DNA of 64,000 nucleotides from assembly GCF_038957035.1 (NCBI RefSeq), contig NZ_CP152412.1:8242501-8306500 (forward strand). Direction: 5' to 3'. A program made the position numbers and the translations under genes. The notes beneath the pieces were generated by a model. It was not told the DNA's origin, made no database searches, and worked only from the letters and a program-made list of their open reading frames with translations. This DNA is from Bradyrhizobium sp. B097. Its GTDB lineage: Bacteria; Pseudomonadota; Alphaproteobacteria; Rhizobiales; Xanthobacteraceae. This document shows, one piece after another, positions 1 through 64,000 of the stretch. Position 1 is the first letter of the stretch, and each line of letters opens with the position of its first letter.

Positions 1-69
1 GCCGTGACGGTTTTCGCTGTGACCGGCGGCGTTCTCGGATTCCTGCTGGCTGCCAAGCGTTACTTGTGA
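1..69 (+). CDS. C-terminal fragment of a membrane protein (partial)
   Basis: The first 22 codons are open in frame 1 and end in TGA at 67-69. They encode a hydrophobic Gly/Val/Leu-rich segment followed by a short basic tail (AAKRYL), which looks like the last transmembrane helix of an integral membrane protein with a cytoplasmic positive end. The start lies outside the window, so family and function cannot be assigned. It is convergent with the TetR gene, whose stop lies 10 bp downstream. Confidence 0.5.
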   Translation, partial: AVTVFAVTGGVLGFLLAAKRYL

Positions 70-79
70 ACATCCCGGT

Positions 80-712
80 TCAGCCCTTTCCGAGACTCTT
101 CAGATACGCGCAGAACATGTCGGCCATCGCGTCGGCGTAGCTCTCGATCTCGGCCTGGCTTCGCGGGCTTTCTGAAAAATCCTTGCCCACCGTGCTCATC
201 GTGGTCGTGATCAGATCGCCGGCCGTCGCGCAGACTGCGGCGGATGCCTTCGGCAATACCTCGCGCATGAAGACCTCGACGATGCGCTCGCCCGATGCGC
301 GCGCCTCGCGGGCTTCGGGCGCATCGCGATAGAGCGGCGCTGCATCGTTGAGTGCGACGCGCACCGCGGCCTCCTCGCATTCGGAACGGATGAAGGCGTG
401 CACCAGCGCACGCAACCGCACCAATGGCGGCCGCGTGCGGTCTGCGAGAATGTTGCGCAGCAGGCTGGAGTTCTGTCGCCACTCATCGCTCTGCAGCCGG
501 AACAGGATCGACGCCTTGTTCGGAAAATACTGGTACAGCGAGCCGATGCTGACGCCCGCCCGCTCGGCCACCCGTGCCGTGGTGAAACGCTGCGCGCCCT
601 CCTTCGTCAAAACCTGAACAGCAGCATCGAGAATCGCCGCGACGAGCTCGGCCGAGCGGGCCTGTTGCGGCTGTTTTCGCGAGGAAATTGAGGAACTTCG
701 CCGTCCGGTCAT
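80..712 (-). CDS. TetR/AcrR family transcriptional regulator
   Basis: Predicted 210-aa one-component repressor. A classic TetR N-terminal helix-turn-helix lies at about residues 20-66: an ILDAAVQVLTKEG helix, then TTARVAERAGVSIGSLYQYF and NKASIL. The rest is a helical ligand-binding domain. An upstream in-frame start at 820 would put 36 non-conserved residues before the family start, so the ATG at 712 is chosen. The gene is divergent from the O-methyltransferase at 807, and the intergenic region carries a palindrome suited to a TetR dimer, so it probably represses that gene and itself. The inducer is unknown. Confidence 0.9.
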   Translation of the reverse strand: MTGRRSSSISSRKQPQQARSAELVAAILDAAVQVLTKEGAQRFTTARVAERAGVSIGSLYQYFPNKASILFRLQSDEWRQNSSLLRNILADRTRPPLVRLRALVHAFIRSECEEAAVRVALNDAAPLYRDAPEAREARASGERIVEVFMREVLPKASAAVCATAGDLITTTMSTVGKDFSESPRSQAEIESYADAMADMFCAYLKSLGKG

Positions 713-738
713 GAACGCCCAGGGGAATGCGATTAGCG

Positions 739-760
739 AATGCGAATAATTATTCGTATT
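739..760. promoter_or_regulatory. Palindromic TetR-type operator
   Basis: The half-sites AATGCGAATAA and TTATTCGTATT form a 22-bp inverted repeat with one mismatched pair; its 14-bp core (743-756) is perfectly symmetric. It lies between the TetR start (712) and the methyltransferase start (807), where a bound repressor could block both promoters. Assignment to the neighbouring TetR protein is inferred from position and symmetry. Confidence 0.65.
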
Positions 761-806
761 TCTGGCGGGGCGCAAGGACGCACCGCTTTTCAGACCGGAG
801 ACCACC

Positions 807-1472
807 ATGACCACCCTCATTTCACCTGAGCTCGCGGGCCTGCTCGACCGGCTGTTCGCGCAAGCTTCCGCCGCTGACGAGGAGACTCAGCTCGCGGTGG
901 CGGACCTTTCAAATGAGGAACAGGCGCGCCTGATGCGGAGCAAGACCGACTACCGCGCGCTCTACGGCCGCCTGAACAATGTGCCGCTCGCGGTCTCGCG
1001 CGAGACCGGCGCGCTGCTCTACATGCTGGCGCGCAGCGCGCGGGCGCGGAACATCGTCGAGTTCGGCACCTCATTCGGCATCTCGACGCTGCACCTCGCC
1101 GCCGCGCTGCGCGACAATGGCGGCGGCCGGCTGATCACCAGCGAGTTCGAACCGTCCAAGGTGCTGCGCGCCCGGGACAATCTCGTCGCCGGCGGCGTTG
1201 ACGACCTGGTCGAGATCCGCGAGGGCGACGCGCTGAAGACGCTGCGCACCGATCTGCCCGATACGATCGACCTCGTGCTGCTCGACGGCGCCAAGGCGCT
1301 CTACCCCGACATCCTCGATCTCGTGGAGCGCCGCTTGAAGCCGGGCGCCTTCGTCGTCGCCGACAATGCCGACCACAGCCCCGACTATCTGGCACGGGTG
1401 CGCTCGCCGGCGAGCGGCTATTTGTCGGTGCCGTTCGGCGGTGACGTCGAGCTGTCAATGCGGCTCGGCTGA
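807..1472 (+). CDS. Class I SAM-dependent O-methyltransferase
   Basis: 221 aa, similar in layout to the O-methyltransferase 3 / COG4122 family of cation-dependent small-molecule methyltransferases. The SAM-binding motif I (IVEFGTSFGIS) is at residues 83-93, an acidic residue pair follows the next strand (TSEFEPSK), and the LLDGAK motif supplies a likely metal-binding Asp. The short sequence DVELSMRLG closes the fold. The gene is divergent from the TetR regulator and behind the 739-760 palindrome, so it is probably induced by a small molecule that could also be its substrate class. Its last 18 bp overlap tail-to-tail with the next gene. Confidence 0.85.
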   Translation: MTTLISPELAGLLDRLFAQASAADEETQLAVADLSNEEQARLMRSKTDYRALYGRLNNVPLAVSRETGALLYMLARSARARNIVEFGTSFGISTLHLAAALRDNGGGRLITSEFEPSKVLRARDNLVAGGVDDLVEIREGDALKTLRTDLPDTIDLVLLDGAKALYPDILDLVERRLKPGAFVVADNADHSPDYLARVRSPASGYLSVPFGGDVELSMRLG

Positions 1473-2834
1473 CGCGGATGGCGAAAGAGCGCGCGATGCT
1501 GGGCCCTTGATCCTGTCGATCACTGCGGACAGCCGCGCGCGTTTTGCGGCATCGTCGACATACCCAAGGCTGGCGTTGAGGTCGCGAAGAACACTGCTCA
1601 CCTTCCATTTCGCTTGTCCCTCGGCAATCACCTGCACCGCCAACTCCTCGGCCTTGTCCGGGTCACCGAGATCGAACGCCGCTGCAAGCAGTGTCGGGCG
1701 CAGCCATTCGTCAGCGAGATTCAGCATCCTTGCGCGCTCACAAGCAGCGATCGCAGATCGTACGGCGTCTTGTGCAAGATTCTCATCACCCTTCTCGGCA
1801 CGGGCGCGATAGAGCCGAGGCAGATTGCTCGAGCAGTAATAGGCGTTGAGATCGAGCCGCATTCCTCGTTCATAGCAGTCGATCGCCTGGCCGCGGCGCT
1901 GCTGGCGATCGTTATCGTCCGTAGCCTCGTCGGCGAGGCGTTTATACCGACCGCCCATCAGGCCGAGACGCTCCGGAGTTGGCCCTGCGAAATCAATCAG
2001 TGTTTGAATTTCAGCAATGGCGTCGACGGGGTTGCCAACTTGAGCAAGTGCAAATGCACGATTTTCCTGCACTTCGGGCTCATCGGCGAAGCGCTCAGGA
2101 AGCTTGCATATGTAATCGAGCACCACGTTCCAGTCATCCTTGCCATCGACGCAGTCGCGCAACAGCAGCAACAACGCGAGCGCCTTCGAATAAGTGGCCG
2201 GGGGATTACCCTCCGCGGCGATCAACTCCAGGGAACGCTTCATGCGGTCTTTCTCAGCCGCTGCGCGCACCGCGCGTATCTTGGTCTGGAACGCAGCCTG
2301 CTCGGCGAGCTGGTCCCGCATCACGGTCGCCTTGCGTGGATCGACTTTGTCGGGATAACCCGGGATGGACTGGTGCATCGGCGAAATCCCCGCAGCGAGC
2401 CCTTTGATCGGCTCTTTGATCGCTGCCTGCATCGCGGCAGCGGTTACCTCGGTGATATCGCCCTCCGGCAGCGGATAGCGGACGGTCCGCATCTGGACGA
2501 CGTCGAACAATTGCTTGGACCAGTCGGCCGCAAGCAGGACGCATCCCGTCTTCTGCGATGCGTGGCGAATGCCGACCTCGTAATAGACGTTGCCGTTCGG
2601 AATCGTCATGTCGGCCAGCACGAGATCGGCGAAGTAGAGCCGCTCCAGCATCTCGCTGACGATCAACGCGCTGGTGTCCTGATCGGCGCGCACCGGCTGA
2701 TAGCCCAGTGCCTTGATGACCGGAACGTAAGCCCGATCCCAGAGCGCATTAAAATCGATCTCGGCCGGACCAAACTTGGGGTCGGCCTGGGTCGGCTTGC
2801 GACCGTAAGGCATGATCATGAAACAAGACGGCAT
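1455..2834 (-). CDS. TIR/deoxyribosyltransferase-like domain fused to TPR-type (DUF4071-like) region
   Basis: 459 aa, soluble. The N-terminus (about 1-130) opens with CFMIMPYG and contains ADLVLADM...NGNVYYEVGIRHA (D70, D75, N82, E86, H91). This is the signature of nucleoside-deoxyribosyltransferase/TIR-like folds, in which the Glu is a candidate catalytic residue acting on nucleotides. Residues from about 150 to 440 are helical with TPR-like repeats, including FAGPTPERLGLMGGRYKRLA, typical of the TRAF-binding-type DUF4071 region also known from animal ASK kinases. It is the last gene of an operon with SLOG and patatin genes, 12 bp after the SLOG stop. Role inferred: sensing or producing a nucleotide signal. 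The domain call is from motif reading only. Confidence 0.7.
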   Translation of the reverse strand: MPSCFMIMPYGRKPTQADPKFGPAEIDFNALWDRAYVPVIKALGYQPVRADQDTSALIVSEMLERLYFADLVLADMTIPNGNVYYEVGIRHASQKTGCVLLAADWSKQLFDVVQMRTVRYPLPEGDITEVTAAAMQAAIKEPIKGLAAGISPMHQSIPGYPDKVDPRKATVMRDQLAEQAAFQTKIRAVRAAAEKDRMKRSLELIAAEGNPPATYSKALALLLLLRDCVDGKDDWNVVLDYICKLPERFADEPEVQENRAFALAQVGNPVDAIAEIQTLIDFAGPTPERLGLMGGRYKRLADEATDDNDRQQRRGQAIDCYERGMRLDLNAYYCSSNLPRLYRARAEKGDENLAQDAVRSAIAACERARMLNLADEWLRPTLLAAAFDLGDPDKAEELAVQVIAEGQAKWKVSSVLRDLNASLGYVDDAAKRARLSAVIDRIKGPASRALSPSASAEPH

Positions 2835-2846
2835 CTTTCAAATCCT

Positions 2847-3431
2847 TCAGTCCCATAATTTTCTCGTATCCAGCCAGTAAATCCACGTCGTCTTGCGCCC
2901 CGCCTCTTCCATCAAATGCTTCGCACCGCCAGGGCCATCGCCGCCCTCGCCGTTCCAGAGGCAGATGAAGGCGATCTTCTCGTCGCCGAACCGGGCGGCG
3001 CGCGCCAGCATCCATTGATTGTCGCGCTCGTAGGCGTTCTCGCCAGCCGGCAGCGGCCCGAGTTCGTCGGGCATGACGTGGAGCGTCGCTTTCGATTTCG
3101 CGGCGAAATAGCGCGCACGCCAATCGCCGCCGGCGAAATCCACCGAGCCGGCGAGGAAGGTCGGCTCATCGAACGGAATATAGATTTCAAGCCGCATGCC
3201 CTGCGCGAGAGCGGCTTCCGCAAACAGGAGATCGCCACCGCAGGCCCCGCCGCAGATTGCGAGATCGCCTTCACGGACCCCGATCCGCACAAGCGCGTCG
3301 GCGATCGCAGCGGCCGCAGCGGGCTCCTTGTCCGGGGGAAAGCGTGGCGTCTTTCGATCTGGCGCATCGATCATGTGACCGCTGAAGAGAACCACTGTGT
3401 TCGGTGACTTGGCGTCTTGTTCCGTGGCCAT
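2847..3431 (-). CDS. SLOG-type nucleotide-binding protein
   Basis: 194 aa. A Rossmann-like N-terminal half shows LFSGHMID (residues 15-22), then GDLAICGGACGGDLLFAEAAL (56-75, Gly-rich phosphate loop plus Glu72), followed by a strand with IYIPFDEPTF. This order is characteristic of the SLOG/LOG superfamily, whose members bind or hydrolyse nucleotides and act as sensors in bacterial conflict systems. The start at 3431 is favoured over an in-frame ATG at 3449 because GAGGTG lies about 6 nt upstream. It sits between the patatin gene (113-bp gap) and the TPR protein (12-bp gap) on the same strand, so co-expression is likely. Ligand unknown. Confidence 0.75.
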   Translation of the reverse strand: MATEQDAKSPNTVVLFSGHMIDAPDRKTPRFPPDKEPAAAAAIADALVRIGVREGDLAICGGACGGDLLFAEAALAQGMRLEIYIPFDEPTFLAGSVDFAGGDWRARYFAAKSKATLHVMPDELGPLPAGENAYERDNQWMLARAARFGDEKIAFICLWNGEGGDGPGGAKHLMEEAGRKTTWIYWLDTRKLWD

Positions 3432-3543
3432 CGCGACACCTCGACTCATGATTGGATCATTGTGTCCAGGTGACGAACTTAGCTGATGGCGAATTCCTTG
3501 TCGAAGCCGGGATCCGCGTGTTGTGACGCCGCTGCGCGCGGCA

Positions 3544-4683
3544 CTACGTGAGATCGAAGGCCTGTGGGAAATGTTCCGGCTTGACCTGCTCCTTCGCGGC
3601 GAGCTGTCCGATCGCAGCGAGTTCGTCCATGTTCTTCGGGGCGTCCATCGCTGCGACCTTCGCAAGCGCGTCCGGCGTCCGATCGATGCGGAGCTTCTCC
3701 TTCAGCCAAGCCGCTTCCAGCAGCACGTTGTAGTGCGCATAGGTCGCGAGTTGCGGCCCGTTCTGGCTGTCCGCGATCATATCCGTCACCGCGCGATCGA
3801 TCGGCCACGGCGTCAGGCAATTGGTCAGCCATTGCAGCATGCCGTGATTGTGCCGGCTGCAATCGTCCATGAGCGATTGCAGCGAGCGCACACCCTGCTC
3901 CGCCGCCGGCATGTGAACGATCTGGTCGGTCGAATAGGTTGCCTTGAATACGCCGGTACCCGCCGAGATCAGCAGCAGCTTGTCCTTGCCGCTATGCCAG
4001 CGAAAGCCGTGGCCATGGAGTGCCGCGAGCATCAGCAGTTGCAGCGCCGGATCGTTGAACGGGCTGACGCCGCCGTCGACGAAGGCGCCGTTGACTGTGT
4101 GACCGTCGCGCGCCGAGATCGTGATCTCCTCCGGTTTGAAATAGGTTGGCGCCGCGGTGCTGGCGCGCACCACCTGGGTCAGCCGCAACGCGCCGTCCTG
4201 CTTGGCAAAGGGCGCGTCCGGATGATTGTGCAGCGGCCAGGGACTGCCGGTATCGAGCCGCTTGGTCATGATCATCAAGCCGGTGCGGATGTGGTCGCTG
4301 CCGAGCACCGTATCGGCGCCGAGTTGCGCATCGAGCGCACGCTGCAAGGCGTCGGAATTGAATTTCGGCGCCAGCAGCCCTCGCCGCCAGAACGATTCCT
4401 GAAAGATGTCCGTGCCGATCGAGCGATAGAGCTTCTTCAGGGCGTCGACGGTCATGCCGCAGGCCAGTCCGGCAGCGATGATCGATCCCGTCGAGGTACC
4501 GCCGATCAGATCGAAATAGTCGCACAGCAACAGGTCGTTGTTCTTGTACCGCTCGCGCAGCTGCGTCTCAATCGCGGCCAGATATTCGAGCGTCAGAATG
4601 CCGCGAATGCCGCCACCGTCGAGCGCCAAAATCCGCTTCGGTCCTGCTTCACGATCAAGATGCTGCTGCTTGGTCTTCGGCAT
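3544..4683 (-). CDS. Patatin-like phospholipase
   Basis: 379 aa. The oxyanion-hole loop DGGGIRG is at residues 22-28, the nucleophile elbow GGTSTG at 61-66 (Ser64) and the catalytic Asp in VDGG at 202-205 (D203), so the Ser-Asp dyad is intact. It is expected to hydrolyse membrane phospholipid acyl chains. The RASTAAPTYFKPEEI block is the family's conserved strand. It leads the operon with SLOG and TPR genes, resembling the CapV-type effectors of nucleotide-signalled immunity, although no CD-NTase synthase is present in the window. A GGGGGG tract 6-7 nt upstream supports the ATG at 4683. Confidence 0.88.
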   Translation of the reverse strand: MPKTKQQHLDREAGPKRILALDGGGIRGILTLEYLAAIETQLRERYKNNDLLLCDYFDLIGGTSTGSIIAAGLACGMTVDALKKLYRSIGTDIFQESFWRRGLLAPKFNSDALQRALDAQLGADTVLGSDHIRTGLMIMTKRLDTGSPWPLHNHPDAPFAKQDGALRLTQVVRASTAAPTYFKPEEITISARDGHTVNGAFVDGGVSPFNDPALQLLMLAALHGHGFRWHSGKDKLLLISAGTGVFKATYSTDQIVHMPAAEQGVRSLQSLMDDCSRHNHGMLQWLTNCLTPWPIDRAVTDMIADSQNGPQLATYAHYNVLLEAAWLKEKLRIDRTPDALAKVAAMDAPKNMDELAAIGQLAAKEQVKPEHFPQAFDLT

Positions 4684-4892
4684 GATTGCCCCCCGACTAT
4701 GACTTTTGCTGATCTCGATACGGCCGGCCGATCACGGCCGAAGGCTCAATTGATCGTGCATCCAGGCGCGAACGGCGCCAGGCCATGAAATGAAGCGATG
4801 CGTTCAAATCGACACATCGGCTGAGTTTCGAAAAATTTTAGCCAGTCCGCACCGGAGCACGACAAGCATCCCGCGCCGGTCCCCTGGGTATC

Positions 4893-4920
4893 TTGCACAT
4901 GGCACACCCTAAGGTATAGT
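4893..4920 (+). promoter_or_regulatory. Sigma70-like promoter of the TIR gene, in the 398-bp divergent gap
   Basis: TTGCAC (4893-4898), a 16-bp spacer and TATAGT (4915-4920) form a good vegetative promoter reading toward the TIR gene, with an expected start near 4927 and a leader of about 155 nt. The whole gap 4684-5081 separates the divergent patatin and TIR genes; I saw no other gene in it. It is more AT-rich than its surroundings near 4835-4995. No clear promoter was seen for the leftward operon. Confidence 0.5.
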
Positions 4921-5081
4921 GAGATAAATCACTGGCAGGCGTTTTTTCTTTTTCGCGCCCGGCGATCGCACAATTCAGAGACGAGCTATCATTAAGTCCG
5001 CGGCAGGACGTGCAGCCGCCGCATTCGGCCGACGAGACACGGCCAGCCGTCGCATCAAATTCATGCAGATCGGAATTTGCC

Positions 5082-6506
5082 ATGCCAAATGATTTCTCGG
5101 TCTTTATCAGCCATCGCGCCGAAGACAGATTTCTCGCGCGCCTGTTGAAGGCGCGGCTCGAATATCTCAGCAGCCTGGACGGTCAGCGTTCGGTGGAGTG
5201 CTTTGTCTGCGAGGAAATTCCCGGTGGCACGGAATGGCGGCAATGGATGATCGACAACACGGCGAAGGCCGACTGCCTGATCTTCATTCACACCAATGCC
5301 GAGCACAATTGGACGTGGTGCGCGTCCGAGATCGCCCAGTTCGATGGCTACAAACGCGCGCTGAAGCTCATGTCAAAGGTGCTGTGGTTCTCGGTCGACA
5401 GTTCGCCGTCGTTTCCGATGCTGGCAGAGAACGAGTTTTACGGGATCGGCGAGGACGAGGTCCGGCGGTTTCTCGAAGATCTGTTCGTGCGGCCGACCTT
5501 CGGTGCCGTGCCGCTGCGGCCGAAACTGAACGCCAATCACGCCCGCGACTTCAACGAGGCGGTGAAGGACCTGCACGCGCAGTTCATGCAGATCACGCGC
5601 CCGGAAGAGCTGTTTCGTCTGCGGCTTCGCATCGTGTTCAGCGACGAGTTGTCGTTCCGGCAGAAGGCCGATGCGCTGAAGGCATTGCCGCCGTCAGACC
5701 GTGCGCGCGGATTCCTGACGGATGCCAGGCTGGAGGCGGATCCCGCCACCACCACACTGCTGTCCGGCCCCGATGCGGCTGATCTCGACTGGGAGGACCT
5801 GCTCAGCGCACAAAATCGGTATGACAGTGGCGCCTGGCTCGACGAGTTGACGAGCTACGTCGCGAACTCGTTTTCCGACGTGGACATTGCCAGCCGGCGA
5901 AACCGCGAGCAGGTCCTCAGTCCGATCTTCCGCGATTTGAAGCTGTATCAACCGGTCATCGCCCGGCTCGAATATCTCGACAACACGCCTTTCTCGGTCG
6001 TCATCATCTTCGTGCCGATGCCGCCATTCAGCGAGGATCCAAGACTGATGGTCGCGCAGAACATGCCGAAAGACATCGTCTTCCTCTCAATCCTGCTGCG
6101 ACTGGCGCGGCGCTTCCGATGGTCGTTTCTCGAGCCGCTGTACAACGCGGTCGAGAACCTGGACGATGACTTCAGCGCCAAGCGATGGGACGATCTGCTG
6201 CAGCGCTACCACGAATGCCTGGAAAACCTCGATTCGATCCTGCGACAGGGCAACATGCGCGAGCTCGAGACTGTCGGCGACATCAAGTCGACGATCAACA
6301 TCTCCGACGATTCTCTCTTGAAGGAGATGTTCAAGGATTGGGGGACGTTTCAGACCCGGCTTGCACAGGCCATCGAGAAGAAGTCGCCGGGCGATGTACG
6401 GCAGACGCTGGAGCCATGGCTCAAGCGCAACAAGGACTTCATGAAGCAACTGCTCGTCGAAACCCAGGGCAAGGTGGACAAGCTGCGGCCGCTGGAGGCC
6501 CATTAA
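5082..6506 (+). CDS. TIR-domain protein with uncharacterised C-terminal region
   Basis: 474 aa. The TIR domain (about 1-140) begins at once with DFSVFISHRAED, has the FVCEEIPGGTEW box, and the helix WTWCASEIAQF places Glu83 where bacterial TIR NADases carry the catalytic Glu. The remaining about 330 residues are soluble, partly helical and match nothing I recognise; they may be a sensor or oligomerisation module. The ATG at 5082 is chosen because the TIR fold starts there; an upstream GTG at 5010 would add 24 unrelated residues. It is divergent from the patatin-SLOG-TPR operon. Inferred role: NAD+-consuming or signalling component of the same module. Confidence 0.82.
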   Translation: MPNDFSVFISHRAEDRFLARLLKARLEYLSSLDGQRSVECFVCEEIPGGTEWRQWMIDNTAKADCLIFIHTNAEHNWTWCASEIAQFDGYKRALKLMSKVLWFSVDSSPSFPMLAENEFYGIGEDEVRRFLEDLFVRPTFGAVPLRPKLNANHARDFNEAVKDLHAQFMQITRPEELFRLRLRIVFSDELSFRQKADALKALPPSDRARGFLTDARLEADPATTTLLSGPDAADLDWEDLLSAQNRYDSGAWLDELTSYVANSFSDVDIASRRNREQVLSPIFRDLKLYQPVIARLEYLDNTPFSVVIIFVPMPPFSEDPRLMVAQNMPKDIVFLSILLRLARRFRWSFLEPLYNAVENLDDDFSAKRWDDLLQRYHECLENLDSILRQGNMRELETVGDIKSTINISDDSLLKEMFKDWGTFQTRLAQAIEKKSPGDVRQTLEPWLKRNKDFMKQLLVETQGKVDKLRPLEAH

Positions 6507-6521
6507 AAATGGTCGGCGGCA

Positions 6522-6538
6522 GGTCGGCGCGGCCGACC
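6522..6538. terminator. Short GC hairpin between convergent genes
   Basis: GGTCGGC, loop GCG, GCCGACC gives a 7-bp perfect stem in the 39-bp gap between the convergent TIR gene and the 6546 gene. There is no directly adjacent T-run, so it is a weak candidate for a bidirectional terminator. Confidence 0.3.
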
Positions 6539-6545
6539 CTTCCGC

Positions 6546-7283
6546 TCAGATCATCGAAGCGACGCGCTCGAGGCCGATCAGGCGTGCCAGCGAACGGACC
6601 TCGTTCTTCTGATCCTCGCGGAGCTGGAACAGCAGTGGCATCGCCGCCGACTTCAGCTGCTGGACTTCCTCGGAGTCGGGATCGATCGGCATGGTTCCCG
6701 ATGCGGGATCGCCCTGGCGCTTGGCGTGGATTTTGCGCGCGACGGCGCGCAGCGCAGTCTCAACCGCCGGCCAGTAATACTGCTGCGATGACGACAGCTT
6801 GAGCCGGTCCTTGATGCCGGCGATCTGCGCGTCGCTGAGCAGGGCGTAGGTCTTCTGCGGCGCCGGCTTGGCGGCCGCCTTGGGCTTCGGCAGCGCGGCG
6901 GGGGCGGCCGGCGCCGGCGCGGCGGGCTCGGCGATCTGCGGCTGGGCTGCGTCGACGGGGTCATTGATCTTCGGCAGGCCGATATCGGCAGGCTCGGCGG
7001 AGGCATAGGCCTGGCGCACGGTATCGGTCGCGCCCGGGATCGCGGCTTGCGCCCGCAGCAGGAGCGGCGACGGACTGGCGGGCGGCTCGGCCGGCCGCTG
7101 CGCCTCGAAGGCGGCCGTCGCGAGCGTCGTGACCGCAAGCTTGTCCTGCTTGCTGGCGCGATTGGCGACCGGACCAATGTCGGCCTGCGCCGCGGGCAGG
7201 CTGTCGCGGCCCAAAATGGCTGTTATCGCGGCGCCGGCGAGGAGGAAGCAGGTCAGCGCGGCGAGGGTGATGGCTCTGGTCAA
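6546..7283 (-). CDS. Proline/alanine-rich exported protein of unknown function
   Basis: 245 aa. The N-terminus (MTRAITLAALTCFLLAGAAI) is a signal peptide or membrane anchor. Residues about 60-140 are an Ala/Pro-rich linker, and the C-terminal 100 residues are helical with LSDAQIAGIKDRLKLSSSQ, reminiscent of the LTxxQ helical repeats of Spy/CpxP-like periplasmic proteins. The start is TTG at 7283; GGAATGGAG lies about 9 nt upstream and supports it. It is convergent with the TIR gene. Probably periplasmic; no enzymatic motif is visible. Confidence 0.6.
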   Translation of the reverse strand: MTRAITLAALTCFLLAGAAITAILGRDSLPAAQADIGPVANRASKQDKLAVTTLATAAFEAQRPAEPPASPSPLLLRAQAAIPGATDTVRQAYASAEPADIGLPKINDPVDAAQPQIAEPAAPAPAAPAALPKPKAAAKPAPQKTYALLSDAQIAGIKDRLKLSSSQQYYWPAVETALRAVARKIHAKRQGDPASGTMPIDPDSEEVQQLKSAAMPLLFQLREDQKNEVRSLARLIGLERVASMI

Positions 7284-7391
7284 AAACTACTCCATTCCCG
7301 GCCAGTGTTGCCGCAAACTGCGCGAGAAATGCGGCGTTACCGTGCCGTGACAGCGCCAAATAGGTGAAATCGGCCCGAAACGGCCCGAAAA

Positions 7392-7649
7392 TCAGGCCGC
7401 AGCGTCAAGCTCATATGCTTCCTGGATGTCGGCCACGATCTCATGCGCCGTCCAGAGGGCGCCGGGCTGGACCGAGTGCAGGCTGACCGTCCAGTTGGTG
7501 CGGCGGGTGCGCGGCGTGCTGACGATGTCGAATTCGACCTGGCGGCACAGCGGATGCCGCTGCAGGGCGTAGAACACACGGGTCCGGAGATCGTCGAGCG
7601 ATGCCGGGGTCTTGGCCGAATCCCTGGCGAAGTGCGCCTCAAAAGCCAT
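7392..7649 (-). CDS. Small conserved hypothetical protein
   Basis: 85 aa with balanced composition and no membrane segment or signal peptide. It contains RTRVFYALQRHPLCRQVEFDIV and RRTNWTVSLHSVQPGALWTAHEIVADIQEAY, consistent with a small alpha/beta domain. The ATG at 7649 is the only good start. It stands alone, about 108 bp upstream of the TTG-start gene. I do not recognise a family, and function is unknown. Confidence 0.5.
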   Translation of the reverse strand: MAFEAHFARDSAKTPASLDDLRTRVFYALQRHPLCRQVEFDIVSTPRTRRTNWTVSLHSVQPGALWTAHEIVADIQEAYELDAAA

Positions 7650-7764
7650 GTCGCATTCCCACTACTGCCGGGCGGCCAGCCGCGGTGGCGGACCATCCCG
7701 TGACGCTATTGTTGGGACTGGCATGGTTAATGCCGCGTTAAGCGGACAGGCGGGACTTGATGGG

Positions 7765-8763
7765 TCAGGCGAGCCGCACCCGCGCGCTCGCCACCTCGTA
7801 CTCCGCGATCGTCTGGGCCAGCAGATCATCGACCGCGAGCACCCCCGTCACCCCTGAGGTGGAATGACCGCCGCTCCAGATGTCGCGCCAGCGTTTGGGG
7901 CGGCTTTCACGGGCGCCGATGTCGATGTCCTTGCCGATGTCGATCGCGCCGCGCGCCGGCAGATTGTTGGGATCGAGCCCGGCGGCCTCGATCGAGGGCC
8001 GCAGCATGTTGGTCTGCAGGCCCGTGAAGGCCGTCGTGAGCAGGATGTCGTCGGCCGTCGCTTCGACCAGCATCTGCTTGTACCTCGCCTCCGCCATGCT
8101 CTCGCGCGTCGCGATGAATTTGGTGCCCATATAGGCGAGATCGCAGCCGAGCGCCTCCGCGGCGCGCAGCGCGTGGCCGTCGCTGATGCCGCCGGCCAGC
8201 ACGATCGGGCCGTCGAAGAATGCGCGCACCGCGCGGACGAACACGAACGGATTGAGCCAGCCGGTCTGCCCGCCGGCGCCCGCGGTGAGCAGCACGAGCC
8301 CGTCGGCGCCTGCCGCGACCGCGCGCTCGGCATGACGGATCGAGGCGACGTCGGCGAACACCAGCGCGCCGGCATCGTGCAGAGGTGCGAGCACCGGCGC
8401 GGGCGAGCCGACCGAGGTGATCACGAGCTCGGGCTTGTGCCGCAGCAGCACCGCGAGATCCTGCGCCAGCCGCGTGTTGGAGCGATGCACGATCAGGTTC
8501 GGACAAATCGGCGCAGCCGTCCTGCCGCTTGCGTCGGCATGCGCCTGCAGGCGGCGCGCGATGTCGCCAAGCCACGCGTCGAGCTGTTCCGTCTCACGGC
8601 AATTCACCGTCGGAAACGAGCCGATCACGCCATTGCGGCAGGCAGCTACCACCAGCTCGACGCCCGACACCAGAAACATCGGCGCGGCAATCAGCGGCAA
8701 CCGGAGGCGATCGCGAAAACGCGCGAGAGGATCAGCGGACAAGTTGTTTCTTCCCTGCATCAT
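7765..8763 (-). CDS. Nitronate monooxygenase-like FMN enzyme (first copy)
   Basis: 332 aa. TIM-barrel flavoprotein of the 2-nitropropane dioxygenase/nitronate monooxygenase family: LPLIAAPMFLVSG near the N-terminus, the phosphate-binding GADGLVLLTAGAGGQTG, and VLAGGISDGHALRAAEALGCDLAYMGTKFIAT. These enzymes oxidise alkyl nitronates using FMN, and some members act on other substrates. Start at the tandem ATGs at 8763/8760. It is divergent (66 bp) from the acyl-CoA ligase at 8830, and a paralogue lies at 14622. The pairing with CoA-metabolism genes suggests a lipid-linked substrate, but this is inference. Confidence 0.85.
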   Translation of the reverse strand: MMQGRNNLSADPLARFRDRLRLPLIAAPMFLVSGVELVVAACRNGVIGSFPTVNCRETEQLDAWLGDIARRLQAHADASGRTAAPICPNLIVHRSNTRLAQDLAVLLRHKPELVITSVGSPAPVLAPLHDAGALVFADVASIRHAERAVAAGADGLVLLTAGAGGQTGWLNPFVFVRAVRAFFDGPIVLAGGISDGHALRAAEALGCDLAYMGTKFIATRESMAEARYKQMLVEATADDILLTTAFTGLQTNMLRPSIEAAGLDPNNLPARGAIDIGKDIDIGARESRPKRWRDIWSGGHSTSGVTGVLAVDDLLAQTIAEYEVASARVRLA

Positions 8764-8829
8764 TGTGTTAGCGTCATCGCCAACATTGGCACGAGAGAAG
8801 CCAAAGACAAAGGCGGGAGGGACAACGAC

Positions 8830-10392
8830 ATGAGCAATCCGCTCTATGCATTTCCGGCGGTGTGCGAGCAGACCTTGCGGGCACTGGCGCGCTACCCGTC
8901 GCGGACGGCCTTCGCCTGGCCGGGCGGCTCGCTCAGCTATCAGGGCGCGACCGATTTGATTGGACGGATGCAGAGCGTGTTCATGCGGCTCGGCTTTGCG
9001 CCGGGCACCCGCGTCGCGCTGCTCACCGCCAACCGCGCCGACAGCTGGTGTGCCGGCGTCGCCGCGCAATTGTCGCGGCTCGCTATCACCTGGCTGCATC
9101 CGCTCGGCTCGCTCGACGACCAGCTGTTCCAGATCGAGGACTCCGAGGCCGAGATGCTGATCGTCGACGGCATCACGTTTCGCGATCGTGGCGGCGAGCT
9201 CGCCGCGAAGGCCGCCGGCCTGAAGACCGTGTTCACGCTCGGCCCAGCAAATTACGGCGCCGACCTGTTGCAGGTGATCGAGGATGCCGGCAGCGCGACC
9301 GCGAAGAACTTTGCCTGCGAAGACGACATCTCGACCCTGAACTACACCGGCGGCACGACCGGCAAATCCAAGGGCGCGCTGCGCTATCACCGCGAATATG
9401 GCGGCTTCGCCGCCGCCATCCTCGCCGACTTCGAGATTCCGGAGACGCCGCGCTACCTGACGGTGGCGCCAATCAGCCATGTCGCCGGCACCAAGGTGCT
9501 GCCGACGCTGATGCGCGGCGGCACCGTGCACATGCTGAAGGGGTTCGATCCAGAGGCCGTGTTCAAGACCATCGCGCGCGAGAAGATCAACTTCACGCTG
9601 TTCGTGCCGACCATGATCTATGTGATGCTGGATCATCCGGCGCTGCCCAAAACCGACCTCTCCTCGCTCGAGCTGTTGCTCTACGGCGCCTCGGCGATGT
9701 CGCCGAGCCGGCTGGTCGAAGGCATCGAGCGGATCGGCCCGGTGTTCTCGCAGCTCTACGGCCAGACCGAATGCTATCCGGTCTCTGTGCTGCGCAAGGC
9801 GGACCATGACCCGAAGACGCCGGAGCTGTTCCTGTCCTGCGGCTTCCCGATCACCGCCTGCCAGGTGAAAATCCTCGATCAGGACGACCAGGAGGTCGCG
9901 ACCGGTGAGGCCGGCGAGATCTGCGTGCGCGCCACGCATGTGATGGCCGAGTACTGGAAGCGGCCCGACATCACGGCTGAGACCCTGAAGAGCGGCTGGC
10001 TGCACACCGGCGACATCGCCCGCAAGGACGAGCGCGGCTACATGTTCATCCTCGACCGCAAGAAGGACATGATCGTCTCCGGCGGCTTCAACATCTTTCC
10101 ACGCGAAGTCGAGGATGTCTTGTCGCAGCACGCCGACGTCGCGATGGTCGCCGTGGTCGGCGTGCCCGACGACAAATGGGGCGAGGCCGTCACCGCCGTC
10201 GTGGTGGCACGCGAGGGCACTGTGCCCGACGCCGACGAGCTGATCAGCCTCGTGAAGGCAAAGAAGGGCTCGGCGCACGCACCGAAGCAGATCCAGTTCG
10301 TCAAGGAGCTGCCGATGACCGGCGTCGGCAAGATCGACAAGAAGGTGCTGAAGGCGCGCTTCTGGTCCGGCCGCGACCGCATGGTGGGGTGA
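8830..10392 (+). CDS. AMP-binding acyl-CoA synthetase
   Basis: 520 aa, ANL superfamily. The phosphate loop is LNYTGGTTGKSKG; then come LLYGASAMSP, QLYGQTECYP (aryl/acyl adenylate site), GWLHTGDIARKDERGY (hinge Asp) and the C-terminal GKIDKK catalytic Lys region. It is expected to activate a carboxylic acid to its CoA thioester through an acyl-AMP. The start at 8830 is supported by GGGAGGG about 9 nt upstream. It is divergent from the nitronate-monooxygenase gene. Substrate chain length cannot be read from the sequence. Confidence 0.9.
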   Translation: MSNPLYAFPAVCEQTLRALARYPSRTAFAWPGGSLSYQGATDLIGRMQSVFMRLGFAPGTRVALLTANRADSWCAGVAAQLSRLAITWLHPLGSLDDQLFQIEDSEAEMLIVDGITFRDRGGELAAKAAGLKTVFTLGPANYGADLLQVIEDAGSATAKNFACEDDISTLNYTGGTTGKSKGALRYHREYGGFAAAILADFEIPETPRYLTVAPISHVAGTKVLPTLMRGGTVHMLKGFDPEAVFKTIAREKINFTLFVPTMIYVMLDHPALPKTDLSSLELLLYGASAMSPSRLVEGIERIGPVFSQLYGQTECYPVSVLRKADHDPKTPELFLSCGFPITACQVKILDQDDQEVATGEAGEICVRATHVMAEYWKRPDITAETLKSGWLHTGDIARKDERGYMFILDRKKDMIVSGGFNIFPREVEDVLSQHADVAMVAVVGVPDDKWGEAVTAVVVAREGTVPDADELISLVKAKKGSAHAPKQIQFVKELPMTGVGKIDKKVLKARFWSGRDRMVG

Positions 10393-10420
10393 CGTTCGCC
10401 GAACTCAATCCCGTCATCCT

Positions 10421-11357
10421 GAGAGCCTGACCGAAAAAGCAGTGAGTGATTTCAGTCGGCTGTGATTCCTTCGGATTTGCAAAGATTCGAGGGAGTGCAC
10501 CATGCCATGGACCAAAATCACTCGTGCTCAGTATCTGCGGAACGGACTGCGCTATGCAAGCGACATGACCGACGCGGAGTGGCGTCTGATAGCCAGGAAG
10601 TTGCCGGGTCGGCGTCGATTGGGCCGCCCGCGGAAGGTTGATCTGCGCAAGGTGGTCGAGGCCATTTTGTTCATTCTGTCCACCGGCTGCCAATGGCGCG
10701 CTCTGCCGCGGGAGTTCCCGCCGTACTCGACGGTGCAAGGTTATTTCTATACTTGGCGCGATACTCGCCGATGGCACAGGATCGTGAAGGCTCTGGTCCG
10801 ACAGGCACGGCGCAAACTCGGCCGCAAGCCGACACCGACGGCGGCCGTCATCGACAGTCAGAGCGCTTCGACGACACAAGCCGGCGGCCCGCGCGGCTTC
10901 GATCCGGGCAAACGTGTTAACGGACGTAAGCGGCACATCGTCACCGATACCAACGGTCTCTTGCTGGCCGTCCACGTTCACCCAGCCAATGTTCAGGACG
11001 TGCATGGTGCAGTCCCCTTACTGGAGCGCGTGCGAGAGCGCTTTCCGAAGCTGCGTCATGTCTTTGCTGACCGGGTTTATCGCGGAAAGCAGCTTGTTGG
11101 CGCGCTCTCCCATTGCGGGCCATGGACCATTGAGATCGTTCAGCGGCCGCCTGGGGTCAAAGGCTTCCAGCTCTTACCACGACGCTGGGTCGTCGAGCGC
11201 ACCTTCGCGTGGTTCGGCAGGTGTCGCCGCCTCTCCAGAGATTTCGAGGGCTCCGCCTCAACTGAGGTCGCCTGGCTCCTCGTAGCCCATCTCAGACTCT
11301 TGACCCGACGCCTCGCTACGCCCTGAAAATACTCAGCTCATTTGGAGTCAGACTCTC
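10421..11357 (+). mobile_element. IS5-family insertion sequence
   Basis: About 937 bp, bounded by imperfect inverted repeats: GAGAGCCTGAC at the left and, on the complementary strand at the right, GAGAGTCTGAC; about 25 of 35 terminal positions match. It contains one intact transposase gene. The flanks read ATCCT on the left and AGGAGGCC on the right, so the element interrupts a host palindromic repeat. The exact ends are uncertain by 2-3 bp because the flanking CTGAG/CTCAG is itself symmetric with the repeats. Confidence 0.8.
10502..11326 (+). CDS. IS5-family DDE transposase
   Basis: 274 aa, full length with no frameshift. The N-terminal DNA-binding part has MTDAEWRLIARKLPG and VVEAILFILSTGCQWRALP. 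Catalytic residues are in AVIDSQSAS (first Asp), HVFADRVYRGK (second Asp) and RWVVERTFAWFGRCRRL (Glu with the Y-R-E-K-like signature of this family). One continuous frame suggests the element could still be active. It is the only gene of the 10421-11357 insertion. Confidence 0.92.
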   Translation: MPWTKITRAQYLRNGLRYASDMTDAEWRLIARKLPGRRRLGRPRKVDLRKVVEAILFILSTGCQWRALPREFPPYSTVQGYFYTWRDTRRWHRIVKALVRQARRKLGRKPTPTAAVIDSQSASTTQAGGPRGFDPGKRVNGRKRHIVTDTNGLLLAVHVHPANVQDVHGAVPLLERVRERFPKLRHVFADRVYRGKQLVGALSHCGPWTIEIVQRPPGVKGFQLLPRRWVVERTFAWFGRCRRLSRDFEGSASTEVAWLLVAHLRLLTRRLATP

Positions 11358-11486
11358 AGGAGGCCGCGCAGCGGCCGTCTCGAAGGATGCACGGCCGAGA
11401 TATCTCAGCGTGCGTCTCGGCCCATCGCGGCGGCAGCCGGGCCGACGCCCTTCGAGGCGCCGCTTCGCGGCTCCTCAGGGTGACGG
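11358..11486. repeat. Palindromic intergenic repeat, split by the IS5 element
   Basis: AGGAGGCCGCGCAGCGGCC...CTCGAAGGATG near 11358-11389 pairs with CCCTTCGAGGCGCCGCTTC...CTCCTCAGGGTGACG at 11446-11485. The missing outer part of the left arm (CCGTCATCCT, 10411-10420) lies on the other side of the insertion. The right arm runs into the 3' end of the histidine-kinase gene, supplying its last codons. Confidence 0.7.
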
Positions 11487-13613
11487 TGAGAGAGCGCTGG
11501 GATTTGCGACAGGAGTGAGCTGACCGGCCCCCTGCGCCAGCAGCTGATCGAGCCGCTCGCGCAGCTGATCCTGGTGGTAGGGCTTGGCCAGCCGCGGCAG
11601 GTCGACCTGAGTGCCGTCGGGCAGTTCAGCATAGCCGGTGGCGAGCAGGACAACGAGATGCGGGCGCAACTCGCGCGAGGCCGCGGCCAGTTCGATGCCG
11701 GTCATGCCCGGCATCACGTGATCGGTCATCATCAGGTCGATCTCCTGGTCGCTCCTGAGGATATCGAGCGCGTGCGGTCCGGAACTGGCGCCGATCACGC
11801 GATGGCCGAGGTCCTCCAGCATCTCCGTGGTCGACATCGCGATCAGCGGATCGTCGTCAACCAGCAGGATCACCGCCGAGCGCTTGACCTTCTGTGCCGC
11901 AGGCGCCGGGGTCTCGACCGCCGGCGCTGTTGTCGCGACCGGCAGCACCAGCACGGCCGTGGTGCCCTTGCCGACCGCGCTCGACAGCTGCAGCGTGCCG
12001 CCGAGCTGCACCGCGAGCCCGTGCACCATCGACAGGCCGAGACCGGTCCCCTTGCCCACCGGCTTTGACGAGAAGAACGGCTCGATCGCCCGCTTCAGCA
12101 CGTCCGGCGACATGCCACTGCCGCTGTCGACCACCGACAGCTTCAGGTAATTGCCCGGCTGCAGCGCGGGATCGCCCTTGACCTGATCGCTCCTGACCTG
12201 ATCGTTTTTGGCCTGCCAGGCCGCGAGGCGGATTTCGATCACGCCGCCATCCGGCATCGCATCGCGCGCGTTGATCGCAAGGTTGAGCACCGCAAGTTCG
12301 AGCTGGTTGGTATCGACGCAGGCCGCCGGCAGTCCGTCCGGGATATCCAACCGCAGCGTGATGCGCGGCCCGAGCGAGCGCTCGAGCAGTTCGCTCATAT
12401 CGCGCACCAGCGCGCCGAGATCGACCGGCACCGCGCGCAGATCCTGCTGCCGTGCGAAGGCCAACAGCCGCTGCGTCAGCGAGGCACCGCGCTCGGCGCC
12501 CTGCAACGCGCCGTCGACCAGCCGGCGCAGGCGTGGGTCCTCCGGCATCCGCTTGCGCAGCAGATCGAGATTGCCCATCACGGCCATCAGCAGATTGTTG
12601 AAGTCGTGCGCGACGCCGCCGGTAAGCTGGCCGATCGCCTCCATCTTCTGCGCATGGCGGAGCTGTTCCTGCGCCCGCTCGCGCGCGGCGACCTCCTTCA
12701 TCAGGTCGGCGGTGCGCTGTTCGACGCGCTGCTCCAGCGTCGCGGTGAGCTCGGCAAGCGCGGTGCGTTCTGCGGCGAGCTGCGCCAGCAGCGCCTCGCG
12801 CTCGATCTCCGCGGTCTTGCGCGCGGTGATGTCGGAGCAGACCCCGACCAGCGATCGGATGCTGCCGTCGGGCCGGCGCACCGCGCGGGCGCGGACATCG
12901 AGCCAGTGCTGGGTGCCGTCGGGCCAGATGTTGCGATACTCGATCCGGTAATCCGCGCCGGTGCGCAGCGTTTGCTCGACGATTTCGCTGCGGCGGGCGC
13001 GGTCATCGGGATGCACCGCGTCGAGCAGATCCTGATAGGTGAAGGGACCGCGAGGCTTGCGCCCGAAGAATGTCTTGCAGGTCGGCGACGCCTCGAGCTC
13101 GAAATCCGGCAGATGAAGTTCGAGCGCGCCGAGATGGCCGGCATCGAGCGCGGTCTGCAACAGGTCTTCGCTCTCGGTCAGGTCTTCCAGTATCTGGCGG
13201 GTCTGGTACTGGCGGCGGCGGCCACGCACCGCCGCGGCGACCAGGCTCACCAGCGTGGTCGGATGGAACGGACGCTCGATGAAGGTGACATTGCCGAGCG
13301 CGCGGCCGAGCCGCGCCGCTTCGGGATTGCGCTCGGGCCCGCCCTTCTCGCTCATCAGCACGACGGGAAAATCCGACCATGACGGCTGCTCGTTCAGCCA
13401 GCGCGTCAGGCCGGCAAGGTCGGCGGTCCTGATCGCCTCGTCGGCAATGATGCCAAGGCCCGCCCCGCTCGCGACCTGGTGCTCGAGCTCGGCGAGGTCG
13501 CCGCAGATGTTGGCGTAGTAACCGGCTTCCTTGATCAGGTGGGCAGTCTTGACGGCGTCCCGCTCGCTCGCGGCGAGGATGACCGCGCGTTCCGAGGACG
13601 GGCCGGGCTTCAC
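11475..13613 (-). CDS. Hybrid sensor histidine kinase with N-terminal pseudo-receiver
   Basis: 712 aa, soluble. Order: a degenerate receiver-like domain (about 10-130, acidic pocket replaced by AASERD), a PAS domain with PAC tail (about 150-270, [20 protein letters not shown]), a coiled coil, the phosphoacceptor helix [12 protein letters not shown], an ATPase domain ([37 protein letters not shown]) and a C-terminal receiver ([11 protein letters not shown], phospho-Asp in [12 protein letters not shown]). The GTG start at 13613 overlaps the stop of a 36-codon upstream frame, and in-frame sequence above it is not protein-like. Target unknown; no separate response-regulator gene adjoins it. Confidence 0.85.
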
Positions 13614-13720
13614 CGCGAGGCTCCGAGCCACCGCGCAGCGCCGATACCACCCGCCCGCAACGGACAGGGCCGCCGGACGGCCTTGGCCAGGAAACCGGCG
13701 GCGAGATCGATGCGCGTCAT
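13610..13720 (-). CDS. Possible 36-codon upstream reading frame of the kinase gene
   Basis: ATG at 13720 reads MTRIDLAAGFLAKAVRR..., ending in TGA at 13612-13610, which overlaps the kinase GTG start as GTGA. That arrangement allows translational coupling. Alternatively, the kinase originally began here and a single-base shift separates the two frames. No recognised family; low confidence that it is a functional peptide. Confidence 0.3.
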   Translation of the reverse strand: MTRIDLAAGFLAKAVRRPCPLRAGGIGAARWLGASR

Positions 13721-13741
13721 GACACCCCCTAACGAGACGAA

Positions 13742-13767
13742 AACTCGTTGGTGCCGCCAACCGTTCC
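13742..13767 (-). promoter_or_regulatory. Possible EcfG-type promoter upstream of the kinase
   Basis: On the minus strand GGAAC (13767-13763) is followed after 17 nt by AGTT (13745-13742), close to the GGAAC-N16/17-CGTT general-stress consensus, with the first base of the -10 differing. An inverted GTTGG-N5-CCAAC repeat overlaps the spacer. The region downstream (13789-13820) also holds an 11-bp perfect hairpin. Confidence 0.3.
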
Positions 13768-13848
13768 GGACCCGCAGGGGTATTTTTGCACAAGGGCAGC
13801 CGCTCCGGGCTGCCCTTGTCCATCGTGGTGGGTGAAACCGGTCCGGCG

Positions 13849-14625
13849 CTAGCGCCGCTCGATCACCAGGCTCTGGACGGCCCTGCCGAAATAGCCGCTG
13901 ATGTCGGCGAGCCGCGACATCGCAAGCCCTGCACCGTCAGGCCCGATCCAGGACTCGCTGTCGAGCAGGACCCAGTCCCCGACCGGCTCGCGCGCCAGGC
14001 TCACGGAGAGGTCGGCGTTGATGAAGGTCCACTGACTGAAATCGAGCGCCGGCGAAACGCCGTTGGAGAAATCCGAAGCGACCACCGCACGCATCGCCTG
14101 CGAGACGGTGGAGCCCTCGATCAGCGGCTGGTTGACGCGGAACCAGATCGCGCCCGGGCCCAGCACGCCGAAGCGGCCGCGCGCGGCGCGCATCGAGATG
14201 TTCTTCACGAACGGACTGTTCGCAAGGTTACCCGGCTCGACGATGCTTTCGTCGGGGCCCGGCAGATCGACCGGAAGGGCTGCGACATCCGGCGGCAGCT
14301 CGGCCGCCTGCTGCTTGATCTTGAGCACGGTGGCCGAGACGACGAGAACGCCGGCGGCGAGCAGTCTGACGCCGCAGAGCTGGATCTTGCGGCCGTCGCG
14401 CAGGATCTCGCTCGAGACCGTCAGCGGCGCCACCGGCACCGGGCGCATCAGGTCGATCGTGACCCGCGCGATCCGCATCGGCACCGGCGTGGGGATGGCT
14501 TCTGCGGCCCACACCACCAGCGCGGCCGGCGCGGAACCGTGCTGCATCCGCGGGTCCCATGGACCCGCGGCATCGGGACTGGTGACGACGCGGTCGCCGT
14601 CAACGCGAAAGATCGGCTCCATCAA
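13849..14625 (-). CDS. TesB-like acyl-CoA thioesterase family protein
   Basis: 258 aa, double-hotdog layout. The N-terminal half has WDPRMQHGSAPAALVVWAAE and ARVTIDLMRPVP (the hotdog helix and following strand). The C-terminal half has FSNGVSPALDFSQWTFINADLSVSLAREPVGDWVLLD. Members of this family hydrolyse acyl-CoA to the free acid or serve as dehydratase-like relatives. Its ATG overlaps the stop of the upstream nitronate-monooxygenase gene (ATGA, 14622-14625), so the two are translationally coupled and probably act on one pathway. Confidence 0.8.
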   Translation of the reverse strand: MMEPIFRVDGDRVVTSPDAAGPWDPRMQHGSAPAALVVWAAEAIPTPVPMRIARVTIDLMRPVPVAPLTVSSEILRDGRKIQLCGVRLLAAGVLVVSATVLKIKQQAAELPPDVAALPVDLPGPDESIVEPGNLANSPFVKNISMRAARGRFGVLGPGAIWFRVNQPLIEGSTVSQAMRAVVASDFSNGVSPALDFSQWTFINADLSVSLAREPVGDWVLLDSESWIGPDGAGLAMSRLADISGYFGRAVQSLVIERR

Positions 14626-15593
14626 CCAAGCGCCGGATCGACTGCTTCGTCATACTCTTTCTTGAAGCGGGCGATTAGCTCGGCCGCGGGCACCACCTTG
14701 GAGATGCTGCCGACGCCCTGGCCGGAGCCCCAGATCTCTTTCCAGGCCTTCGGCTTGGCGCGCTCGCCCGACGAGTCAGTGCCGAAGCTCATCTTCGAGG
14801 GATCGGAGGTCGGCAGGTTTTCCGGATCCATGCCGGCAGCGACGATCGACGGCTTCAGGTAGTTGCCGTGCACGCCGGTGAACAGATTGGAGTAGACGAT
14901 GTCCTCGGCGGACGAATTGGTGATCATGCTCTTGTAGCCCTCGACCGCATTTGCCTCTTTGGTCGCGATGAAGGCGGAGCCGATATAGGCGAAGTCGGCG
15001 CCGATGATGCGCGCCGCGCGAATGGCGCGGCCATTGGCGATGGTGCCCGACAGCGCGATCGGCCCGTCGAACCACTGCCGCGTCTCCGACACGAACGGGA
15101 ACGGCGACAGCGTGCCGGCATGACCGCCGGCGCCGGCCGCGACCAGGATCAGGCCGTCGGCGCCCTTCTCGATCGCCTTGTGCGCGAACTTCTGGTTGAT
15201 CACATCGTGGAACACGATGCCGCCCCAGCCGTGGACGGCCTGGTTGAGCTCCTCGCGCGCGCCGAGCGAGGAGATGATCATCGGCACCTTGTGCTTCTCG
15301 CAAAGCGCCATGTCGTGATCGAGCCGGTTGTTCGACTTGTGCACGATCTGGTTCACCGCGAACGGCGCTGACGGCCGCTCCGGATGCGCCTTGTCGTAGG
15401 CGGCAAGCTCTTCCTTGATCCGGTACAGCCATTCATCGAGCAGTTCCGGCGGCCGCGCGTTCAGTGACGGAAACGAGCCGACCACTCCGGCCTTGCACTG
15501 GGCGATGACGAGGTCGGGCACCGAGATGATAAACAGCGGTGCCCCGATCACGGGAAGAGACAGGCGGCCCTTGAACAGAGCAGGCATGGACAT
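14622..15593 (-). CDS. Nitronate monooxygenase-like FMN enzyme (second copy)
   Basis: 323 aa. Same family as the 7765 gene but clearly diverged: LPVIGAPLFIISVPD at the N-terminus, ADGLILVAAGAGGHAG for the FMN phosphate site, and ALSGTIANGRAIRAARIIGADFAYIGSAFIAT. It ends in a longer tail with GSISKVVPAAELIARFKKEYDEA. It is the first gene of a coupled pair with the TesB-like thioesterase. Upstream on the minus strand a TTGACA (15667-15662) may be its -35, with no good -10. Physiological substrate unknown. Confidence 0.87.
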   Translation of the reverse strand: MSMPALFKGRLSLPVIGAPLFIISVPDLVIAQCKAGVVGSFPSLNARPPELLDEWLYRIKEELAAYDKAHPERPSAPFAVNQIVHKSNNRLDHDMALCEKHKVPMIISSLGAREELNQAVHGWGGIVFHDVINQKFAHKAIEKGADGLILVAAGAGGHAGTLSPFPFVSETRQWFDGPIALSGTIANGRAIRAARIIGADFAYIGSAFIATKEANAVEGYKSMITNSSAEDIVYSNLFTGVHGNYLKPSIVAAGMDPENLPTSDPSKMSFGTDSSGERAKPKAWKEIWGSGQGVGSISKVVPAAELIARFKKEYDEAVDPALG

Positions 15594-15764
15594 TGGCGGC
15601 GGATCCTCAAGTTGGTTGGTCTCGAATGCTGATCGTCATACCAACAAGGCAATCTTTCCAGTGTCAAGTATTGCGTTACGGCGCTGCAAAAAGGATGACA
15701 AAACCTCATCCAGATGCCGTGTTTTCGGGCGCATCTGGCATCCCAGACGCGGTTTCGACCATCT

Positions 15765-16307
15765 TTATTGGCAGACCGCCCGTGTCACGAAATTTTCCGT
15801 CTTGCAGTCGTTCGGCCCGCGCTTGTGGCCCGGCAGATAGACCAGCGGCGAGCATTTCTCGGAGGCGTCGGTATCGATGCTCTTGCCCTCCTTGAACCCC
15901 TTGCTCTGGCACAGCCGGTCGGCGCCGATCTTGCAGTCCGGCGCGCCGTTCGAGGCCACCACGCAGGCCGCGCGCCCGGTCACCATCGTCGAGGGGCGCG
16001 CAATGTTCGACAGATCGTTGATGGTCTCGCTGGGGCTCTTCAGCTGTGGCAGCGCCGACTTCGACTTCTCGAACAGCTTTCCGATTTCGTCGATCAGTCC
16101 GGGATTCTCGCGCTCGACTGGCGCCGGCGACAGCTCGATCTGTTGTTGCTGCGGAGACTCAACAGGCTGCTGCGCCGGCGACTGCACGCCGAGCGCAGGC
16201 GGCGCAGTCTGCGCCCGTGCGCTGTCGGTCGCAGGCAGCGCCATCGACAGCGCAAGGCCCGCCATCGCAACGCGCGCCTTGGCTGGATTGAGTCTCGTGA
16301 GATTCAC
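15765..16307 (-). CDS. Exported Cys-containing hypothetical protein
   Basis: 180 aa. A signal peptide (basic start, then VAMAGLALSMALPATDSARA) precedes a Gln/Pro-rich linker (about 35-65). The C-terminal 80 residues carry five Cys (AACVV, APDCK, RLCQSKGF, EKCSPL, NDCKTE) plus a terminal Cys-Gln, probably disulfide-bonded in the periplasm. No enzymatic motif is visible. It is a single gene between two leftward genes. Function unknown. Confidence 0.6.
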   Translation of the reverse strand: MNLTRLNPAKARVAMAGLALSMALPATDSARAQTAPPALGVQSPAQQPVESPQQQQIELSPAPVERENPGLIDEIGKLFEKSKSALPQLKSPSETINDLSNIARPSTMVTGRAACVVASNGAPDCKIGADRLCQSKGFKEGKSIDTDASEKCSPLVYLPGHKRGPNDCKTENFVTRAVCQ

Positions 16308-16389
16308 CGGTCGTCGATTCCATCAGCCAACGCAACGACCGTAATCCGAAGCCGTCCGCGAGCAAAGACGCGAACAGCTAGAACTTTGG

Positions 16390-16971
16390 TCAGATCAGCT
16401 TGAATGCGACAACAAAGCCCAGCACCAGCACGATCGCGCCGATCGCGACCCACAGGCCGAGCCGCTTCTCGAGCTCGGCGCGGATGACATCGCCATAGCG
16501 GTTGAGCAGCACCGCGACGAAGAAGAAGCGGCCGCCGCGTGCGACAATCGAGCACAGGATGAACAGCCAGATGTTGTAGCCGGCAAAGCCCGACGTGATC
16601 GTCACCAGCTTGTAGGGGATCGGCGTCAGCCCCTTCACGAGGATGATCACGGCGCCCCACTCGGCATAGGAGGCGCGGAACGCGTCGACCTTGTCGGAGA
16701 GGCCATAGAGATGGATCAGCCACTGCCCGAGCGAGTCGTAGAGCAGCGCGCCGATCGCGTAGCCGAGCACGCCGCCGGCAACCGACGCGACCGTGCAGAC
16801 GGCCGCGAACCACCAGGCCCGCTTCGGCCGCGCCAGCGACATCGGCAACAGCATGATGTCAGGAGGGATCGGAAAGAAGGAGCTCTCGGCGAAGGCGACG
16901 GCCGCGAGAATCCAGAGTGCGTAGGGCTTGTCGGCCGCCGCGACGCACCAGTCGTAAATCCGTTTCAACAT
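16390..16971 (-). CDS. YqaA/DedA family inner-membrane protein
   Basis: 193 aa with about four to five membrane spans. The family features are visible: AFAESSFFPIPPDIMLLPMSL (first re-entrant region), GVLGYAIGALLYDSLG, and GAVIILVKGLTPIPYKLVTITSGFAGYNIWLF (second). DedA-superfamily proteins affect membrane homeostasis, and some flip lipid carriers. The gene stands alone on the minus strand, and the ATG at 16971 is the natural start. Assignment is by family resemblance only. Confidence 0.85.
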   Translation of the reverse strand: MLKRIYDWCVAAADKPYALWILAAVAFAESSFFPIPPDIMLLPMSLARPKRAWWFAAVCTVASVAGGVLGYAIGALLYDSLGQWLIHLYGLSDKVDAFRASYAEWGAVIILVKGLTPIPYKLVTITSGFAGYNIWLFILCSIVARGGRFFFVAVLLNRYGDVIRAELEKRLGLWVAIGAIVLVLGFVVAFKLI

Positions 16972-17034
16972 GGGCGCGATGAACCATCATGGAGCGGATT
17001 TGTCCATGCCGGGAATGGATCGAATTTGGTTGAT

Positions 17035-17448
17035 TTACGACTGCCGTTTGCGCAGCCGGTTCTCCAGCGCGACAATTCGACGCCGAACCACCGGAACGGG
17101 CGCGGTCTTGGGCAGGGACTTGGAGACCTTGACCGGCGACTTCGGCAGCTTCTCGGCGATCCCGAGCAGCCGCTCGCGCCGCTCCATCTCGCGCCAGACA
17201 TCCCCCGGCTTCACGCCGGCCGATGCCCACAGCACGGTGAGATTGTAGAGCAGGTCCGCGCTCTCGCGGACGACGGCGTCCGGCTTACCGCTGACGGCGT
17301 CGATCACGACCTCGACCGCTTCCTCGGCGAGCTTCTTGGCCATCTTGGCCGGCCCGCGCTGGAACAGCCGTGCCGTGCGCGACGTAGCCGGATCAAGATC
17401 CTTGGCCACGATCACCGCCTGGTAAAGCCGCTCGATCGAATCACTCAT
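17035..17448 (-). CDS. HisE-like phosphoribosyl-ATP pyrophosphohydrolase family protein
   Basis: 137 aa. An all-alpha NTP-PPase MazG/HisE-type core at about 20-85: TARLFQRGPAKMAKKLAEEAVEVVIDAV with the metal-binding Glu pair (AEEAVE) and VVRESADLLYNLTVLWASAG with a further Glu/Asp pair. It differs from plain HisE by a basic 50-residue tail (KSLPKTAPVPVVRRRIVALENRL). No histidine-biosynthesis gene is nearby, so it may be a second copy with another substrate rather than the pathway enzyme. Confidence 0.75.
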   Translation of the reverse strand: MSDSIERLYQAVIVAKDLDPATSRTARLFQRGPAKMAKKLAEEAVEVVIDAVSGKPDAVVRESADLLYNLTVLWASAGVKPGDVWREMERRERLLGIAEKLPKSPVKVSKSLPKTAPVPVVRRRIVALENRLRKRQS

Positions 17449-17506
17449 CCTACGAGCCTAATCGAAACGCGTCGCCAGCGTGTTAACGGGCGAGCCGACA
17501 ACGAAA

Positions 17507-17534
17507 AATCCACCGGCCTCGCAGCCGGTGGATT
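17507..17534 (-). terminator. Intrinsic terminator of the Gly/Tyr-rich protein gene
   Basis: An 11-bp perfect stem (AATCCACCGGC with its complement) and a 6-nt loop are followed on the minus strand by a T-run, 38 bp after the 17572 stop codon. Confidence 0.7.
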
Positions 17535-17571
17535 CGATCTTTTGTGACAGTTCTGAGAACCGACGACGGTG

Positions 17572-18024
17572 TCAGTACGGCGTATAGGGCAGTGCCGAGC
17601 GGCGCCCGTAATAGCCGTGATAACCATAATACGGTCCGCCGCCGTAATAGGCCGGGCCACCACCATAATAGGCGGGACCGCCGTAGTAGCCCGGGCCGCC
17701 GTCGTAGTAGCCATAGGAGTCGTAATAGTCGCGACGGTTCTGGGCTGCAGCGATCGCCAGACCCGTGCCGACGATCCCGGCGAACACAGCCGCAGCGGCC
17801 GCACCACCGCCGCCGCCACGATAGTAGCGACGGCGCGCGCTGATGTCGGTCGCGCCGCTCGTGCCATGCGATGTGGTCACAGCGGCCGCCTTGCCCGCCG
17901 GAGCAGAGCCTGCGAACGCCATCGTCGGCTCAACGGCCGTCAACGCCACCGCGGCAACTGTTGCCAATGTGGCTGCGCGGCCAATGGACGAATAAACACC
18001 CTTTCGCGCAAACATTGCAGTCAT
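17572..18024 (-). CDS. Exported Gly/Tyr-rich protein
   Basis: 150 aa. A signal peptide (TLATVAAVALTAVEPTMAFA) is followed by a basic RRRYYRG motif, a short Gly/Ala-rich hydrophobic stretch (GGGAAAAAVFAGIVGTGLAIAAA) that could insert in a membrane, and a C-terminal tail of about 50 residues built from YYGG/PAYYGGG units. Such proteins are common in Bradyrhizobium and are presumed to be envelope- or stress-related, but no function is known. It has its own EcfG-like promoter and a terminator, so it is monocistronic. Confidence 0.65.
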   Translation of the reverse strand: MTAMFARKGVYSSIGRAATLATVAAVALTAVEPTMAFAGSAPAGKAAAVTTSHGTSGATDISARRRYYRGGGGGAAAAAVFAGIVGTGLAIAAAQNRRDYYDSYGYYDGGPGYYGGPAYYGGGPAYYGGGPYYGYHGYYGRRSALPYTPY

Positions 18025-18061
18025 CCTTTGTGGAAGCCGGCCCGACGGGCCCTGCTGAGCT

Positions 18062-18086
18062 AACCACTACCCCTAGATTAGGTTCC
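18062..18086 (-). promoter_or_regulatory. EcfG-type general-stress promoter
   Basis: On the minus strand GGAAC (18086-18082), 16 nt, GGTT (18065-18062), about 38 nt before the ATG of the Gly/Tyr-rich protein. This matches the alphaproteobacterial EcfG consensus GGAAC-N16/17-CGTT except for the first base of the -10 box. Confidence 0.55.
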
Positions 18087-18274
18087 CCAAACCGAATGCA
18101 AGCTGAACAACCTGAGGTGAAATCGAGGCAGTCATCGGCCGTTCACCTTGCCTGGAGCAGGATGCCGGCAAATAACGCTTGAAATTGATGCTTGAATTGC
18201 ACCCTGCCCTGGCGCATTCGATGTCATCAAGCAGTCGCAGCCGGCGCGGCACTTTGTCTCGCCTCCCGGATGTC

Positions 18275-19333
18275 ATGATGCAGGTAAGTCGGACCACCGT
18301 TCTCCGCTGGATACTGGCGGGCATGATCGGCCTTTCGGGCGGCGTGTGGCCGGCCGTCACACCGCTGCGCGCCGGCGATGCGCCGCAGCCGCTCACCATT
18401 CAGTTCACACTGGACCGTCCGCTTGATGCTGCCGCGGCCCCATTCGTGATGGCGTCAGCCGGCGGCCTGTTCAGCGCCGAGGGCCTTGCGGTCGGCACCA
18501 ACGTCGCTACTAGCTCGGCGGACGCGATCGCGCGCGTCGCCGACGGATCGAGCGATTTCGCCCTCGTCGACATCAACTCGCTGATCCGCTTTCGCGACAA
18601 GCCTGGTGCTGCCCCCGTCAAGGCGGTGTTCGTGCTGTTCAACCAGGCGCCTTATGCGATCATTGCCCGCAAGAGCCGTGGCATCAAGGCGCTGACGGAC
18701 ATCCAGGGCAAGAACCTCGGCGTCGCCGAGGGCGACCTCTCGATCCGGCTGTGGCCAGCGGTCGCCAGGCAGAACGGCATCAAGCTCGCGAGCGTGAAGC
18801 AGAATACGATCAGCGCCGCGGTGCGCGAGCCGATGCTTTCCGCAGGCCAAATCGATGCCGTCACCGGCTTCTCCTATCTCTCGGCAATCAACCTGCGCGA
18901 TCGCGGCGTGCCCGCCGACGATCTCGCGGTGCTGCGCTTCGCCGACTATGGCTGCGAAGCCTATGGCTTTGCCGTGATCGTTAGCCCGCGCCTTGCGGCG
19001 GCGAAGCCGGACACGGTGAAACGGTTCGTGCGCGCGGTGATCGGCGGCACCAACCTCGCCGTCAAGGACCCGGCCCGCGCGGCGAGCGAGGTGGTGAGCC
19101 GGATGGATGGCGGTTCGCGCGACCTGGAGCTCGAGCGGCTGAGCGCCATCATCCGCGACAACATCCTGACCGGCGAGGTGAAGCGCCGCGGCCTCGGCGG
19201 CATCGAGCCGGAGCGCTTCGAGCGATCGGTCGACCAGCTCGCGGAGGACTACAAATTCCAGAAGCGGCCGCACGCCACCGACATCTTCGACGACCAATTC
19301 CTGCCGCCGATCGATGGCCGGCTGGTGAATTGA
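18275..19333 (+). CDS. Orphan ABC-type substrate-binding protein (NMT1/SsuA-like)
   Basis: 352 aa from the ATG pair at 18275/18278. A signal peptide (VLRWILAGMIGLSGGVWPA) precedes a two-lobe periplasmic-binding fold of the nitrate/sulfonate/taurine/thiamine-precursor type: MASAGGLFSAEGLAV, ALVDINSLIRFRDKPGA, GIKALTDIQGKNLGVAEGDLS and DAVTGFSYLSAINL. The ligand cannot be read from the sequence. No permease or ATPase gene adjoins it, so it either serves a transporter elsewhere or has a sensory role. Upstream in-frame starts exist but do not precede a better signal peptide. Confidence 0.8.
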   Translation: MMQVSRTTVLRWILAGMIGLSGGVWPAVTPLRAGDAPQPLTIQFTLDRPLDAAAAPFVMASAGGLFSAEGLAVGTNVATSSADAIARVADGSSDFALVDINSLIRFRDKPGAAPVKAVFVLFNQAPYAIIARKSRGIKALTDIQGKNLGVAEGDLSIRLWPAVARQNGIKLASVKQNTISAAVREPMLSAGQIDAVTGFSYLSAINLRDRGVPADDLAVLRFADYGCEAYGFAVIVSPRLAAAKPDTVKRFVRAVIGGTNLAVKDPARAASEVVSRMDGGSRDLELERLSAIIRDNILTGEVKRRGLGGIEPERFERSVDQLAEDYKFQKRPHATDIFDDQFLPPIDGRLVN

Positions 19334-19377
19334 CCGCATGCGAATGCGTAGGTGACGAGCGGCACCGAATGTTCAAC

Positions 19378-19495
19378 GTCGTCCTGGCGAAGGCCAGGAC
19401 CCATTACCCCAGCCGTTTGTTGCGCGACGCTGGGGCCGCTATCCCGCTCTCAATCAAATTCGGTGGCTATGGGTCCTGGCTTCCGCCAGGACGAC
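19378..19495. repeat. Palindromic intergenic repeat
   Basis: GTCGTCCTGGCGAAGGCCAG...CCCA at 19378-19403 is the inverted complement of TGGGTCCTGGCTTCCGCCAG...GACGAC at 19470-19495. The 66-bp centre is related to the repeat interrupted by the IS110-type element at 53.6 kb. It fills the 296-bp gap between the binding-protein gene and the ABC exporter. Confidence 0.75.
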
Positions 19496-19629
19496 GGCGT
19501 AGGGAGCCGCTCGCCGCAATCACCGTCACCCCGAGCATGACGCGCTGTCACCGCTGGCCCTCGCTGGCGAACCCTGATTAAATTGCATCCCGCCTGACCG
19601 GGCGCCCACCGCTGACGAGTCCCGCCGGC

Positions 19630-21408
19630 ATGTCCATGCTTCGCCTCTATACCCGCGTCCTCGAACTGCTCGGCAAGGAGGCGCGGCTCGGCTGGATCCT
19701 CGCCGCCGCCAACATGCTGCTCGCCACCGCGCAATTCGCCGAGCCGGTGCTGTTCGGCAAGATCGTCGACGTGCTGTCCGGCCGGCCGGTCACCGGGCTG
19801 TTCGCGACCTCCTCGGCATGGCCGCTGCTCGCGGCCTGGGCGGCGTTCGGCCTGTTCACGATCGGCTGCAGCGCGATCGTGGCGTTGCAGGCCGACCGGC
19901 TCGCGCACCGCCAGCGCCAGGCCGTGCTGACGGATTATTTCGAGCACATCCTGCAACTGCCGCTGACCTTCCACTCCGGCACCCATTCCGGGCGACTGAT
20001 GAAGGTGATGCTGAACGGCACCGATGCGCTGTGGCGGCTCTGGCTCGGCTTCTTCCGCGAGCACTTCGCCGCGATCATGTCGCTGATCGTACTGCTGCCG
20101 CTCGCGCTCTACATCAACTGGCGGCTGGCGATTCTGCTGTTCGCACTCTGCGTCGTGTTTACCGTGCTGACCACGCTGGTGGTGCGCAAGACCTACGGCA
20201 TGCAGAGCGAGGTCGAGGCCTATTACAGCGACCTCTCGGCGCGCGCCTCCGACGCGCTCGGCAATGTCGCGCTGGTGCAGAGCTTCGTGCGGATCGATTC
20301 CGAGGTGCAGGGCCTGCGTTACGTCGCCGACAAGCTGCTCGCAGTGCAGATGCCGGTGCTGTCATGGTGGGCGCTGGTCACCGTGATCACGCGCGCCTCG
20401 ACCACCATCACCGTGCTTGCGATCTTCACGGTCGGCATCGCGCTTCACAACGAGGGCCTCACCACGGTCGGCGAGATCGTGATGTTCGTCTCGTTCGCCA
20501 CCATGCTGATCCAGAAGCTCGAGCAGGTGGTGAGCTTCATCAACAATGTGTTCATGGAAGCGCCGCGCCTGCAGGAATTCTTCGACGTGCTCGATGCGGT
20601 ACCGGCGGTGCGCGACCGGCCCGGTGCGGTCGATCCCGGCCGGCTGTCGGGGCTGGTCGAATTCAACGACGTCTCGTTCTCCTATGACGGCAAGCGGCCG
20701 GCGATCGAGGACCTCAGCTTCACCGCATTGCCCGGCCAGACCATCGCGCTGGTCGGCTCGACCGGCGCCGGCAAATCCACCGCGATCGCGCTGCTGCATC
20801 GCGCGTTCGATCCGCAATCCGGCATCATCAAGATCGACGGTATGGACATACGCGCGCTGAAACTGACGGCGCTGCGGCGGAACATCGGCGTTGTGTTCCA
20901 GGAGGCGCTGCTGTTCAACCGCTCGCTCGCTGACAATCTGCGTGTCGGCAAGCCCGATGCGACCGATGAGGAGCTGCGTACCGCCGCGGCGCGCGCGCAG
21001 GCGCTGGATTTCATCGAGCGCAGCGAAAAGAAGTTCGACACCCATGCCGGCGAACGCGGCCGCATGCTGTCCGGCGGCGAGCGGCAGCGGCTGTCGATTG
21101 CGCGTGCGCTGCTCAAGGATCCGCCGATCCTGATCCTCGACGAGGCGACCAGCGCGCTCGACGCCGTCACCGAGGCCAAGGTCAATGCTGCTCTCGACGA
21201 AGTGATGAAGGGCCGCACTACCTTCGTGATCGCGCATCGTCTTTCGACCATCCGCTACGCCACCCGCATCCTGTTGTTCGACCAGGGACGGGTGATCGAA
21301 AGCGGAACTTTCGATGAACTGGTGGCGAAAGGCGGGCGTTTTGCCGAACTCGCGCGGGCCCAGTTCATGGTCCAGGAGCAGGCGCGCGCCGGCATCGAGG
21401 CACCATAA
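19630..21408 (+). CDS. ndvA: NdvA-like glucan ABC exporter (fused permease and ATPase)
   Basis: 592 aa half-transporter acting as a homodimer. The N-terminal membrane domain (about 15-310, six spans) begins with [26 protein letters not shown]...[12 protein letters not shown], closely recalling ChvA/NdvA, which export cyclic beta-glucans to the periplasm. The C-terminal ATPase has Walker [11 protein letters not shown]-loop VFQEALLF, signature LSGGERQR, Walker [13 protein letters not shown] and the switch IAHRLSTI. In rhizobia this function supports osmoadaptation and nodulation. No ndvB-type synthase is in the window. The substrate call is by resemblance. Confidence 0.8.
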
Positions 21409-21605
21409 TTCTGCCCTTTCCAATTGAGGCGGCTGCCGAAATTCAGCCGATTTCGTCCACGATATAATTGGCCGGCCTCTGTTCTCAGCTGGCAAGCCGG
21501 TATAGGTTTGCATCGCCGCAATGCGGCGCCGGACACGCTTGAAACCCGTACGTCACATCGCAAGACCTCCTTCTCGAAGGCGGGTCTCAAAGGACCGGAA
21601 CCGTC

Positions 21606-23048
21606 GTGTATTTTCCTCGCCCGCTGCGCCCGTCGTTGAAATGGATTCTGGCCACAGCGATGCTCGCCATCGCAACGCCGCAGATCGCGCAGGCCGAGGC
21701 GCTGCTGGTCGTCGAGGCCGATACCGGGAAGGTGCTGCAGGCCGACAACGCCACGATGCCGTGGTACCCGGCTTCGCTCAGCAAGCTGATGACCGCCTAT
21801 GTGACGCTGAAGGCGGTCAAGGATGGCCGGGTGTCGCTCGACACGCTGCTCACGGTGTCGCCGACCGCGTCATCGCAGTCGCCCTCGAAGATGGGCCTTC
21901 GGCCCGGCACCCAGGTCACCGTCGACAACGCGCTCAAGATGATGCTGGTGAAGTCGGCCAACGACATGGCCGTGGTGCTGGCCGAGGGCATCGGCGGCTC
22001 GATCGACGGCTTTGCCGGCGAAATGAACCAGACCGCCTCGAGGCTCGGCATGACGCAAACGAGCTACGTCAACCCGAACGGCCTGCCCGCCGACGGCCAG
22101 ATCACCTCGGCGCGCGACATGGCGATCCTCGCCCGCGCCATCATCCGCGACCTGCCGGAATACGAATATTTCGTCCACATCCCGTCGATCCGCTTCGGCC
22201 GCCGCATCACCCAGAACTTCAACAAGCTGATCGGCCGCTATCCCGGCGCCGACGGCTTCAAGACCGGCTTCATCTGCGCTTCCGGCTACAATCTCGTGGC
22301 GTCGGCGACGCGCGACGGCAAGCGGCTGATCGCCGTGGTGCTCGGCGCCTCCTCGGGCCGCATGCGCGCGATCCGCGCCGCGCAGCTTTTGGATCGCGGC
22401 TTTGCCAATAACGGGCTGGCGTGGCTGCGGCCCTCGCTCGGCACCGTCGACAATCTGGTGCCGATCGATTCCACCCCGCCGAACCTGCGCGAGGAGATGT
22501 GTGGCGCCAAGCACAAGCGGCCCGCCAGCGACGAGGACGGAGAAGACACCGTCGCCAGCGCCAGCGCGAGCACCAACGGCGACAGTGGCGTGAGCTTCTT
22601 CGCCTCGGGCCTGCAGGCCGCGATGCCGACAAAACCGGCCGACATGCTGGCGCAGCCGGCGGCGGCGTCCGAACCGGTCGTGGTTTATACGGGACCGACC
22701 AAGACCGGCGCTGCGTTGATCGCCGCGGTCGAGGCCGACACCGAGAAGCTGCAGCCGGCCAAGCGCGCCAAGGGCAAGCACACCCGTGTCGCCGGCAAGA
22801 AGTCCGATGCGGCTGATGACGCCAAGGGTGACAGCAAGAGCGCCTCCAAGTCAGATAACTCTAAGTCGGACAGCAAGCCGGCGGCCAAGCCGGTGCGTCA
22901 CGCCAACGCCAAGCCGGATGCCGCAGCTGCGAAGCCCGCCGCGGACAAGCCGGCCGCCGCAAAGCCTGCCGGCAAGCCGGCGGCGGCAAAGCCTGCTGCA
23001 AAGCCCAAGGCTGAGAAACCGAAGGCCGACGCCAAGCCGGCAGGCTAG
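21606..23048 (+). CDS. D-alanyl-D-alanine carboxypeptidase (PBP5/DacF type) with low-complexity tail
   Basis: 480 aa, GTG start. A signal peptide (ILATAMLAIATPQIAQA) is followed by the serine-peptidase domain with all three motifs: SLSK (57-60), SAN (117-119) and KTG (219-221). It trims the terminal D-Ala of peptidoglycan pentapeptides in the periplasm. Past residue about 300 the protein has no fold: an acidic Ser/Asp patch, then a roughly 110-residue Lys/Ala/Pro-rich tail built from AAKPA-like units, possibly binding anionic envelope polymers. The normal C-terminal amphipathic anchor is not obvious. Confidence 0.9.
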   Translation: MYFPRPLRPSLKWILATAMLAIATPQIAQAEALLVVEADTGKVLQADNATMPWYPASLSKLMTAYVTLKAVKDGRVSLDTLLTVSPTASSQSPSKMGLRPGTQVTVDNALKMMLVKSANDMAVVLAEGIGGSIDGFAGEMNQTASRLGMTQTSYVNPNGLPADGQITSARDMAILARAIIRDLPEYEYFVHIPSIRFGRRITQNFNKLIGRYPGADGFKTGFICASGYNLVASATRDGKRLIAVVLGASSGRMRAIRAAQLLDRGFANNGLAWLRPSLGTVDNLVPIDSTPPNLREEMCGAKHKRPASDEDGEDTVASASASTNGDSGVSFFASGLQAAMPTKPADMLAQPAAASEPVVVYTGPTKTGAALIAAVEADTEKLQPAKRAKGKHTRVAGKKSDAADDAKGDSKSASKSDNSKSDSKPAAKPVRHANAKPDAAAAKPAADKPAAAKPAGKPAAAKPAAKPKAEKPKADAKPAG

Positions 23049-23223
23049 CAGAGCGTCACCCCCTCCGATCTCCCAATGCGTCGATAGCGCGCAGCGGCTT
23101 GCCATTGGCCGCGGCATCGCTCAATACTGCCTGAAATAAAGCGGCCAAGACGCGGTCAAGGGTCGGAAAACCCGGAAGCAATCCGGGACATCAGCCAAAT
23201 TTATATGAGAGGGAATGATCATT

Positions 23224-24906
23224 ATGGAGCGCATCTGGCTCAAGCATTATCCGGCCGGCGTGCCCGCCGATATCGACGTCACGCAATATTCGTCACTGGT
23301 CGAATTGCTGGAAGAGAGCTTCAAGAAATTCGCCGATCGCAAGGCGTTCATCTGCATGGACAAGGCGATCACCTATCGCGAGCTCGACGAGATGTCGACG
23401 GCGCTCGGCGCCTACCTGCAGAGCAAGGGGCTGCAGAAGGGCGCGCGGGTCGCGCTGATGATGCCGAACGTGCTGCAATATCCGGTCGCGACCGCCGCCG
23501 TGCTGCGCGCCGGCTTTGCCGTGGTCAACGTCAATCCGCTCTACACCCCGCGCGAGCTCGAGCACCAGCTCAAGGATTCCGGTGCCGAAGCGATCATCGT
23601 GCTGGAGAACTTTGCCACCACCGTGCAGAAGGTGCTTGCGAACACGGCCGTCAAGCATGTGATCGTCGGCAGCATGGGCGACCTGCTCGGCTTCAAGGGC
23701 GTGATCGTCAATCTCGTCGTGCGCCGGGTGAAGAAGATGGTGCCGGCCTGGTCGATCCCCGGCGCTGTCGGCTTCAATGATGCGCTGTCAGCCGGTCGCG
23801 GCCTGAAGATGAACAAGCCGGCGCTGACGCTCGATGACGTCGCCTTTCTGCAATATACCGGCGGCACCACCGGCGTCTCCAAGGGCGCCACCCTGCTCCA
23901 TCGCAACATCCTGGCCAACGTGCTGCAGAACGACGCCTGGCTGCAGCCGGCGCTGGCGAAGCCGCCGATCGTCGAGCAGATGGTCATCGTCTGTGCGCTG
24001 CCGCTCTATCACGTCTTTGCGCTGACCGCGTGCTATCTGCTGGGCATGCGGGCCGGCGGCACCAATCTGCTGATTCCGAATCCGCGCGACATGGCAGGCT
24101 TCGTCAAGGAACTGTCGAAGTACCAGGTCAGCTTCTTCCCGGCGGTCAACACCCTCTACAATGGCCTGTTGAACACGCCCGGCTTCGACAAGCTCGACTT
24201 CTCCAAACTGAAGATCGCCAACGGCGGCGGCATGGCGACGCAAAAGCCGGTCGCGGAGAAATGGCTGAAAGTCACGGGAATCTCGTTGTCGGAAGGCTAT
24301 GGTCTGTCGGAGACCTCGCCGACGCTGACCTGCAATCCCGCGACGATCACGGAGTTCTCCGGGACGATCGGCCTTCCGGTCCCCTCGACCTGGCTCTCGA
24401 TCCGCGACGACGACGGCAATGAACTGCCGCTCGGCGAGGCCGGCGAAATCTGCGCCAAGGGCCCGCAGGTGATGTCGGGGTATTGGAACCGCCCCGAAGA
24501 GACCGCCAAGGTGATGACGGCGGATGGCTATTTCCGCACCGGCGACATCGGCGTGATGGACGAGAAGGGCTATACCAAGATCGTCGATCGCAAGAAGGAC
24601 ATGATCCTGGTCTCCGGCTTCAACGTCTATCCGAACGAGATCGAGGAAGTGCTGGCGAGCCATCCCGGCGTGCTGGAATGCGCCGTGATCGGCGTCCCCG
24701 ATGCGAAGTCCGGCGAGGCGGTGAAGGCCTTCGTGGTCAAGAAGGACCCCAATCTCTCGGCCGAGGACGTCATCAAGTTCGCCGCCACCCAACTCACCGC
24801 CTACAAGGTGCCGAAGCAGATCGAGTTCAGGACCGACCTGCCGAAGACCAATGTCGGCAAGATCCTGCGTCGCGAGCTGCGCGACGAGAAGAAGGCCGCG
24901 GCCTGA
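23224..24906 (+). CDS. fadD: Long-chain fatty-acid--CoA ligase (FadD type)
   Basis: 560 aa ANL enzyme. LQYTGGTTGVSKGATLLHRN (ATP phosphate loop), EGYGLSETSPTLTCN (adenylate site), GYFRTGDIGVMDEKGY, DRKKDMILVSGFNVYPNEIEEV (the FadD signature with fatty-acid-site residues) and TNVGKILRREL (catalytic Lys). It activates exogenous fatty acids to acyl-CoA for beta-oxidation. The ATG at 23224 is preferred over 23215 because GAGAGGG is about 9-10 nt upstream of it. It is followed after 27 bp by the DUF924 gene in the same direction. Confidence 0.9.
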   Translation: MERIWLKHYPAGVPADIDVTQYSSLVELLEESFKKFADRKAFICMDKAITYRELDEMSTALGAYLQSKGLQKGARVALMMPNVLQYPVATAAVLRAGFAVVNVNPLYTPRELEHQLKDSGAEAIIVLENFATTVQKVLANTAVKHVIVGSMGDLLGFKGVIVNLVVRRVKKMVPAWSIPGAVGFNDALSAGRGLKMNKPALTLDDVAFLQYTGGTTGVSKGATLLHRNILANVLQNDAWLQPALAKPPIVEQMVIVCALPLYHVFALTACYLLGMRAGGTNLLIPNPRDMAGFVKELSKYQVSFFPAVNTLYNGLLNTPGFDKLDFSKLKIANGGGMATQKPVAEKWLKVTGISLSEGYGLSETSPTLTCNPATITEFSGTIGLPVPSTWLSIRDDDGNELPLGEAGEICAKGPQVMSGYWNRPEETAKVMTADGYFRTGDIGVMDEKGYTKIVDRKKDMILVSGFNVYPNEIEEVLASHPGVLECAVIGVPDAKSGEAVKAFVVKKDPNLSAEDVIKFAATQLTAYKVPKQIEFRTDLPKTNVGKILRRELRDEKKAAA

Positions 24907-24933
24907 TACAAGTGACGCGGGCGTTGGACAAAC

Positions 24934-25491
24934 ATGACTGACGCTCGCATCGCGACGCCTGCCGACATCCTGGCGTTCTGGCGAGAAGCCGGCCGCGAGC
25001 GCTGGTACAAGCACGACGACGCCTTCGATGCCGAAATCCGCAGCCGCTTCCTTGCCACCTGGCAGAAGGCGGCTGCCGGCGAATTGTCGTCATGGGAGGC
25101 AAGCGACGAGGGCGCGCTGGCGCTGACCATCGTGCTCGACCAGTTTCCGCGAAACCTGTTTCGAGGCGACGCCAGGACCTTTTCAAGTGACGCGCTGGCG
25201 CGTGACGTGGCAAGGCGCGCCATCGACCGCGGCGTCGATGCGCGGACCGACCCGGTGCTGCGCGAATTCCTCTATCTGCCCTTCGAGCATTCGGAGGACC
25301 TCGACGACCAGCAGCGCTGCGTGATGCTGTTCCGGCAATATGACTGCCATCCCGACAACCTGAAATACGCTGAGGACCACGCCGACATCATCCGCCGGTT
25401 CGGCCGCTTCCCGCACCGTAACCGGGTGCTGGGCCGGGAAACCACCGCGGACGAGCAGGCCTTTCTCGACGCCGGCGGGTTTTCCGGCTGA
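24934..25491 (+). CDS. DUF924 family protein
   Basis: 185 aa, soluble, helical. It opens with ATPADILAFWREAGRERWYKHDDAFDAEIRSRF and has the conserved LTIVLDQFPRNLFRGDARTFSSD, LPFEHSEDLDDQQRCVMLF and FGRFPHRNRVLGR blocks of the DUF924 family. The fold is TPR-like; the family has no assigned reaction. It probably forms an operon with fadD (27-bp gap), but a functional link is not established. Confidence 0.85.
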   Translation: MTDARIATPADILAFWREAGRERWYKHDDAFDAEIRSRFLATWQKAAAGELSSWEASDEGALALTIVLDQFPRNLFRGDARTFSSDALARDVARRAIDRGVDARTDPVLREFLYLPFEHSEDLDDQQRCVMLFRQYDCHPDNLKYAEDHADIIRRFGRFPHRNRVLGRETTADEQAFLDAGGFSG

Positions 25492-25496
25492 TGACG

Positions 25497-25612
25497 GAAC
25501 GGTGACCGGAGCCTTTTCCGTTCCGATTGCATCGGAACGGGGCTCCAGACTCTTGTTTTGACGCGTTTTCTTCACGCGAACCGGTACCCACTTCGCTCGA
25601 AAACGCTCTCGC
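25497..25612. repeat. Dispersed repeat (copy 1 of 2, inverted to 45.7 kb)
   Basis: Contains CGTTCCGATTGCATCGGAACG (a hairpin) followed by TTTTGACGCGTTTTCTTCAC...CGAACCGG...CACTTCGCTCGAAAACGCTC. The same two blocks occur in reverse complement at 45692-45795. It occupies the gap before the peroxiredoxin gene. Confidence 0.7.
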
Positions 25613-25701
25613 CTTCGGCATTGCCGTTCCCGCAGCAGGCCGTATTGTGCCGTCCAACCGCCGGGTTTAAGACAATTCCGCTTCACCGAGGGAGAACAAC
25701 G

Positions 25702-26187
25702 ATGACGATCAATGTTGGCGACAAGCTGCCGGAAGCCAAGTTTCGCGTAATGACCGCCGAAGGTCCGCAGGTCAAAACCACCGACGACATTTTCAAGGGC
25801 AAGAAGGTCGCCCTGTTTGCGGTGCCCGGCGCCTACACCGGCACCTGCCACAAGATGCATCTGCCGAGCATCTTCCTCAACGCCTATGCCATGAAGAACA
25901 AGGGCGTCGACACCATCGCGATCGTCTCGGTCAACGACGCCTTCGTGATGAACGCCTGGAAGCGCGACACCGACCAGCGCGACGAAGCCGTCTTCCTGGC
26001 CGACGGCAATGCCGACTTCGCCAAGGCGATCGGCATGGAGCTCGACGCCTCCGGCAACGGCCTCGGCATCCGCTCCCACCGCTACTCGATGCTGGTCGAG
26101 GACGGCGTGGTGAAGAAGCTCAACAAGGAGCCGGCTCCGGGCAAGGTCGAGGTCTCCGGCGGCGACACGCTGCTCGGGCAGCTCTGA
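25702..26187 (+). CDS. Peroxiredoxin (Prx5-like, single Cys)
   Basis: 161 aa. Thioredoxin-fold peroxidase of the Prx5/AhpE-type redoxin family: AVPGAYTGTCHKMHLPS, with peroxidatic Cys49 and the preceding Pro/Thr, then VNDAFVMNAW and GIRSHRYSMLVEDGVV with the conserved Arg. It reduces hydroperoxides. No second Cys is present anywhere, so resolution must use an external thiol or glutathione/glutaredoxin. GGGAGAA lies 8 nt before the ATG. It is convergent with rnhA across two repeats. Confidence 0.9.
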   Translation: MTINVGDKLPEAKFRVMTAEGPQVKTTDDIFKGKKVALFAVPGAYTGTCHKMHLPSIFLNAYAMKNKGVDTIAIVSVNDAFVMNAWKRDTDQRDEAVFLADGNADFAKAIGMELDASGNGLGIRSHRYSMLVEDGVVKKLNKEPAPGKVEVSGGDTLLGQL

Positions 26188-26208
26188 GCTGACGGCCCAC
26201 GCACACTG

Positions 26209-26308
26209 TCATCGCCCGGCTCGACCGGGCGATCCAGTACGCCCCGGCCTCTCGTTTCAATCACCACTGTCTCTGGAATACTGGATCGCCCGCTTTCGCG
26301 GGCGATGA
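26209..26308. repeat. Palindromic repeat (copy also at 55.06 kb)
   Basis: TCATCGCCCGGCTCGACCGG...CGATCCAGTA opens it and TACTGGATCGCCCGCTTTCG...CGATGA closes it as an inverted complement. The same two arms with a different centre occur at 55061-55160. Confidence 0.8.
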
Positions 26309-26345
26309 AAGTTGTGGGCATGGCGATAGCCGGGATCGCTGATCC

Positions 26346-26427
26346 GTAGGATGGGTAGAGCGCAGCGAAACCCATCGGCTTCGTGCCGTGTATTGAGATG
26401 ATGGGTTTCGCTTCGCTCTATCCATCC
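26346..26427. repeat. Palindromic repeat
   Basis: GTAGGATGGGTAGAGCGCAG...AAACCCATC pairs with GATGGGTTTCGCTTCGCTCT...CCATCC across a short centre. Together with 26209-26308 it fills the 289-bp gap between the convergent peroxiredoxin and rnhA genes. Confidence 0.65.
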
Positions 26428-26476
26428 GACACAGTTACCCACCCTGCGCAGCCGATACGCGGCGCGACCGTGCGCC

Positions 26477-26938
26477 CTACCCCTTCAACCTTGCCATCGC
26501 CACGCCTTCCCGCGCCAGCTCGTCGGCGCGTTCGTTCTCGGCGTGGCCGGCATGGCCCTTGATCCAGTGCCAGCGCACCTCGTGCGGCTTCAGCGCGGCG
26601 TCGAGGCGCTGCCACAGCTCGACATTCTTCACCGGCTTCTTGTCGGCCGTGCGCCAGCCGTTGCGCTTCCAGCCGTGGATCCATCCGGTGATGCCCTGGC
26701 GGACGTACTGGCTGTCGGTGGTGAGGTCGACTACGCAGGGCTTCTTCAGGGCTTCCAGCGCCGAGATCGCCGCCATCAGCTCCATGCGGTTGTTGGTGGT
26801 GTGCGCCTCGCCGCCCTTCAATTCCTTCTCGACGTCGCCAAATCTGAGGATCGCGCCCCAGCCGCCCGGTCCGGGGTTTCCGGAGCAGGCACCATCGGTG
26901 AAGACAATCACATGCGGCTTGTCGCTCACGCCACGCAT
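26477..26938 (-). CDS. rnhA: Ribonuclease HI
   Basis: 153 aa, the usual RNase HI size. The DEDD metal site is complete: D15 in [18 protein letters not shown]53 in [11 protein letters not shown]75 in [12 protein letters not shown], and the late Asp in NERADELA, with the GHAGHAENE His loop. It degrades the RNA strand of RNA:DNA hybrids. Its start overlaps the last 13 bp of thrB, so it is the third gene of an ispH-thrB-rnhA operon. Confidence 0.95.
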
Positions 26939-27906
26939 CCTACCGGCGTGATGCCGTAGTCGTTGATCGCAGCGACGTTCTGGTGGAAGCGCAGCTTGCG
27001 GACGTATTCCAGCGGGTCCTTCGGCTGCACCAGCGCACCCGCGGGCACGTTGAGGAAATCGACCAGTCGCGTCAGCAGGAAACGGAGCGCGGCGCCGCGC
27101 GCGAGCAGCGGCAGCGCGGCCTCTTCCGCCGCCGACAATTGCCGCTCGCGGTTATAGGCATTGAGCAGCGCGCGCGCCTTGGTGACGTTGAAGGAATGAT
27201 CCGGCTCGAAGCACCAGGCGTTGAGGCAGATCGCGACGTCGTAGGCCAGGATGTCGTTGCAGGCGAACGGAAAGTCGATCAGGCCCGAGAGCTTGTCGCC
27301 GAGGAAGAAGACGTTGTCGGGAAACAGATCGGCATGGATCACGCCGACCGGAAGGTCCGCCGGCCACGCGGCCTCGAGATGATCGAGCTCGCGCGCGATG
27401 AAGTCGTGCAGACCCGGCTGCACGCTGTCGGCCCGCGCGGCGGCAAGATCGAACAGCGGCCGCCAGCCGGAAACCGACAGCGGATTGTTGCGGACCAGCG
27501 GAAAGTCGCGACCTGCGAGATGCATTTTCGCCAGCGCCTCGCCGACGCCGGAGCAATGCGCCACGTTCGGCCGCCGCGGCCACACGCCTTCGAGGAAGTT
27601 GATGATCGCCGCCGGCCGGCCGGCAAGCCGGCTGTAGACCTCGCCCTTGCGGTTGCGCGCCGGCTGCGGGCACGACACCCCGCGCTCGGCGAGATGCGCC
27701 ATCAGCGACAGGAAATACGGCAGGTCGTCCTCCGCCACGCGCTTCTCATAGAGCGTGAGGATGTAGGCGCCCTGGCTGGTGTGCAGCAGGAAGTTCGAAT
27801 TCTCGACGCCCTCGGCGATGCCCTTGTAGGAGAGCAATTCGCCGATGTCGTAGCTCTTGAGGAATTCCGCGAGGTCTTCGGCGGCAACGTCGGTGTAAAC
27901 CGCCAT
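26926..27906 (-). CDS. thrB: Homoserine kinase (type II, ThrB)
   Basis: 326 aa, APH-fold kinase used by alphaproteobacteria for threonine synthesis. [20 protein letters not shown] is the typical N-terminus; [18 protein letters not shown] is the nucleotide region; [17 protein letters not shown] is the catalytic loop and [11 protein letters not shown] the metal-binding Asp segment. It phosphorylates L-homoserine. It starts 5 bp after the ispH stop and overlaps rnhA by 13 bp. Confidence 0.95.
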
Positions 27907-27911
27907 ATGGT

Positions 27912-28886
27912 CTATTCCGCGGCGGCAGCGTCGGGCCGCAGCGAACGCGGCAGCGGGAAGAACTCGTTCTCTTCCGCGGCCGAGACCGTCTCCACGTGAA
28001 GCTCGAAGCGCTCGGCGAAGGCGCCCATGATCTCCTCGACGATCACTTCCGGCGCCGAGGCGCCCGCGGTGATGCCGAGGCTCGTGATGCCTTCGAACCT
28101 GCTCCAGTCGATGTCGCTGGCACGTTGTGCAAGCACGGCAATGGGACAGCCCTCGCGCTCGGCGACCTCGCGCAGGCGCTGCGAGTTCGACGAGTTCGGC
28201 GCGCCGACCACGATCAGCGCATCGACCACCGGCGCCACCTTCTTGACCGCCAGCTGGCGGTTGGTGGTGGCGTAGCAGATGTCTTCCTTGTGCGGACCGT
28301 TGACGTTCGGGAAGCGCTGCTTGAGCAGCGCCACGATCTCCGCGGTGTCGTCGATCGACAGCGTGGTCTGGGTCACGAAAGCGAGGTTGTTGGGGTCCTT
28401 CGGGACGAAGGTCTTTGCATCCTCGGCCGTCTCGATCAGGGTCACGGCGCCGACCGGGAGCTGGCCCAGGGTGCCGACCACCTCGGGGTGATGCGAATGC
28501 CCGATCAGCAGGATCTCGCGGCCGCGCTTGAAATGGATCGCCGCCTCGCGGTGGACCTTGGTCACCAGCGGGCAGGTCGCATCCAGCGAGAAGAAATTGC
28601 GGGATTTGGCCTCGGCCGGAACCGACTTGGGAACACCATGGGCCGAAAATACCACCGGCGCATTGGTATCGTCGGGGATTTCGGCCAATTCCTCGACGAA
28701 AATGGCGCCTTTGGTCTTCAGGCTGTCGACCACATACTTGTTATGGACGATTTCGTGCCGGACATAGACCGGGGCACCATAAATGGTGAGCGCGCGTTCG
28801 ACTGTATCGATGGCGCGGACCACCCCGGCGCAAAAGCCGCGGGGGGAACAAAGCACGATTCTAAGATCGGGTTTTTTCGCTGACAT
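27912..28886 (-). CDS. ispH: 4-hydroxy-3-methylbut-2-enyl diphosphate reductase
   Basis: 324 aa. Last enzyme of the MEP isoprenoid pathway, an iron-sulfur protein. The three cluster Cys occur in [13 protein letters not shown] (C19), [11 protein letters not shown] and [11 protein letters not shown], and the substrate motifs [14 protein letters not shown] and NSSNSQRL are intact. The ATG at 28886 is chosen; a TTG at 28904 would add six residues. First gene of the ispH-thrB-rnhA operon. Confidence 0.96.
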
Positions 28887-29006
28887 CAGGCTGTCTCGGG
28901 GCAATCTCGGGACCGAATCACCCCTCGCCGGCGGGCGGGGAACGGCCAGTTAGGATAAGGACTTGGGACTGCTTTCGGGCGCTGTCAAGGCGATTTTGCT
29001 GGCCCA

Positions 29007-29035
29007 TTGCGCCATTCCCCCCGGAGGGCTTATAT
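29007..29035 (+). promoter_or_regulatory. Candidate promoter of trcR
   Basis: TTGCGC (29007-29012), a 17-bp spacer and TTATAT (29030-29035) lie about 80 bp before the trcR ATG. A perfect TATAAT at 29042-29047 is a second possible -10 but lacks a matching -35. Confidence 0.35.
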
Positions 29036-29115
29036 AGGCCCTATAATTCCCGTCATCGCCGATGACTACCAGCTTCGCCTCTACAGAGGTGGGCGAAGCA
29101 CAAAGGAGATTTGCC

Positions 29116-29811
29116 ATGAGCAACGCACCGCTGATGCCGAAGGCGACTGCCGTGTGGTTGGTCGATAATACCGCCCTGACGTTCGATCAGGTGGCCGATT
29201 TCACCAAAATGCACCCCCTGGAGGTGCGCGCCATCGCCGACGGCGACGCCGCCCAGGGCATCAAGGGCATGGACCCGATTTCCAACGGCCAGCTGACCCG
29301 CGAGGAGATCGAGCGCGGCGAGCGGGACCAGAATTACCGCCTCAGGCTCCAGGAGAGCAAGGTGGTGCTGCCGACCGCCGCCAAGAAGAAGGGCCCGCGC
29401 TACACCCCGGTGTCGCGCCGCCACGAGCGGCCGAGCGCGATCCTCTGGCTGGTGCGCAACCACCCCGAGCTCAAGGACGCCCAGATCATGCGTCTGGTCG
29501 GCACCACCAAGACCACGATCGCCAGCGTGCGCGACCGCACCCACTGGAACGCCTCGACCCTGACCCCGATGGACCCGGTGACGCTCGGCCTGTGCTCGCA
29601 GATCGAGCTCGATTTCGAGGTGCAGCGCGCCGCCAAGGAGAAGCCGACCACGACCGTCTACGGCGGCGCCACGCTGCTGCCGGCCTCCGAGACCACGCGC
29701 AAGGACGAGCTGGACGATCAGCCGATCGAGCGGCACGACGATCTCAATGTTGATGCCGTGTTCGCCAAGCTGAAGACGATCGGCGGCAAGAAGGCCGACG
29801 ACGAAGAATAG
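29116..29811 (+). CDS. trcR: Cell-cycle transcriptional regulator TrcR (DUF1013)
   Basis: 231 aa. The whole protein follows the alphaproteobacterial DUF1013/TrcR pattern: MPKATAVWLVDNTALTFDQVADF, HPLEVRAIADGD, a central KKKGPRYTPVSRRHERPSAILWLVRNHPEL, then the helix-turn-helix-like LKDAQIMRLVGTTKTTIASV. The family regulates cell-cycle genes and associates with transcription. The start is fixed by AAAGGAGAT 6 nt before the ATG. Monocistronic, with its own terminator. Confidence 0.9.
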   Translation: MSNAPLMPKATAVWLVDNTALTFDQVADFTKMHPLEVRAIADGDAAQGIKGMDPISNGQLTREEIERGERDQNYRLRLQESKVVLPTAAKKKGPRYTPVSRRHERPSAILWLVRNHPELKDAQIMRLVGTTKTTIASVRDRTHWNASTLTPMDPVTLGLCSQIELDFEVQRAAKEKPTTTVYGGATLLPASETTRKDELDDQPIERHDDLNVDAVFAKLKTIGGKKADDEE

Positions 29812-29844
29812 GCGCTGGCTGCGTTTCTCGAGGACCGGAATACG

Positions 29845-29872
29845 AAACGCGGCAGGGCAACCCGCCGCGTTT
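29845..29872 (+). terminator. Intrinsic terminator of trcR
   Basis: AAACGCGGC, a 10-nt loop, GCCGCGTTT and then TTG form a perfect 9-bp stem with a T-run, 34 bp after the trcR stop. Confidence 0.8.
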
Positions 29873-29931
29873 TTGTTTGGGGCACGGGTAGCCTCGATCC
29901 CGCTAGCGGCGCGCCGGTGGCCCGCTTTCGC

Positions 29932-31047
29932 TTACCCGAACGAGAAGCGCCGGTGGGCGAAGTCGAGCAACGGACGTTCGAAATATCGATAACTCAGGGC
30001 ACACAGGGCGAACGTCAGCGCGAGCGCGCCGAAGGTCAGCGAGAGGCCGGCGAGGCTCTCGACTGTCCTCGGTTGATGCAGCACGGCGAACAGCAGGTAC
30101 AGGATGACGTGGTGGGTGAGATACGCCGCGTAGGACGTCCTGGCGAAGAAGCTCGCGACCGAACTGCGCAGCAGCGCGAGCTTTGGCGAGCCGCGATTTT
30201 CGAGGACGACGAACAGCAGAGAACCGAAGAAGATCTCGACCTGCGTGTGCGAGAACGCCACCGACCAGCGCTTCCATCCGAACAGCCACAGCAGCGGAAG
30301 CGAGACGCTCGACCATTTGAGGACGGCTGCGACGCGTCTGGAGACCTCGGCATCCGGCTTGCGATAGAGGCGCCACCAGGCGATCAGCGCGCCGATCGCC
30401 AGCGAATCGATCCTGAACTGCGGCAGCACGTACCAGCCGTAAGCGTCCGGCAGCGCGCTATCGATCAGGCGTCCGATCGGGCAGATCAGGATCGGCACGA
30501 GCAGGATCGCGAACAGCCGCTCGGACGGGATGTTCCGCACCAGCAACGGAAACAGCAGATAAAACTGCTCCTCGATCGCGAGCGACCAGGTGACGGCCAG
30601 CCAGAAGGCGCCATCGGTCTGCGCCTTGGCCATGCCGAAGTTCTGCAAGCCGAACAAATACAGCCAGCCGGGCACGCCCCTTGTGTCGAACAGATCAGGG
30701 CTTAGCGAAAAATACCAGCCGATCAGAGCGCAAGCGCACATCAGGTAGTAGAGCGGCCAGATGCGAAACGCGCGCCTGCCGTAGAAGGCCGAGTAATATC
30801 GTTCGGCCGCGCGGTGGCGCAGCAGAATTTCCGTGATGAGATAGCCGGACAGAATGAAGAACAGGTCGACGCCGAAGCGGCCGACATGCAGCAGTTTCCA
30901 CGGCCAGCCCTGCGGACCGTCCGGCGCGCCGAAATAGTGCCAGATGACGACGATCAGCAACGCGATCGCGCGCAGCCCGTCGAGCTCTCCGATCCTGTCA
31001 CGCTCCAACGCGAGCTCGCCTTCCACAAGCACAGGACCTGGTCTCAT
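29932..31047 (-). CDS. Acyltransferase 3 family membrane protein (OafA/YrhL-like)
   Basis: 371 aa with about ten membrane spans. IGELDGLRAIALLIVVIWHYFG carries the family's conserved Arg and His; FGVDLFFILSGYLITEILL and FWLAVTWSLAIEEQFYLLFPLL are further signatures. Such enzymes O-acylate sugars of polysaccharides or glycolipids at the inner membrane. The ATG at 31047 is preferred because the 25 residues above it are not conserved-looking. A single gene, so the acceptor glycan is unknown. Confidence 0.87.
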   Translation of the reverse strand: MRPGPVLVEGELALERDRIGELDGLRAIALLIVVIWHYFGAPDGPQGWPWKLLHVGRFGVDLFFILSGYLITEILLRHRAAERYYSAFYGRRAFRIWPLYYLMCACALIGWYFSLSPDLFDTRGVPGWLYLFGLQNFGMAKAQTDGAFWLAVTWSLAIEEQFYLLFPLLVRNIPSERLFAILLVPILICPIGRLIDSALPDAYGWYVLPQFRIDSLAIGALIAWWRLYRKPDAEVSRRVAAVLKWSSVSLPLLWLFGWKRWSVAFSHTQVEIFFGSLLFVVLENRGSPKLALLRSSVASFFARTSYAAYLTHHVILYLLFAVLHQPRTVESLAGLSLTFGALALTFALCALSYRYFERPLLDFAHRRFSFG

Positions 31048-31152
31048 CCAAAACAGCCGCTCATGATTGCATGCGGCGAGCCAACACCTTGCCGGAATTT
31101 GGCCCGGCGGCCGTCCACGCATACCCGACCGGCCGGGCAGTAGCCAGCGCGC

Positions 31153-31425
31153 CTAGTGGCGGTCCGGATTGTTCATCATGTATTCGCCGAGATCGCGCTG
31201 CCGCCGATCGGTGCGGGCTTCGGCGTTCTGGCGCTGGACGTCGCGATCCTTGCGGCAGGCGACATATTCGGGCGATCCGACCGCGACCTTGCCGTTGCCC
31301 TGGCAATACTGATCGTCGTCGCCCATGCTCTCCGCGATCGGCGATCGGCCGCGCTCCAGACAGCCTGCCAGCAGCGGCAGTGCGAGCAGCAATGCAAGAG
31401 GCGCGCGTGCGGAAATGGATCGCAT
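31153..31425 (-). CDS. Small lipoprotein
   Basis: 90 aa. A lipoprotein signal peptide (MRSISARAPLALLLALPLLAGC) has a lipobox LAGC, so Cys would be lipidated. The mature part is short, hydrophilic and charged, with two further Cys (QYCQGNG, VACRKDRD) and a QRQNAEARTDRRQRDL helix. The start at 31425 is chosen because the upstream in-frame extension lacks a signal sequence. Function unknown. Confidence 0.65.
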   Translation of the reverse strand: MRSISARAPLALLLALPLLAGCLERGRSPIAESMGDDDQYCQGNGKVAVGSPEYVACRKDRDVQRQNAEARTDRRQRDLGEYMMNNPDRH

Positions 31426-31576
31426 CCGGTGGTCCGTATCTGGTGGCACATGACAGGGAAGGTCGGGATGACCCGGCAATCCATCAAAATCAAGGCCATT
31501 TTGCTTCCGATGGGTTTCGATGGAGCGCAAGCCCGATTGCACGATGGCACGCTCATTGATGGATCTCGCCCGGGGC

Positions 31577-31704
31577 CACCCCTCTCCCTACCCTCTCCCG
31601 CAAGGGGAGAGGGAACCCTTCCGCCGGTGGCCGCCTCACGTCAGGTGAGCACAATGTTCAGGCTCCCTCCCCCCTTGCGGGGGAGGGTTGGGGAGAGGGG
31701 GCCA
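31577..31704. repeat. Palindromic repeat
   Basis: CCCCTCTCCCTACCCTCTCC with CGCAAGGGGAGAGGG on the left and CCCCCTTGCGGGGGAGGG with TTGGGGAGAGGGG on the right are inverted complements. A related repeat lies at 49685-49808. It fills the gap before the prpE stop. Confidence 0.75.
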
Positions 31705-31747
31705 CACGGCGCGCCCTCTCAAGTGCAAGCAAAGCTCTAACGACGAG

Positions 31748-33655
31748 CTACGCCTTGCCCTTCAGCGCCTCGCCGATTTCGTCGAGCACCTTGGGGTCCT
31801 CGATCGTCGCCGGCATGGTCCAGGGCTCGCCGTCAGCGATCTTCTTGATGGTGCCGCGCAGGATCTTGCCGGAGCGGGTCTTCGGCAGCCGCGCCACCGT
31901 GATCGCGAGCTTGAACGCGGCGACCGGTCCGAGCTTCTCGCGCACCAGCGCCACCACTTCCTTCTCGACCTGATCGGGCGCCTTGGTGACGCCAGCCTTC
32001 AGCACCAGGAAGCCGCAGGGCACCTCGCCCTTGATCGCATCCTTGACGCCGAGCACGGCGCATTCGGCGACATCGGGATGCGAGGCGAGGATCTCCTCCA
32101 TGCCGCCGGTGGAGAGCCGGTGGCCGGCGACATTGATGATGTCGTCGGTGCGGCCCATCACCCAGACATAGCCGTCCGCATCCTTGTAGCCGGCGTCCGA
32201 GGTCTTGTAGTAGCCGGGGAATTCCGTGAGATAGGCGTCCCTGAAGCGATCGTCCTGCTGCCACAGCGTCGGCAGGCAGGCCGGCGGCAACGGCAGCTTG
32301 ATCACGATCGAGCCCATGGTGCCCGCGGGGACCGGCTTCGCCGCCTCGTCGACGATGTCGACCTGATAGCCCGGCATCGGCACCGTCGGCGAACCGTGCT
32401 TGACCGGCAACTGACCCAGTCCCACCGGATTGCCGGCAATGCACCAGCCGGTCTCGGTCTGCCACCAGTGATCGATGACAGGCACCTTCAACTGCTGCTC
32501 CGCCCATTCCACCGTCGGCGGGTCGGCGCGCTCACCGGCGAGGAACAGCGTGCGGAAGCGCGAGAGGTCGTAGCTCCTCAGCAGCTTGCCCTCGGGATCT
32601 TCTTTCTTGATCGCACGGAATGCGGTCGGCGCCGTGAAGAAGGCAACCGCCTTGTGCTCTGAGATCACGCGCCAGAACGCGCCGGCATCCGGCGTGCCGA
32701 CCGGCTTGCCCTCATACATGATCGTGGTCGCGCCGTGGATCAGCGGGCCATAGACGATGTAGGAGTGGCCGACCACCCAGCCGATGTCGGAGCCGCACCA
32801 CCAGATCTCGCCGGGCTTCACGCCGTAGAGATTGTGCATCGACCATTTCAGCGCGACCAGATGCCCGCCATTGTCGCGCACCACGCCCTTCGGGATTCCG
32901 GTCGTGCCCGAGGTGTAGAGGATATAGAGCGGATCGGTCGCGGCGACCGGCACGCAGGGCGCGGCCTTGCCGGCGTCGAACGCCGCGCGGCGCAGCGTCG
33001 CCCAATCATGGTCGCGGCCCGCGGTGAGCTCGCAGGCCTGCTGTGGCCGCTGCAGGATGATGCAGGTGTCGGGCTTGGCGCCGGCAAGGCGGATCGCTTC
33101 GTCGAGCAGCGGCTTGTACTGCACGATGCGCCCGGGCTCGATGCCGCAGCTCGCCGAGAAGATCAGCTTCGGCTTGGCGTCGTCGATACGGGTCGCCAGC
33201 TCCTTGGCCGCGAAGCCGCCGAACACCACGCTGTGCACCGCGCCGATCCGCGCGCAGGCGAGCATCGCGACGACAGCCTCCGGCACCATCGGCATATAGA
33301 GGATGACGCGATCGCCCTTGGCCACGCCGAAATCCCGCATGACCGCGGCCAGCGTCTGCACCTCCGCCAGCAGCTCGGCATAGGTGAATTTGGTGATCGT
33401 GTTGGTAAGCGGCGAATCGTGGATCAGCGCGACCTGGCCGGCGCGGCCGCCGGCGACATGGCGATCCAGCGCGTTGTAGCAGGTGTTGATCACGGCGCCG
33501 GCGAACCAGCGTCCATAGGCGCCCACAGAGGGATCGTAGATCTTTTTGGCCGGCTCGATCCAGTCAATCTCGCGCGCCGCTTCCGCCCAAAAACCCTCGG
33601 GGTCTCGAAGCGAGCGGGCATACACCTCATGATACCGGCTCTGCTGGATGTTCAT
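31748..33655 (-). CDS. prpE: Propionyl-CoA synthetase
   Basis: 635 aa, the acetyl/propionyl-CoA synthetase branch of the ANL superfamily. N-terminal YHEVYARSLRDPEGFWAEAA, the phosphate loop ILYTSGTTGIPKG, WWQTETGW (adenylate motif), DAGYKDADGYVWVMGRTDDIINVAGHRLSTGGMEE and the C-terminal KTRSGKILRGT with the catalytic, often acetylation-regulated Lys. The N-terminus and overall pattern match PrpE rather than Acs. GAGGGAGAAACGCG directly before the ATG at 33655 fixes the start. Monocistronic. Confidence 0.88.
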   Translation of the reverse strand: MNIQQSRYHEVYARSLRDPEGFWAEAAREIDWIEPAKKIYDPSVGAYGRWFAGAVINTCYNALDRHVAGGRAGQVALIHDSPLTNTITKFTYAELLAEVQTLAAVMRDFGVAKGDRVILYMPMVPEAVVAMLACARIGAVHSVVFGGFAAKELATRIDDAKPKLIFSASCGIEPGRIVQYKPLLDEAIRLAGAKPDTCIILQRPQQACELTAGRDHDWATLRRAAFDAGKAAPCVPVAATDPLYILYTSGTTGIPKGVVRDNGGHLVALKWSMHNLYGVKPGEIWWCGSDIGWVVGHSYIVYGPLIHGATTIMYEGKPVGTPDAGAFWRVISEHKAVAFFTAPTAFRAIKKEDPEGKLLRSYDLSRFRTLFLAGERADPPTVEWAEQQLKVPVIDHWWQTETGWCIAGNPVGLGQLPVKHGSPTVPMPGYQVDIVDEAAKPVPAGTMGSIVIKLPLPPACLPTLWQQDDRFRDAYLTEFPGYYKTSDAGYKDADGYVWVMGRTDDIINVAGHRLSTGGMEEILASHPDVAECAVLGVKDAIKGEVPCGFLVLKAGVTKAPDQVEKEVVALVREKLGPVAAFKLAITVARLPKTRSGKILRGTIKKIADGEPWTMPATIEDPKVLDEIGEALKGKA

Positions 33656-33765
33656 CGCGTTTCTCCCTCGCGCCGTCGCGCGTGATTTGCCGACCATTGT
33701 CACGGGAAGCGGCGCCGTTTCAAGCCGAAATGACCGCGACCTTCGGCCGGGCAGGCCGGGCTCGG

Positions 33766-34548
33766 CTAATAGCCGTCGACCCCGTTGATCCGCTGCAGCC
33801 GCTCGCGCATTGCCGTTTGCAGGTCATAGCCCGGCTTGCCGAATTCGGCATTGCGGCGGGTGATGAACTGATCCTGCGCGCGCTGCAGCTTGCGCGCCTG
33901 GCGCGGGTCCTGCGCCTCGCGCACCGTGCGGAAGGTCGATGCGACGATCTCGCGATCGAGATCGGCCAGCGCGGGATTGGCGCAGATCGCCTTCTCCACC
34001 GGCCGGCGTGCCTTGCGGCAATCGAAGCTCGGCTTGCCTGCCACCGCCATCAGGGCGCCGATGCGCTCCAGCTCCAGCGACAGCGATTTGTAGTTGGCCT
34101 TGGCGGCGGCGTGATCGGGGTTGAGTTTCACGGCGGCGCCGAAATCCATGATCGCCTTCGGCCGGTCACCCTTGCGGCGCCACAGCTCGCCGCGGGCGTT
34201 GTGGGCGTCGGCAAGCGATGGATCGAGCAGGAGCACGGTGTCGTAATCTCCGATCGCGCGATCGATCATCTGCTTGCGGTCATAGGCGCTCGCGCGCGCC
34301 AGCAGCGCCTTGATTCGATCCGGCTTGGCCACCTTCTCATTGTCGATCAGCGCGCCGCAGGCCTCGATGGTCTTGTCGTCATCCGCGGCCGCGGCGGCGG
34401 CGACGCAGGGTCCGGCATCGGCCTGCACATCCTTGCCGGGCTCGCTGCCGGCCGCGCGCGCAACGCCCGATGTCCGCGCGCCCGACAGCCAAACGCACAG
34501 CAGCGCCAGAGCCAGATTGAAGGCCAGATTCGCAGAGTTGCGTCGCAT
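33766..34548 (-). CDS. Exported TPR protein with LprI-like C-terminus
   Basis: 260 aa. A signal peptide (LAFNLALALLCVWLSGA) precedes two to three TPR units (about 60-165; RAIGDYDTVLLLDPSLADAHNARGELW and KAIMDFGAAVKLNPDHAAA). The C-terminal 80 residues, SFDCRKARRPVEKAICANPALADLDREI...AQDQFITRRNAE, follow the Cys-containing LprI/DUF1311 pattern linked to lysozyme-inhibitor-like proteins. Probably periplasmic, envelope-associated. The ATG at 34548 is chosen for the signal peptide. Confidence 0.75.
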   Translation of the reverse strand: MRRNSANLAFNLALALLCVWLSGARTSGVARAAGSEPGKDVQADAGPCVAAAAAADDDKTIEACGALIDNEKVAKPDRIKALLARASAYDRKQMIDRAIGDYDTVLLLDPSLADAHNARGELWRRKGDRPKAIMDFGAAVKLNPDHAAAKANYKSLSLELERIGALMAVAGKPSFDCRKARRPVEKAICANPALADLDREIVASTFRTVREAQDPRQARKLQRAQDQFITRRNAEFGKPGYDLQTAMRERLQRINGVDGY

Positions 34549-34699
34549 CCCGATCACCGACAAGACATCCCTCTCCCGCGCCCGCACCACCGACCTCTGA
34601 TGTCCGGCAGCGCGCCATTTGCCGCAAAACCACACGCTGGATTATACGTCAATTGCGACGATCGGCTGCACTTGGAGCCGTACTTGGTTGGGGGTTCGC

Positions 34700-36244
34700 G
34701 TGCTGACATTCGAATGGATCATCGGCCTGTTGCTCGCAGCCGTGGCGCTGTCGGCGCTGGCGCGGCGGATCAAGGTGCCCTACCCGACCTTTCTTGCGCT
34801 CGGCGGCGTACTGCTGACCCTGCTGCCATGGGCCCCGACCTGGGCGCTGGAACCGAAACTGGCGCTGGCGCTGTTCGTCGCACCAGTGCTGCTCGATGCC
34901 GCCTACGACACCTCGCTGCGCGATCTCCGCAACAACTGGCTGCCGGTCTCGACGCTGGTGGTGGTCGCGGTCGGCGTCACGACAGCAGCCGTGGCGGTGG
35001 TCGCGCACTGGCTGCGCCCCGACATGCCCTGGCCGGTCGCGATCGCGCTCGGCGCCATCGTGGCGCCGCCGGACGCGGCCGCGGCCACCGCGATCCTGCG
35101 CCAGGTCAACCTACCCTATCGGATCCAGAAGATCCTCGAGGGCGAAAGCCTGCTCAACGATGCCACTTCGCTGTTGATCTATCGCGTCGCGGTTGGCCTC
35201 GTCGCCGCCGAGCACATGAAGATCCGCGAGTTCGTACCATCGATCGCGGTCGCGCTGGTCGGCAGCCTTGCCGCCGGCTACCTGTTCGCGCGGGTTTGGA
35301 TGATGATCACCCGCCGCATCACCGAGGCGCCGAGCGCGATCATCACGCAATTCGGCGGCACCTTCATGGTTTGGATCGTCGCCGAGCATCTCGGCCTGTC
35401 CGGTATCCTCACCATCATCGCCTATGCGATCACCATCGCCCGCACCGCGCCGGCCCGCACCTCGGCGCGGCTGCGCGTGTCGTCCTATACGGTGTGGGAA
35501 ACCGTCGTGTTCGTGCTCAACGTGCTGGCCTTCATGCTGATCGGCCTGCAATTGCGCCCGATTTGGTCAGAGCTCGACGACGAGGTGCGGTGGAAATATT
35601 GCAGCTTTGCCGCCGCGATCCTCGCCGTCGTGATCCTCGCCCGCATCCTCTGGGTGATGCCCTATGGCGCCCTGCTGCGCGTGCTGAAGGCGCGCAACCT
35701 GCTGCCCGCCCATATGGTGGACGCGGTGCCGACCCTGAAGCGCGGCTTCATCGTGTCGTGGTGCGGCATGCGCGGCATCGTCACGCTGGCGGCCGCATTT
35801 GCGCTGCCCGAGTATTTCCCCTATCGCGACCTGATCCTGCTGACGGCGTTTGCCGTGGTGCTGGGCTCGCTCGTGATCCAGGGGCTGACCTTGCGGCCGC
35901 TGATCCTGGCGCTCAATTTCGATGACGACGATCCGGTCGGGCGCGAGGCGGCCCATGCCCGCGGCGTGGTGTTTCGCGCAGCGCTCGAGGAGATCGACGC
36001 GGACCCGTCGGAAGAAGCCGAGATCCTCCGGCTCGAATACCGCGCCGTGCTGCTGCGCGCCGAGAATGACCCGGATGGCGGCCTGACCTCACGCGAGCTG
36101 CCGTCGGATCCGATCCGCCGCCGCGCCATCGCGGCCGCGCGTCAGGCGCTGCTCAATCTGCGCCGCACCGAGACCATCGGCGACGACGCATTCCATCTGG
36201 TCGAGGAGGAGCTCGACCGCGCCGAGCTCAGCGTCGAGGCGTAG
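34700..36244 (+). CDS. Na+/H+ antiporter, CPA1 family
   Basis: 514 aa with about 12 spans. The ion-binding region AIVAPPDAAAATAILRQV corresponds to the conserved Asp motif of NhaP-type CPA1 exchangers; LEGESLLNDATSLLIYRVA and VSWCGMRGIVTLAAAFALP are the other signatures. A hydrophilic 120-residue C-terminal tail (from about 395) is cytoplasmic, as usual. Start chosen at the GTG at 34700, preceded by TTGGGGG. Function in pH and sodium homeostasis is inferred from the family. Confidence 0.88.
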   Translation: MLTFEWIIGLLLAAVALSALARRIKVPYPTFLALGGVLLTLLPWAPTWALEPKLALALFVAPVLLDAAYDTSLRDLRNNWLPVSTLVVVAVGVTTAAVAVVAHWLRPDMPWPVAIALGAIVAPPDAAAATAILRQVNLPYRIQKILEGESLLNDATSLLIYRVAVGLVAAEHMKIREFVPSIAVALVGSLAAGYLFARVWMMITRRITEAPSAIITQFGGTFMVWIVAEHLGLSGILTIIAYAITIARTAPARTSARLRVSSYTVWETVVFVLNVLAFMLIGLQLRPIWSELDDEVRWKYCSFAAAILAVVILARILWVMPYGALLRVLKARNLLPAHMVDAVPTLKRGFIVSWCGMRGIVTLAAAFALPEYFPYRDLILLTAFAVVLGSLVIQGLTLRPLILALNFDDDDPVGREAAHARGVVFRAALEEIDADPSEEAEILRLEYRAVLLRAENDPDGGLTSRELPSDPIRRRAIAAARQALLNLRRTETIGDDAFHLVEEELDRAELSVEA

Positions 36245-36260
36245 TTCTTTCAGCGACCTC

Positions 36261-37067
36261 TCAAGCACCCGACTTCGAGGTGATGCCGCCGTCGACCACC
36301 AGCTCGATGCCTGTGACATATTTCGATTCGTCCGACGCAAGGAACAGCGCGGCATTGGCAACGTCCCAAGCGTCACCCATGTGTCCCATCGGCACCTGCG
36401 CGTCGCGGGCGCGCCACATCGCCTCCACATCGCCCTTGGCGTAGCTCTGCGCCAGCCCCGCGGAATGTTCGACCATCGGCGTCTTCATCAATCCCGGCAG
36501 GATCGCGTTGACGCGCACATGCTTGGAGGCGAACTCGACCGCGGTCGAGCGCGTCATCTGGTTCATCGCCGCCTTGCTCGCGTTGTAGCTGACATAGGAA
36601 ATGCCGACATGGCGGATCGAGGCGATCGAGGAGATGTTGATGATCGAGCCGCCGCCCTGCTTGATCATGACCGGAATGACGTGCTTCATCGAGAGATAGG
36701 CGCTCTTGAGGTTGACCGCGAAGACGCGGTCCCAGTCGGCTTCCGCGACTTCCACCACGCTGCCGACCTCGGCGATGCCGACATTGTTGTCGAGCACGTC
36801 GATGCGGCCGTAGGCCTTCAGGCAGGCCGCGACCATCGCCTCGACCTCGCTGGCGCGCGAGACATCTGCGGTGAATGCGGCCGCGGTGCCGCCTTCGTCG
36901 GTGATGATCTTGACCGTCTCCTCGGCCGCCGCGCCGTTGCGATCGACGCAGAACACGCTGGCGCCCTCGCGCGCGAAGGTCACGGCGGTCGCCTTGCCAT
37001 TGCCCCAGCCGGGCCCGATCGAGCCTGCGCCGACCACCATCGCAACCTTGCCCTTGAGCCGATCCAT
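36261..37067 (-). CDS. SDR family oxidoreductase
   Basis: 268 aa, NAD(P)-dependent Rossmann enzyme. The cofactor loop is expanded (GAGSIGPGWGNGKATAV), the central motif reads NNVG instead of NNAG, and the catalytic SSIASIRH...YVSYNASKAA supplies Ser, Tyr and Lys. The C-terminal DESKYVTGIELVVDGG is normal. Substrate unknown. GGGAGAACAAACG precedes the ATG at 37067. It is convergent with the antiporter gene (16-bp gap) and lies downstream of the TRAP operon. Confidence 0.88.
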   Translation of the reverse strand: MDRLKGKVAMVVGAGSIGPGWGNGKATAVTFAREGASVFCVDRNGAAAEETVKIITDEGGTAAAFTADVSRASEVEAMVAACLKAYGRIDVLDNNVGIAEVGSVVEVAEADWDRVFAVNLKSAYLSMKHVIPVMIKQGGGSIINISSIASIRHVGISYVSYNASKAAMNQMTRSTAVEFASKHVRVNAILPGLMKTPMVEHSAGLAQSYAKGDVEAMWRARDAQVPMGHMGDAWDVANAALFLASDESKYVTGIELVVDGGITSKSGA

Positions 37068-37105
37068 CGTTTGTTCTCCCGTTTGTTGTTCTTGCAGCCT
37101 GACCC

Positions 37106-37177
37106 GTAGCCCGGATGAAGCGAAGCGCAATCCGGGAACCCTGGCCCCGGATTACGCTGGCGCTCCATCCGGGCTAC
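37106..37177. repeat. Palindromic repeat (copy also at 59.6 kb)
   Basis: GTAGCCCGGATGAAGCGAAG...AATCCGGG pairs with CCGGATTACGCTGGCGCTCC...CCGGGCTAC. Its right end provides the stop codon of the DUF1850 gene. Confidence 0.8.
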
Positions 37178-37551
37178 GGACTTTTACAAACACTCATCGC
37201 CGTGACATTAGCACCGATCGGATGTCCGAAAATCTCCGATAGCGTCTGGCAGCGTCCCGCCTCGCACAGATGCCATTCGCCCGCCACACCGGAATTGCCG
37301 AGCACGACCTCAGGCCTTGGCACCGGCGGCGGCGACCATTGAAACCAGCCATCGACGAGACGCGCTTCCGGCGGCGGCTCCATGCCGGCGCCGGTGCCCT
37401 TGATGCGTGCCTGCTGCAGCGTCAGGCCGGCCGGCGTGACCTGCCAGTCTTCCTGCCAGGCGGTCTTCTCGATCGAATGCGTCCAGCTAAGCGTGAAGGC
37501 TGCGATCGACAGCGTCTTCACGACACCCGCGGATGTGAGGCAGAGGCTCAA
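37174..37551 (-). CDS. DUF1850 protein of a TRAP operon
   Basis: 125 aa. FTLSWTHSIEKTAWQEDWQV, ARIKGTGAGMEPPPEARLVDGWFQW and SGVAGEWHLC are the conserved blocks of DUF1850, a family found beside TAXI-type TRAP permeases and probably periplasmic. The TTG start overlaps the permease stop as TTGA (37551-37548), indicating coupled translation. Its stop codon falls inside the 37106-37177 repeat, so the last residues may differ from relatives. Confidence 0.82.
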   Translation of the reverse strand: MSLCLTSAGVVKTLSIAAFTLSWTHSIEKTAWQEDWQVTPAGLTLQQARIKGTGAGMEPPPEARLVDGWFQWSPPPVPRPEVVLGNSGVAGEWHLCEAGRCQTLSEIFGHPIGANVTAMSVCKSP

Positions 37552-39656
37552 GCCGCCGCCACCGCGTTGCGCGGACGCTGCCGCCATTGCCACAGCACGA
37601 CCGCGGCCGCGAGCGTAAAACCCGCCGTATCCGAGAAGGGGAAATCGCCGAGCAGGCAGAGTGCGGCGCCGAAGGCGACCACGATCTCGATCAGGGTCAG
37701 CCGCGTGAACAGGAAGCCAATCGCGACGATGCCGAACAGGGCGATCGCCACCAGTGCCTTGAAGGTCGCCAGCGCCACCGCGCCGTAGAACCCGAGCTGG
37801 GCGGCCATCGGATCATTGCCTTGCAGCATCAGCGCCGGCGAATAGACGAAGATGAAGGGGATGACGTAGCCGGCAAGCGCGATCCGCATTGCCTCCCAGC
37901 CGATCTTGTCCGGATTCTCCTTGGCGATCGGCGCCGCCGCCAGCGCCGCGAGCGCGACCGGCGGCGAGAGGTCGGCCATGATGCCGTAGTAGAACGCAAA
38001 CATATGGCTTGCGATCAGCGGCACGCCGAGCTTGGCCAGCGCAGGCGCCGCCAGCGCCGCGGTGATGATGTAGGTCGGGATCGTCGGGATGCCGGTGCCG
38101 AGCAGGATCGACAGCAGCATGGTCATGATCAGCGCCAGGAACAGGCTCTTGGCGCCGAGCCCGATGATCCAGCTGCCGAAGATGGTACCGACGCCGGTCT
38201 GCGTCATCATGCCGATGATGGTGCCGACGATGGCGCAGGCCATGCCGACGGTCAGCGCCGACTTGGCGCTGTCGGCAAGCGAGTCACGGCAGGCCCGGAG
38301 CGTTGCGCGACCTCCACGGGTGATCGCCGCAATCACGATCAATCCGGCGACGACGCCGGCGACCGGAACGATCTCGAGCCCGTGGCGCGAGACCGCGGCA
38401 ACCACCAGCGCGAGGCCGATCCAGAAGATGTAGCGCACGACGGTGTTGGAAAAGCCGAGCGTGATGCTGGCGCCGAGGATCAGCGCGACCGTCAGCGCGA
38501 GCCCCATGCTGCCGGCATAGAGCGGCGTAAAACCCTCGAACAGCATGTAGACCAGCGCCGCGAGCGGCAAGACGAGATACCAGCGCGCCACCAGCGCCTT
38601 CCAGGCGCTCGGGATCTCCGAACGCTTCATGCCGACGAGGCCATGCTTGCCGGCTTCCAGATGCACCATCCAGAACGCCGAGGCGAAGTACAGGATCGCC
38701 GGAATCACCGCAGCCTTGACGACCTCGGAATAGGGAACGCCGAGCGTCTCCGCCATGATGAAGGCGACCGCGCCCATCACCGGTGGCATGATCTGGCCGC
38801 CCATCGAGGCGGTGGCCTCGACCCCGGCGGCGAACGCGCGGCGATAGCCGAACTTGATCATCAAGGGAATCGTGAACTGGCCCACGGTCACGACGTTGGC
38901 GACGCCGGAGCCGGAAATCGTGCCCATCATGCCCGAGGCGAACACCGCGACCTTGGCCGGGCCGCCGCGGGTGCGGCCGAACAGGCCGAGCGAGACGTCG
39001 GTGAAGAGCTGGATCATCCCGGCCCGCTCGAGGAACGAGCCGAACAGGATGAACAGGAAGATGTAGGTCGCCGAGACGTAGATCGGCACGCCGTAGAAGC
39101 CTTCGGTGCCGAACGAGAGATGGGTGACGATCTGGTCGAAGTCGTAGCCGCGATGATTGAACGGCGACGGCAGGTATTGTCCGAAGAACCAGTAGAGCAG
39201 ACAGGCGCCGCACATCAGCGGCAGCGCCGCCCCCATCAGTCGCCGCGTGCCCTCGAAGATCAGAATCGCGAGCAGCGTGCCGACCGCAAGGTCCATGTTG
39301 GTCGGATCGCCGTCGCGGGCGATCAGGTCGGCATAGAAGATCCACTGATAGAGCCCGCACAGGAAGCCGGCGGCGCCGACGATCCAGCTCACCGCGCGGC
39401 CGAAATCGGTCTTGGCGGTGAAATTGCCGATCAGGCCGAAGGTCAAGAGGATCAGGAAGCCGACATGGACGCCGCGCACCACCTGGCTCGGCAGGTAGTT
39501 GAAGGCTGCGACATAGAGCTGGAACACCGCAAAAGCGAGACCAATGGCGTAGGCCAGATGGCCCCAGGCGCCCGGACCGAAACCTTCCGGAAAGCCATGT
39601 TCGAAATTGTCGAATTCAACCTTGATGGGCTGCTCGCCCGCAACCTGCTGCTGCAT
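37548..39656 (-). CDS. TRAP transporter fused permease (4TM + 12TM)
   Basis: 702 aa, fused small (DctQ-like) and large (DctM-like) subunits. The N-terminal about 190 residues give four to six spans. The DctM part carries GMMGTISGSGVANVVTVGQFTIPLMIKFGY, ASMGGQIMPPVMGAVAFIMAE, LGTGIPTIPTYIITA and AFYYGIMADLSPPVALAALAAAPIA, all typical of TAXI-associated permeases. It uses an ion gradient to import a carboxylate-like solute delivered by the binding protein encoded 174 bp upstream. Middle gene of the operon. Confidence 0.93.
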   Translation of the reverse strand: MQQQVAGEQPIKVEFDNFEHGFPEGFGPGAWGHLAYAIGLAFAVFQLYVAAFNYLPSQVVRGVHVGFLILLTFGLIGNFTAKTDFGRAVSWIVGAAGFLCGLYQWIFYADLIARDGDPTNMDLAVGTLLAILIFEGTRRLMGAALPLMCGACLLYWFFGQYLPSPFNHRGYDFDQIVTHLSFGTEGFYGVPIYVSATYIFLFILFGSFLERAGMIQLFTDVSLGLFGRTRGGPAKVAVFASGMMGTISGSGVANVVTVGQFTIPLMIKFGYRRAFAAGVEATASMGGQIMPPVMGAVAFIMAETLGVPYSEVVKAAVIPAILYFASAFWMVHLEAGKHGLVGMKRSEIPSAWKALVARWYLVLPLAALVYMLFEGFTPLYAGSMGLALTVALILGASITLGFSNTVVRYIFWIGLALVVAAVSRHGLEIVPVAGVVAGLIVIAAITRGGRATLRACRDSLADSAKSALTVGMACAIVGTIIGMMTQTGVGTIFGSWIIGLGAKSLFLALIMTMLLSILLGTGIPTIPTYIITAALAAPALAKLGVPLIASHMFAFYYGIMADLSPPVALAALAAAPIAKENPDKIGWEAMRIALAGYVIPFIFVYSPALMLQGNDPMAAQLGFYGAVALATFKALVAIALFGIVAIGFLFTRLTLIEIVVAFGAALCLLGDFPFSDTAGFTLAAAVVLWQWRQRPRNAVAAA

Positions 39657-39722
39657 ATGATTAGTCCCCCCGCCGTGCCCGCGACGTCTATAGCACCTGT
39701 GCAGTGCCTCGACCGCCTCCCT

Positions 39723-39815
39723 CGCACGTCATGCGCGGGCTTGATCCGCGCATCCATCGAAAATCAGAGTCTCTAGAAAGATGGATGGCCGGGTCAAGCC
39801 CGGCCATGACACCTC
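39723..39815. repeat. Palindromic repeat between TRAP genes
   Basis: CGTCATGCGCGGGCTTGATC...CGCGCATCCATC and GATGGATGGCCGGGTCAAGC...CCGGCCATGACA are imperfect inverted complements in the 174-bp gap between the binding-protein and permease genes; in the transcript this could affect their relative expression. Confidence 0.6.
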
Positions 39816-39830
39816 GAAACGTAGCTGGCC

Positions 39831-40778
39831 TTACTTGATCAGGCCCTTTTCCTTGTAATAGCGGATCGCGCCGGGATGCAGCGGCACCGGGCTGCCGGTC
39901 GCGGCGGCCGCCAGCTTGATCTCCTTGCCCGCGGCGTGGGCGTTGGCGAGCTCCGGCAGCGATTCATAGACCAGCTTGGTCATCTGATAGGCCAGATCGT
40001 CCGACACTGCGCTCGAGGTGACGAGGTAGTTCACGACCGCCGCGGTCGGCACGTCCTTGTCCTGGCCGGTATAGGTGTTGGCCGGAATGATCACGGAGAC
40101 GAAGGGTGGGCCGATCTTGTCGACGGTCTCCTTCGGCACGGCGACCACGGTGATGTCGCTGGAGGTCGAGAGGTCCTTCAGCGAGGCGACGCCGAGGCCG
40201 GCGGACTGCAGCGTGGCGTTGAGCTGGCGGTTCTTCATCAGGTCGACCGATTCGGCGAACGGCAGATACTCGACCTTGCCGAGATCCTTGTAGCTCATGC
40301 CGGCGGCCGCGAGGATCGCGCGCGAGTTGAGCTCGGTGCCGGACTTCGGCGCACCGACCGACAGGCTCTTGCCCTTGAGGTCGGCGAGCGTCTTGATGCC
40401 GCTTTCGGCGGTGGCGACGATCTGGATGTAGTTCGGATAGATCGCGCCGATGGTGCGCAGCTTGTCGAGCTTGTTCTTGAAGCCGGCCTCGGTGTCGCCT
40501 TCCCAGGCGGCCTTCAGCGAATCGCCGAGCGTGAAGGCGATCTCGCCCCGGCCCTGCTGCAGCAGCACCAGGTTCTCCACCGAGGCCTTGGTCGCCTGCA
40601 CCTGGGTCTTCACATCGGGGATCTTGTCGCCGTAGATCTTCCCGATCGCGACGCCGAGCGGATAGTAGACGCCCGAGGTGCCGCCGGTGAGCACGTTAAT
40701 GAACTGCTGGGCCTGTGCGACAGGCGCGGACAAAACACTGGCAGCCACGATCACGGCGGCCATCAACCTTGAATTCAT
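39831..40778 (-). CDS. TAXI family TRAP substrate-binding protein
   Basis: 315 aa. A signal peptide (MAAVIVAASVLSAPVAQA) is followed by the TAXI hallmark INVLTGGTSGVYYPLGVAIGKIY. GRGEIAFTLGDSLKAAWEG, LADLKGKSLSVGAPKSGTELNSRAILAAAG and SVIIPANTYTGQDKDVPTAAVVNYLV are further family blocks. It binds the solute in the periplasm for the fused permease encoded downstream. The ligand is not deducible. First gene of the TAXI-permease-DUF1850 operon, divergent from the MFS gene. Confidence 0.93.
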   Translation of the reverse strand: MNSRLMAAVIVAASVLSAPVAQAQQFINVLTGGTSGVYYPLGVAIGKIYGDKIPDVKTQVQATKASVENLVLLQQGRGEIAFTLGDSLKAAWEGDTEAGFKNKLDKLRTIGAIYPNYIQIVATAESGIKTLADLKGKSLSVGAPKSGTELNSRAILAAAGMSYKDLGKVEYLPFAESVDLMKNRQLNATLQSAGLGVASLKDLSTSSDITVVAVPKETVDKIGPPFVSVIIPANTYTGQDKDVPTAAVVNYLVTSSAVSDDLAYQMTKLVYESLPELANAHAAGKEIKLAAAATGSPVPLHPGAIRYYKEKGLIK

Positions 40779-40925
40779 GAGTATTATTCTCCCCTAAGCC
40801 GGGCCGGAAATTGGCCGGACGCCCCTGCCGGGTCAACCCATCCAAATGACGCATGCAGGGCCGAAATCCCTGATAGCAGCACCACTTTACCTGCACGGGA
40901 ACTCTGCGCGCGCCGCCGGGTTGAG

Positions 40926-42212
40926 ATGCGCAATCTCGCCGCGAGGTATCACTTGCAGCCGTCCGGGACGCCCGTTGAGCGCGCGCTTGACGCGTTGAAC
41001 TTCTTCCTCGCCGACGTGCGGGACGGGCTCGGCCCTTATCTGGCGATCTACCTTCTGACCGAACGGAGGTGGGACGAGGCCTCGATCGGGTCGGTGATGT
41101 CGATCGCGGCGATCGCCGGGATCGTCGCCCAGACACCGGCCGGCGCCCTGATCGACCGCAGCCGCGCCAAGCGCGCGTTGATGATCGCAGCTGCGCTCGC
41201 CGTGACCGCCGCCTGCCTGCTGCTGCCGCTGCTCGACCACTTCGCGCTGGTCGCCGCGACCCAGGCGCTTGCGGCCGCCTCGGGCTCGGTGTTCGCGCCG
41301 GCGATCGCCGCGGTGACGCTCGGTATCGTCGGCCCCAAGGCGTTCGCGGCGCGGACCGGCCGCAACGAGGCCTTCAATCATGCCGGCAACGCGGTGGCCG
41401 CGGCGATCGCCGGCGGCACCGCCTACTGGTTCGGTCCCGTCGTCGTATTCTGGCTGCTCGCGGCAATGGCGCTCGCCAGCGTCGCCGCGACGCTCTCGAT
41501 CCCACCCGCCGCCATCGATCATCAGGTCGCGCGCGGGCTCGACGATATCGCGGAGGAGCACGGCACGCTGCATGACCGGCCTTCCGGCTTTCGCGTGCTG
41601 CTGACCTGCAAGCCGCTGCTGATCTTCGCGGCCGCGACCGTGATCTTTCATTTTGCCAATGCCGCGATGCTGCCACTGGTCGGACAGAAGCTCGCATTGG
41701 TCAACCGCAACCTCGGGACATCGCTGATGTCGGTCTGCATCATCGCGGCGCAGCTGGTGATGGTGCCGGTTGCGATGCTGGTCGGACGCAAGGCCGACGT
41801 CTGGGGCCGTAAGCCGATCTTTGCCATGGCGCTCGCAGTGCTGGCTGTTCGCGGCGCGCTCTATCCGTTGTCGGACAACCCGTACTGGCTGGTGTCGGTG
41901 CAATTGCTCGACGGCATCGGCGCCGGAATCTTCGGCGCGCTGTTCCCGCTCGTCGTCGCAGATCTCACGCACGGTACCGGGCATTTCAACATCAGCCAGG
42001 GCGCGATCGCCACCGCAACCGGCATCGGCGGCGCGCTGAGCACGGCGGTCGCCGGGTTCATCATCGTCCACGCCGGCTACAGCGCCGCCTTTATGTTCCT
42101 TGCAGCCGTCGCTTGCGCCGGGCTGATCGGCTACTGCGCGTTGATGCCGGAGACGTTGCGAACGCCAACGACGACATCACGCACGACTGCATTGGCATCG
42201 CAGAGCGGATGA
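40926..42212 (+). CDS. MFS transporter
   Basis: 428 aa with 12 predicted spans. LNFFLADVRDGLGPYLAIYL at the start, the loop 2-3 motif GALIDRSRAKRALMI, MLVGRKADVWGRKPIFAM between spans 8 and 9, and LLDGIGAGIFGALFPLVVADLTHGTGHFN. This pattern is common in a rhizobial MFS group of unknown substrate. Divergent from the TRAP binding-protein gene (147-bp gap); no dedicated regulator adjoins it. Confidence 0.88.
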   Translation: MRNLAARYHLQPSGTPVERALDALNFFLADVRDGLGPYLAIYLLTERRWDEASIGSVMSIAAIAGIVAQTPAGALIDRSRAKRALMIAAALAVTAACLLLPLLDHFALVAATQALAAASGSVFAPAIAAVTLGIVGPKAFAARTGRNEAFNHAGNAVAAAIAGGTAYWFGPVVVFWLLAAMALASVAATLSIPPAAIDHQVARGLDDIAEEHGTLHDRPSGFRVLLTCKPLLIFAAATVIFHFANAAMLPLVGQKLALVNRNLGTSLMSVCIIAAQLVMVPVAMLVGRKADVWGRKPIFAMALAVLAVRGALYPLSDNPYWLVSVQLLDGIGAGIFGALFPLVVADLTHGTGHFNISQGAIATATGIGGALSTAVAGFIIVHAGYSAAFMFLAAVACAGLIGYCALMPETLRTPTTTSRTTALASQSG

Positions 42213-42563
42213 TCTGATTCGCCGTTGGTGCTCTGCGGGCAACTCGATTTGATGTCCGACAATGGTGCAATTCCGCTTCTGCATCGACCCGACACCACAG
42301 TCATTAACGTCGTCTCGCGATGACACACGCGCGCAACGTTTCCGGTGCGGTGCAAAGTCAGACACGATTGCTCTCATGAACGCCAGATGACGCATTTGTT
42401 GCGCCCATAACCGCGGCAAGACGCGGCGATTCCGGCATCATTTGAGTCGAATTGAATCCTTTAAGGTTAGCGAACCAATCAATGTATGAACCAGAAATTT
42501 CCATGATTGCCGCCGCTCATGGATGTACGAGTCAGGCCGGGGTAATTACGGATAAGGCGGGGC
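42213..42563. other. 351-bp intergenic region, no gene seen
   Basis: Between the MFS gene and the receiver-EAL gene. It is less GC-rich than its neighbours toward 42420-42520. I see no repeat arm pair, no convincing promoter pair and no coding frame with a ribosome-binding site; it presumably holds the promoter and leader of the EAL gene. Confidence 0.4.
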
Positions 42564-43778
42564 ATGAACCACATCAGTCACATCGGACAAGCGCGAGCCG
42601 GCTGGTTCGGACATCGCAAGCTGACCCCACGCGCATGCATTGCGGACAGCAAAAAACACCTTCGGACCTTCCTCGCAGAGGCGCTGGAAGACCTCGGCTT
42701 CATCACCAGTGAATGCGGCCAGGCTTTGGAGCTCGACACCGTGCTGGACGCGGAACGGCCCGATCTTCTGGTGCTCGGCGTGTCCGTGGACGGCATCGAA
42801 GTCAGTAAAATTCTCGAGACTTTGGTGAGAAAGGACTACGGCGGCAAGGTCCTCGTCATCGGCCAGCCGGACTCCATCATCGTGAAAGCGGTTCGGCAGA
42901 TCGGCGATGAGTACGGTATCGCCATGCTGCCGGCCCTCTCCACCCCGTTCAGCGCCGGAACCCTTCGTGACAGTCTTGCGTCATTGATGCCGCTCGAGCC
43001 CGCACCGAGCCCGGCAGTGGACGTGCACGAAGCGCTGAAGGCCGGCTGGCTCGAGCTGTGGTATCAGCAGAAAATTCATCTCCGGACCTTGGTTCCGAGC
43101 GGCGCCGAGGCGCTGATCCGGATGCGCCATCCCGCATGGGGCGTCGTGCCGCCTGCCTACTTCATCCCCGACGAAAGCGATCCGCATTTTCATGCGCTGT
43201 CCGAGTTCGTGATCGCGCGCGCGATCGAGGACTGGCGCTATCTGCTCGAGCAGATCGGACCGGTCGATCTCTCGATCAACCTGCCGATCTCGTTTCTCGC
43301 CGACGATGCTGCGGTGCGCGAGCTTTGCTACCGGATTCCGGATCATGCCGCCTTCGCCGGCCTGCTGATCGAGATCGACAGCGCCGAGGTGGTCGACAAT
43401 CTGGACCTGGCGATCGATGTCGCCCGGCGCGTTCGCCTGCACAATATCGGCATCTCGATCGACAATGTCGGCGCGAACTGGCCATCCTTGCTGGGACTGC
43501 CGAACTTTCCGTTCGTCCAGCTGAAGGTCGACCATCAATACGTCACCGGTTGCGCGGATCAGCGCCTGAAGCAGACGGTGTGCCGGCGTATCGTCGAACT
43601 CGCACACGACGCCGGCGCGCAGGTTATTGCGCAGGGGGTCGAGACGCGCGCGGACTTTCTCGCCGCGCACGAGATGGATTTCGATCAGGTCCAGGGCTAC
43701 CTGTTCGGCAAGCCGATGGGCGTCAAGAAGTTCGCCCGCTCGCGCATGCACTTCTCGGAGAAACAGCCGGCGTCCTGA
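42564..43778 (+). CDS. Receiver-like plus EAL-domain protein with degenerate catalytic sites
   Basis: 404 aa. Residues about 22-140 resemble a receiver, but the phospho-Asp position reads LLVLGVS (Gly72), so it is probably not phosphorylated. The EAL domain (about 155-390) keeps E182-A-L, N239, E270, D300, K321 and Q377, but DDFG is DNVG (N301) and AEGVE is AQGVE (Q357). Two metal-site residues of c-di-GMP phosphodiesterases are thus replaced; it may bind c-di-GMP or a partner without hydrolysis. AAGGCGGGG precedes the ATG. Confidence 0.85.
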   Translation: MNHISHIGQARAGWFGHRKLTPRACIADSKKHLRTFLAEALEDLGFITSECGQALELDTVLDAERPDLLVLGVSVDGIEVSKILETLVRKDYGGKVLVIGQPDSIIVKAVRQIGDEYGIAMLPALSTPFSAGTLRDSLASLMPLEPAPSPAVDVHEALKAGWLELWYQQKIHLRTLVPSGAEALIRMRHPAWGVVPPAYFIPDESDPHFHALSEFVIARAIEDWRYLLEQIGPVDLSINLPISFLADDAAVRELCYRIPDHAAFAGLLIEIDSAEVVDNLDLAIDVARRVRLHNIGISIDNVGANWPSLLGLPNFPFVQLKVDHQYVTGCADQRLKQTVCRRIVELAHDAGAQVIAQGVETRADFLAAHEMDFDQVQGYLFGKPMGVKKFARSRMHFSEKQPAS

Positions 43779-43792
43779 GGCATGGCGCCTAG

Positions 43793-44695
43793 TCAGGCTT
43801 GAGCGTTGCGATCGATCGCGCGCAGCGCTTCGCCGCGCGCGATCAGGCGCTTTGCGTTGGAATAGGTCGGGACTTCCAGCAGCGAGCCGTCAAGTTCGAC
43901 GCGCCCAAGGCCCTGTGCCCGCGCCGCTTCGAACGCAGCTACGATCCTGGCCGCCTGGCGCAACTCATCCTCGCTCGGCGCGAGCACGCCGTTGACGATG
44001 GCGGCATGTGCTGGATCAACCAGGCTCTTTGCGGTGTAACCCAACCGTCGTGCCCAGATCGTGTCGCGTTCGACCCCCGCAACATCGCTCCAGGTGTAGG
44101 GACAGTCGACCGCGACGACATTGGCGGCGCGACATTCGACGATGAAGCGCTGCCGCGCGTAAGCGAGCTCCAGGCCATCGCTGCCGCGCTCGGCGCCGAG
44201 ATCGGAGGCGAGGTCTTCGGCGGCCATCAGGCAACCGATGGTGCGCCGGCTTACTGCCGCGATCGCGCCGGTCTGCACCAGCCCGCGCGCGAACTCGATG
44301 TTCGGCAACAGCGACGTCGATCCCTCGGCGATGCCATAGTCACGCTCGAACCGTGTCACCGCCTCGTCGAGTCTGACGACATGATGCGGCTCGGCGACCT
44401 TCGGCAGCGCGACGATGTCAGGATGGCCGCGCATCACGGCGGCAAGATCGTCCATGCCGTCCTGGTCCAACGGATTGACGCGGACCGCGACCACCACGCC
44501 CTGGTTGCGCCAGGCCGCGTAGAGCTCGGCCGCCAGCGCCCGCGCCTTCGGGCGCAGCGGCGGCGGGGTGAAGTCCTCGAGCTCGTGGATCAGCACGTCG
44601 GCGCCGCTGGCGGCCGCGTTCTGCAGGACCGCCTCATTGGCGCCTTCGAGAAACAGCCAGGAGCGGCACAGCGGGGCCGGGCGCAGCGTGCGCAT
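43793..44695 (-). CDS. CitE-like CoA ester lyase (HpcH/HpaI family)
   Basis: 300 aa from the ATG at 44695 (a GTG immediately before could add one residue). TIM-barrel lyase: RSWLFLEGANEAVLQNAAASGADVLIHELEDFTPP (N-terminal metal/CoA region), VAVRVNPL with the substrate Arg, SLLPNIEFARGLV with the metal Glu, and CLMAAEDLASDLGAERG with the second acidic ligand. It cleaves or forms citramalyl-, malyl- or similar CoA esters. The specific substrate is not deducible. Convergent with the EAL gene, 19 bp after the 44715 gene's stop. Confidence 0.85.
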   Translation of the reverse strand: MRTLRPAPLCRSWLFLEGANEAVLQNAAASGADVLIHELEDFTPPPLRPKARALAAELYAAWRNQGVVVAVRVNPLDQDGMDDLAAVMRGHPDIVALPKVAEPHHVVRLDEAVTRFERDYGIAEGSTSLLPNIEFARGLVQTGAIAAVSRRTIGCLMAAEDLASDLGAERGSDGLELAYARQRFIVECRAANVVAVDCPYTWSDVAGVERDTIWARRLGYTAKSLVDPAHAAIVNGVLAPSEDELRQAARIVAAFEAARAQGLGRVELDGSLLEVPTYSNAKRLIARGEALRAIDRNAQA

Positions 44696-44714
44696 CACGC
44701 GGCCCGCACAGCCG

Positions 44715-45188
44715 TCACTGAAACGTCATGTCGAGGCATTTCGAGATGTCGGAGCCGAGGCCGGACGAGATCGTGATGCAGCCGCGGATCTTCTGGGTGT
44801 TGGTATCGCTGGCCCAGATTGCATAGCCGCCCGGACCGAAGAACGAATTGGTGTTCGGCGGCTCGGTCTCGGTGGCGTCGAACGTGTAATTGCCGTCGGT
44901 CTCGAAGATGCGCGGCTTCTTGGTGCAGCCACCGTCGGCCTGCACGTTGATGACCTCCTTGTTGTCCCGCGTCAGCGCCAGCGAGACCTGGCAGCGGAAA
45001 TATTCGGAGGTCTTGGCGTTGAACAGATAGGCGTAGGACTTGCAGGTCGACGTGTTGAGCTTGCCGGCCGACAGGCCGCGGCTGCAGGAGATCCGCTGGT
45101 TGTTGGAGAGCTTGAACTCGTCCGCCTGCGCGACTGACGCCAGCGCCATGAACGACAGAGCGACACCGATCTTCATGACGTGGTTCAT
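44715..45188 (-). CDS. Exported protein of unknown function
   Basis: 157 aa. A signal peptide (MKIGVALSFMALASVAQA) leads a mature beta-rich protein with five Cys (QRISCSRG, STCKSYAY, YFRCQVS, DGGCTKK, RGCITIS, with a further one in SKCLD), probably disulfide-linked. ADGGCTKKPRIFETDGNYTFDATE and NSFFGPGGYAIWASD are distinctive blocks. GGGGA 9 nt upstream of the ATG at 45188 supports the start. No family recognised. Confidence 0.6.
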   Translation of the reverse strand: MNHVMKIGVALSFMALASVAQADEFKLSNNQRISCSRGLSAGKLNTSTCKSYAYLFNAKTSEYFRCQVSLALTRDNKEVINVQADGGCTKKPRIFETDGNYTFDATETEPPNTNSFFGPGGYAIWASDTNTQKIRGCITISSGLGSDISKCLDMTFQ

Positions 45189-45394
45189 CGCGATCATCCC
45201 CAGGTAGTGTTTCCGCCAATCGAGGCGTTTGTAAACGGTAACGCGAAGATAGTCGCCAAGCTTGATGCGGGAAATCACAAAGTCGCTGATCGACGACAGC
45301 GGTCGCGCCGATTGTCGTATTGACGCGCGAATGCCGTTCGTGATTTGTTCAAAAACGTGGGGACGACGCCGTTTTTCTCGGCCGGAGGTGGATC

Positions 45395-45694
45395 ATGACG
45401 CTTTTTCTGACCAAGACCTTTATTGCGACTGCGGCGTTTGCCGCGCTGACGACATGCGCATTCGCGCAGGAGGCTGCGCCCTGGGAGCTGAAGACCGACA
45501 TGGGCTACGCCTATGACAAGGACGGCAAGACCTGGGCCTACAAGATGGGGACCAGCAATGCCAACACACTGCTGAAGGGCGCCAAGAAGGTGCCGAAGGG
45601 GACGCTGTTCTTCATCGGGCACAACGGCCAGCTCTACATGCGCTCCGGGCCCTATCTCGAGGGCGACGGCAAGTTCATGTTCGGCTCGAATTAG
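45395..45694 (+). CDS. Small exported protein
   Basis: 99 aa. A signal peptide (KTFIATAAFAALTTCAFAQ) is followed by 74 mature residues: WELKTDMGYAYDKDGKTWAYKMGTSNANTLLKGAKKVPKGTLFFI, then HNGQLYMRSGPYLEGDGKFMFG. Strongly conserved-looking and without Cys in the mature part. A perfect GGAGGTG 6 nt before the ATG. Probably periplasmic; function unknown. Divergent from the 44715 gene. Confidence 0.7.
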   Translation: MTLFLTKTFIATAAFAALTTCAFAQEAAPWELKTDMGYAYDKDGKTWAYKMGTSNANTLLKGAKKVPKGTLFFIGHNGQLYMRSGPYLEGDGKFMFGSN

Positions 45695-45795
45695 AGCGTT
45701 TTCGAGCGACGTGGACGCCGGTTCACGTGAAGAAAGCGCGTCAAGAGAAGGCTCTGGAGCTTCGGTTCTGATTCAATCGGAACCGAAGTTCTGAC
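45692..45795. repeat. Dispersed repeat (copy 2, inverted to 25.5 kb)
   Basis: Starts at the stop codon of the 45395 gene. AGAGCGTTTTCGAGCGACGT...CCGGTTCACGTGAAGAAAGC...GTCA is the reverse complement of the 25.5-kb copy; TTCGGTTCTGATTCAATCGG...GAA forms the adjoining hairpin and may also terminate transcription. Confidence 0.7.
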
Positions 45796-45809
45796 GTCTT
45801 CGGCAGACC

Positions 45810-47006
45810 TCAGAACGCCGTGGCCAATTCCCTCGCGCCGGGCTTGCTGCTGTTGGAATCCATCCGCTCGTTGGTGATGGCGAGCAGCTTGGCCACGGTG
45901 TTGTGACGGATCGCGACCGGATTGCGTTCGTAGCCGGAGCGCTGGAAGAAGTTCGTGGTCGGCACCTGCTCGCGCATCGCCTGCGGCATGGTCACCATGT
46001 CGAGCCCGGTGCCGTCGCCGGTCAGGTTCATCATCTCGAGCTCGGCCGCGGTCAGCGGCCTCGTGTAGCCCTTGTTGCGGGCGAAGATCACCGAGGTCAG
46101 CAGCTTGTGGGTCTGCAGCATCGGGCCGATATCGATGTCGAGCACCATGGCGTGACACGCCCAGCCCTGGGGCGTATCAGCCAGACGCTGATGCGCCGAC
46201 CAGTCGTCGGGCACGGTGCGCGTGAACGCAACCATCTTCTTCAGCACCGCGAGCTTGTGCTCCATGGCCTTGCGCGCAGGCCCCTGCGTCGCCGCAACCC
46301 GCGCAGTCAGGTCCCGGACGAATTCATGGCCCTGCTCGGCCAAGAGCTCGACGGTGTTGGTGGTGAGCAGCTGGTTGTAGCCCATCGCGGTGGAGATGGC
46401 GCGCTTGCCGCCATGCTCGATGCCGGCCTGCACGTCGTAATTGCCGGTGCCCCCGGTCTCGAATGAATAGACCCGCACCGCCTGCTCCGGCGTCAGCCCC
46501 GCGGCGCGTGCGTAGCGGGCATAGGCGCGCTTGAACTCGACCTCGCTCGTCGGACGCTGCGGCGTGAACTGGAATTGTTCGGCCGCCGCCCTGACGAAAT
46601 CGGAGACCACTGGAATGGTTTTGGGCGGACGCGGCGGCTTGCCGCCCTCTTCTTCCGGCGCCGGGTTGACCGGCCGCTTCGGGCCCTCATAGACCGGCGG
46701 CTGCTGCAGCACGTAATCGTCCAGCGTGATCTGCACACGGTCGCGGCGCTTGGCGTTGCGGCCGCGCCGCTTGTCGGCGATCGCACTCCAATAGGCGCTG
46801 GCGTCCTGCTCGAAGGCGTCGCGCGCCGCCTGATATTCCTCCAGCTTGCGGCGATATTCCATGATCGCCTGCGGCGAGGCCTGCGCCATCGCATTGGCGA
46901 CGGACGGCGGCAACGCATCGGCCTCGCCGGCCAATACCGGCGGCGCGCTGGCGGCGAGCGCGAGCGCGACAAATCCAGGAACGAGGCGAATCAATTGCGG
47001 GCGCAT
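45810..47006 (-). CDS. Exported DUF1402-like protein
   Basis: 398 aa. A signal peptide (LVPGFVALALAASAPPVLA), a helical segment, a Pro-rich linker (about 105-130) and a C-terminal globular part: YARYARAAGLTPEQAVRVYSFETGGTGNYDVQAG...RAISTAMGYNQLL. The FETGG-then-GYNQLL order recalls the catalytic Glu and following motif of lysozyme-like transglycosylases, but this is only a resemblance. NKGYTRPLTAAELEMMNLTGDGTG is another distinctive block. Stands alone; likely periplasmic. Confidence 0.65.
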   Translation of the reverse strand: MRPQLIRLVPGFVALALAASAPPVLAGEADALPPSVANAMAQASPQAIMEYRRKLEEYQAARDAFEQDASAYWSAIADKRRGRNAKRRDRVQITLDDYVLQQPPVYEGPKRPVNPAPEEEGGKPPRPPKTIPVVSDFVRAAAEQFQFTPQRPTSEVEFKRAYARYARAAGLTPEQAVRVYSFETGGTGNYDVQAGIEHGGKRAISTAMGYNQLLTTNTVELLAEQGHEFVRDLTARVAATQGPARKAMEHKLAVLKKMVAFTRTVPDDWSAHQRLADTPQGWACHAMVLDIDIGPMLQTHKLLTSVIFARNKGYTRPLTAAELEMMNLTGDGTGLDMVTMPQAMREQVPTTNFFQRSGYERNPVAIRHNTVAKLLAITNERMDSNSSKPGARELATAF

Positions 47007-47138
47007 GGCCTCGTTGTAGCAAGCGCCGCCGCGAAGTCAGCCCGGAAATGTCCGGAGCGCAAGCGGCCGGATGCCGCGATCAGGTCCAGAATTTTCGCCA
47101 CAATGCGGTGTTCTCCGAAGAATGCTGTGGAGATTGCG

Positions 47139-47357
47139 ATGAGAATGGCACTCTGGCTCGCCGCCGCCGCGCTGACGCTCGCCACATCTGCGCACGCCGA
47201 GCGTCCGGATTGCGGGTCGTTTCCGGATACGCGCTCACGGCTCTCTTGTTACGAGAATGTGTCGCGGGCGCCGCCGGAACCCGCGACCGCAGCGCATTCG
47301 CCTGTTGCGCAAGGCAAGGCAATGAAGATGAACGCCCGCAAACGCCGTCACAAATAG
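47139..47357 (+). CDS. Small exported protein
   Basis: 72 aa. A signal peptide (MRMALWLAAAALTLATSAHA) is followed by a short mature peptide RPDCGSFPDTRSRLSCYENVSR, with a Cys pair 12 apart, ending in a basic tail (KAMKMNARKRRHK). The R-L-x-C-Y pattern occurs in other small rhizobial exported proteins. The start is supported by GTGGAGA 7 nt upstream. Convergent with the Nudix gene (15-bp gap). Function unknown. Confidence 0.6.
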   Translation: MRMALWLAAAALTLATSAHAERPDCGSFPDTRSRLSCYENVSRAPPEPATAAHSPVAQGKAMKMNARKRRHK

Positions 47358-47372
47358 CCGCATCGTTGCGGC

Positions 47373-48002
47373 CTACTTCCATGCGAACACCGGCTGCTCG
47401 AGATCGGCGACGCGGGTGTTGCGGCCGGCGAGCACCTCACGGAACTGATAGATCAGCGCGGCGGTCGGCGCATGGATCTGCTGGCCACCGAGCCGGAAGC
47501 GGATCACGCGCCGCGCGCTCTCGGGAATCGTGACGAAGGTGAACGCATCGTCGTGCTCGATCGCATCGAGGCCGATGCGGTGGACGGACGCGACCTCGTC
47601 CGGGTTCGGCGCGATCGCCGCATGCGCACCGGCCCAGACCACGACCGGTGTAATCAGATAGCCGGAGCGTGTCGGATAGTCGTCGAGCATGCCGAGCACG
47701 TCGCGTTCGGACAGCGCGAGGCCAAGCTCCTCGTGCAGCTCGCGCAGCGCGGCCTCGGGCTGTGTCTCGCCGGCATCGCAGCGTCCGCCCGGCAGCGCCC
47801 ATTGCGCGCTGTGGGCGCGCAGGCGCGCGCTGCGGCGGGTCAGCAGGAAGGCGGTGCCGTTGCCGTCATCACCCTCGGTCAGCGCAATCGCGACCGCCGC
47901 GCGCTTCAGCGTCGGTGCGGCGTCGGCCGGCGCGAGGCGCGCGAATGCGGCGCAGAGCTCTGCGATATTCCGCCGGGTGGCATCGTCAAATGTGCGGGCC
48001 AT
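47373..48002 (-). CDS. Nudix hydrolase (CoA pyrophosphatase-like)
   Basis: 209 aa. The Nudix box GGRCDAGETQPEAALRELHEELGL fits GX5EX7REUXEEXGU exactly. Upstream RAAVAIALTEGDD...TAFLLTRRSARLRAHSAQWALPGG and the flanking NPDEVASVHRIGL match the NudL/CoAse-like branch that hydrolyses CoA or other nucleotide diphosphates. Divergent from the PaaI-type thioesterase gene, so both may deal with CoA thioesters, which is inference. Confidence 0.87.
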   Translation of the reverse strand: MARTFDDATRRNIAELCAAFARLAPADAAPTLKRAAVAIALTEGDDGNGTAFLLTRRSARLRAHSAQWALPGGRCDAGETQPEAALRELHEELGLALSERDVLGMLDDYPTRSGYLITPVVVWAGAHAAIAPNPDEVASVHRIGLDAIEHDDAFTFVTIPESARRVIRFRLGGQQIHAPTAALIYQFREVLAGRNTRVADLEQPVFAWK

Positions 48003-48094
48003 TGAGCTTGACTACAACACAACAGCATTTGATGAAATGAGCGGAACGACATGCCTCCTGCGATCAATCATCTGCAAGCAAGGGATCCCTCCTC

Positions 48095-48520
48095 ATGACG
48101 GCCAAGGCCGCGGACAAACTCAAATCCGACGGCTGGAAGATCGCCGACACCACGGGTTTCCTGACGCTGATCGGCCCGTTGTGGGAGCGGCTGAAGGACG
48201 GCGCGCTCGAGCTCGCGCTGATCACCGAGGACAAGCACCACAACCGCCGCGGCCTGGTGCAGGGCGGCGTGATCATGACCTTTGCCGACCGCGCCTGCGG
48301 CATGGCCGCGCGCTTCGTCTCGGGCAAGCCGACGCTTGCGACGGTGCAGCTCGACACCCATTTCGTCGAGGCCGGCAAGATCGGCGAGATCCTGACGACG
48401 CGGCCGCGCGTGGTACGCTCGACCCGCAGCCTGATCTTCATCGCGGCCGAGGTGACCGTCGACAAGCGCTGTGTCGCGATGGCCAATGGCGTGTTCAAGA
48501 TCCTGAAGAACGAGAGTTGA
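48095..48520 (+). CDS. PaaI family hotdog thioesterase
   Basis: 141 aa, single hotdog domain. LVQGGVIMTFADRACGMAARFVSG has the glycine turn and catalytic Asp position of PaaI-type acyl-CoA thioesterases; TVQLDTHFVEAGKIGEILTTRPRVVRSTRSLIFIAAEV is the following beta-sheet core. Acts on a phenylacetyl- or other acyl-CoA by family analogy. The ATG is preceded by AAGGGA. Divergent from the Nudix gene and followed by a palindromic repeat. Confidence 0.87.
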   Translation: MTAKAADKLKSDGWKIADTTGFLTLIGPLWERLKDGALELALITEDKHHNRRGLVQGGVIMTFADRACGMAARFVSGKPTLATVQLDTHFVEAGKIGEILTTRPRVVRSTRSLIFIAAEVTVDKRCVAMANGVFKILKNES

Positions 48521-48524
48521 TCCT

Positions 48525-48607
48525 GTCATTCCGGGGCATCGCGCAGCGATGAACCCGGAATCTCGAGATTCCGGGTCTGGTCCTTCGGACCATCCCGGAA
48601 TGCCCCG
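48525..48607. repeat. Palindromic repeat
   Basis: GTCATTCCGGGGCATCGCGC and GAACCCGGAATCTCGAGATT...CCGGGT and GGACCATCCCGGAATGCCCC contain nested inverted repeats (CCCGGAATCTCGAGATTCCGGG is a perfect hairpin). It fills the gap before the aldo/keto reductase and ends at its ribosome-binding site. A similar short unit follows the 59.6-kb repeat. Confidence 0.7.
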
Positions 48608-48619
48608 GAGGAACGATCG

Positions 48620-49630
48620 ATGCAATATCGCCAGCTCGGCCGCAGCGGCCTGAAGGTTTCGCCGATCTGCCTCGGCACCATGATGTTCGGCGGACCGACC
48701 GATGAGGCGACCTCGTCGCGGATCGTGGCCAAGGCGCGCGAGGCCGGCATCAATTTCATCGACAGCGCCGACGCCTATAATGGCGGCAAGTCCGAGGAGG
48801 TCGTCGGACGCGCGATCTCGAACAGCCGATCGAACTGGGTGCTCGCGACCAAGCTCGCCAATCCGATCGGCGACGATCCGAATCATGGCGGGCTGTCGCG
48901 GCGCTGGGTGTTCCAGGCCGCAGACGAGAGCCTGAAGCGGCTCGGCACCGACTACATCGACGTCTACTACCTGCACAAGGAAGACCACACGACGCCGCTC
49001 GACGAGACGGTGCGTGCGATGGGCGACCTGATCCGCGCCGGCAAGGTGCGCTATTTCGGTGTCTCCAACTATCGCGCCTGGCGCGTCGCCGAGATCTGCA
49101 ACATCTGCGACCGGCTCGGCATCGACCGTCCCGTCGCGAGCCAGCCCTATTACAATGCGATGAACCGGATGCCGGAGGTCGAGCATTTCCCGGCCTGCGC
49201 CTATTACGGCCTCGGCATCGTGCCCTATAGCCCGCTGGCGCGCGGCGTGCTGACCGGCAAATACGCACCCGACGCCGCTCCGCCTGCCGACACCCGCGCC
49301 GGCCGCAACGACAGGCGCATGATGCAGACCGAGTGGCGGCCGGAATCGCTGCAACTCGCGCAGGAAATCAAGCGCCACGCCGAGAGCCGCGGCATCACCG
49401 CCGGGCAGTTCGCCGTGTCCTGGGTACTGAACTCGTCGTTCGTCAGCGCGGTCATTGCGGGCCCGCGCACCGAAGCGCAATGGGACGATTACATCCGCGC
49501 GCTCGATTATCGCTTCACCGCCGAGGACGAAGCCCTGATCGACCGCCTCGTCGTCGCCGGCCATCCTTCGACGCCGGGCTTCAACGATCCCGCCTATCCG
49601 ATCGAGGGACGCCGCGCGCGGACTGCATAG
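48620..49630 (+). CDS. Aldo/keto reductase
   Basis: 336 aa NAD(P)H-dependent TIM-barrel oxidoreductase. The catalytic tetrad is visible: Asp and Tyr in NFIDSADAYNGGKSEEVVGRAI, Lys in VLATKLAN, and His in DVYYLHKEDHTTP. The cofactor-binding end has ITAGQFAVSWVLNSSFVSAVIAGPR. Reduces aldehydes or ketones; substrate unknown. Start ATG at 48620 after GGAGGAACG. Confidence 0.92.
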   Translation: MQYRQLGRSGLKVSPICLGTMMFGGPTDEATSSRIVAKAREAGINFIDSADAYNGGKSEEVVGRAISNSRSNWVLATKLANPIGDDPNHGGLSRRWVFQAADESLKRLGTDYIDVYYLHKEDHTTPLDETVRAMGDLIRAGKVRYFGVSNYRAWRVAEICNICDRLGIDRPVASQPYYNAMNRMPEVEHFPACAYYGLGIVPYSPLARGVLTGKYAPDAAPPADTRAGRNDRRMMQTEWRPESLQLAQEIKRHAESRGITAGQFAVSWVLNSSFVSAVIAGPRTEAQWDDYIRALDYRFTAEDEALIDRLVVAGHPSTPGFNDPAYPIEGRRARTA

Positions 49631-49684
49631 AACCGGCAGCGGCGACGAAGTCAGGCTACATCGCTTCAGCGGCAGATTCGCTGC

Positions 49685-49808
49685 ACCTCTCCTGCTTGCG
49701 GGGGAGGTCGCATCGCATTTCATGCGATGCGGGTGGGGGCTCCTTCCGCGATGCGACTCGTGGAGAGAGCCCCCATCCCAGCCCTCCCCCGCAAGCGGGA
49801 GAGGGAGC
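49685..49808. repeat. Palindromic repeat
   Basis: ACCTCTCCTGCTTGCGGGGG...AGGTCGCATCGC and CCCATCCCAGCCCTCCCCCG...CAAGCGGGAGAGGG are imperfect inverted complements, related to 31577-31704. It fills most of the 293-bp gap after the reductase gene. Confidence 0.65.
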
Positions 49809-49923
49809 ACAGTTCGGACGCGGCTCTCGGCTACGCCGAAGTCACGTTTCGTAACTTCCGAATTGCGCAAGCGCCACACAGGCTGCACCATCAGCGTATG
49901 GAAATGCTGATGCTGGTGCTGCA

Positions 49924-50124
49924 ATGACGGCATCCAATGTACTGGACTGGATCGTCGCTCTCCTGGTGTGCTGGGCGAGCCTGACCGCGATCTTCGAGCC
50001 TTCGCGCGGGGCCTCGCAGTGCGATGCTCCCATCGTGATGAGCAGCGCGCCGGAATCGCCACCGGCGATTCCGACGCAGGCGGAGTTCGAGGAGATGATC
50101 CGCGACATGAACCTGCACGACTGA
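49924..50124 (+). CDS. Small membrane-anchored hypothetical protein
   Basis: 66 aa. One N-terminal hydrophobic segment (VLDWIVALLVCWASLTAIF) followed by a short hydrophilic tail ending in PAIPTQAEFEEMIRDMNLHD. The segment could be a signal anchor. No ribosome-binding site stands out (CTGATGCTGGTGCTGCA precedes), so it is a tentative gene, supported mainly by its sensible composition. Confidence 0.4.
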   Translation: MTASNVLDWIVALLVCWASLTAIFEPSRGASQCDAPIVMSSAPESPPAIPTQAEFEEMIRDMNLHD

Positions 50125-50175
50125 GCAAAGCTGCGGAAAGCCTTAATCTCTTCCAAATTGCGTCCCCGAAATGAA

Positions 50176-50203
50176 ACAGGGCGGCGCCGAAGCGCCGCCC
50201 TGT
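50176..50203 (-). terminator. Intrinsic terminator of katG
   Basis: A perfect 12-bp GC stem with a CGAA loop (TTCG on the transcribed minus strand) and TTTCATTT after it, 40 bp past the katG stop. Confidence 0.85.
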
Positions 50204-50242
50204 CGTGATTGCCGTGACGTACCGGCCGCTTACTCGTCCAAT

Positions 50243-52526
<2,284 letters not shown>

Positions 52527-53483
52527 ATGATAAATGTCACACTCCGGCAACTGAGGTATTTCGATGCGCTGGCCCAGCACGGGCATTTCGGGCGCGCCGC
52601 GGATGCCTGCGCGGTGTCGCAGCCGGCGCTGTCGATGCAGATCCGCGAGTTGGAACGGGCGGTCGGCGGCGTGCTGATCGAACGCAATGCCCGGCAGGTC
52701 ACCCTGACGACCTTCGGCGAGGACCTGCTGCATCGCGTGCGCGACATCCTGCGCTCGGTCGACGAGCTCGGCGACTTCGCGCGCGCCTCGCGTGACAAGC
52801 TCGCCGGCCGCCTGCGCGTCGGCATGATCCCGACCATTGCGCCATATCTGCTGCCGCGGGTGATCGAGACGCTGGCGCGGCTGCATCCCGAGCTCGACAT
52901 CCATGTCCGCGAGACGCTGACGCCGAAGCTGATCAAGGCAGTCGCCGAGGGCCGGCTCGACACCGCGATCGTGGCGCTGCCGGTGCATGAACCGTCGCTG
53001 ACCGAGGTCGCGCTGTTCTCGGAGAATTTCCTGCTGGTGCGGCCGGGCGAGGACGCCAAGACGCCGGTGCCGAGCGCCGAGATGCTGCGCGAGATGCGGC
53101 TGTTGCTGCTCGAGGAAGGCCATTGCTTCCGCGACCAGGCGCTGTCGTTCTGCAACATGCAATCCTCGCCGCCGCGCGAGGTGCTGGATGCGAGCTCGCT
53201 GTCGACACTGGTGCAGATGGTCGGCGCCGGCATCGGCGTCACCCTGATCCCCGAGATGGCGGTGACGGTGGAGACGCGCTCCGCGCCCGTCACCGTCTCG
53301 CGCTTCAAGAACCCGCAGCCCTCGCGCACCATCGGCATGGTCTGGCGCAAGACCAGCCCGCTCGCCGCGCAGCTGCAGCAGATCGCCGAGGTGGTCTCGC
53401 TCGCTGCCCGGGAATTGCGTGCGCCGAAGGCGGATGGGGCGAAGGAGCCAATGAAACGGGCGAAGCGAAGGAAGGTGGCGTGA
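52527..53483 (+). CDS. oxyR: OxyR, peroxide-sensing LysR regulator
   Basis: 318 aa LysR-type regulator. The N-terminal winged HTH (LRQLRYFDALAQHGHFGRAADACAVSQPALS) precedes a cofactor-binding domain with the OxyR redox pair in EEGHCFRDQALSFCN: C200 and C209, nine residues apart as in E. coli C199/C208. Oxidation by hydrogen peroxide forms a disulfide that switches transcription. Divergent from katG, its expected target. A Lys-rich tail (KRAKRRKVA) ends the protein. Confidence 0.95.
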   Translation: MINVTLRQLRYFDALAQHGHFGRAADACAVSQPALSMQIRELERAVGGVLIERNARQVTLTTFGEDLLHRVRDILRSVDELGDFARASRDKLAGRLRVGMIPTIAPYLLPRVIETLARLHPELDIHVRETLTPKLIKAVAEGRLDTAIVALPVHEPSLTEVALFSENFLLVRPGEDAKTPVPSAEMLREMRLLLLEEGHCFRDQALSFCNMQSSPPREVLDASSLSTLVQMVGAGIGVTLIPEMAVTVETRSAPVTVSRFKNPQPSRTIGMVWRKTSPLAAQLQQIAEVVSLAARELRAPKADGAKEPMKRAKRRKVA

Positions 53484-53551
53484 TTGGGTCGGGGTGCGGC
53501 GGAGACGATGCCGTCCGTGTTTGACGCACACGTCGCGCCATACTTACAGCT

Positions 53552-53652
53552 GTCGTCCCTGCGAAAGCAGGGACCCATACTCCGCGGCGGGTGTCGTGAA
53601 TGGGACTCGTCGTTCCAGCGTCGCGCAACAACGAACTTCGGTGGTTGATGGG
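53552..53652. repeat. Left part of a palindromic repeat split by the IS1111-type element
   Basis: GTCGTCCCTGCGAAAGCAGG...GACCCA (53552-53577) is the inverted complement, with four mismatches in 26, of TGGGTCCCGGCCTCCGCAGG...GACGAC at 55011-55036 on the other side of the insertion. The repeat is related to 19378-19495. Confidence 0.75.
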
Positions 53653-53722
53653 GTGGACGGCCCCCTACGGCATCAGTGTGCCAGAATGAGGTTGTTGCAA
53701 ATCTCAGACAAGGGAGCCGTCC

Positions 53723-54751
53723 GTGAGAGAGATTATCCGTATAGGCATGGATACGTCGAAGCATATTTTTGTGCTGCATGGAGTTGATGCAGCGGAACAG
53801 CCGGTGTTGCGCAAGAAGCTGTCGCGCAAGCAGGTGCTTGAGTTTCTTGCCAAGCTTCCGCCGACGGTGATCGGGATGGAGGCCTGCGGCGCGGCCCATT
53901 ACTGGGCGCGCGAGCTTGGCAAGCTTGGCCATGAGGTGAAGCTGATAGCTCCGCAGTTGGTGAAGCCTTATGTGCTGCGGAACAAGAACGACGGGCGAGA
54001 TGCGGATGGGGTGTGCGAAGCGATGGGCCGACCGCGGATGCGGTTTGTGCCGGTGAAGAGCGCCGAACAGCAGGCCGCGCTGATGCTTGCGGGTGTCCGC
54101 GACGGGCTGATCGGCCGCCGTACCCAGCTCAGCAATGCGATCCGCGGCTACGCGGCGGAGTTTGGCCTGATCGCGCCGAAGGGGTTGGACAAGATCGAGC
54201 CGCTGTTGGCCCGGATCACGCAGGACGAGAGCGTTCCCGCTATGGCGCGCGAGCTGTTCGCCATGCAGGGCCGTGACTATGCGCAGTTGCAGGGTGAGCT
54301 GAAGGCGGTCGAGGCCAGGCTGCTGGCCTGGCACCGGGCCAACGCCACGAGCCGTCGTCTGGCCCAGATCCCCTCGGTCGGTCCGATCATCGCAACCTCG
54401 CTTGTGATGAAGACGCCGGACCCGCACGCCTTCCGCTCCGGCCGCTTGTTCGCGGCCTGGCTCGGCCTGACGCCCAAGGACCATTCCACCGCCGGCAAAA
54501 CCAGGCTCGGCAAGATCACCCGCGCCGGCGACGAGACCCTGCGTCGCCTGCTCGTGGCCGGGGCGACCGCGGTGATCCGGCAGGCAAGGCTCGGGCGCGG
54601 CCACCCCTCGCGCTGGCTGGTGGCGTTGCTCAGGCGCAAGCCGCCGAAGCTTGCGGCCGTAGCGCTCGCCAACAAGGTGGCCCGCATTGCCTGGAAGCTG
54701 ATGGCGACGGGCGAGAGCTATGATGCCGCACGCATGAGCGCTGTCACCTAA
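53723..54751 (+). CDS. IS110-family transposase
   Basis: 342 aa, intact. The N-terminal RuvC-like DEDD domain has RIGMDTSKHIFVLHGVD (Asp), VIGMEACGAAHYWAREL (Glu) and NDGRDADGVCEAM (Asp pair). The C-terminal transposase_20 domain has LAQIPSVGPIIATSLV, FAAWLGLTPKDHSTAGKTRLGKIT and RAGDETLRRLLVAGA, with the conserved Ser region. IS110 transposases use an element-encoded RNA to recognise target and donor. Start ATG or GTG at 53723 after CAAGGGAGCCGTCC. Confidence 0.92.
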   Translation: MREIIRIGMDTSKHIFVLHGVDAAEQPVLRKKLSRKQVLEFLAKLPPTVIGMEACGAAHYWARELGKLGHEVKLIAPQLVKPYVLRNKNDGRDADGVCEAMGRPRMRFVPVKSAEQQAALMLAGVRDGLIGRRTQLSNAIRGYAAEFGLIAPKGLDKIEPLLARITQDESVPAMARELFAMQGRDYAQLQGELKAVEARLLAWHRANATSRRLAQIPSVGPIIATSLVMKTPDPHAFRSGRLFAAWLGLTPKDHSTAGKTRLGKITRAGDETLRRLLVAGATAVIRQARLGRGHPSRWLVALLRRKPPKLAAVALANKVARIAWKLMATGESYDAARMSAVT

Positions 54752-54994
54752 CAGTTTGGCCGGCCGGACGCAGCGCTCGCCGGACGAACCGGAGCTGCAA
54801 GAGCAGATGGAATGATCGATCGATCCAGAACGCGAGACAAGCCGCGGGACCCATTGGCCTTCACAAGGTCGCCAGGTTGTTTGGCACTCGCGTCGCGGAA
54901 ACCATCTTGGCCCAGCGATCAACACCATCGCATCAAACAGGCCGGACATATGGATGACAGCGATCCGACCAAGTCCAGAACGCTCTTGTGCCAC
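54752..54994 (+). ncRNA. Possible seek/bridge RNA region of the IS1111-type element
   Basis: The 243 bp between the transposase stop and the right inverted repeat hold no credible gene. In IS1111-group elements the guide RNA is encoded in this 3' non-coding part; in IS110-group elements it lies at the left. The position makes a guide RNA likely here, but I have not defined its ends or loops. Confidence 0.35.
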
Positions 54995-55060
54995 GGGGGC
55001 CGTCCACATATGGGTCCCGGCCTCCGCAGGGACGACATCTTGGATGGTTCTGGCGCAATG

Positions 55061-55160
55061 TCATCGCCCGGCTCGACCGGGCGATCCAGTATTCCAGAGA
55101 CGCCGGCGCTTGAATCGACAAGCCGCGGCGTACTGGATCGCCCGCTTTCGCGGGCGATGA
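55061..55160. repeat. Palindromic repeat (copy also at 26.2 kb)
   Basis: TCATCGCCCGGCTCGACCGG...CGATCCAGTA and TACTGGATCGCCCGCTTTCG...CGATGA are inverted complements, the same arms as at 26209-26308. The stretch 55037-55237 after the IS element contains only this repeat and no gene. Confidence 0.8.
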
Positions 55161-55237
55161 CAGACGTGCGTGGGGACGTAGCTTCGCATTCTCGCGAGTC
55201 TTGCTACTCGCCGCGCGCAGCGCGAACCGGAGCGCCC

Positions 55238-56113
55238 CTACTTCTCCAGATACTTCTTCATCTCGGCGATCAGGCCGTCGCGCAGCTCGGGGCGCTTGAG
55301 GCCGAAGGCGATGTTGGCGCGGAGGAAGCCGGGCTTGGAGCCGCAATCGTGGCGCTCGCCCTCGAACTCGACGCCGTAGAACTTCTGCGTCTTGGCAAGC
55401 CCGATCATCGCGTCGGTAAGCTGGATCTCGCCGCCGGCGCCGCGCTCCTGCGTGGCCAGGATGTTGAAGATCTCCGGCTGCAGGATATAGCGGCCGGTGA
55501 TCGACAGGTTGGACGGCGCGGTGCCCTTCGGCGGCTTCTCGACCATGCCGTCGACCTCGAAGATGTTGCCGGTGCGTTTTCCGACGCCGCAGATGCCGTA
55601 TTGATGGGTGAGTTCGTCGGGTACCGCCTCGACCGCGATCACGTTCGACTTCTCGCCGAGCTTGTTGGCGGCATCGATCATCTGCTTGAGGCAGCCCGGC
55701 GTGTTCAGCACCAGTTCGTCCGGCAGCACCACCGCGAACGGCTCGTTGCCAACGATGTCGCGCGCGCACCACACCGCATGGCCGAGCCCGAGCGGCGACT
55801 GCTGCCGGGTAAAGCTCATCGCGCCGGCTTCAGGCTGGTTCTGCGCCAGGATGTCCTGCTCGGTCTTCTTGCCACGCTGCGCGAGCGTGGTGTCGAGCTC
55901 GAACATGCGGTCGAAGTGATCCTCGATGACGCCCTTGTTGCGGCCGGTGACGAACACGAAGTGCTCGATGCCGGCCTCGCGCGCCTCGTCGACCACGTAC
56001 TGGATCAGGGGCTTGTCGACGATCGTCAGCATCTCCTTCGGCATCGCCTTGGTGGCGGGCAGCACGCGGGTGCCGAGACCGGCGACGGGAAATACGGCTT
56101 TGCGGATCTTCAT
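55238..56113 (-). CDS. galU: UTP--glucose-1-phosphate uridylyltransferase
   Basis: 291 aa nucleotidyltransferase. The N-terminal MKIRKAVFPVAGLGTRVLPATKAMPKEML is the nucleotide-binding signature. VVLPDELVLNTPGCLKQM, EVDGMVEKPPKGTAPSNLSITGRYILQPEIF and ERHDCGSKPGFLRANI are all GalU blocks. Makes UDP-glucose for exopolysaccharide, glucans and lipopolysaccharide, and so could feed the NdvA-like export step. The ATG at 56113 is the family start; an in-frame upstream start is ignored. Confidence 0.95.
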   Translation of the reverse strand: MKIRKAVFPVAGLGTRVLPATKAMPKEMLTIVDKPLIQYVVDEAREAGIEHFVFVTGRNKGVIEDHFDRMFELDTTLAQRGKKTEQDILAQNQPEAGAMSFTRQQSPLGLGHAVWCARDIVGNEPFAVVLPDELVLNTPGCLKQMIDAANKLGEKSNVIAVEAVPDELTHQYGICGVGKRTGNIFEVDGMVEKPPKGTAPSNLSITGRYILQPEIFNILATQERGAGGEIQLTDAMIGLAKTQKFYGVEFEGERHDCGSKPGFLRANIAFGLKRPELRDGLIAEMKKYLEK

Positions 56114-56260
56114 GGGATTATCGGGAGCCTTGAAACGGGTGGGACGGCGCGAGATGTAATCGCTTCTTCGTACCCGTTTTGCAGCCGAGAACAAAGGCGG
56201 ATGTGTGATGCGCACTCATCCGCTTCTTCCACCCAAGCATTTCCGACCCAAATGGCGGGC

Positions 56261-57562
56261 CTACCGAGGCATCCCGACGGCCCGCGCGTTCGCACGCGAC
56301 AAAACCGACCCGACGTGAGACGCAGCAGTCGCGTCGGCAGATGACGCGATCCAGCGGCGATATTTGCGGGTGAGCGACGACGTGCGCAGCTGGGCGAGAA
56401 CCAACGCCTTCAGCGGCGAAACGTTCGGATTGGCCGTGCCGCCCCGGCTCAACCGCCCCAGCTGGAATTTCACGACGGCCATGGCGGCAAGCGAGGCCAT
56501 CGGCTTGCTCTTCCAGCGGATGGGCGCGACTTCTGGCCGCAGATCTTCGCCGCGGCGCCACGCATTCGGCAGATCCGGCCTGATGGCAAGCGCGGTGGCG
56601 ATACCCGCAATGGCGACGCCGCTGTCGAGCACCTGTTGCACGATGCCGATGCGGCGAATGCCGCCGGTGACCATGACCGGCATCCTGGCGACCCCTGCGA
56701 TATCGCGCGCGAAGTCGAGGAAATAGGCCTCGCGCGCCAGCGTGCGGCCGTCGCGTGCATCGCCCTGCATCGCCGGCGCCTCGTAGCTGCCGCCCGACAG
56801 TTCCACCAGATCCACGGGCAGTTCATTCAGCATCTCGACGACGGTCTTCGCATCGGCTGCATCGAAGCCGCCGCGCTGGAAATCGGCCGAGTTCAATTTG
56901 ACCGCGATCGAGAAGTCCGGCGACACCGCCGCGCGGACGGCCTTGACGGTCTCGATCAAGAGACGCGCCCGATTTTGCAGCGAGCCGCCCCAGCGGTCGG
57001 TGCGCCGGTTGCTCAAGGGCGACAGGAACTGGCTGATCAGATAGCCGTGCGCGGCATGGATCTGCACGCCGGAGAAGCCGGCCTGCTCTGCGAGTTTCGC
57101 GGCCGTGACGAAGCGCGCGATCACCTCGTCGATGTCGTGCTCGGTCATCGCTCTGGGCATCGCAAACAGGTTCGAATGCTTGCCGAGATCGAGCGCCACC
57201 GCCGATGGCGCCAGCGTCTGCTGGCCCATGTTTTTCATCATCTGCCGCCCCGGATGACTGAGCTGCAACCAGATTTGCGCGCCCCTGGCCCGGCCGATCC
57301 GCGCCCAGTTTCGGAACGCTTCAAGCGGCGTGCCGTCCTCCAGCACGACGCCGCCCGGGCCGGTCATGGCGCGGCGATCGATCATGACATTGCCGGTGAT
57401 GATGAGGCCGGCGCCGCCGTCGGCCCAGGCCTGATAGAGGCGCAGCAGTTCGGCCGACGGGAGATGCCCGGCGTCGGCCATGTTCTCCTCCATCGCCGCC
57501 TTGGCGATGCGGTTGGGAACGCTGGTCCCGTTGGGCAGAGTGAGGGAATCGAACGACGACAT
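56261..57562 (-). CDS. Old-yellow-enzyme family NADH:flavin oxidoreductase
   Basis: 433 aa FMN TIM-barrel enzyme. LPNGTSVPNRIAKAAMEENMAD (N-terminal FMN site), WLQLSHPGRQM, FSGVQIHAAHGYLISQFLSPLSNRRTDRWGG (catalytic His/His-like region) and MPVMVTGGIRRIGIVQQVLD (phosphate site). Uses NAD(P)H to reduce activated alkenes, nitro compounds or quinones. A roughly 75-residue basic C-terminal extension is unusual. Controlled by a divergent MerR regulator through a 19-bp-spacer promoter. Confidence 0.9.
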   Translation of the reverse strand: MSSFDSLTLPNGTSVPNRIAKAAMEENMADAGHLPSAELLRLYQAWADGGAGLIITGNVMIDRRAMTGPGGVVLEDGTPLEAFRNWARIGRARGAQIWLQLSHPGRQMMKNMGQQTLAPSAVALDLGKHSNLFAMPRAMTEHDIDEVIARFVTAAKLAEQAGFSGVQIHAAHGYLISQFLSPLSNRRTDRWGGSLQNRARLLIETVKAVRAAVSPDFSIAVKLNSADFQRGGFDAADAKTVVEMLNELPVDLVELSGGSYEAPAMQGDARDGRTLAREAYFLDFARDIAGVARMPVMVTGGIRRIGIVQQVLDSGVAIAGIATALAIRPDLPNAWRRGEDLRPEVAPIRWKSKPMASLAAMAVVKFQLGRLSRGGTANPNVSPLKALVLAQLRTSSLTRKYRRWIASSADATAASHVGSVLSRANARAVGMPR

Positions 57563-57602
57563 GAGCCAGCTTCCTTACCGAGTTCCTTGTTGATCTGCGC
57601 GC

Positions 57603-57633
57603 ACCCTAACCTTAAAGTTAGCTTTAAGGTCAA
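57603..57633 (-). promoter_or_regulatory. MerR-type promoter and operator
   Basis: On the minus strand: -35 TTGACC (57633-57628), a 19-bp spacer and -10 TAGGGT (57608-57603). The spacer lies inside a perfect inverted repeat with 9-bp arms ACCTTAAAG/CTTTAAGGT and a 4-bp centre (57609-57630). An over-long spacer holding a dyad is the hallmark of promoters twisted into activity by MerR proteins; the promoter reads into the old-yellow-enzyme gene. Confidence 0.8.
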
Positions 57634-57651
57634 GCAGCAAGGAGCACGGCG

Positions 57652-58071
57652 GTGAAGATCGGGGAACTGGCTCGGGAGTCCGGCCTCGCGCCGTCGCGCA
57701 TCCGTTTCTATGAGCGGGAGGGCCTGATCGGGTCGATCGATCGCGGCCTGAATGGCTATCGGCAGTATTCGCGCGGAACCAGGCAGGTCCTCGAGATCAT
57801 CGTGATGGCCCAGCAGGCCGGGTTCTCGCTCGACGAGATCCGGAACCTGCTGCCGCCACACGGCAAGGGAGACTGGAGCCGCGACACGCTGGTGGCCGCG
57901 CTCAAGGCCAAGGTGGTCGAGGTCGCAGCCTTGCAGCACCGCTTGTCTGAAACCCAGGCCGGGCTCGAGGCCGTGATCGCCCGGATCGAAGCCACGCCGC
58001 CCGGCGGCGACTGCTTTGAGAATGCCGAAGCTGTTCTGGCCGGTCTCAGGGAACAGTCGAAGGCGGGTTGA
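57652..58071 (+). CDS. MerR family regulator
   Basis: 139 aa, GTG start after AAGGAG. The winged helix (KIGELARESGLAPSRIRFYEREGLI...NGYRQYS) and dimerisation helix (ALKAKVVEVAALQHRLSETQAGLEAVIARIEA) are present. Only a single Cys is in the C-terminal part (DCFEN), so a metal site is not indicated; it more likely senses a drug, aldehyde or redox-active compound. Divergent from the old-yellow-enzyme gene, with the shared operator at 57609-57630. Confidence 0.92.
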   Translation: MKIGELARESGLAPSRIRFYEREGLIGSIDRGLNGYRQYSRGTRQVLEIIVMAQQAGFSLDEIRNLLPPHGKGDWSRDTLVAALKAKVVEVAALQHRLSETQAGLEAVIARIEATPPGGDCFENAEAVLAGLREQSKAG

Positions 58072-58204
58072 CGACGCCGGACAATTTGTCCCGGTCAAAC
58101 ATCGCGCGCGATTTCGTCACGCCCCAAATGCCGCCCTTTGTTAAGCTATTGGAAACCGTGACGGGGCCTTCTGAGGCGGCACGATTTTGACAGGCACACG
58201 ACAC

Positions 58205-59584
58205 ATGCGCGCGAAGGGAATATCAAGGACCAGGCTTTGCAGCGCGAGCCTGATCGCACTGGCCCTGCTGCTGCCGGGCGCGACGCAAGCGCAATCGGCC
58301 GGCAACGGCCTGACCAACCTGATCGACAGCATCTTTTCGGGGAACGCCGCGACGCCGCCGCAGGCCGCAACCGGACAGGACGGCGCCGCGCCGCCCTGGA
58401 GCGGGGAAGACGGCGCCTCCGGCCATCCTTTGATGACGGCTGCCGCGGTCCGTCAGGCCGCATCCGACTTCCCGAACTGCGTCGCCGCGATGTGGCCGGA
58501 TGCCGCGCGGCGCAACATCACCCAGCAGAATTTCGAGCGCTTCACCGCTGGCCTGCAGCCCGATCTGCGCATCATGGATCTCTTGGATTCGCAACCCGAA
58601 TTCACCAAGGCGATCTGGGACTATCTCGACATTCTCGTCAGCGACGCCAGGCTCGCCAAGGGCCGCGAGATCCTTGCGAAATACAAGCCGCAGTTCGATG
58701 CGACCGAGAAGGCCTATGGCGTCGATCGCTATATCATCGCGGCGATCTGGGGCATCGAGTCGAACTACTCGACTCAGATGGGCGATCGCAGCGTGGTGCA
58801 GTCGACCGCGACGCTCGCCTGCATCGGCCGCCGCCAGGCCTATTTCAAGGACGAATTCCTGTCGGCACTGGAGATTCTCAACCGCGGCGATCTCAAGCCC
58901 GAGCAGATGCGCGGCTCCTGGGCCGGCGCGTTCGGCCCGACCCAGTTCATGCCGACCGCGTTCAAGCGCTACGCGGTCGACGGCGATGGCGACGGCCGCC
59001 GCGACGTCGTCGACGATCCGAGCGACCTGATCGCCTCGACCGCCAACAATCTGAAGAAGGACGGCTGGCAGACCGGGGCGAGCTGGGGCTATGAGGTCGT
59101 GCTGCCGCAGGGCCTGAACTACATGCTGGCCGACCGCGCCAAGGCGATGCCGCTGTCGCAATGGGAGCAACTCGGCGTCAAGCGGCCCAACGGTCAGGCG
59201 TTGCCGCGGCCGTCCGACAAGGCCTATCTGCTGGCGCCCGCCGGTGCCGAAGGTCCGGGCTTCCTGATGCTGCAGAATTTCCGGGTGATCATGAAGTACA
59301 ACCCGGCCGAGGCTTATGCGCTCGCCATCGGCCATTTCGCTGATCGCCTGCGCGGCGGTCAGCCCTTCGTGCAGCCCTGGCCGCGACAGGAACGGGTGCT
59401 GTCACGCGCCGAGCGGCTGGAACTGCAGCAGCTGCTCGCCCAGCGCGGCTTCTACAAGGGCACGCCCGACGGCCAGTTCGGCGGCCAGACCCGCGAGGCG
59501 CTGCGCGGCTTCCAGGTCTCGATCGGGGCGCCGGCCGACGGTTTCGCCACCGCCGAGGTGCTGGAGCGGCTGCGGGGGCGGTAG
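58205..59584 (+). CDS. Lytic murein transglycosylase (MltB family) with peptidoglycan-binding domain
   Basis: 459 aa. A signal peptide (LCSASLIALALLLPGATQAQ) is followed by the transglycosylase domain (about 80-380): VDRYIIAAIWGIESNYSTQMG with the catalytic Glu, STATLACIGRRQAYFKDEFLSALEIL, SWAGAFGPTQFMPTAFKRYAVDGDGDGRRD and VIMKYNPAEAYALAIGHFADRL. A C-terminal PG_binding_1 domain (RLELQQLLAQRGFYKGTPDGQFGGQTREALRGFQ) follows. Cleaves glycan strands of murein in the periplasm. An upstream TTG at 58187 is possible. Confidence 0.92.
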   Translation: MRAKGISRTRLCSASLIALALLLPGATQAQSAGNGLTNLIDSIFSGNAATPPQAATGQDGAAPPWSGEDGASGHPLMTAAAVRQAASDFPNCVAAMWPDAARRNITQQNFERFTAGLQPDLRIMDLLDSQPEFTKAIWDYLDILVSDARLAKGREILAKYKPQFDATEKAYGVDRYIIAAIWGIESNYSTQMGDRSVVQSTATLACIGRRQAYFKDEFLSALEILNRGDLKPEQMRGSWAGAFGPTQFMPTAFKRYAVDGDGDGRRDVVDDPSDLIASTANNLKKDGWQTGASWGYEVVLPQGLNYMLADRAKAMPLSQWEQLGVKRPNGQALPRPSDKAYLLAPAGAEGPGFLMLQNFRVIMKYNPAEAYALAIGHFADRLRGGQPFVQPWPRQERVLSRAERLELQQLLAQRGFYKGTPDGQFGGQTREALRGFQVSIGAPADGFATAEVLERLRGR

Positions 59585-59605
59585 GGCCGAGGTCACAGAC
59601 TGCCC

Positions 59606-59740
59606 GTAGCCCGGATGAAGCGCAGCGAAATCCGGGGTTCTCACCATGCGGCTCGTCTGGTCCGGATTACGCTTCGCTCCATCCGGGCGACAACAGCTCA
59701 ACGATGTCGTTCCGGGGCGCGAAGCGAACCCGGAATGACG
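59606..59740. repeat. Palindromic repeats (37.1-kb family and a short unit)
   Basis: GTAGCCCGGATGAAGCGCAG...AATCCGGGG pairs with TCCGGATTACGCTTCGCTCC...ATCCGGGC (59606-59688), as at 37106-37177. Next to it is GTCGTTCCGGGGCGCGAAGC...CCCGGAATGACG, as in the 48.5-kb repeat. Together with the promoter at 59798 they are all I see in the 316-bp gap 59585-59900. Confidence 0.75.
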
Positions 59741-59797
59741 AGGTACTTGCCCCTCATCCCCGAAAGTAACCGTGAAATCCGATATTTGCCCGGCGCC

Positions 59798-59826
59798 TTG
59801 ACGGCGGCCGGAGGCACCCGATTTAT
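59798..59826 (+). promoter_or_regulatory. Candidate promoter of the DUF459 gene
   Basis: TTGACG (59798-59803), a 17-bp spacer and ATTTAT (59821-59826), about 75 bp before the ATG at 59901. Confidence 0.4.
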
Positions 59827-59900
59827 GGTGGAAAAGCTGCCCGCTTGCGGCCCGATTCCGCTAATATGCTCACGTACTTCTGATCATTGCGACGAACTCG

Positions 59901-61646
59901 ATGGCGAAGCCGAAGTCCTTCCTGCGCATATTCACCGAAGCCGGTCCGCTGGTCGCGCTGACGGTGGCGCTTGCGCTGTTGATCGGCATTGCCGAGCCCG
60001 CCTCGGCGCAGTTCTTCGGCTTCCCGGGGTTCGGTGACGCTCCGCCGCAGCGCCGCGCACCGCAGCGTGGCGGAGGAGGTGGAGGTGGTGGTGGCGGCTG
60101 GTTCGGGGGCGATTTCTTCGCACCGTTCCAGCAGCAGCAACCGCAATCACAGCCGCAGCGGCCGCGCGAGGATTTCTCGCGCGCCCCGCCGCCGGCCAAG
60201 CACGAAGCTGCGGCGGAGCGCAACGTGCTGGTGATCGGCGACGCCATGGCCGACTGGCTCGCCTATGGCCTGGAAGATGCCTATTCCGACCAGCCCGACA
60301 TGGGCGTGATCCGCAAGCACAAGACGGTCTCCGGCCTGATCCGCTATCAGCCCAAGGGCGACCCGGCGGACTGGGCTGCGGCCGCCAAGGGCATTCTCGC
60401 CACCGAGAACCCCGACGCCATCGTCGTGATGCTCGGCCTCAATGACCGCACCTCGATCCGCGAACCGGTCGTGGAGAAGAAGGTCGACAAGAAGGACGAG
60501 AAAAAGGACGCGCGCGCCAAGCCGGACGCAAAGCCGGGCGACAAGCCCGATGCCGCCGCCAAGACCGACGGCAAGACTGACGGCAAGGCCGATAGCAAGA
60601 CCGACAGCAAGCCGGTCGATGCCGAGCTGCCGGCCGACGACGCCGACACCGATTCGCAGGCGGCGCCGGGAAAGACCGCGCGCTCGCCGAATGGCCTCTA
60701 CGACTTCCGCGACGACCGCTGGGTCGAGCTCTACGGCAAGAAGATCGAGGAGCTGATCAACGTGCTGAAGAGCAAGGGCGTGCCGGTGCTGTGGGTCGGC
60801 TTGCCCGCGATCCGCGGCCAGAAGGGCACGTCGGACATGCTGTTCCTCGACGCGCTCTATCGCGACGGCGCCGGCAAGGCCGGCATCACCTATGTCGACG
60901 TCTGGGACGGCTTTGTCGACGAGGCCGGCCGCTTCATGCCGAAGGGCCCCGATTTCGAAGGCCAGCCGCGCAAGCTGCGCTCCGATGACGGCGTGTTCTT
61001 CACCAAGGCCGGCGCGCGCAAGCTCGCGCACTATGTCGAGCGCGAGGTGACCCGCCTGCTCGCGGTGCGCACCGGTCCGATCGCGCTGCCGAGCGAACCG
61101 GCAACGCCCGAGACCAGCACCGAGCCCGGCAAACCCGCGCCGCGGCCGCTGGCAGGCCCCGTGCTGCCGCTGGTCGCCTCCACGGTCGGTACCGATCAAT
61201 TGCTCGGCGGCCCGGGCTCGCGGCCTGCCGCCGTCGACGCGCTCGCCGCACGCACGCTGGTGAAGGGCGAGGCGCTGGCGCCGCCGGCCGGCCGCGCCGA
61301 TGATTTCGCCTGGCCGCGCCGCGAAATGGGGCGCGAGCAGGCCAAGGGCGACGTGCCGGTTGCCGCGACCACGCCGGCCGCCCCGACCGGTGGCCCTGCG
61401 AATCCGCCGCCATCGACCACGGCGATCGCGCCCGACGGCTCGATCATCACTGCGCCGAAGCCGCCAAGGCGCGTGTTCCGTCCGGCCCAGGCCCAGCCGC
61501 AACAGCAGCCACAGACGCAGCCCTGGCTGCGTGACATCTTCGGATTCGGCGCGCCGCAGCAGCAGCGCCCGCTGGTCGCCCCGCCGCCGCGCCCGCCGCG
61601 CAATGTCGGACAGCGTGCCGCGGTGCCGGGGAATCCCTGGCAGTAG
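59901..61646 (+). CDS. SGNH/DUF459-like protein lacking catalytic Ser and His
   Basis: 581 aa. A signal peptide (LVALTVALALLIGIAEPASA), a Gly/Gln/Pro-rich linker (about 40-100), an SGNH-type fold (about 105-390) and a Pro/Ala/Gln-rich tail. The block I nucleophile motif reads VIGDAM (Ala115 for Ser) and the block V motif DGVFFTKAG (Phe366 for His), while the Gly-Asn of block III (LGLND, N181) remains. A charged KD/KT-rich insert (about 190-265) interrupts the fold. Exported; likely a non-catalytic envelope or glycan-binding protein. Confidence 0.8.
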   Translation: MAKPKSFLRIFTEAGPLVALTVALALLIGIAEPASAQFFGFPGFGDAPPQRRAPQRGGGGGGGGGGWFGGDFFAPFQQQQPQSQPQRPREDFSRAPPPAKHEAAAERNVLVIGDAMADWLAYGLEDAYSDQPDMGVIRKHKTVSGLIRYQPKGDPADWAAAAKGILATENPDAIVVMLGLNDRTSIREPVVEKKVDKKDEKKDARAKPDAKPGDKPDAAAKTDGKTDGKADSKTDSKPVDAELPADDADTDSQAAPGKTARSPNGLYDFRDDRWVELYGKKIEELINVLKSKGVPVLWVGLPAIRGQKGTSDMLFLDALYRDGAGKAGITYVDVWDGFVDEAGRFMPKGPDFEGQPRKLRSDDGVFFTKAGARKLAHYVEREVTRLLAVRTGPIALPSEPATPETSTEPGKPAPRPLAGPVLPLVASTVGTDQLLGGPGSRPAAVDALAARTLVKGEALAPPAGRADDFAWPRREMGREQAKGDVPVAATTPAAPTGGPANPPPSTTAIAPDGSIITAPKPPRRVFRPAQAQPQQQPQTQPWLRDIFGFGAPQQQRPLVAPPPRPPRNVGQRAAVPGNPWQ

Positions 61647-61678
61647 GCGGCGCGCGCGTTCAGATCATGGAAAAACTG

Positions 61679-61763
61679 TAGGGCGGGTTAGGCGAAGCCG
61701 TAACCCGCCGATGCCGTATGCGCGGAGAGAATGCCGGGTTACGCTAACGTTAACCCGCCCTAC
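61679..61763. repeat. Palindromic repeat
   Basis: GTAGGGCGGGTTAGGCGAAG...CCGTAACCCGCC pairs with GGGTTACGCTAACGTTAACC...CGCCCTAC in the gap between the convergent DUF459 and CsbD/YqjD-like genes. Confidence 0.75.
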
Positions 61764-61768
61764 GAATC

Positions 61769-62161
61769 TCAACCGTAGTAGCGCCAGCGTGACGACGGCG
61801 GGCGGCGCGGCTGGCGCGTCATCAACAGCGCCAGCGCGAAGCCGATGCCGCCGGCAATCAAGAGCGATCCGAGTGGATTGTCCTGCACCGTTTGCGCCAT
61901 CGCCTTCTGTCCGCTGCGAACGGTCTCGCCGCGATTCTCATAAGCATCCTTGAAAGTATCCTTGGCGTATTTGACCGCGGTGTCGGCGGCGTCGCGCGCG
62001 GCATCCTTGGCCTGGCCGTAGAGGTCCTGCACTGCGCCTGCGGCCTCGCGCGCGCGGCCCGACGCTTGCGTCTGCGCGTCGCCGGTCGCATCGCCGACGG
62101 CGCCTTCGGCCTTGCCCGCGAATTCCTTCGCCGTTCCGAAAATCCGATCCTTGTCCATCAT
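61769..62161 (-). CDS. CsbD/YqjD-like stress protein with membrane anchor
   Basis: 130 aa. The N-terminus DKDRIFGTAKEFAGKAEGAVGDATGD is CsbD-like. The middle is an amphipathic Ala-rich helix (QDLYGQAKDAARDAADTAVKYAKDTF), and the C-terminus DNPLGSLLIAGGIGFALALLM is the membrane segment of ElaB/YqjD-type ribosome-associated proteins. It is probably a general-stress protein of the inner membrane. An EcfG-like promoter precedes it, with a perfect 11-bp dyad overlapping the ribosome-binding site. Confidence 0.75.
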   Translation of the reverse strand: MMDKDRIFGTAKEFAGKAEGAVGDATGDAQTQASGRAREAAGAVQDLYGQAKDAARDAADTAVKYAKDTFKDAYENRGETVRSGQKAMAQTVQDNPLGSLLIAGGIGFALALLMTRQPRRPPSSRWRYYG

Positions 62162-62163
62162 AA

Positions 62164-62190
62164 TGGCTCCCTGAAACTGTCAGGGAGCCA
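62164..62190 (-). promoter_or_regulatory. Perfect dyad overlapping the ribosome-binding site
   Basis: TGGCTCCCTGA, loop CAGTT, TCAGGGAGCCA on the minus strand: an 11-bp perfect stem whose 3' arm holds GGGAG just before ATG at 62161. It abuts the -10 box of the EcfG-like promoter. Confidence 0.6.
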
Positions 62191-62214
62191 ACCGTCGAAC
62201 CTCGCACAAGTTCC
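62190..62214 (-). promoter_or_regulatory. EcfG-type general-stress promoter
   Basis: GGAAC (62214-62210), 16 nt, GGTT (62193-62190) on the minus strand, about 30-50 nt before the CsbD/YqjD-like start. Same GGAAC-N16-GGTT form as at 18062-18086. Confidence 0.6.
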
Positions 62215-62219
62215 TGGAG

Positions 62220-62954
62220 CTAAAGAATGAGCCCGCCATCGACGATGATGGTCTGGCCGACGACGTAGGAGGCGAGCGGCGAGGCCAGGAACAGCGCGGC
62301 GCCGGCCATGTCGGCGGGTGTGCCGAGACGCTTCAGCGGAATGCGCTCGAGCGCGCCTTCGAGCCGCTTCGGATTCGCCGTCGTCGCCTTGGTCATCTTG
62401 GTGTCGACGAGGCCCGGCGCGATGCCGTTGACGCGGATGCCGTTCTCCGCCCAGGCCTCGCCGAGCGTGCGCGTCAGGCCGACCGCGCCGGTCTTCGAGG
62501 CGTTGTAGGCCGGATTGCCCATGGTGGAATGATAGGCCGCGGTCGAGCTCACGATGATCAGCGAGCCTTTGCTCGCGCTCAACATCGCGTGGAATTTGGT
62601 GGCGCAGGCCATCAGGCTCATCAAATTGACTTCCATCACCTTGCGGAAGCCTTCCATCTGGAATTCCCCGCGGCGGTAAATCACCGCGCCCTGCGCCAAC
62701 ACCAGCACGTCGAGCCGATCGAACGACGGCGTGAGGCTTTCGAGCGCCTGCGGATCAGAGACATCGAGCCGCGCATAGGCAAGGCCCTCGAGATGCGAGC
62801 CCTCCTCTGCGGAATAATCGCTCGCCTGCGCGCGGGTGCCGTACACACTGACGCGCGCGCCCTTGGCGCGGAATGCCTGCGCGATGCCGTTGCCGATGCC
62901 GCTGGAGCCGCCGACCACCAGGACCTGCTTGCCGCCGAAATCGAGCTCGTTCAT
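62220..62954 (-). CDS. SDR family oxidoreductase
   Basis: 244 aa. The cofactor loop VVGGSSGIGNGIA (residues about 13-25) and the catalytic SLIIVSSTAAYHSTMGNPAYNASKTGAV carry Ser, Tyr and Lys; the C-terminal LASYVVGQTIIVDGG is normal. The usual NNAG block is replaced by LVLAQGAVIYR, an atypical variation. Substrate unknown. GGGAGAGGAATGCG fixes the ATG at 62954. It ends just ahead of the EcfG-like promoter of the next gene. Confidence 0.87.
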   Translation of the reverse strand: MNELDFGGKQVLVVGGSSGIGNGIAQAFRAKGARVSVYGTRAQASDYSAEEGSHLEGLAYARLDVSDPQALESLTPSFDRLDVLVLAQGAVIYRRGEFQMEGFRKVMEVNLMSLMACATKFHAMLSASKGSLIIVSSTAAYHSTMGNPAYNASKTGAVGLTRTLGEAWAENGIRVNGIAPGLVDTKMTKATTANPKRLEGALERIPLKRLGTPADMAGAALFLASPLASYVVGQTIIVDGGLIL

Positions 62955-63141
62955 CGCATTCCTCTCCCGCGTTGTTTTCTGGATTGAGCATGATCCTTTT
63001 CGAAAAGCCAACGCAAAAGCCAACGCAGAACTTGCGTTAACGCGCTGCGCGCGTGCCGGATACGGATCGCCGGTTTGACGTCTTTGCGGATCGGTGCCAG
63101 CGTTGCCGGTCTCACACCAAAAAAATCAACGGAGGTCCGTC

Positions 63142-63921
63142 ATGTCCGAATTCAAACAGCTCAGCCGCTCGGTGAAGGGCCTCACCGTTCTCGTCACCGG
63201 CGCCGCCAGCGGCATGGGCCGCGCCACCGCGCGCGTGTTCGCCGATGAGGGCGCCAATGTCGCGGTCACTGACCTGACCGAAGATGGCACGCAGGCGGTG
63301 GCGAAGGAGATCGCAGCGAGCGGCGGCTCGGCAAAGGCCTGGACGCTCGACGTCAGCGATCGCGACGCCATCACCAGGGTCGTCAACGATGTTGCCGCGC
63401 ATTTCGGCGGGCTCGACATCATCGTCAACAATGCCGGCATCTCGGTGCGCGTGGCGATCGACGATCCTGCTTACGAGGACGCCTGGGCCAAGGGCATCGC
63501 GGTGATGCTGACGGCGCATCCGCGCATCATCCGCGCCGCACTGCCATACCTGCGCAAGTCGCGATCGCCGCGCATCGTCAACATCGCCTCGACCGAGGCG
63601 CTCGGCGCGACCGGGATGCATAGCCCCTACTCCGCGGCCAAGGGCGGCGTCACCAGCCTGACCCGCTCGCTCGCCGTGGAATTGGGACGCGAAGGCATCA
63701 CCGTGAACTGCATCTGCCCGGGCCCGATCCGCACCGCCATCACCGACCGGATCTCCGAGGAGCACAAGACGATCTATGCCAAGCGCCGCACCGCGCTGGC
63801 GCGCTACGGCGATCCGGAAGAGGTCGCGCACATGACGCTGAGCCTGTGCCTGCCGGCCGCATCGTTCCTGACCGGCGCGGTGATTCCCGTCGACGGCGGG
63901 TTGATGGCGCGGAATGCCTGA
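63142..63921 (+). CDS. SDR family oxidoreductase
   Basis: 259 aa. TVLVTGAASGMGRATARVFADEG (cofactor), DIIVNNAGISV, the catalytic IVNIASTEALGATGMHSPYSAAKGGV and PGPIRTAITDRI. The C-terminal SFLTGAVIPVDGGLMARNA is complete. A 3-ketoacyl or polyol/steroid-type dehydrogenase by family; substrate unknown. The start is fixed by GGAGG. Divergent from the 62220 SDR, so the two may serve one pathway. Confidence 0.9.
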   Translation: MSEFKQLSRSVKGLTVLVTGAASGMGRATARVFADEGANVAVTDLTEDGTQAVAKEIAASGGSAKAWTLDVSDRDAITRVVNDVAAHFGGLDIIVNNAGISVRVAIDDPAYEDAWAKGIAVMLTAHPRIIRAALPYLRKSRSPRIVNIASTEALGATGMHSPYSAAKGGVTSLTRSLAVELGREGITVNCICPGPIRTAITDRISEEHKTIYAKRRTALARYGDPEEVAHMTLSLCLPAASFLTGAVIPVDGGLMARNA

Positions 63922-63942
63922 CCCGCGTCTGGTCGCGAAGCG

Positions 63943-63970
63943 TTGACAGCGCCCGCGTCGGGGGTAGCCT
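63943..63970 (+). promoter_or_regulatory. Candidate promoter reading out of the window
   Basis: TTGACA (63943-63948), a 16-bp spacer and TAGCCT (63965-63970), directed at a gene beyond the window end. The last 79 bp contain nothing else. Confidence 0.4.
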
Positions 63971-64000
63971 TCCCGTCAAACGAAGCGGGACAACCGCCCG

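Follow-up and report, generated by a model that had tools for sequence, protein, structure and literature searches.

The locus lies near the start of the window, as we call the whole stretch of 64,000 nucleotides of Bradyrhizobium sp. B097 (NZ_CP152412.1) that was analyzed, and comprises four open reading frames between positions 1455 and 6506, three on the minus strand and one on the plus strand. All four frames were confirmed at these positions, and the features are as follows:

1455 to 2834, minus strand: sensor protein of 459 amino acids with an NDT/DNPH1-like N-terminal domain and TPR-S (ORF, Pfam, hhalign, PDB profile search)
1455 to 2500, minus strand: divergent, putatively allele-swapped tract, the TPR part of the sensor (identity to L028)
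1815 to 2111, minus strand: TPR-S domain, residues 242-340 (Pfam)
2847 to 3431, minus strand: SLOG-fold protein of 194 amino acids with GGACGGD at residues 61-67 (AlphaFold model, motif)
3544 to 4683, minus strand: patatin phospholipase of 379 amino acids, CapV-like, with Ser64 and Asp203 (Pfam, PDB relative, motifs)
4684 to 5081, no strand: spacer of 398 bases between the divergent patatin and TIR genes, with putative promoters (ORF limits)
5082 to 6506, plus strand: TIR protein of 474 amino acids with a TIR domain at about residues 2-166 and Glu83; accessory (Pfam, model)
1484 to 6529, no strand: block missing as one piece at the empty site of G329, G237, G244 and G200 (genome comparison)

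The minus-strand genes are separated by 112 bases (patatin to SLOG) and 12 bases (SLOG to sensor); of the gaps of 113 and 12 bp proposed in the initial annotation, the second is exact and the first recounts to 112. The TIR frame has a further possible GTG start at 5010. The gene finder behind the gene maps and the choice of proteins had one of its eight training stretches (window 8855-10390) out of frame. The eight flanking genes scanned are ordinary metabolic and regulatory genes. A flanking gene product of 245 residues has no name in Pfam or NCBIfam.

The patatin had been described as intact, and the 379-residue protein indeed matches PF01734 (E 2.3e-27) and retains the DGGGIRG, GTSTG (Ser64) and DGG (Asp203) motifs. 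Its best solved relative is CapV (E 1.8e-24), and against the NCBIfam model CBASS_lipase it scores 130 bits, below the 200-bit cut-off. For the 194-residue protein, sequence comparison fails: the Pfam scan returned no match, hhalign against LOG gave an E-value of 0.028, poorer than that of an unrelated TPR control (0.0087), and matches to DprA were weak (E 0.26). It is the AlphaFold model (pLDDT 86.7), with its clear match to YpsA and DprA, that settles the previously proposed SLOG fold. The GGACGGD motif is the one sign pointing to putative nucleotide binding. A search for viral carriage of this protein gave 42 pattern matches, with no relative among them.

In the 459-residue sensor, annotated at first as a deoxyribosyltransferase/TIR-like plus TPR protein, both parts were recovered. 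Pfam detects TPR-S (PF20308; E 1.9e-16; 61 bits, cut-off 27.6) and MAP3K_TRAF_bd (PF13281; E 6.2e-9), and has no match for the N-terminal domain. For this domain, at about residues 1-112, the NDT-like assignment comes from hhalign with PF05014 domains from the genus (E 1.6e-5, probability 79); none of eight further pairs did better than E 0.0087. Searching PDB profiles showed a weak resemblance to DNPH1 (E 0.009 and up), and a catalytic-type Glu86 lies within NVYYEVG. NDT-like domains were also found in 55 viral contigs.

The TIR assignment, including its catalytic glutamate, likewise stands: TIR_2 reaches 29.5 bits (cut-off 28), Glu83 is present in a WCASE motif, and the structure model shows a TIR fold. 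For the C-terminal part, ten relatives were found among 7996 candidates sharing most words. Foldseek ranked SPARTA (TIR-APAZ with a short Argonaute) first, aligning about 416 columns at a TM of 0.23, and a second structure aligner confined its matches to residues 1-177. The cassette protein resembles SPARTA in TIR fold and protein size, but the sequence profile found no APAZ chain in it and Piwi (PF02171) was matched in none of the eight genomes carrying this TIR protein, compared with one of 14 control genomes; the SPARTA reading was therefore rejected.

The genes of the cassette belong together. Presence is patchy, the SLOG protein occurring in 24 of 146 genomes of the genus. By profile searches on six-frame ORFs, with profiles partly built from loci later counted, 20 of these 24 encode a patatin within 8 kb of SLOG, 20 an NDT-like domain and 19 both, for loci that are non-independent and mostly alphaproteobacterial. 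A patatin would fall this close by chance in about 1.6% of cases, given nine patatin domains in the strain's own 9.25 Mb genome, so that co-occurrence at 19 of 24 loci is above chance; seven control stretches gave no match in the same search. SLOG and the NDT-like domain form a single polypeptide in seven of the 24 genomes, and the gammaproteobacterium Methyloprofundus combines such a fused chain with a patatin and a pYEATS-TIR gene. Five of the 24 loci lack the patatin, the NDT-like domain or both. Two loci with patatin and SLOG, G282 and G175, show no NDT-like domain nearby. In four relatives (G329, G237, G244 and G200) all four genes are jointly absent from a clean empty site, with breakpoints that differ by at most 17 bases. 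The initial annotation had called for a search for co-occurrence and for movement between loci: the former is strong, while the latter is not visible within the Bradyrhizobium clade, where the cassette occupies one fixed site; related cores are located elsewhere. With the SLOG and TIR folds both predicted as well, neither scattered genes nor failed folds, named at the outset as grounds for abandoning the proposal, were found.

The idea that all four genes form one system holds insofar as they come and go as one block and co-occur, but the TIR gene is not obligate. It is reduced to pieces beside a persisting core in L031 (the G312 genome), L042, G254 and G315, its slot is occupied by a TIR-endonuclease in G241 and G260, and no TIR domain was detected by profile at eight of the 24 genus loci. 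That profile was built including the TIR proteins of L133, L156, L148, L151, L038 and L041; the Pfam score for TIR exceeds the cut-off in L133, L156, L148, L151, L041, L134, L150, L039, L219, L220, L222, L223 and L224, and lies slightly below it in L038 (26.4 bits), and TIR is not among the best 25 of 69 Pfam families for L216. TIR is thus recurrent but dispensable, being broken, replaced or absent at many loci with the core, and the obligate core consists of three genes: sensor, SLOG and patatin.

Comparison of related loci shows that SLOG is partnered either by an NDT-like domain (27 loci) or by a class III cyclase (20 loci), and never by both. Patatin accompanies 23 of the 27 NDT-like loci against none of the 20 cyclase loci (Fisher 1.3e-9, for loci that are not independent). 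This partner split, with the tie of patatin to the NDT-like type, is new here, and the exchange of one partner for the other suggests a signal-maker's position for the NDT-like domain. Distant relatives join TPR-S, SLOG and class III cyclase in a single chain; a TIR gene lies near six of 14 phylum loci, and PADLOC returned no match on three cyclase fusions. Three sets of our own choosing were also counted: 25 loci combining SLOG with an NDT-like domain, 18 loci of the genus where an NDT-like domain occurs in the absence of SLOG (mostly without a TPR part by profile), and ten taken from 55-56 plasmid records. Patatin occurs in 22 of the first 25 and in none of the 28 of the other two sets together, 11 of which have a TPR part. 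The plasmid NDT-TPR-S genes adjoin TIR genes (10/10 by annotation, 9/10 by profile) and SLATT membrane effectors (6/10). From the same-genome pairs L031/L135, L030/L159, L035/L227 and L036/L226, one locus each was kept in the three-set count and in the dN/dS analysis.

A second new observation is a sharply bounded divergent tract in the sensor. Its TPR part shares 69-83% DNA identity with the nearest relative, L028, against 92-99% on both sides; the tract starts at the end of the NDT-like domain, and SLOG, patatin and TIR stay conserved while it diverges. Positive selection on the sensor was rejected, its dN/dS of 0.19 being the same as that of the patatin. Its dS is 0.76, against 0.28-0.41 in the other genes; together with the sharp boundaries, this points to divergent alleles having been exchanged, not to positive selection. 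A flanking O-methyltransferase gene is also diverse (mean protein identity 0.87, partly owing to a truncated copy in L034), so variability in itself is not unique to the sensor.

Several known systems share parts with the cassette. The patatin effector belongs to the same subfamily as that of CBASS with CapV, but no CD-NTase, whose absence had been noted from the start, occurs among the four module and eight flanking genes, and the patatin falls under the CBASS_lipase cut-off; this reading was dropped. Pycsar-like systems employ class III cyclases, as do the distant fusions, whereas the window cassette lacks a cyclase and carries an NDT-like domain. Burroughs and Aravind reportedly predicted in 2020 a TPR-S/TIR class of conflict systems using NAD-derived signals, which TPR-S is said to bind; their abstract is also said to name pYEATS and to describe TPR-S as scaffold in the ASK signalosome of animals. 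The cassette shares with these systems a TPR-S scaffold that is the predicted sensor, enzymes of TIR/NDT type, membrane effectors, an NDT-like N-terminal domain in the same chain, an adjoining TIR gene and, beside the Methyloprofundus relative, pYEATS fused to TIR; unlike this class as reportedly described, it has SLOG and patatin rather than SLATT. Our literature search found no paper on patatin combined with SLOG and TPR-S, and no experiment on the predicted class.

We tentatively read the cassette, at a little under an even chance, as a candidate abortive-infection module that signals by a nucleotide and, within the TPR-S/TIR class, forms a variant with SLOG and patatin. We infer an immune role in which the TPR part would recognize a fast-changing trigger, probably phage-derived, and activate the NDT/DNPH1-like domain at the N-terminus of the sensor. 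This domain would cut or exchange a glycosidic bond to yield a nucleotide-type messenger. SLOG, which some relatives carry on the sensor chain itself, may bind this messenger and pass the state to the CapV-like patatin; the lipase would then attack membrane lipids and stop the infected cell, with the TIR protein as an accessory signal source or effector. The reportedly predicted binding of NAD-derived signals by TPR-S would place the receptor there and not at SLOG, which counts against this reading, and the NDT-like domain could alternatively destroy nucleotides. The absence of positive selection on the sensor and the loci short of a patatin or an NDT-like domain also count against it.

A Thoeris-like mechanism is possible, though we consider it unlikely: TIR would sense infection and convert NAD into an ADP-ribose-type messenger, which SLOG and/or TPR-S would receive, releasing the patatin, and the NDT-like domain would tune or remove the signal. 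As in Thoeris (ThsA SIR2-SLOG with ThsB TIR), TIR and SLOG-fold proteins are neighbors here, but SLOG is a free-standing protein or part of the NDT-TPR-S chain, the effector is a patatin, and the core persists where TIR is in pieces or undetected; neither the four proteins nor the flanking genes covered by the scan showed a ThsA-type SIR2 or macro domain. Improbable in our view is a module with no messenger, in which the NDT-like and TIR domains destroy nucleotides or NAD, with patatin as another effector, and the role of SLOG and TPR-S is confined to regulating them. Relatives of the NDT, DNPH1 and TIR folds, all matched here, cleave glycosidic bonds, and the TIR-endonuclease of G241 and G260 looks effector-like; however, the SLOG fold and its cyclase swap partners suggest signaling, and a patatin encoded separately at most NDT-type loci suggests killing by the lipase. 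A non-immune regulator of host stress or lipid remodeling would suit the ordinary flanking genes and the site fixed in one clade, but is very improbable given the patchy, block-wise distribution, plasmid-borne relatives, divergent sensor tract and effector-type partners.

If the favored abortive-infection reading is true, the cassette could serve as a compact system for testing a predicted immune class, and may point to an unstudied nucleotide messenger. It would also tell which part deserves comparison across strains (TPR) and where mutations should be made (NDT-like, SLOG, patatin). More doubtful is that it represents a distinct class, in which an NDT/DNPH1-like glycosidase, and not a cyclase or TIR, makes the messenger that releases patatin through SLOG, with TPR as a strain-exchanged recognition cassette; trigger recognition (TPR) and messenger reading (SLOG) would then be separate. 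Given the reported role of TPR-S in the ASK signalosome, its ligand would be relevant beyond bacteria.

Four ORFs were called at 1455-6506, and together they form a real and coherent candidate immune module of the kind proposed in the initial annotation:

1455-2834, minus strand, sensor (NDT-like domain and TPR part)
2847-3431, minus strand, SLOG protein
3544-4683, minus strand, patatin
5082-6506, plus strand, TIR protein

The source genome is a single contig of 9.25 Mb; of the fetched loci that have a named record, Bradyrhizobium altum comes nearest (SLOG 97%, TIR 99%). Pfam matches within the module comprise patatin, TPR-S with MAP3K_TRAF_bd, and TIR_2, the last only just above the cut-off, while the Pfam scan assigned no family to the 194-aa SLOG protein. 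The patatin falls below the NCBIfam CBASS_lipase cut-off; its best PADLOC matches are CBASS phospholipase effectors (4.8e-50) and its closest solved relative is CapV (1.8e-24). An IS4/5-type transposase gene lies at 10502-11326, about 4 kb from the module.

Six fetched loci carry the right-hand flank gene without the module. In four of them (G329, G237, G244, G200) this gene is 80-94% identical to that of the window, and the sequences matching the window up to 1466-1483 and again from 6530-6544 onward are separated by only 17-84 bases; because the edges nearly adjoin, about 5.05 kb is absent as a single piece. The remaining two (G267, G232) have other neighbours at the site, and the profile search found no module gene there. 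At the Bradyrhizobium site all four genes are present or absent jointly. SLOG occurs in 24/146 genomes of the genus and 8/198 of the family sample, and presence is therefore patchy. Synteny with the window extends to 11 named Bradyrhizobium loci, in two of which (L031, L042) the TIR gene survives as short pieces only; the flanking O-methyltransferase gene is damaged in L034 and L042. In G264, sensor and O-methyltransferase gene have an additional gene for a 981-aa TIR protein (L156:11875-14820) between them.

At the same site, G206 encodes a 691-aa chain uniting NDT-like, TPR-S and SLOG parts, with the same patatin and TIR. Such a fused chain with patatin also occurs in G254, G315, G241, G260 and G167, and in the first four a TIR C-terminal remnant lies directly upstream of patatin in the same orientation (E 9.7e-9, 1.9e-6, 1.1e-4 and 2.3e-4, respectively, the last two being weak matches). 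G241 and G260 additionally have a TIR-endonuclease gene at the remnant's place, near patatin. Outside the alphaproteobacteria, the gammaproteobacterium Methyloprofundus encodes a 658-aa fused chain, patatin and a pYEATS-TIR protein (L041:10449-11159) consecutively. Among the fused-sensor loci, L133:9425-10582 and L134:9416-10573 encode a fusion of TIR with a DNA/RNA non-specific endonuclease, oriented divergently to patatin. The TIR recurs, yet seems dispensable.

Domains within 8 kb of SLOG were counted by profile search. Across all 24 SLOG-positive genus genomes, patatin was found in 20, the NDT-like domain in 20, both in 19, a TIR domain in 16 and a cyclase in 2, with NDT-like and SLOG sharing one ORF in 7/24. 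In the other five genomes, SLOG stands without partners in G216, with patatin only in G282, with cyclase in G250 and G251, and with the NDT-like domain but no patatin in G275. Twenty additional loci, fetched for other reasons, gave NDT-like 6, patatin 5, cyclase 6 and TIR 9. The phylum-wide sample (SLOG in 16/398 genomes; 14 loci after removal of two genus members) gave cyclase 12, NDT-like 1 (weak), TIR 6 and patatin 0. The same search had no match in the six module-free loci or in window 14001-64000. Overall, 27 of the 58 loci have the NDT-like domain, 20 the cyclase, none both and 11 neither. Patatin accompanies 23/27 NDT-type loci and 0/20 cyclase loci (Fisher's test 1.3e-9, too strong a value because the loci are related), as well as 2/11 with neither. 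Pfam verified the cyclase (PF00211) in 7/7 scanned chains called by profile; in L223 it found TPR-S without cyclase, and the profile likewise made no cyclase call. TPR-S-SLOG-class III cyclase fusions occur in other Pseudomonadota (L212-L222, L043-L046), several with a TIR-TPR gene nearby, and PADLOC had no match for the three scanned.

Our tentative reading, held at a little under even confidence, is a nucleotide-signalled abortive-infection module in which the TPR part of the sensor would recognise the trigger and patatin would act as effector. The conserved core would be the NDT-like domain, SLOG and patatin, with the NDT-like domain as putative signal maker, a role argued for by the cyclase occupying its place in relatives. 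The two patatin loci with neither NDT-like domain nor cyclase (G282, G175) weaken this reading. In the literature, TIR, DRHyd (NDT-like) and SLOG domains are treated as modules of nucleotide signalling, and SLATT is regarded as a membrane effector gated by such a signal (PMC7159879, PMC9503650); the ThsA SLOG is reported to have a 3'cADPR pocket, and some ThsB proteins an NDT/DNPH1-like active site (PMC11204291). A term search of PMC8195603 and PMC12419801 gave nothing direct on the module. A Thoeris-like arrangement, in which the TIR protein senses infection and makes the messenger for SLOG and/or TPR-S to receive, seems rather unlikely; it is slightly strengthened by the Methyloprofundus locus, since Pfam verifies the TIR there.

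Two features make the module interesting: the exchange of its TPR tract, and the swap between NDT-like domain and cyclase. Over 15 syntenic loci, mean nucleotide distance is 0.207 for the sensor and 0.242 for its TPR part. Lower values were obtained for SLOG (0.109), patatin (0.104) and the right-hand flank gene (0.086). Synonymous distance is 0.76 for the sensor (dN/dS 0.19), 0.41 for SLOG, 0.31 for patatin, TIR and flank gene, and 0.28 for the O-methyltransferase gene. Compared with L028 in 150-base blocks, identity is 0.69-0.83 at 1451-2500 and 0.92-0.99 at 701-1450 and 2501-6850, the final block (0.39) lying past the end of L028. The tract is also seen in L158 and L157, where the lowest identities outside it are 0.81 and 0.84. 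The edge near 2500 corresponds to about residue 112, the end of the NDT-like domain. Distances in the TPR part correlate poorly with those of the flank gene (rho 0.35, compared with 0.73 for patatin), and between L031 and L034 the TPR part is near-identical (0.039) despite a SLOG distance of 0.112. Allele exchange fits the tract best. Within it, residues 281-300 (0.89) and 321-340 (0.90) are conserved, with variable stretches between (301-320, 0.50), an alternation that fits a fixed pocket within a variable surface. The TPR part would seem to face a rapidly changing partner.

Plasmids also carry NDT-TPR-S genes, under annotations such as TRAFs-binding domain-containing protein; each query gave 55-56 plasmid records. 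Ten plasmid regions, hand-picked for variety, have a TIR gene nearby in 10/10 (annotation) or 9/10 (profile) and SLATT in 6/10, but patatin and SLOG in 0/10; the window module therefore appears to be a branch of this class that has SLOG and patatin instead of SLATT. A Rhizobium leguminosarum plasmid presents a further gene order, including SLATT. A 2019 paper describes an Arcobacter plasmid with DUF4071, patatin and TIR genes, the latter two read as virulence genes (PMC6690266). In L039, a second NDT-TPR-S copy (12926-14257) has its catalytic-type Glu changed to Gln (NVFYQVG), and the adjoining copy keeps Glu. On rhizobial plasmids (L289, L290, L294, L295), a recurring set annotated as TIR, 7-cyano-7-deazaguanine synthase, DNA lyase-type, TIR and sugar kinase genes runs divergent from the NDT-TPR-S gene. 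Relatives of the sensor, chiefly of its NDT-like domain, also occur on 55 viral contigs (L234-L288), some perhaps prophages.
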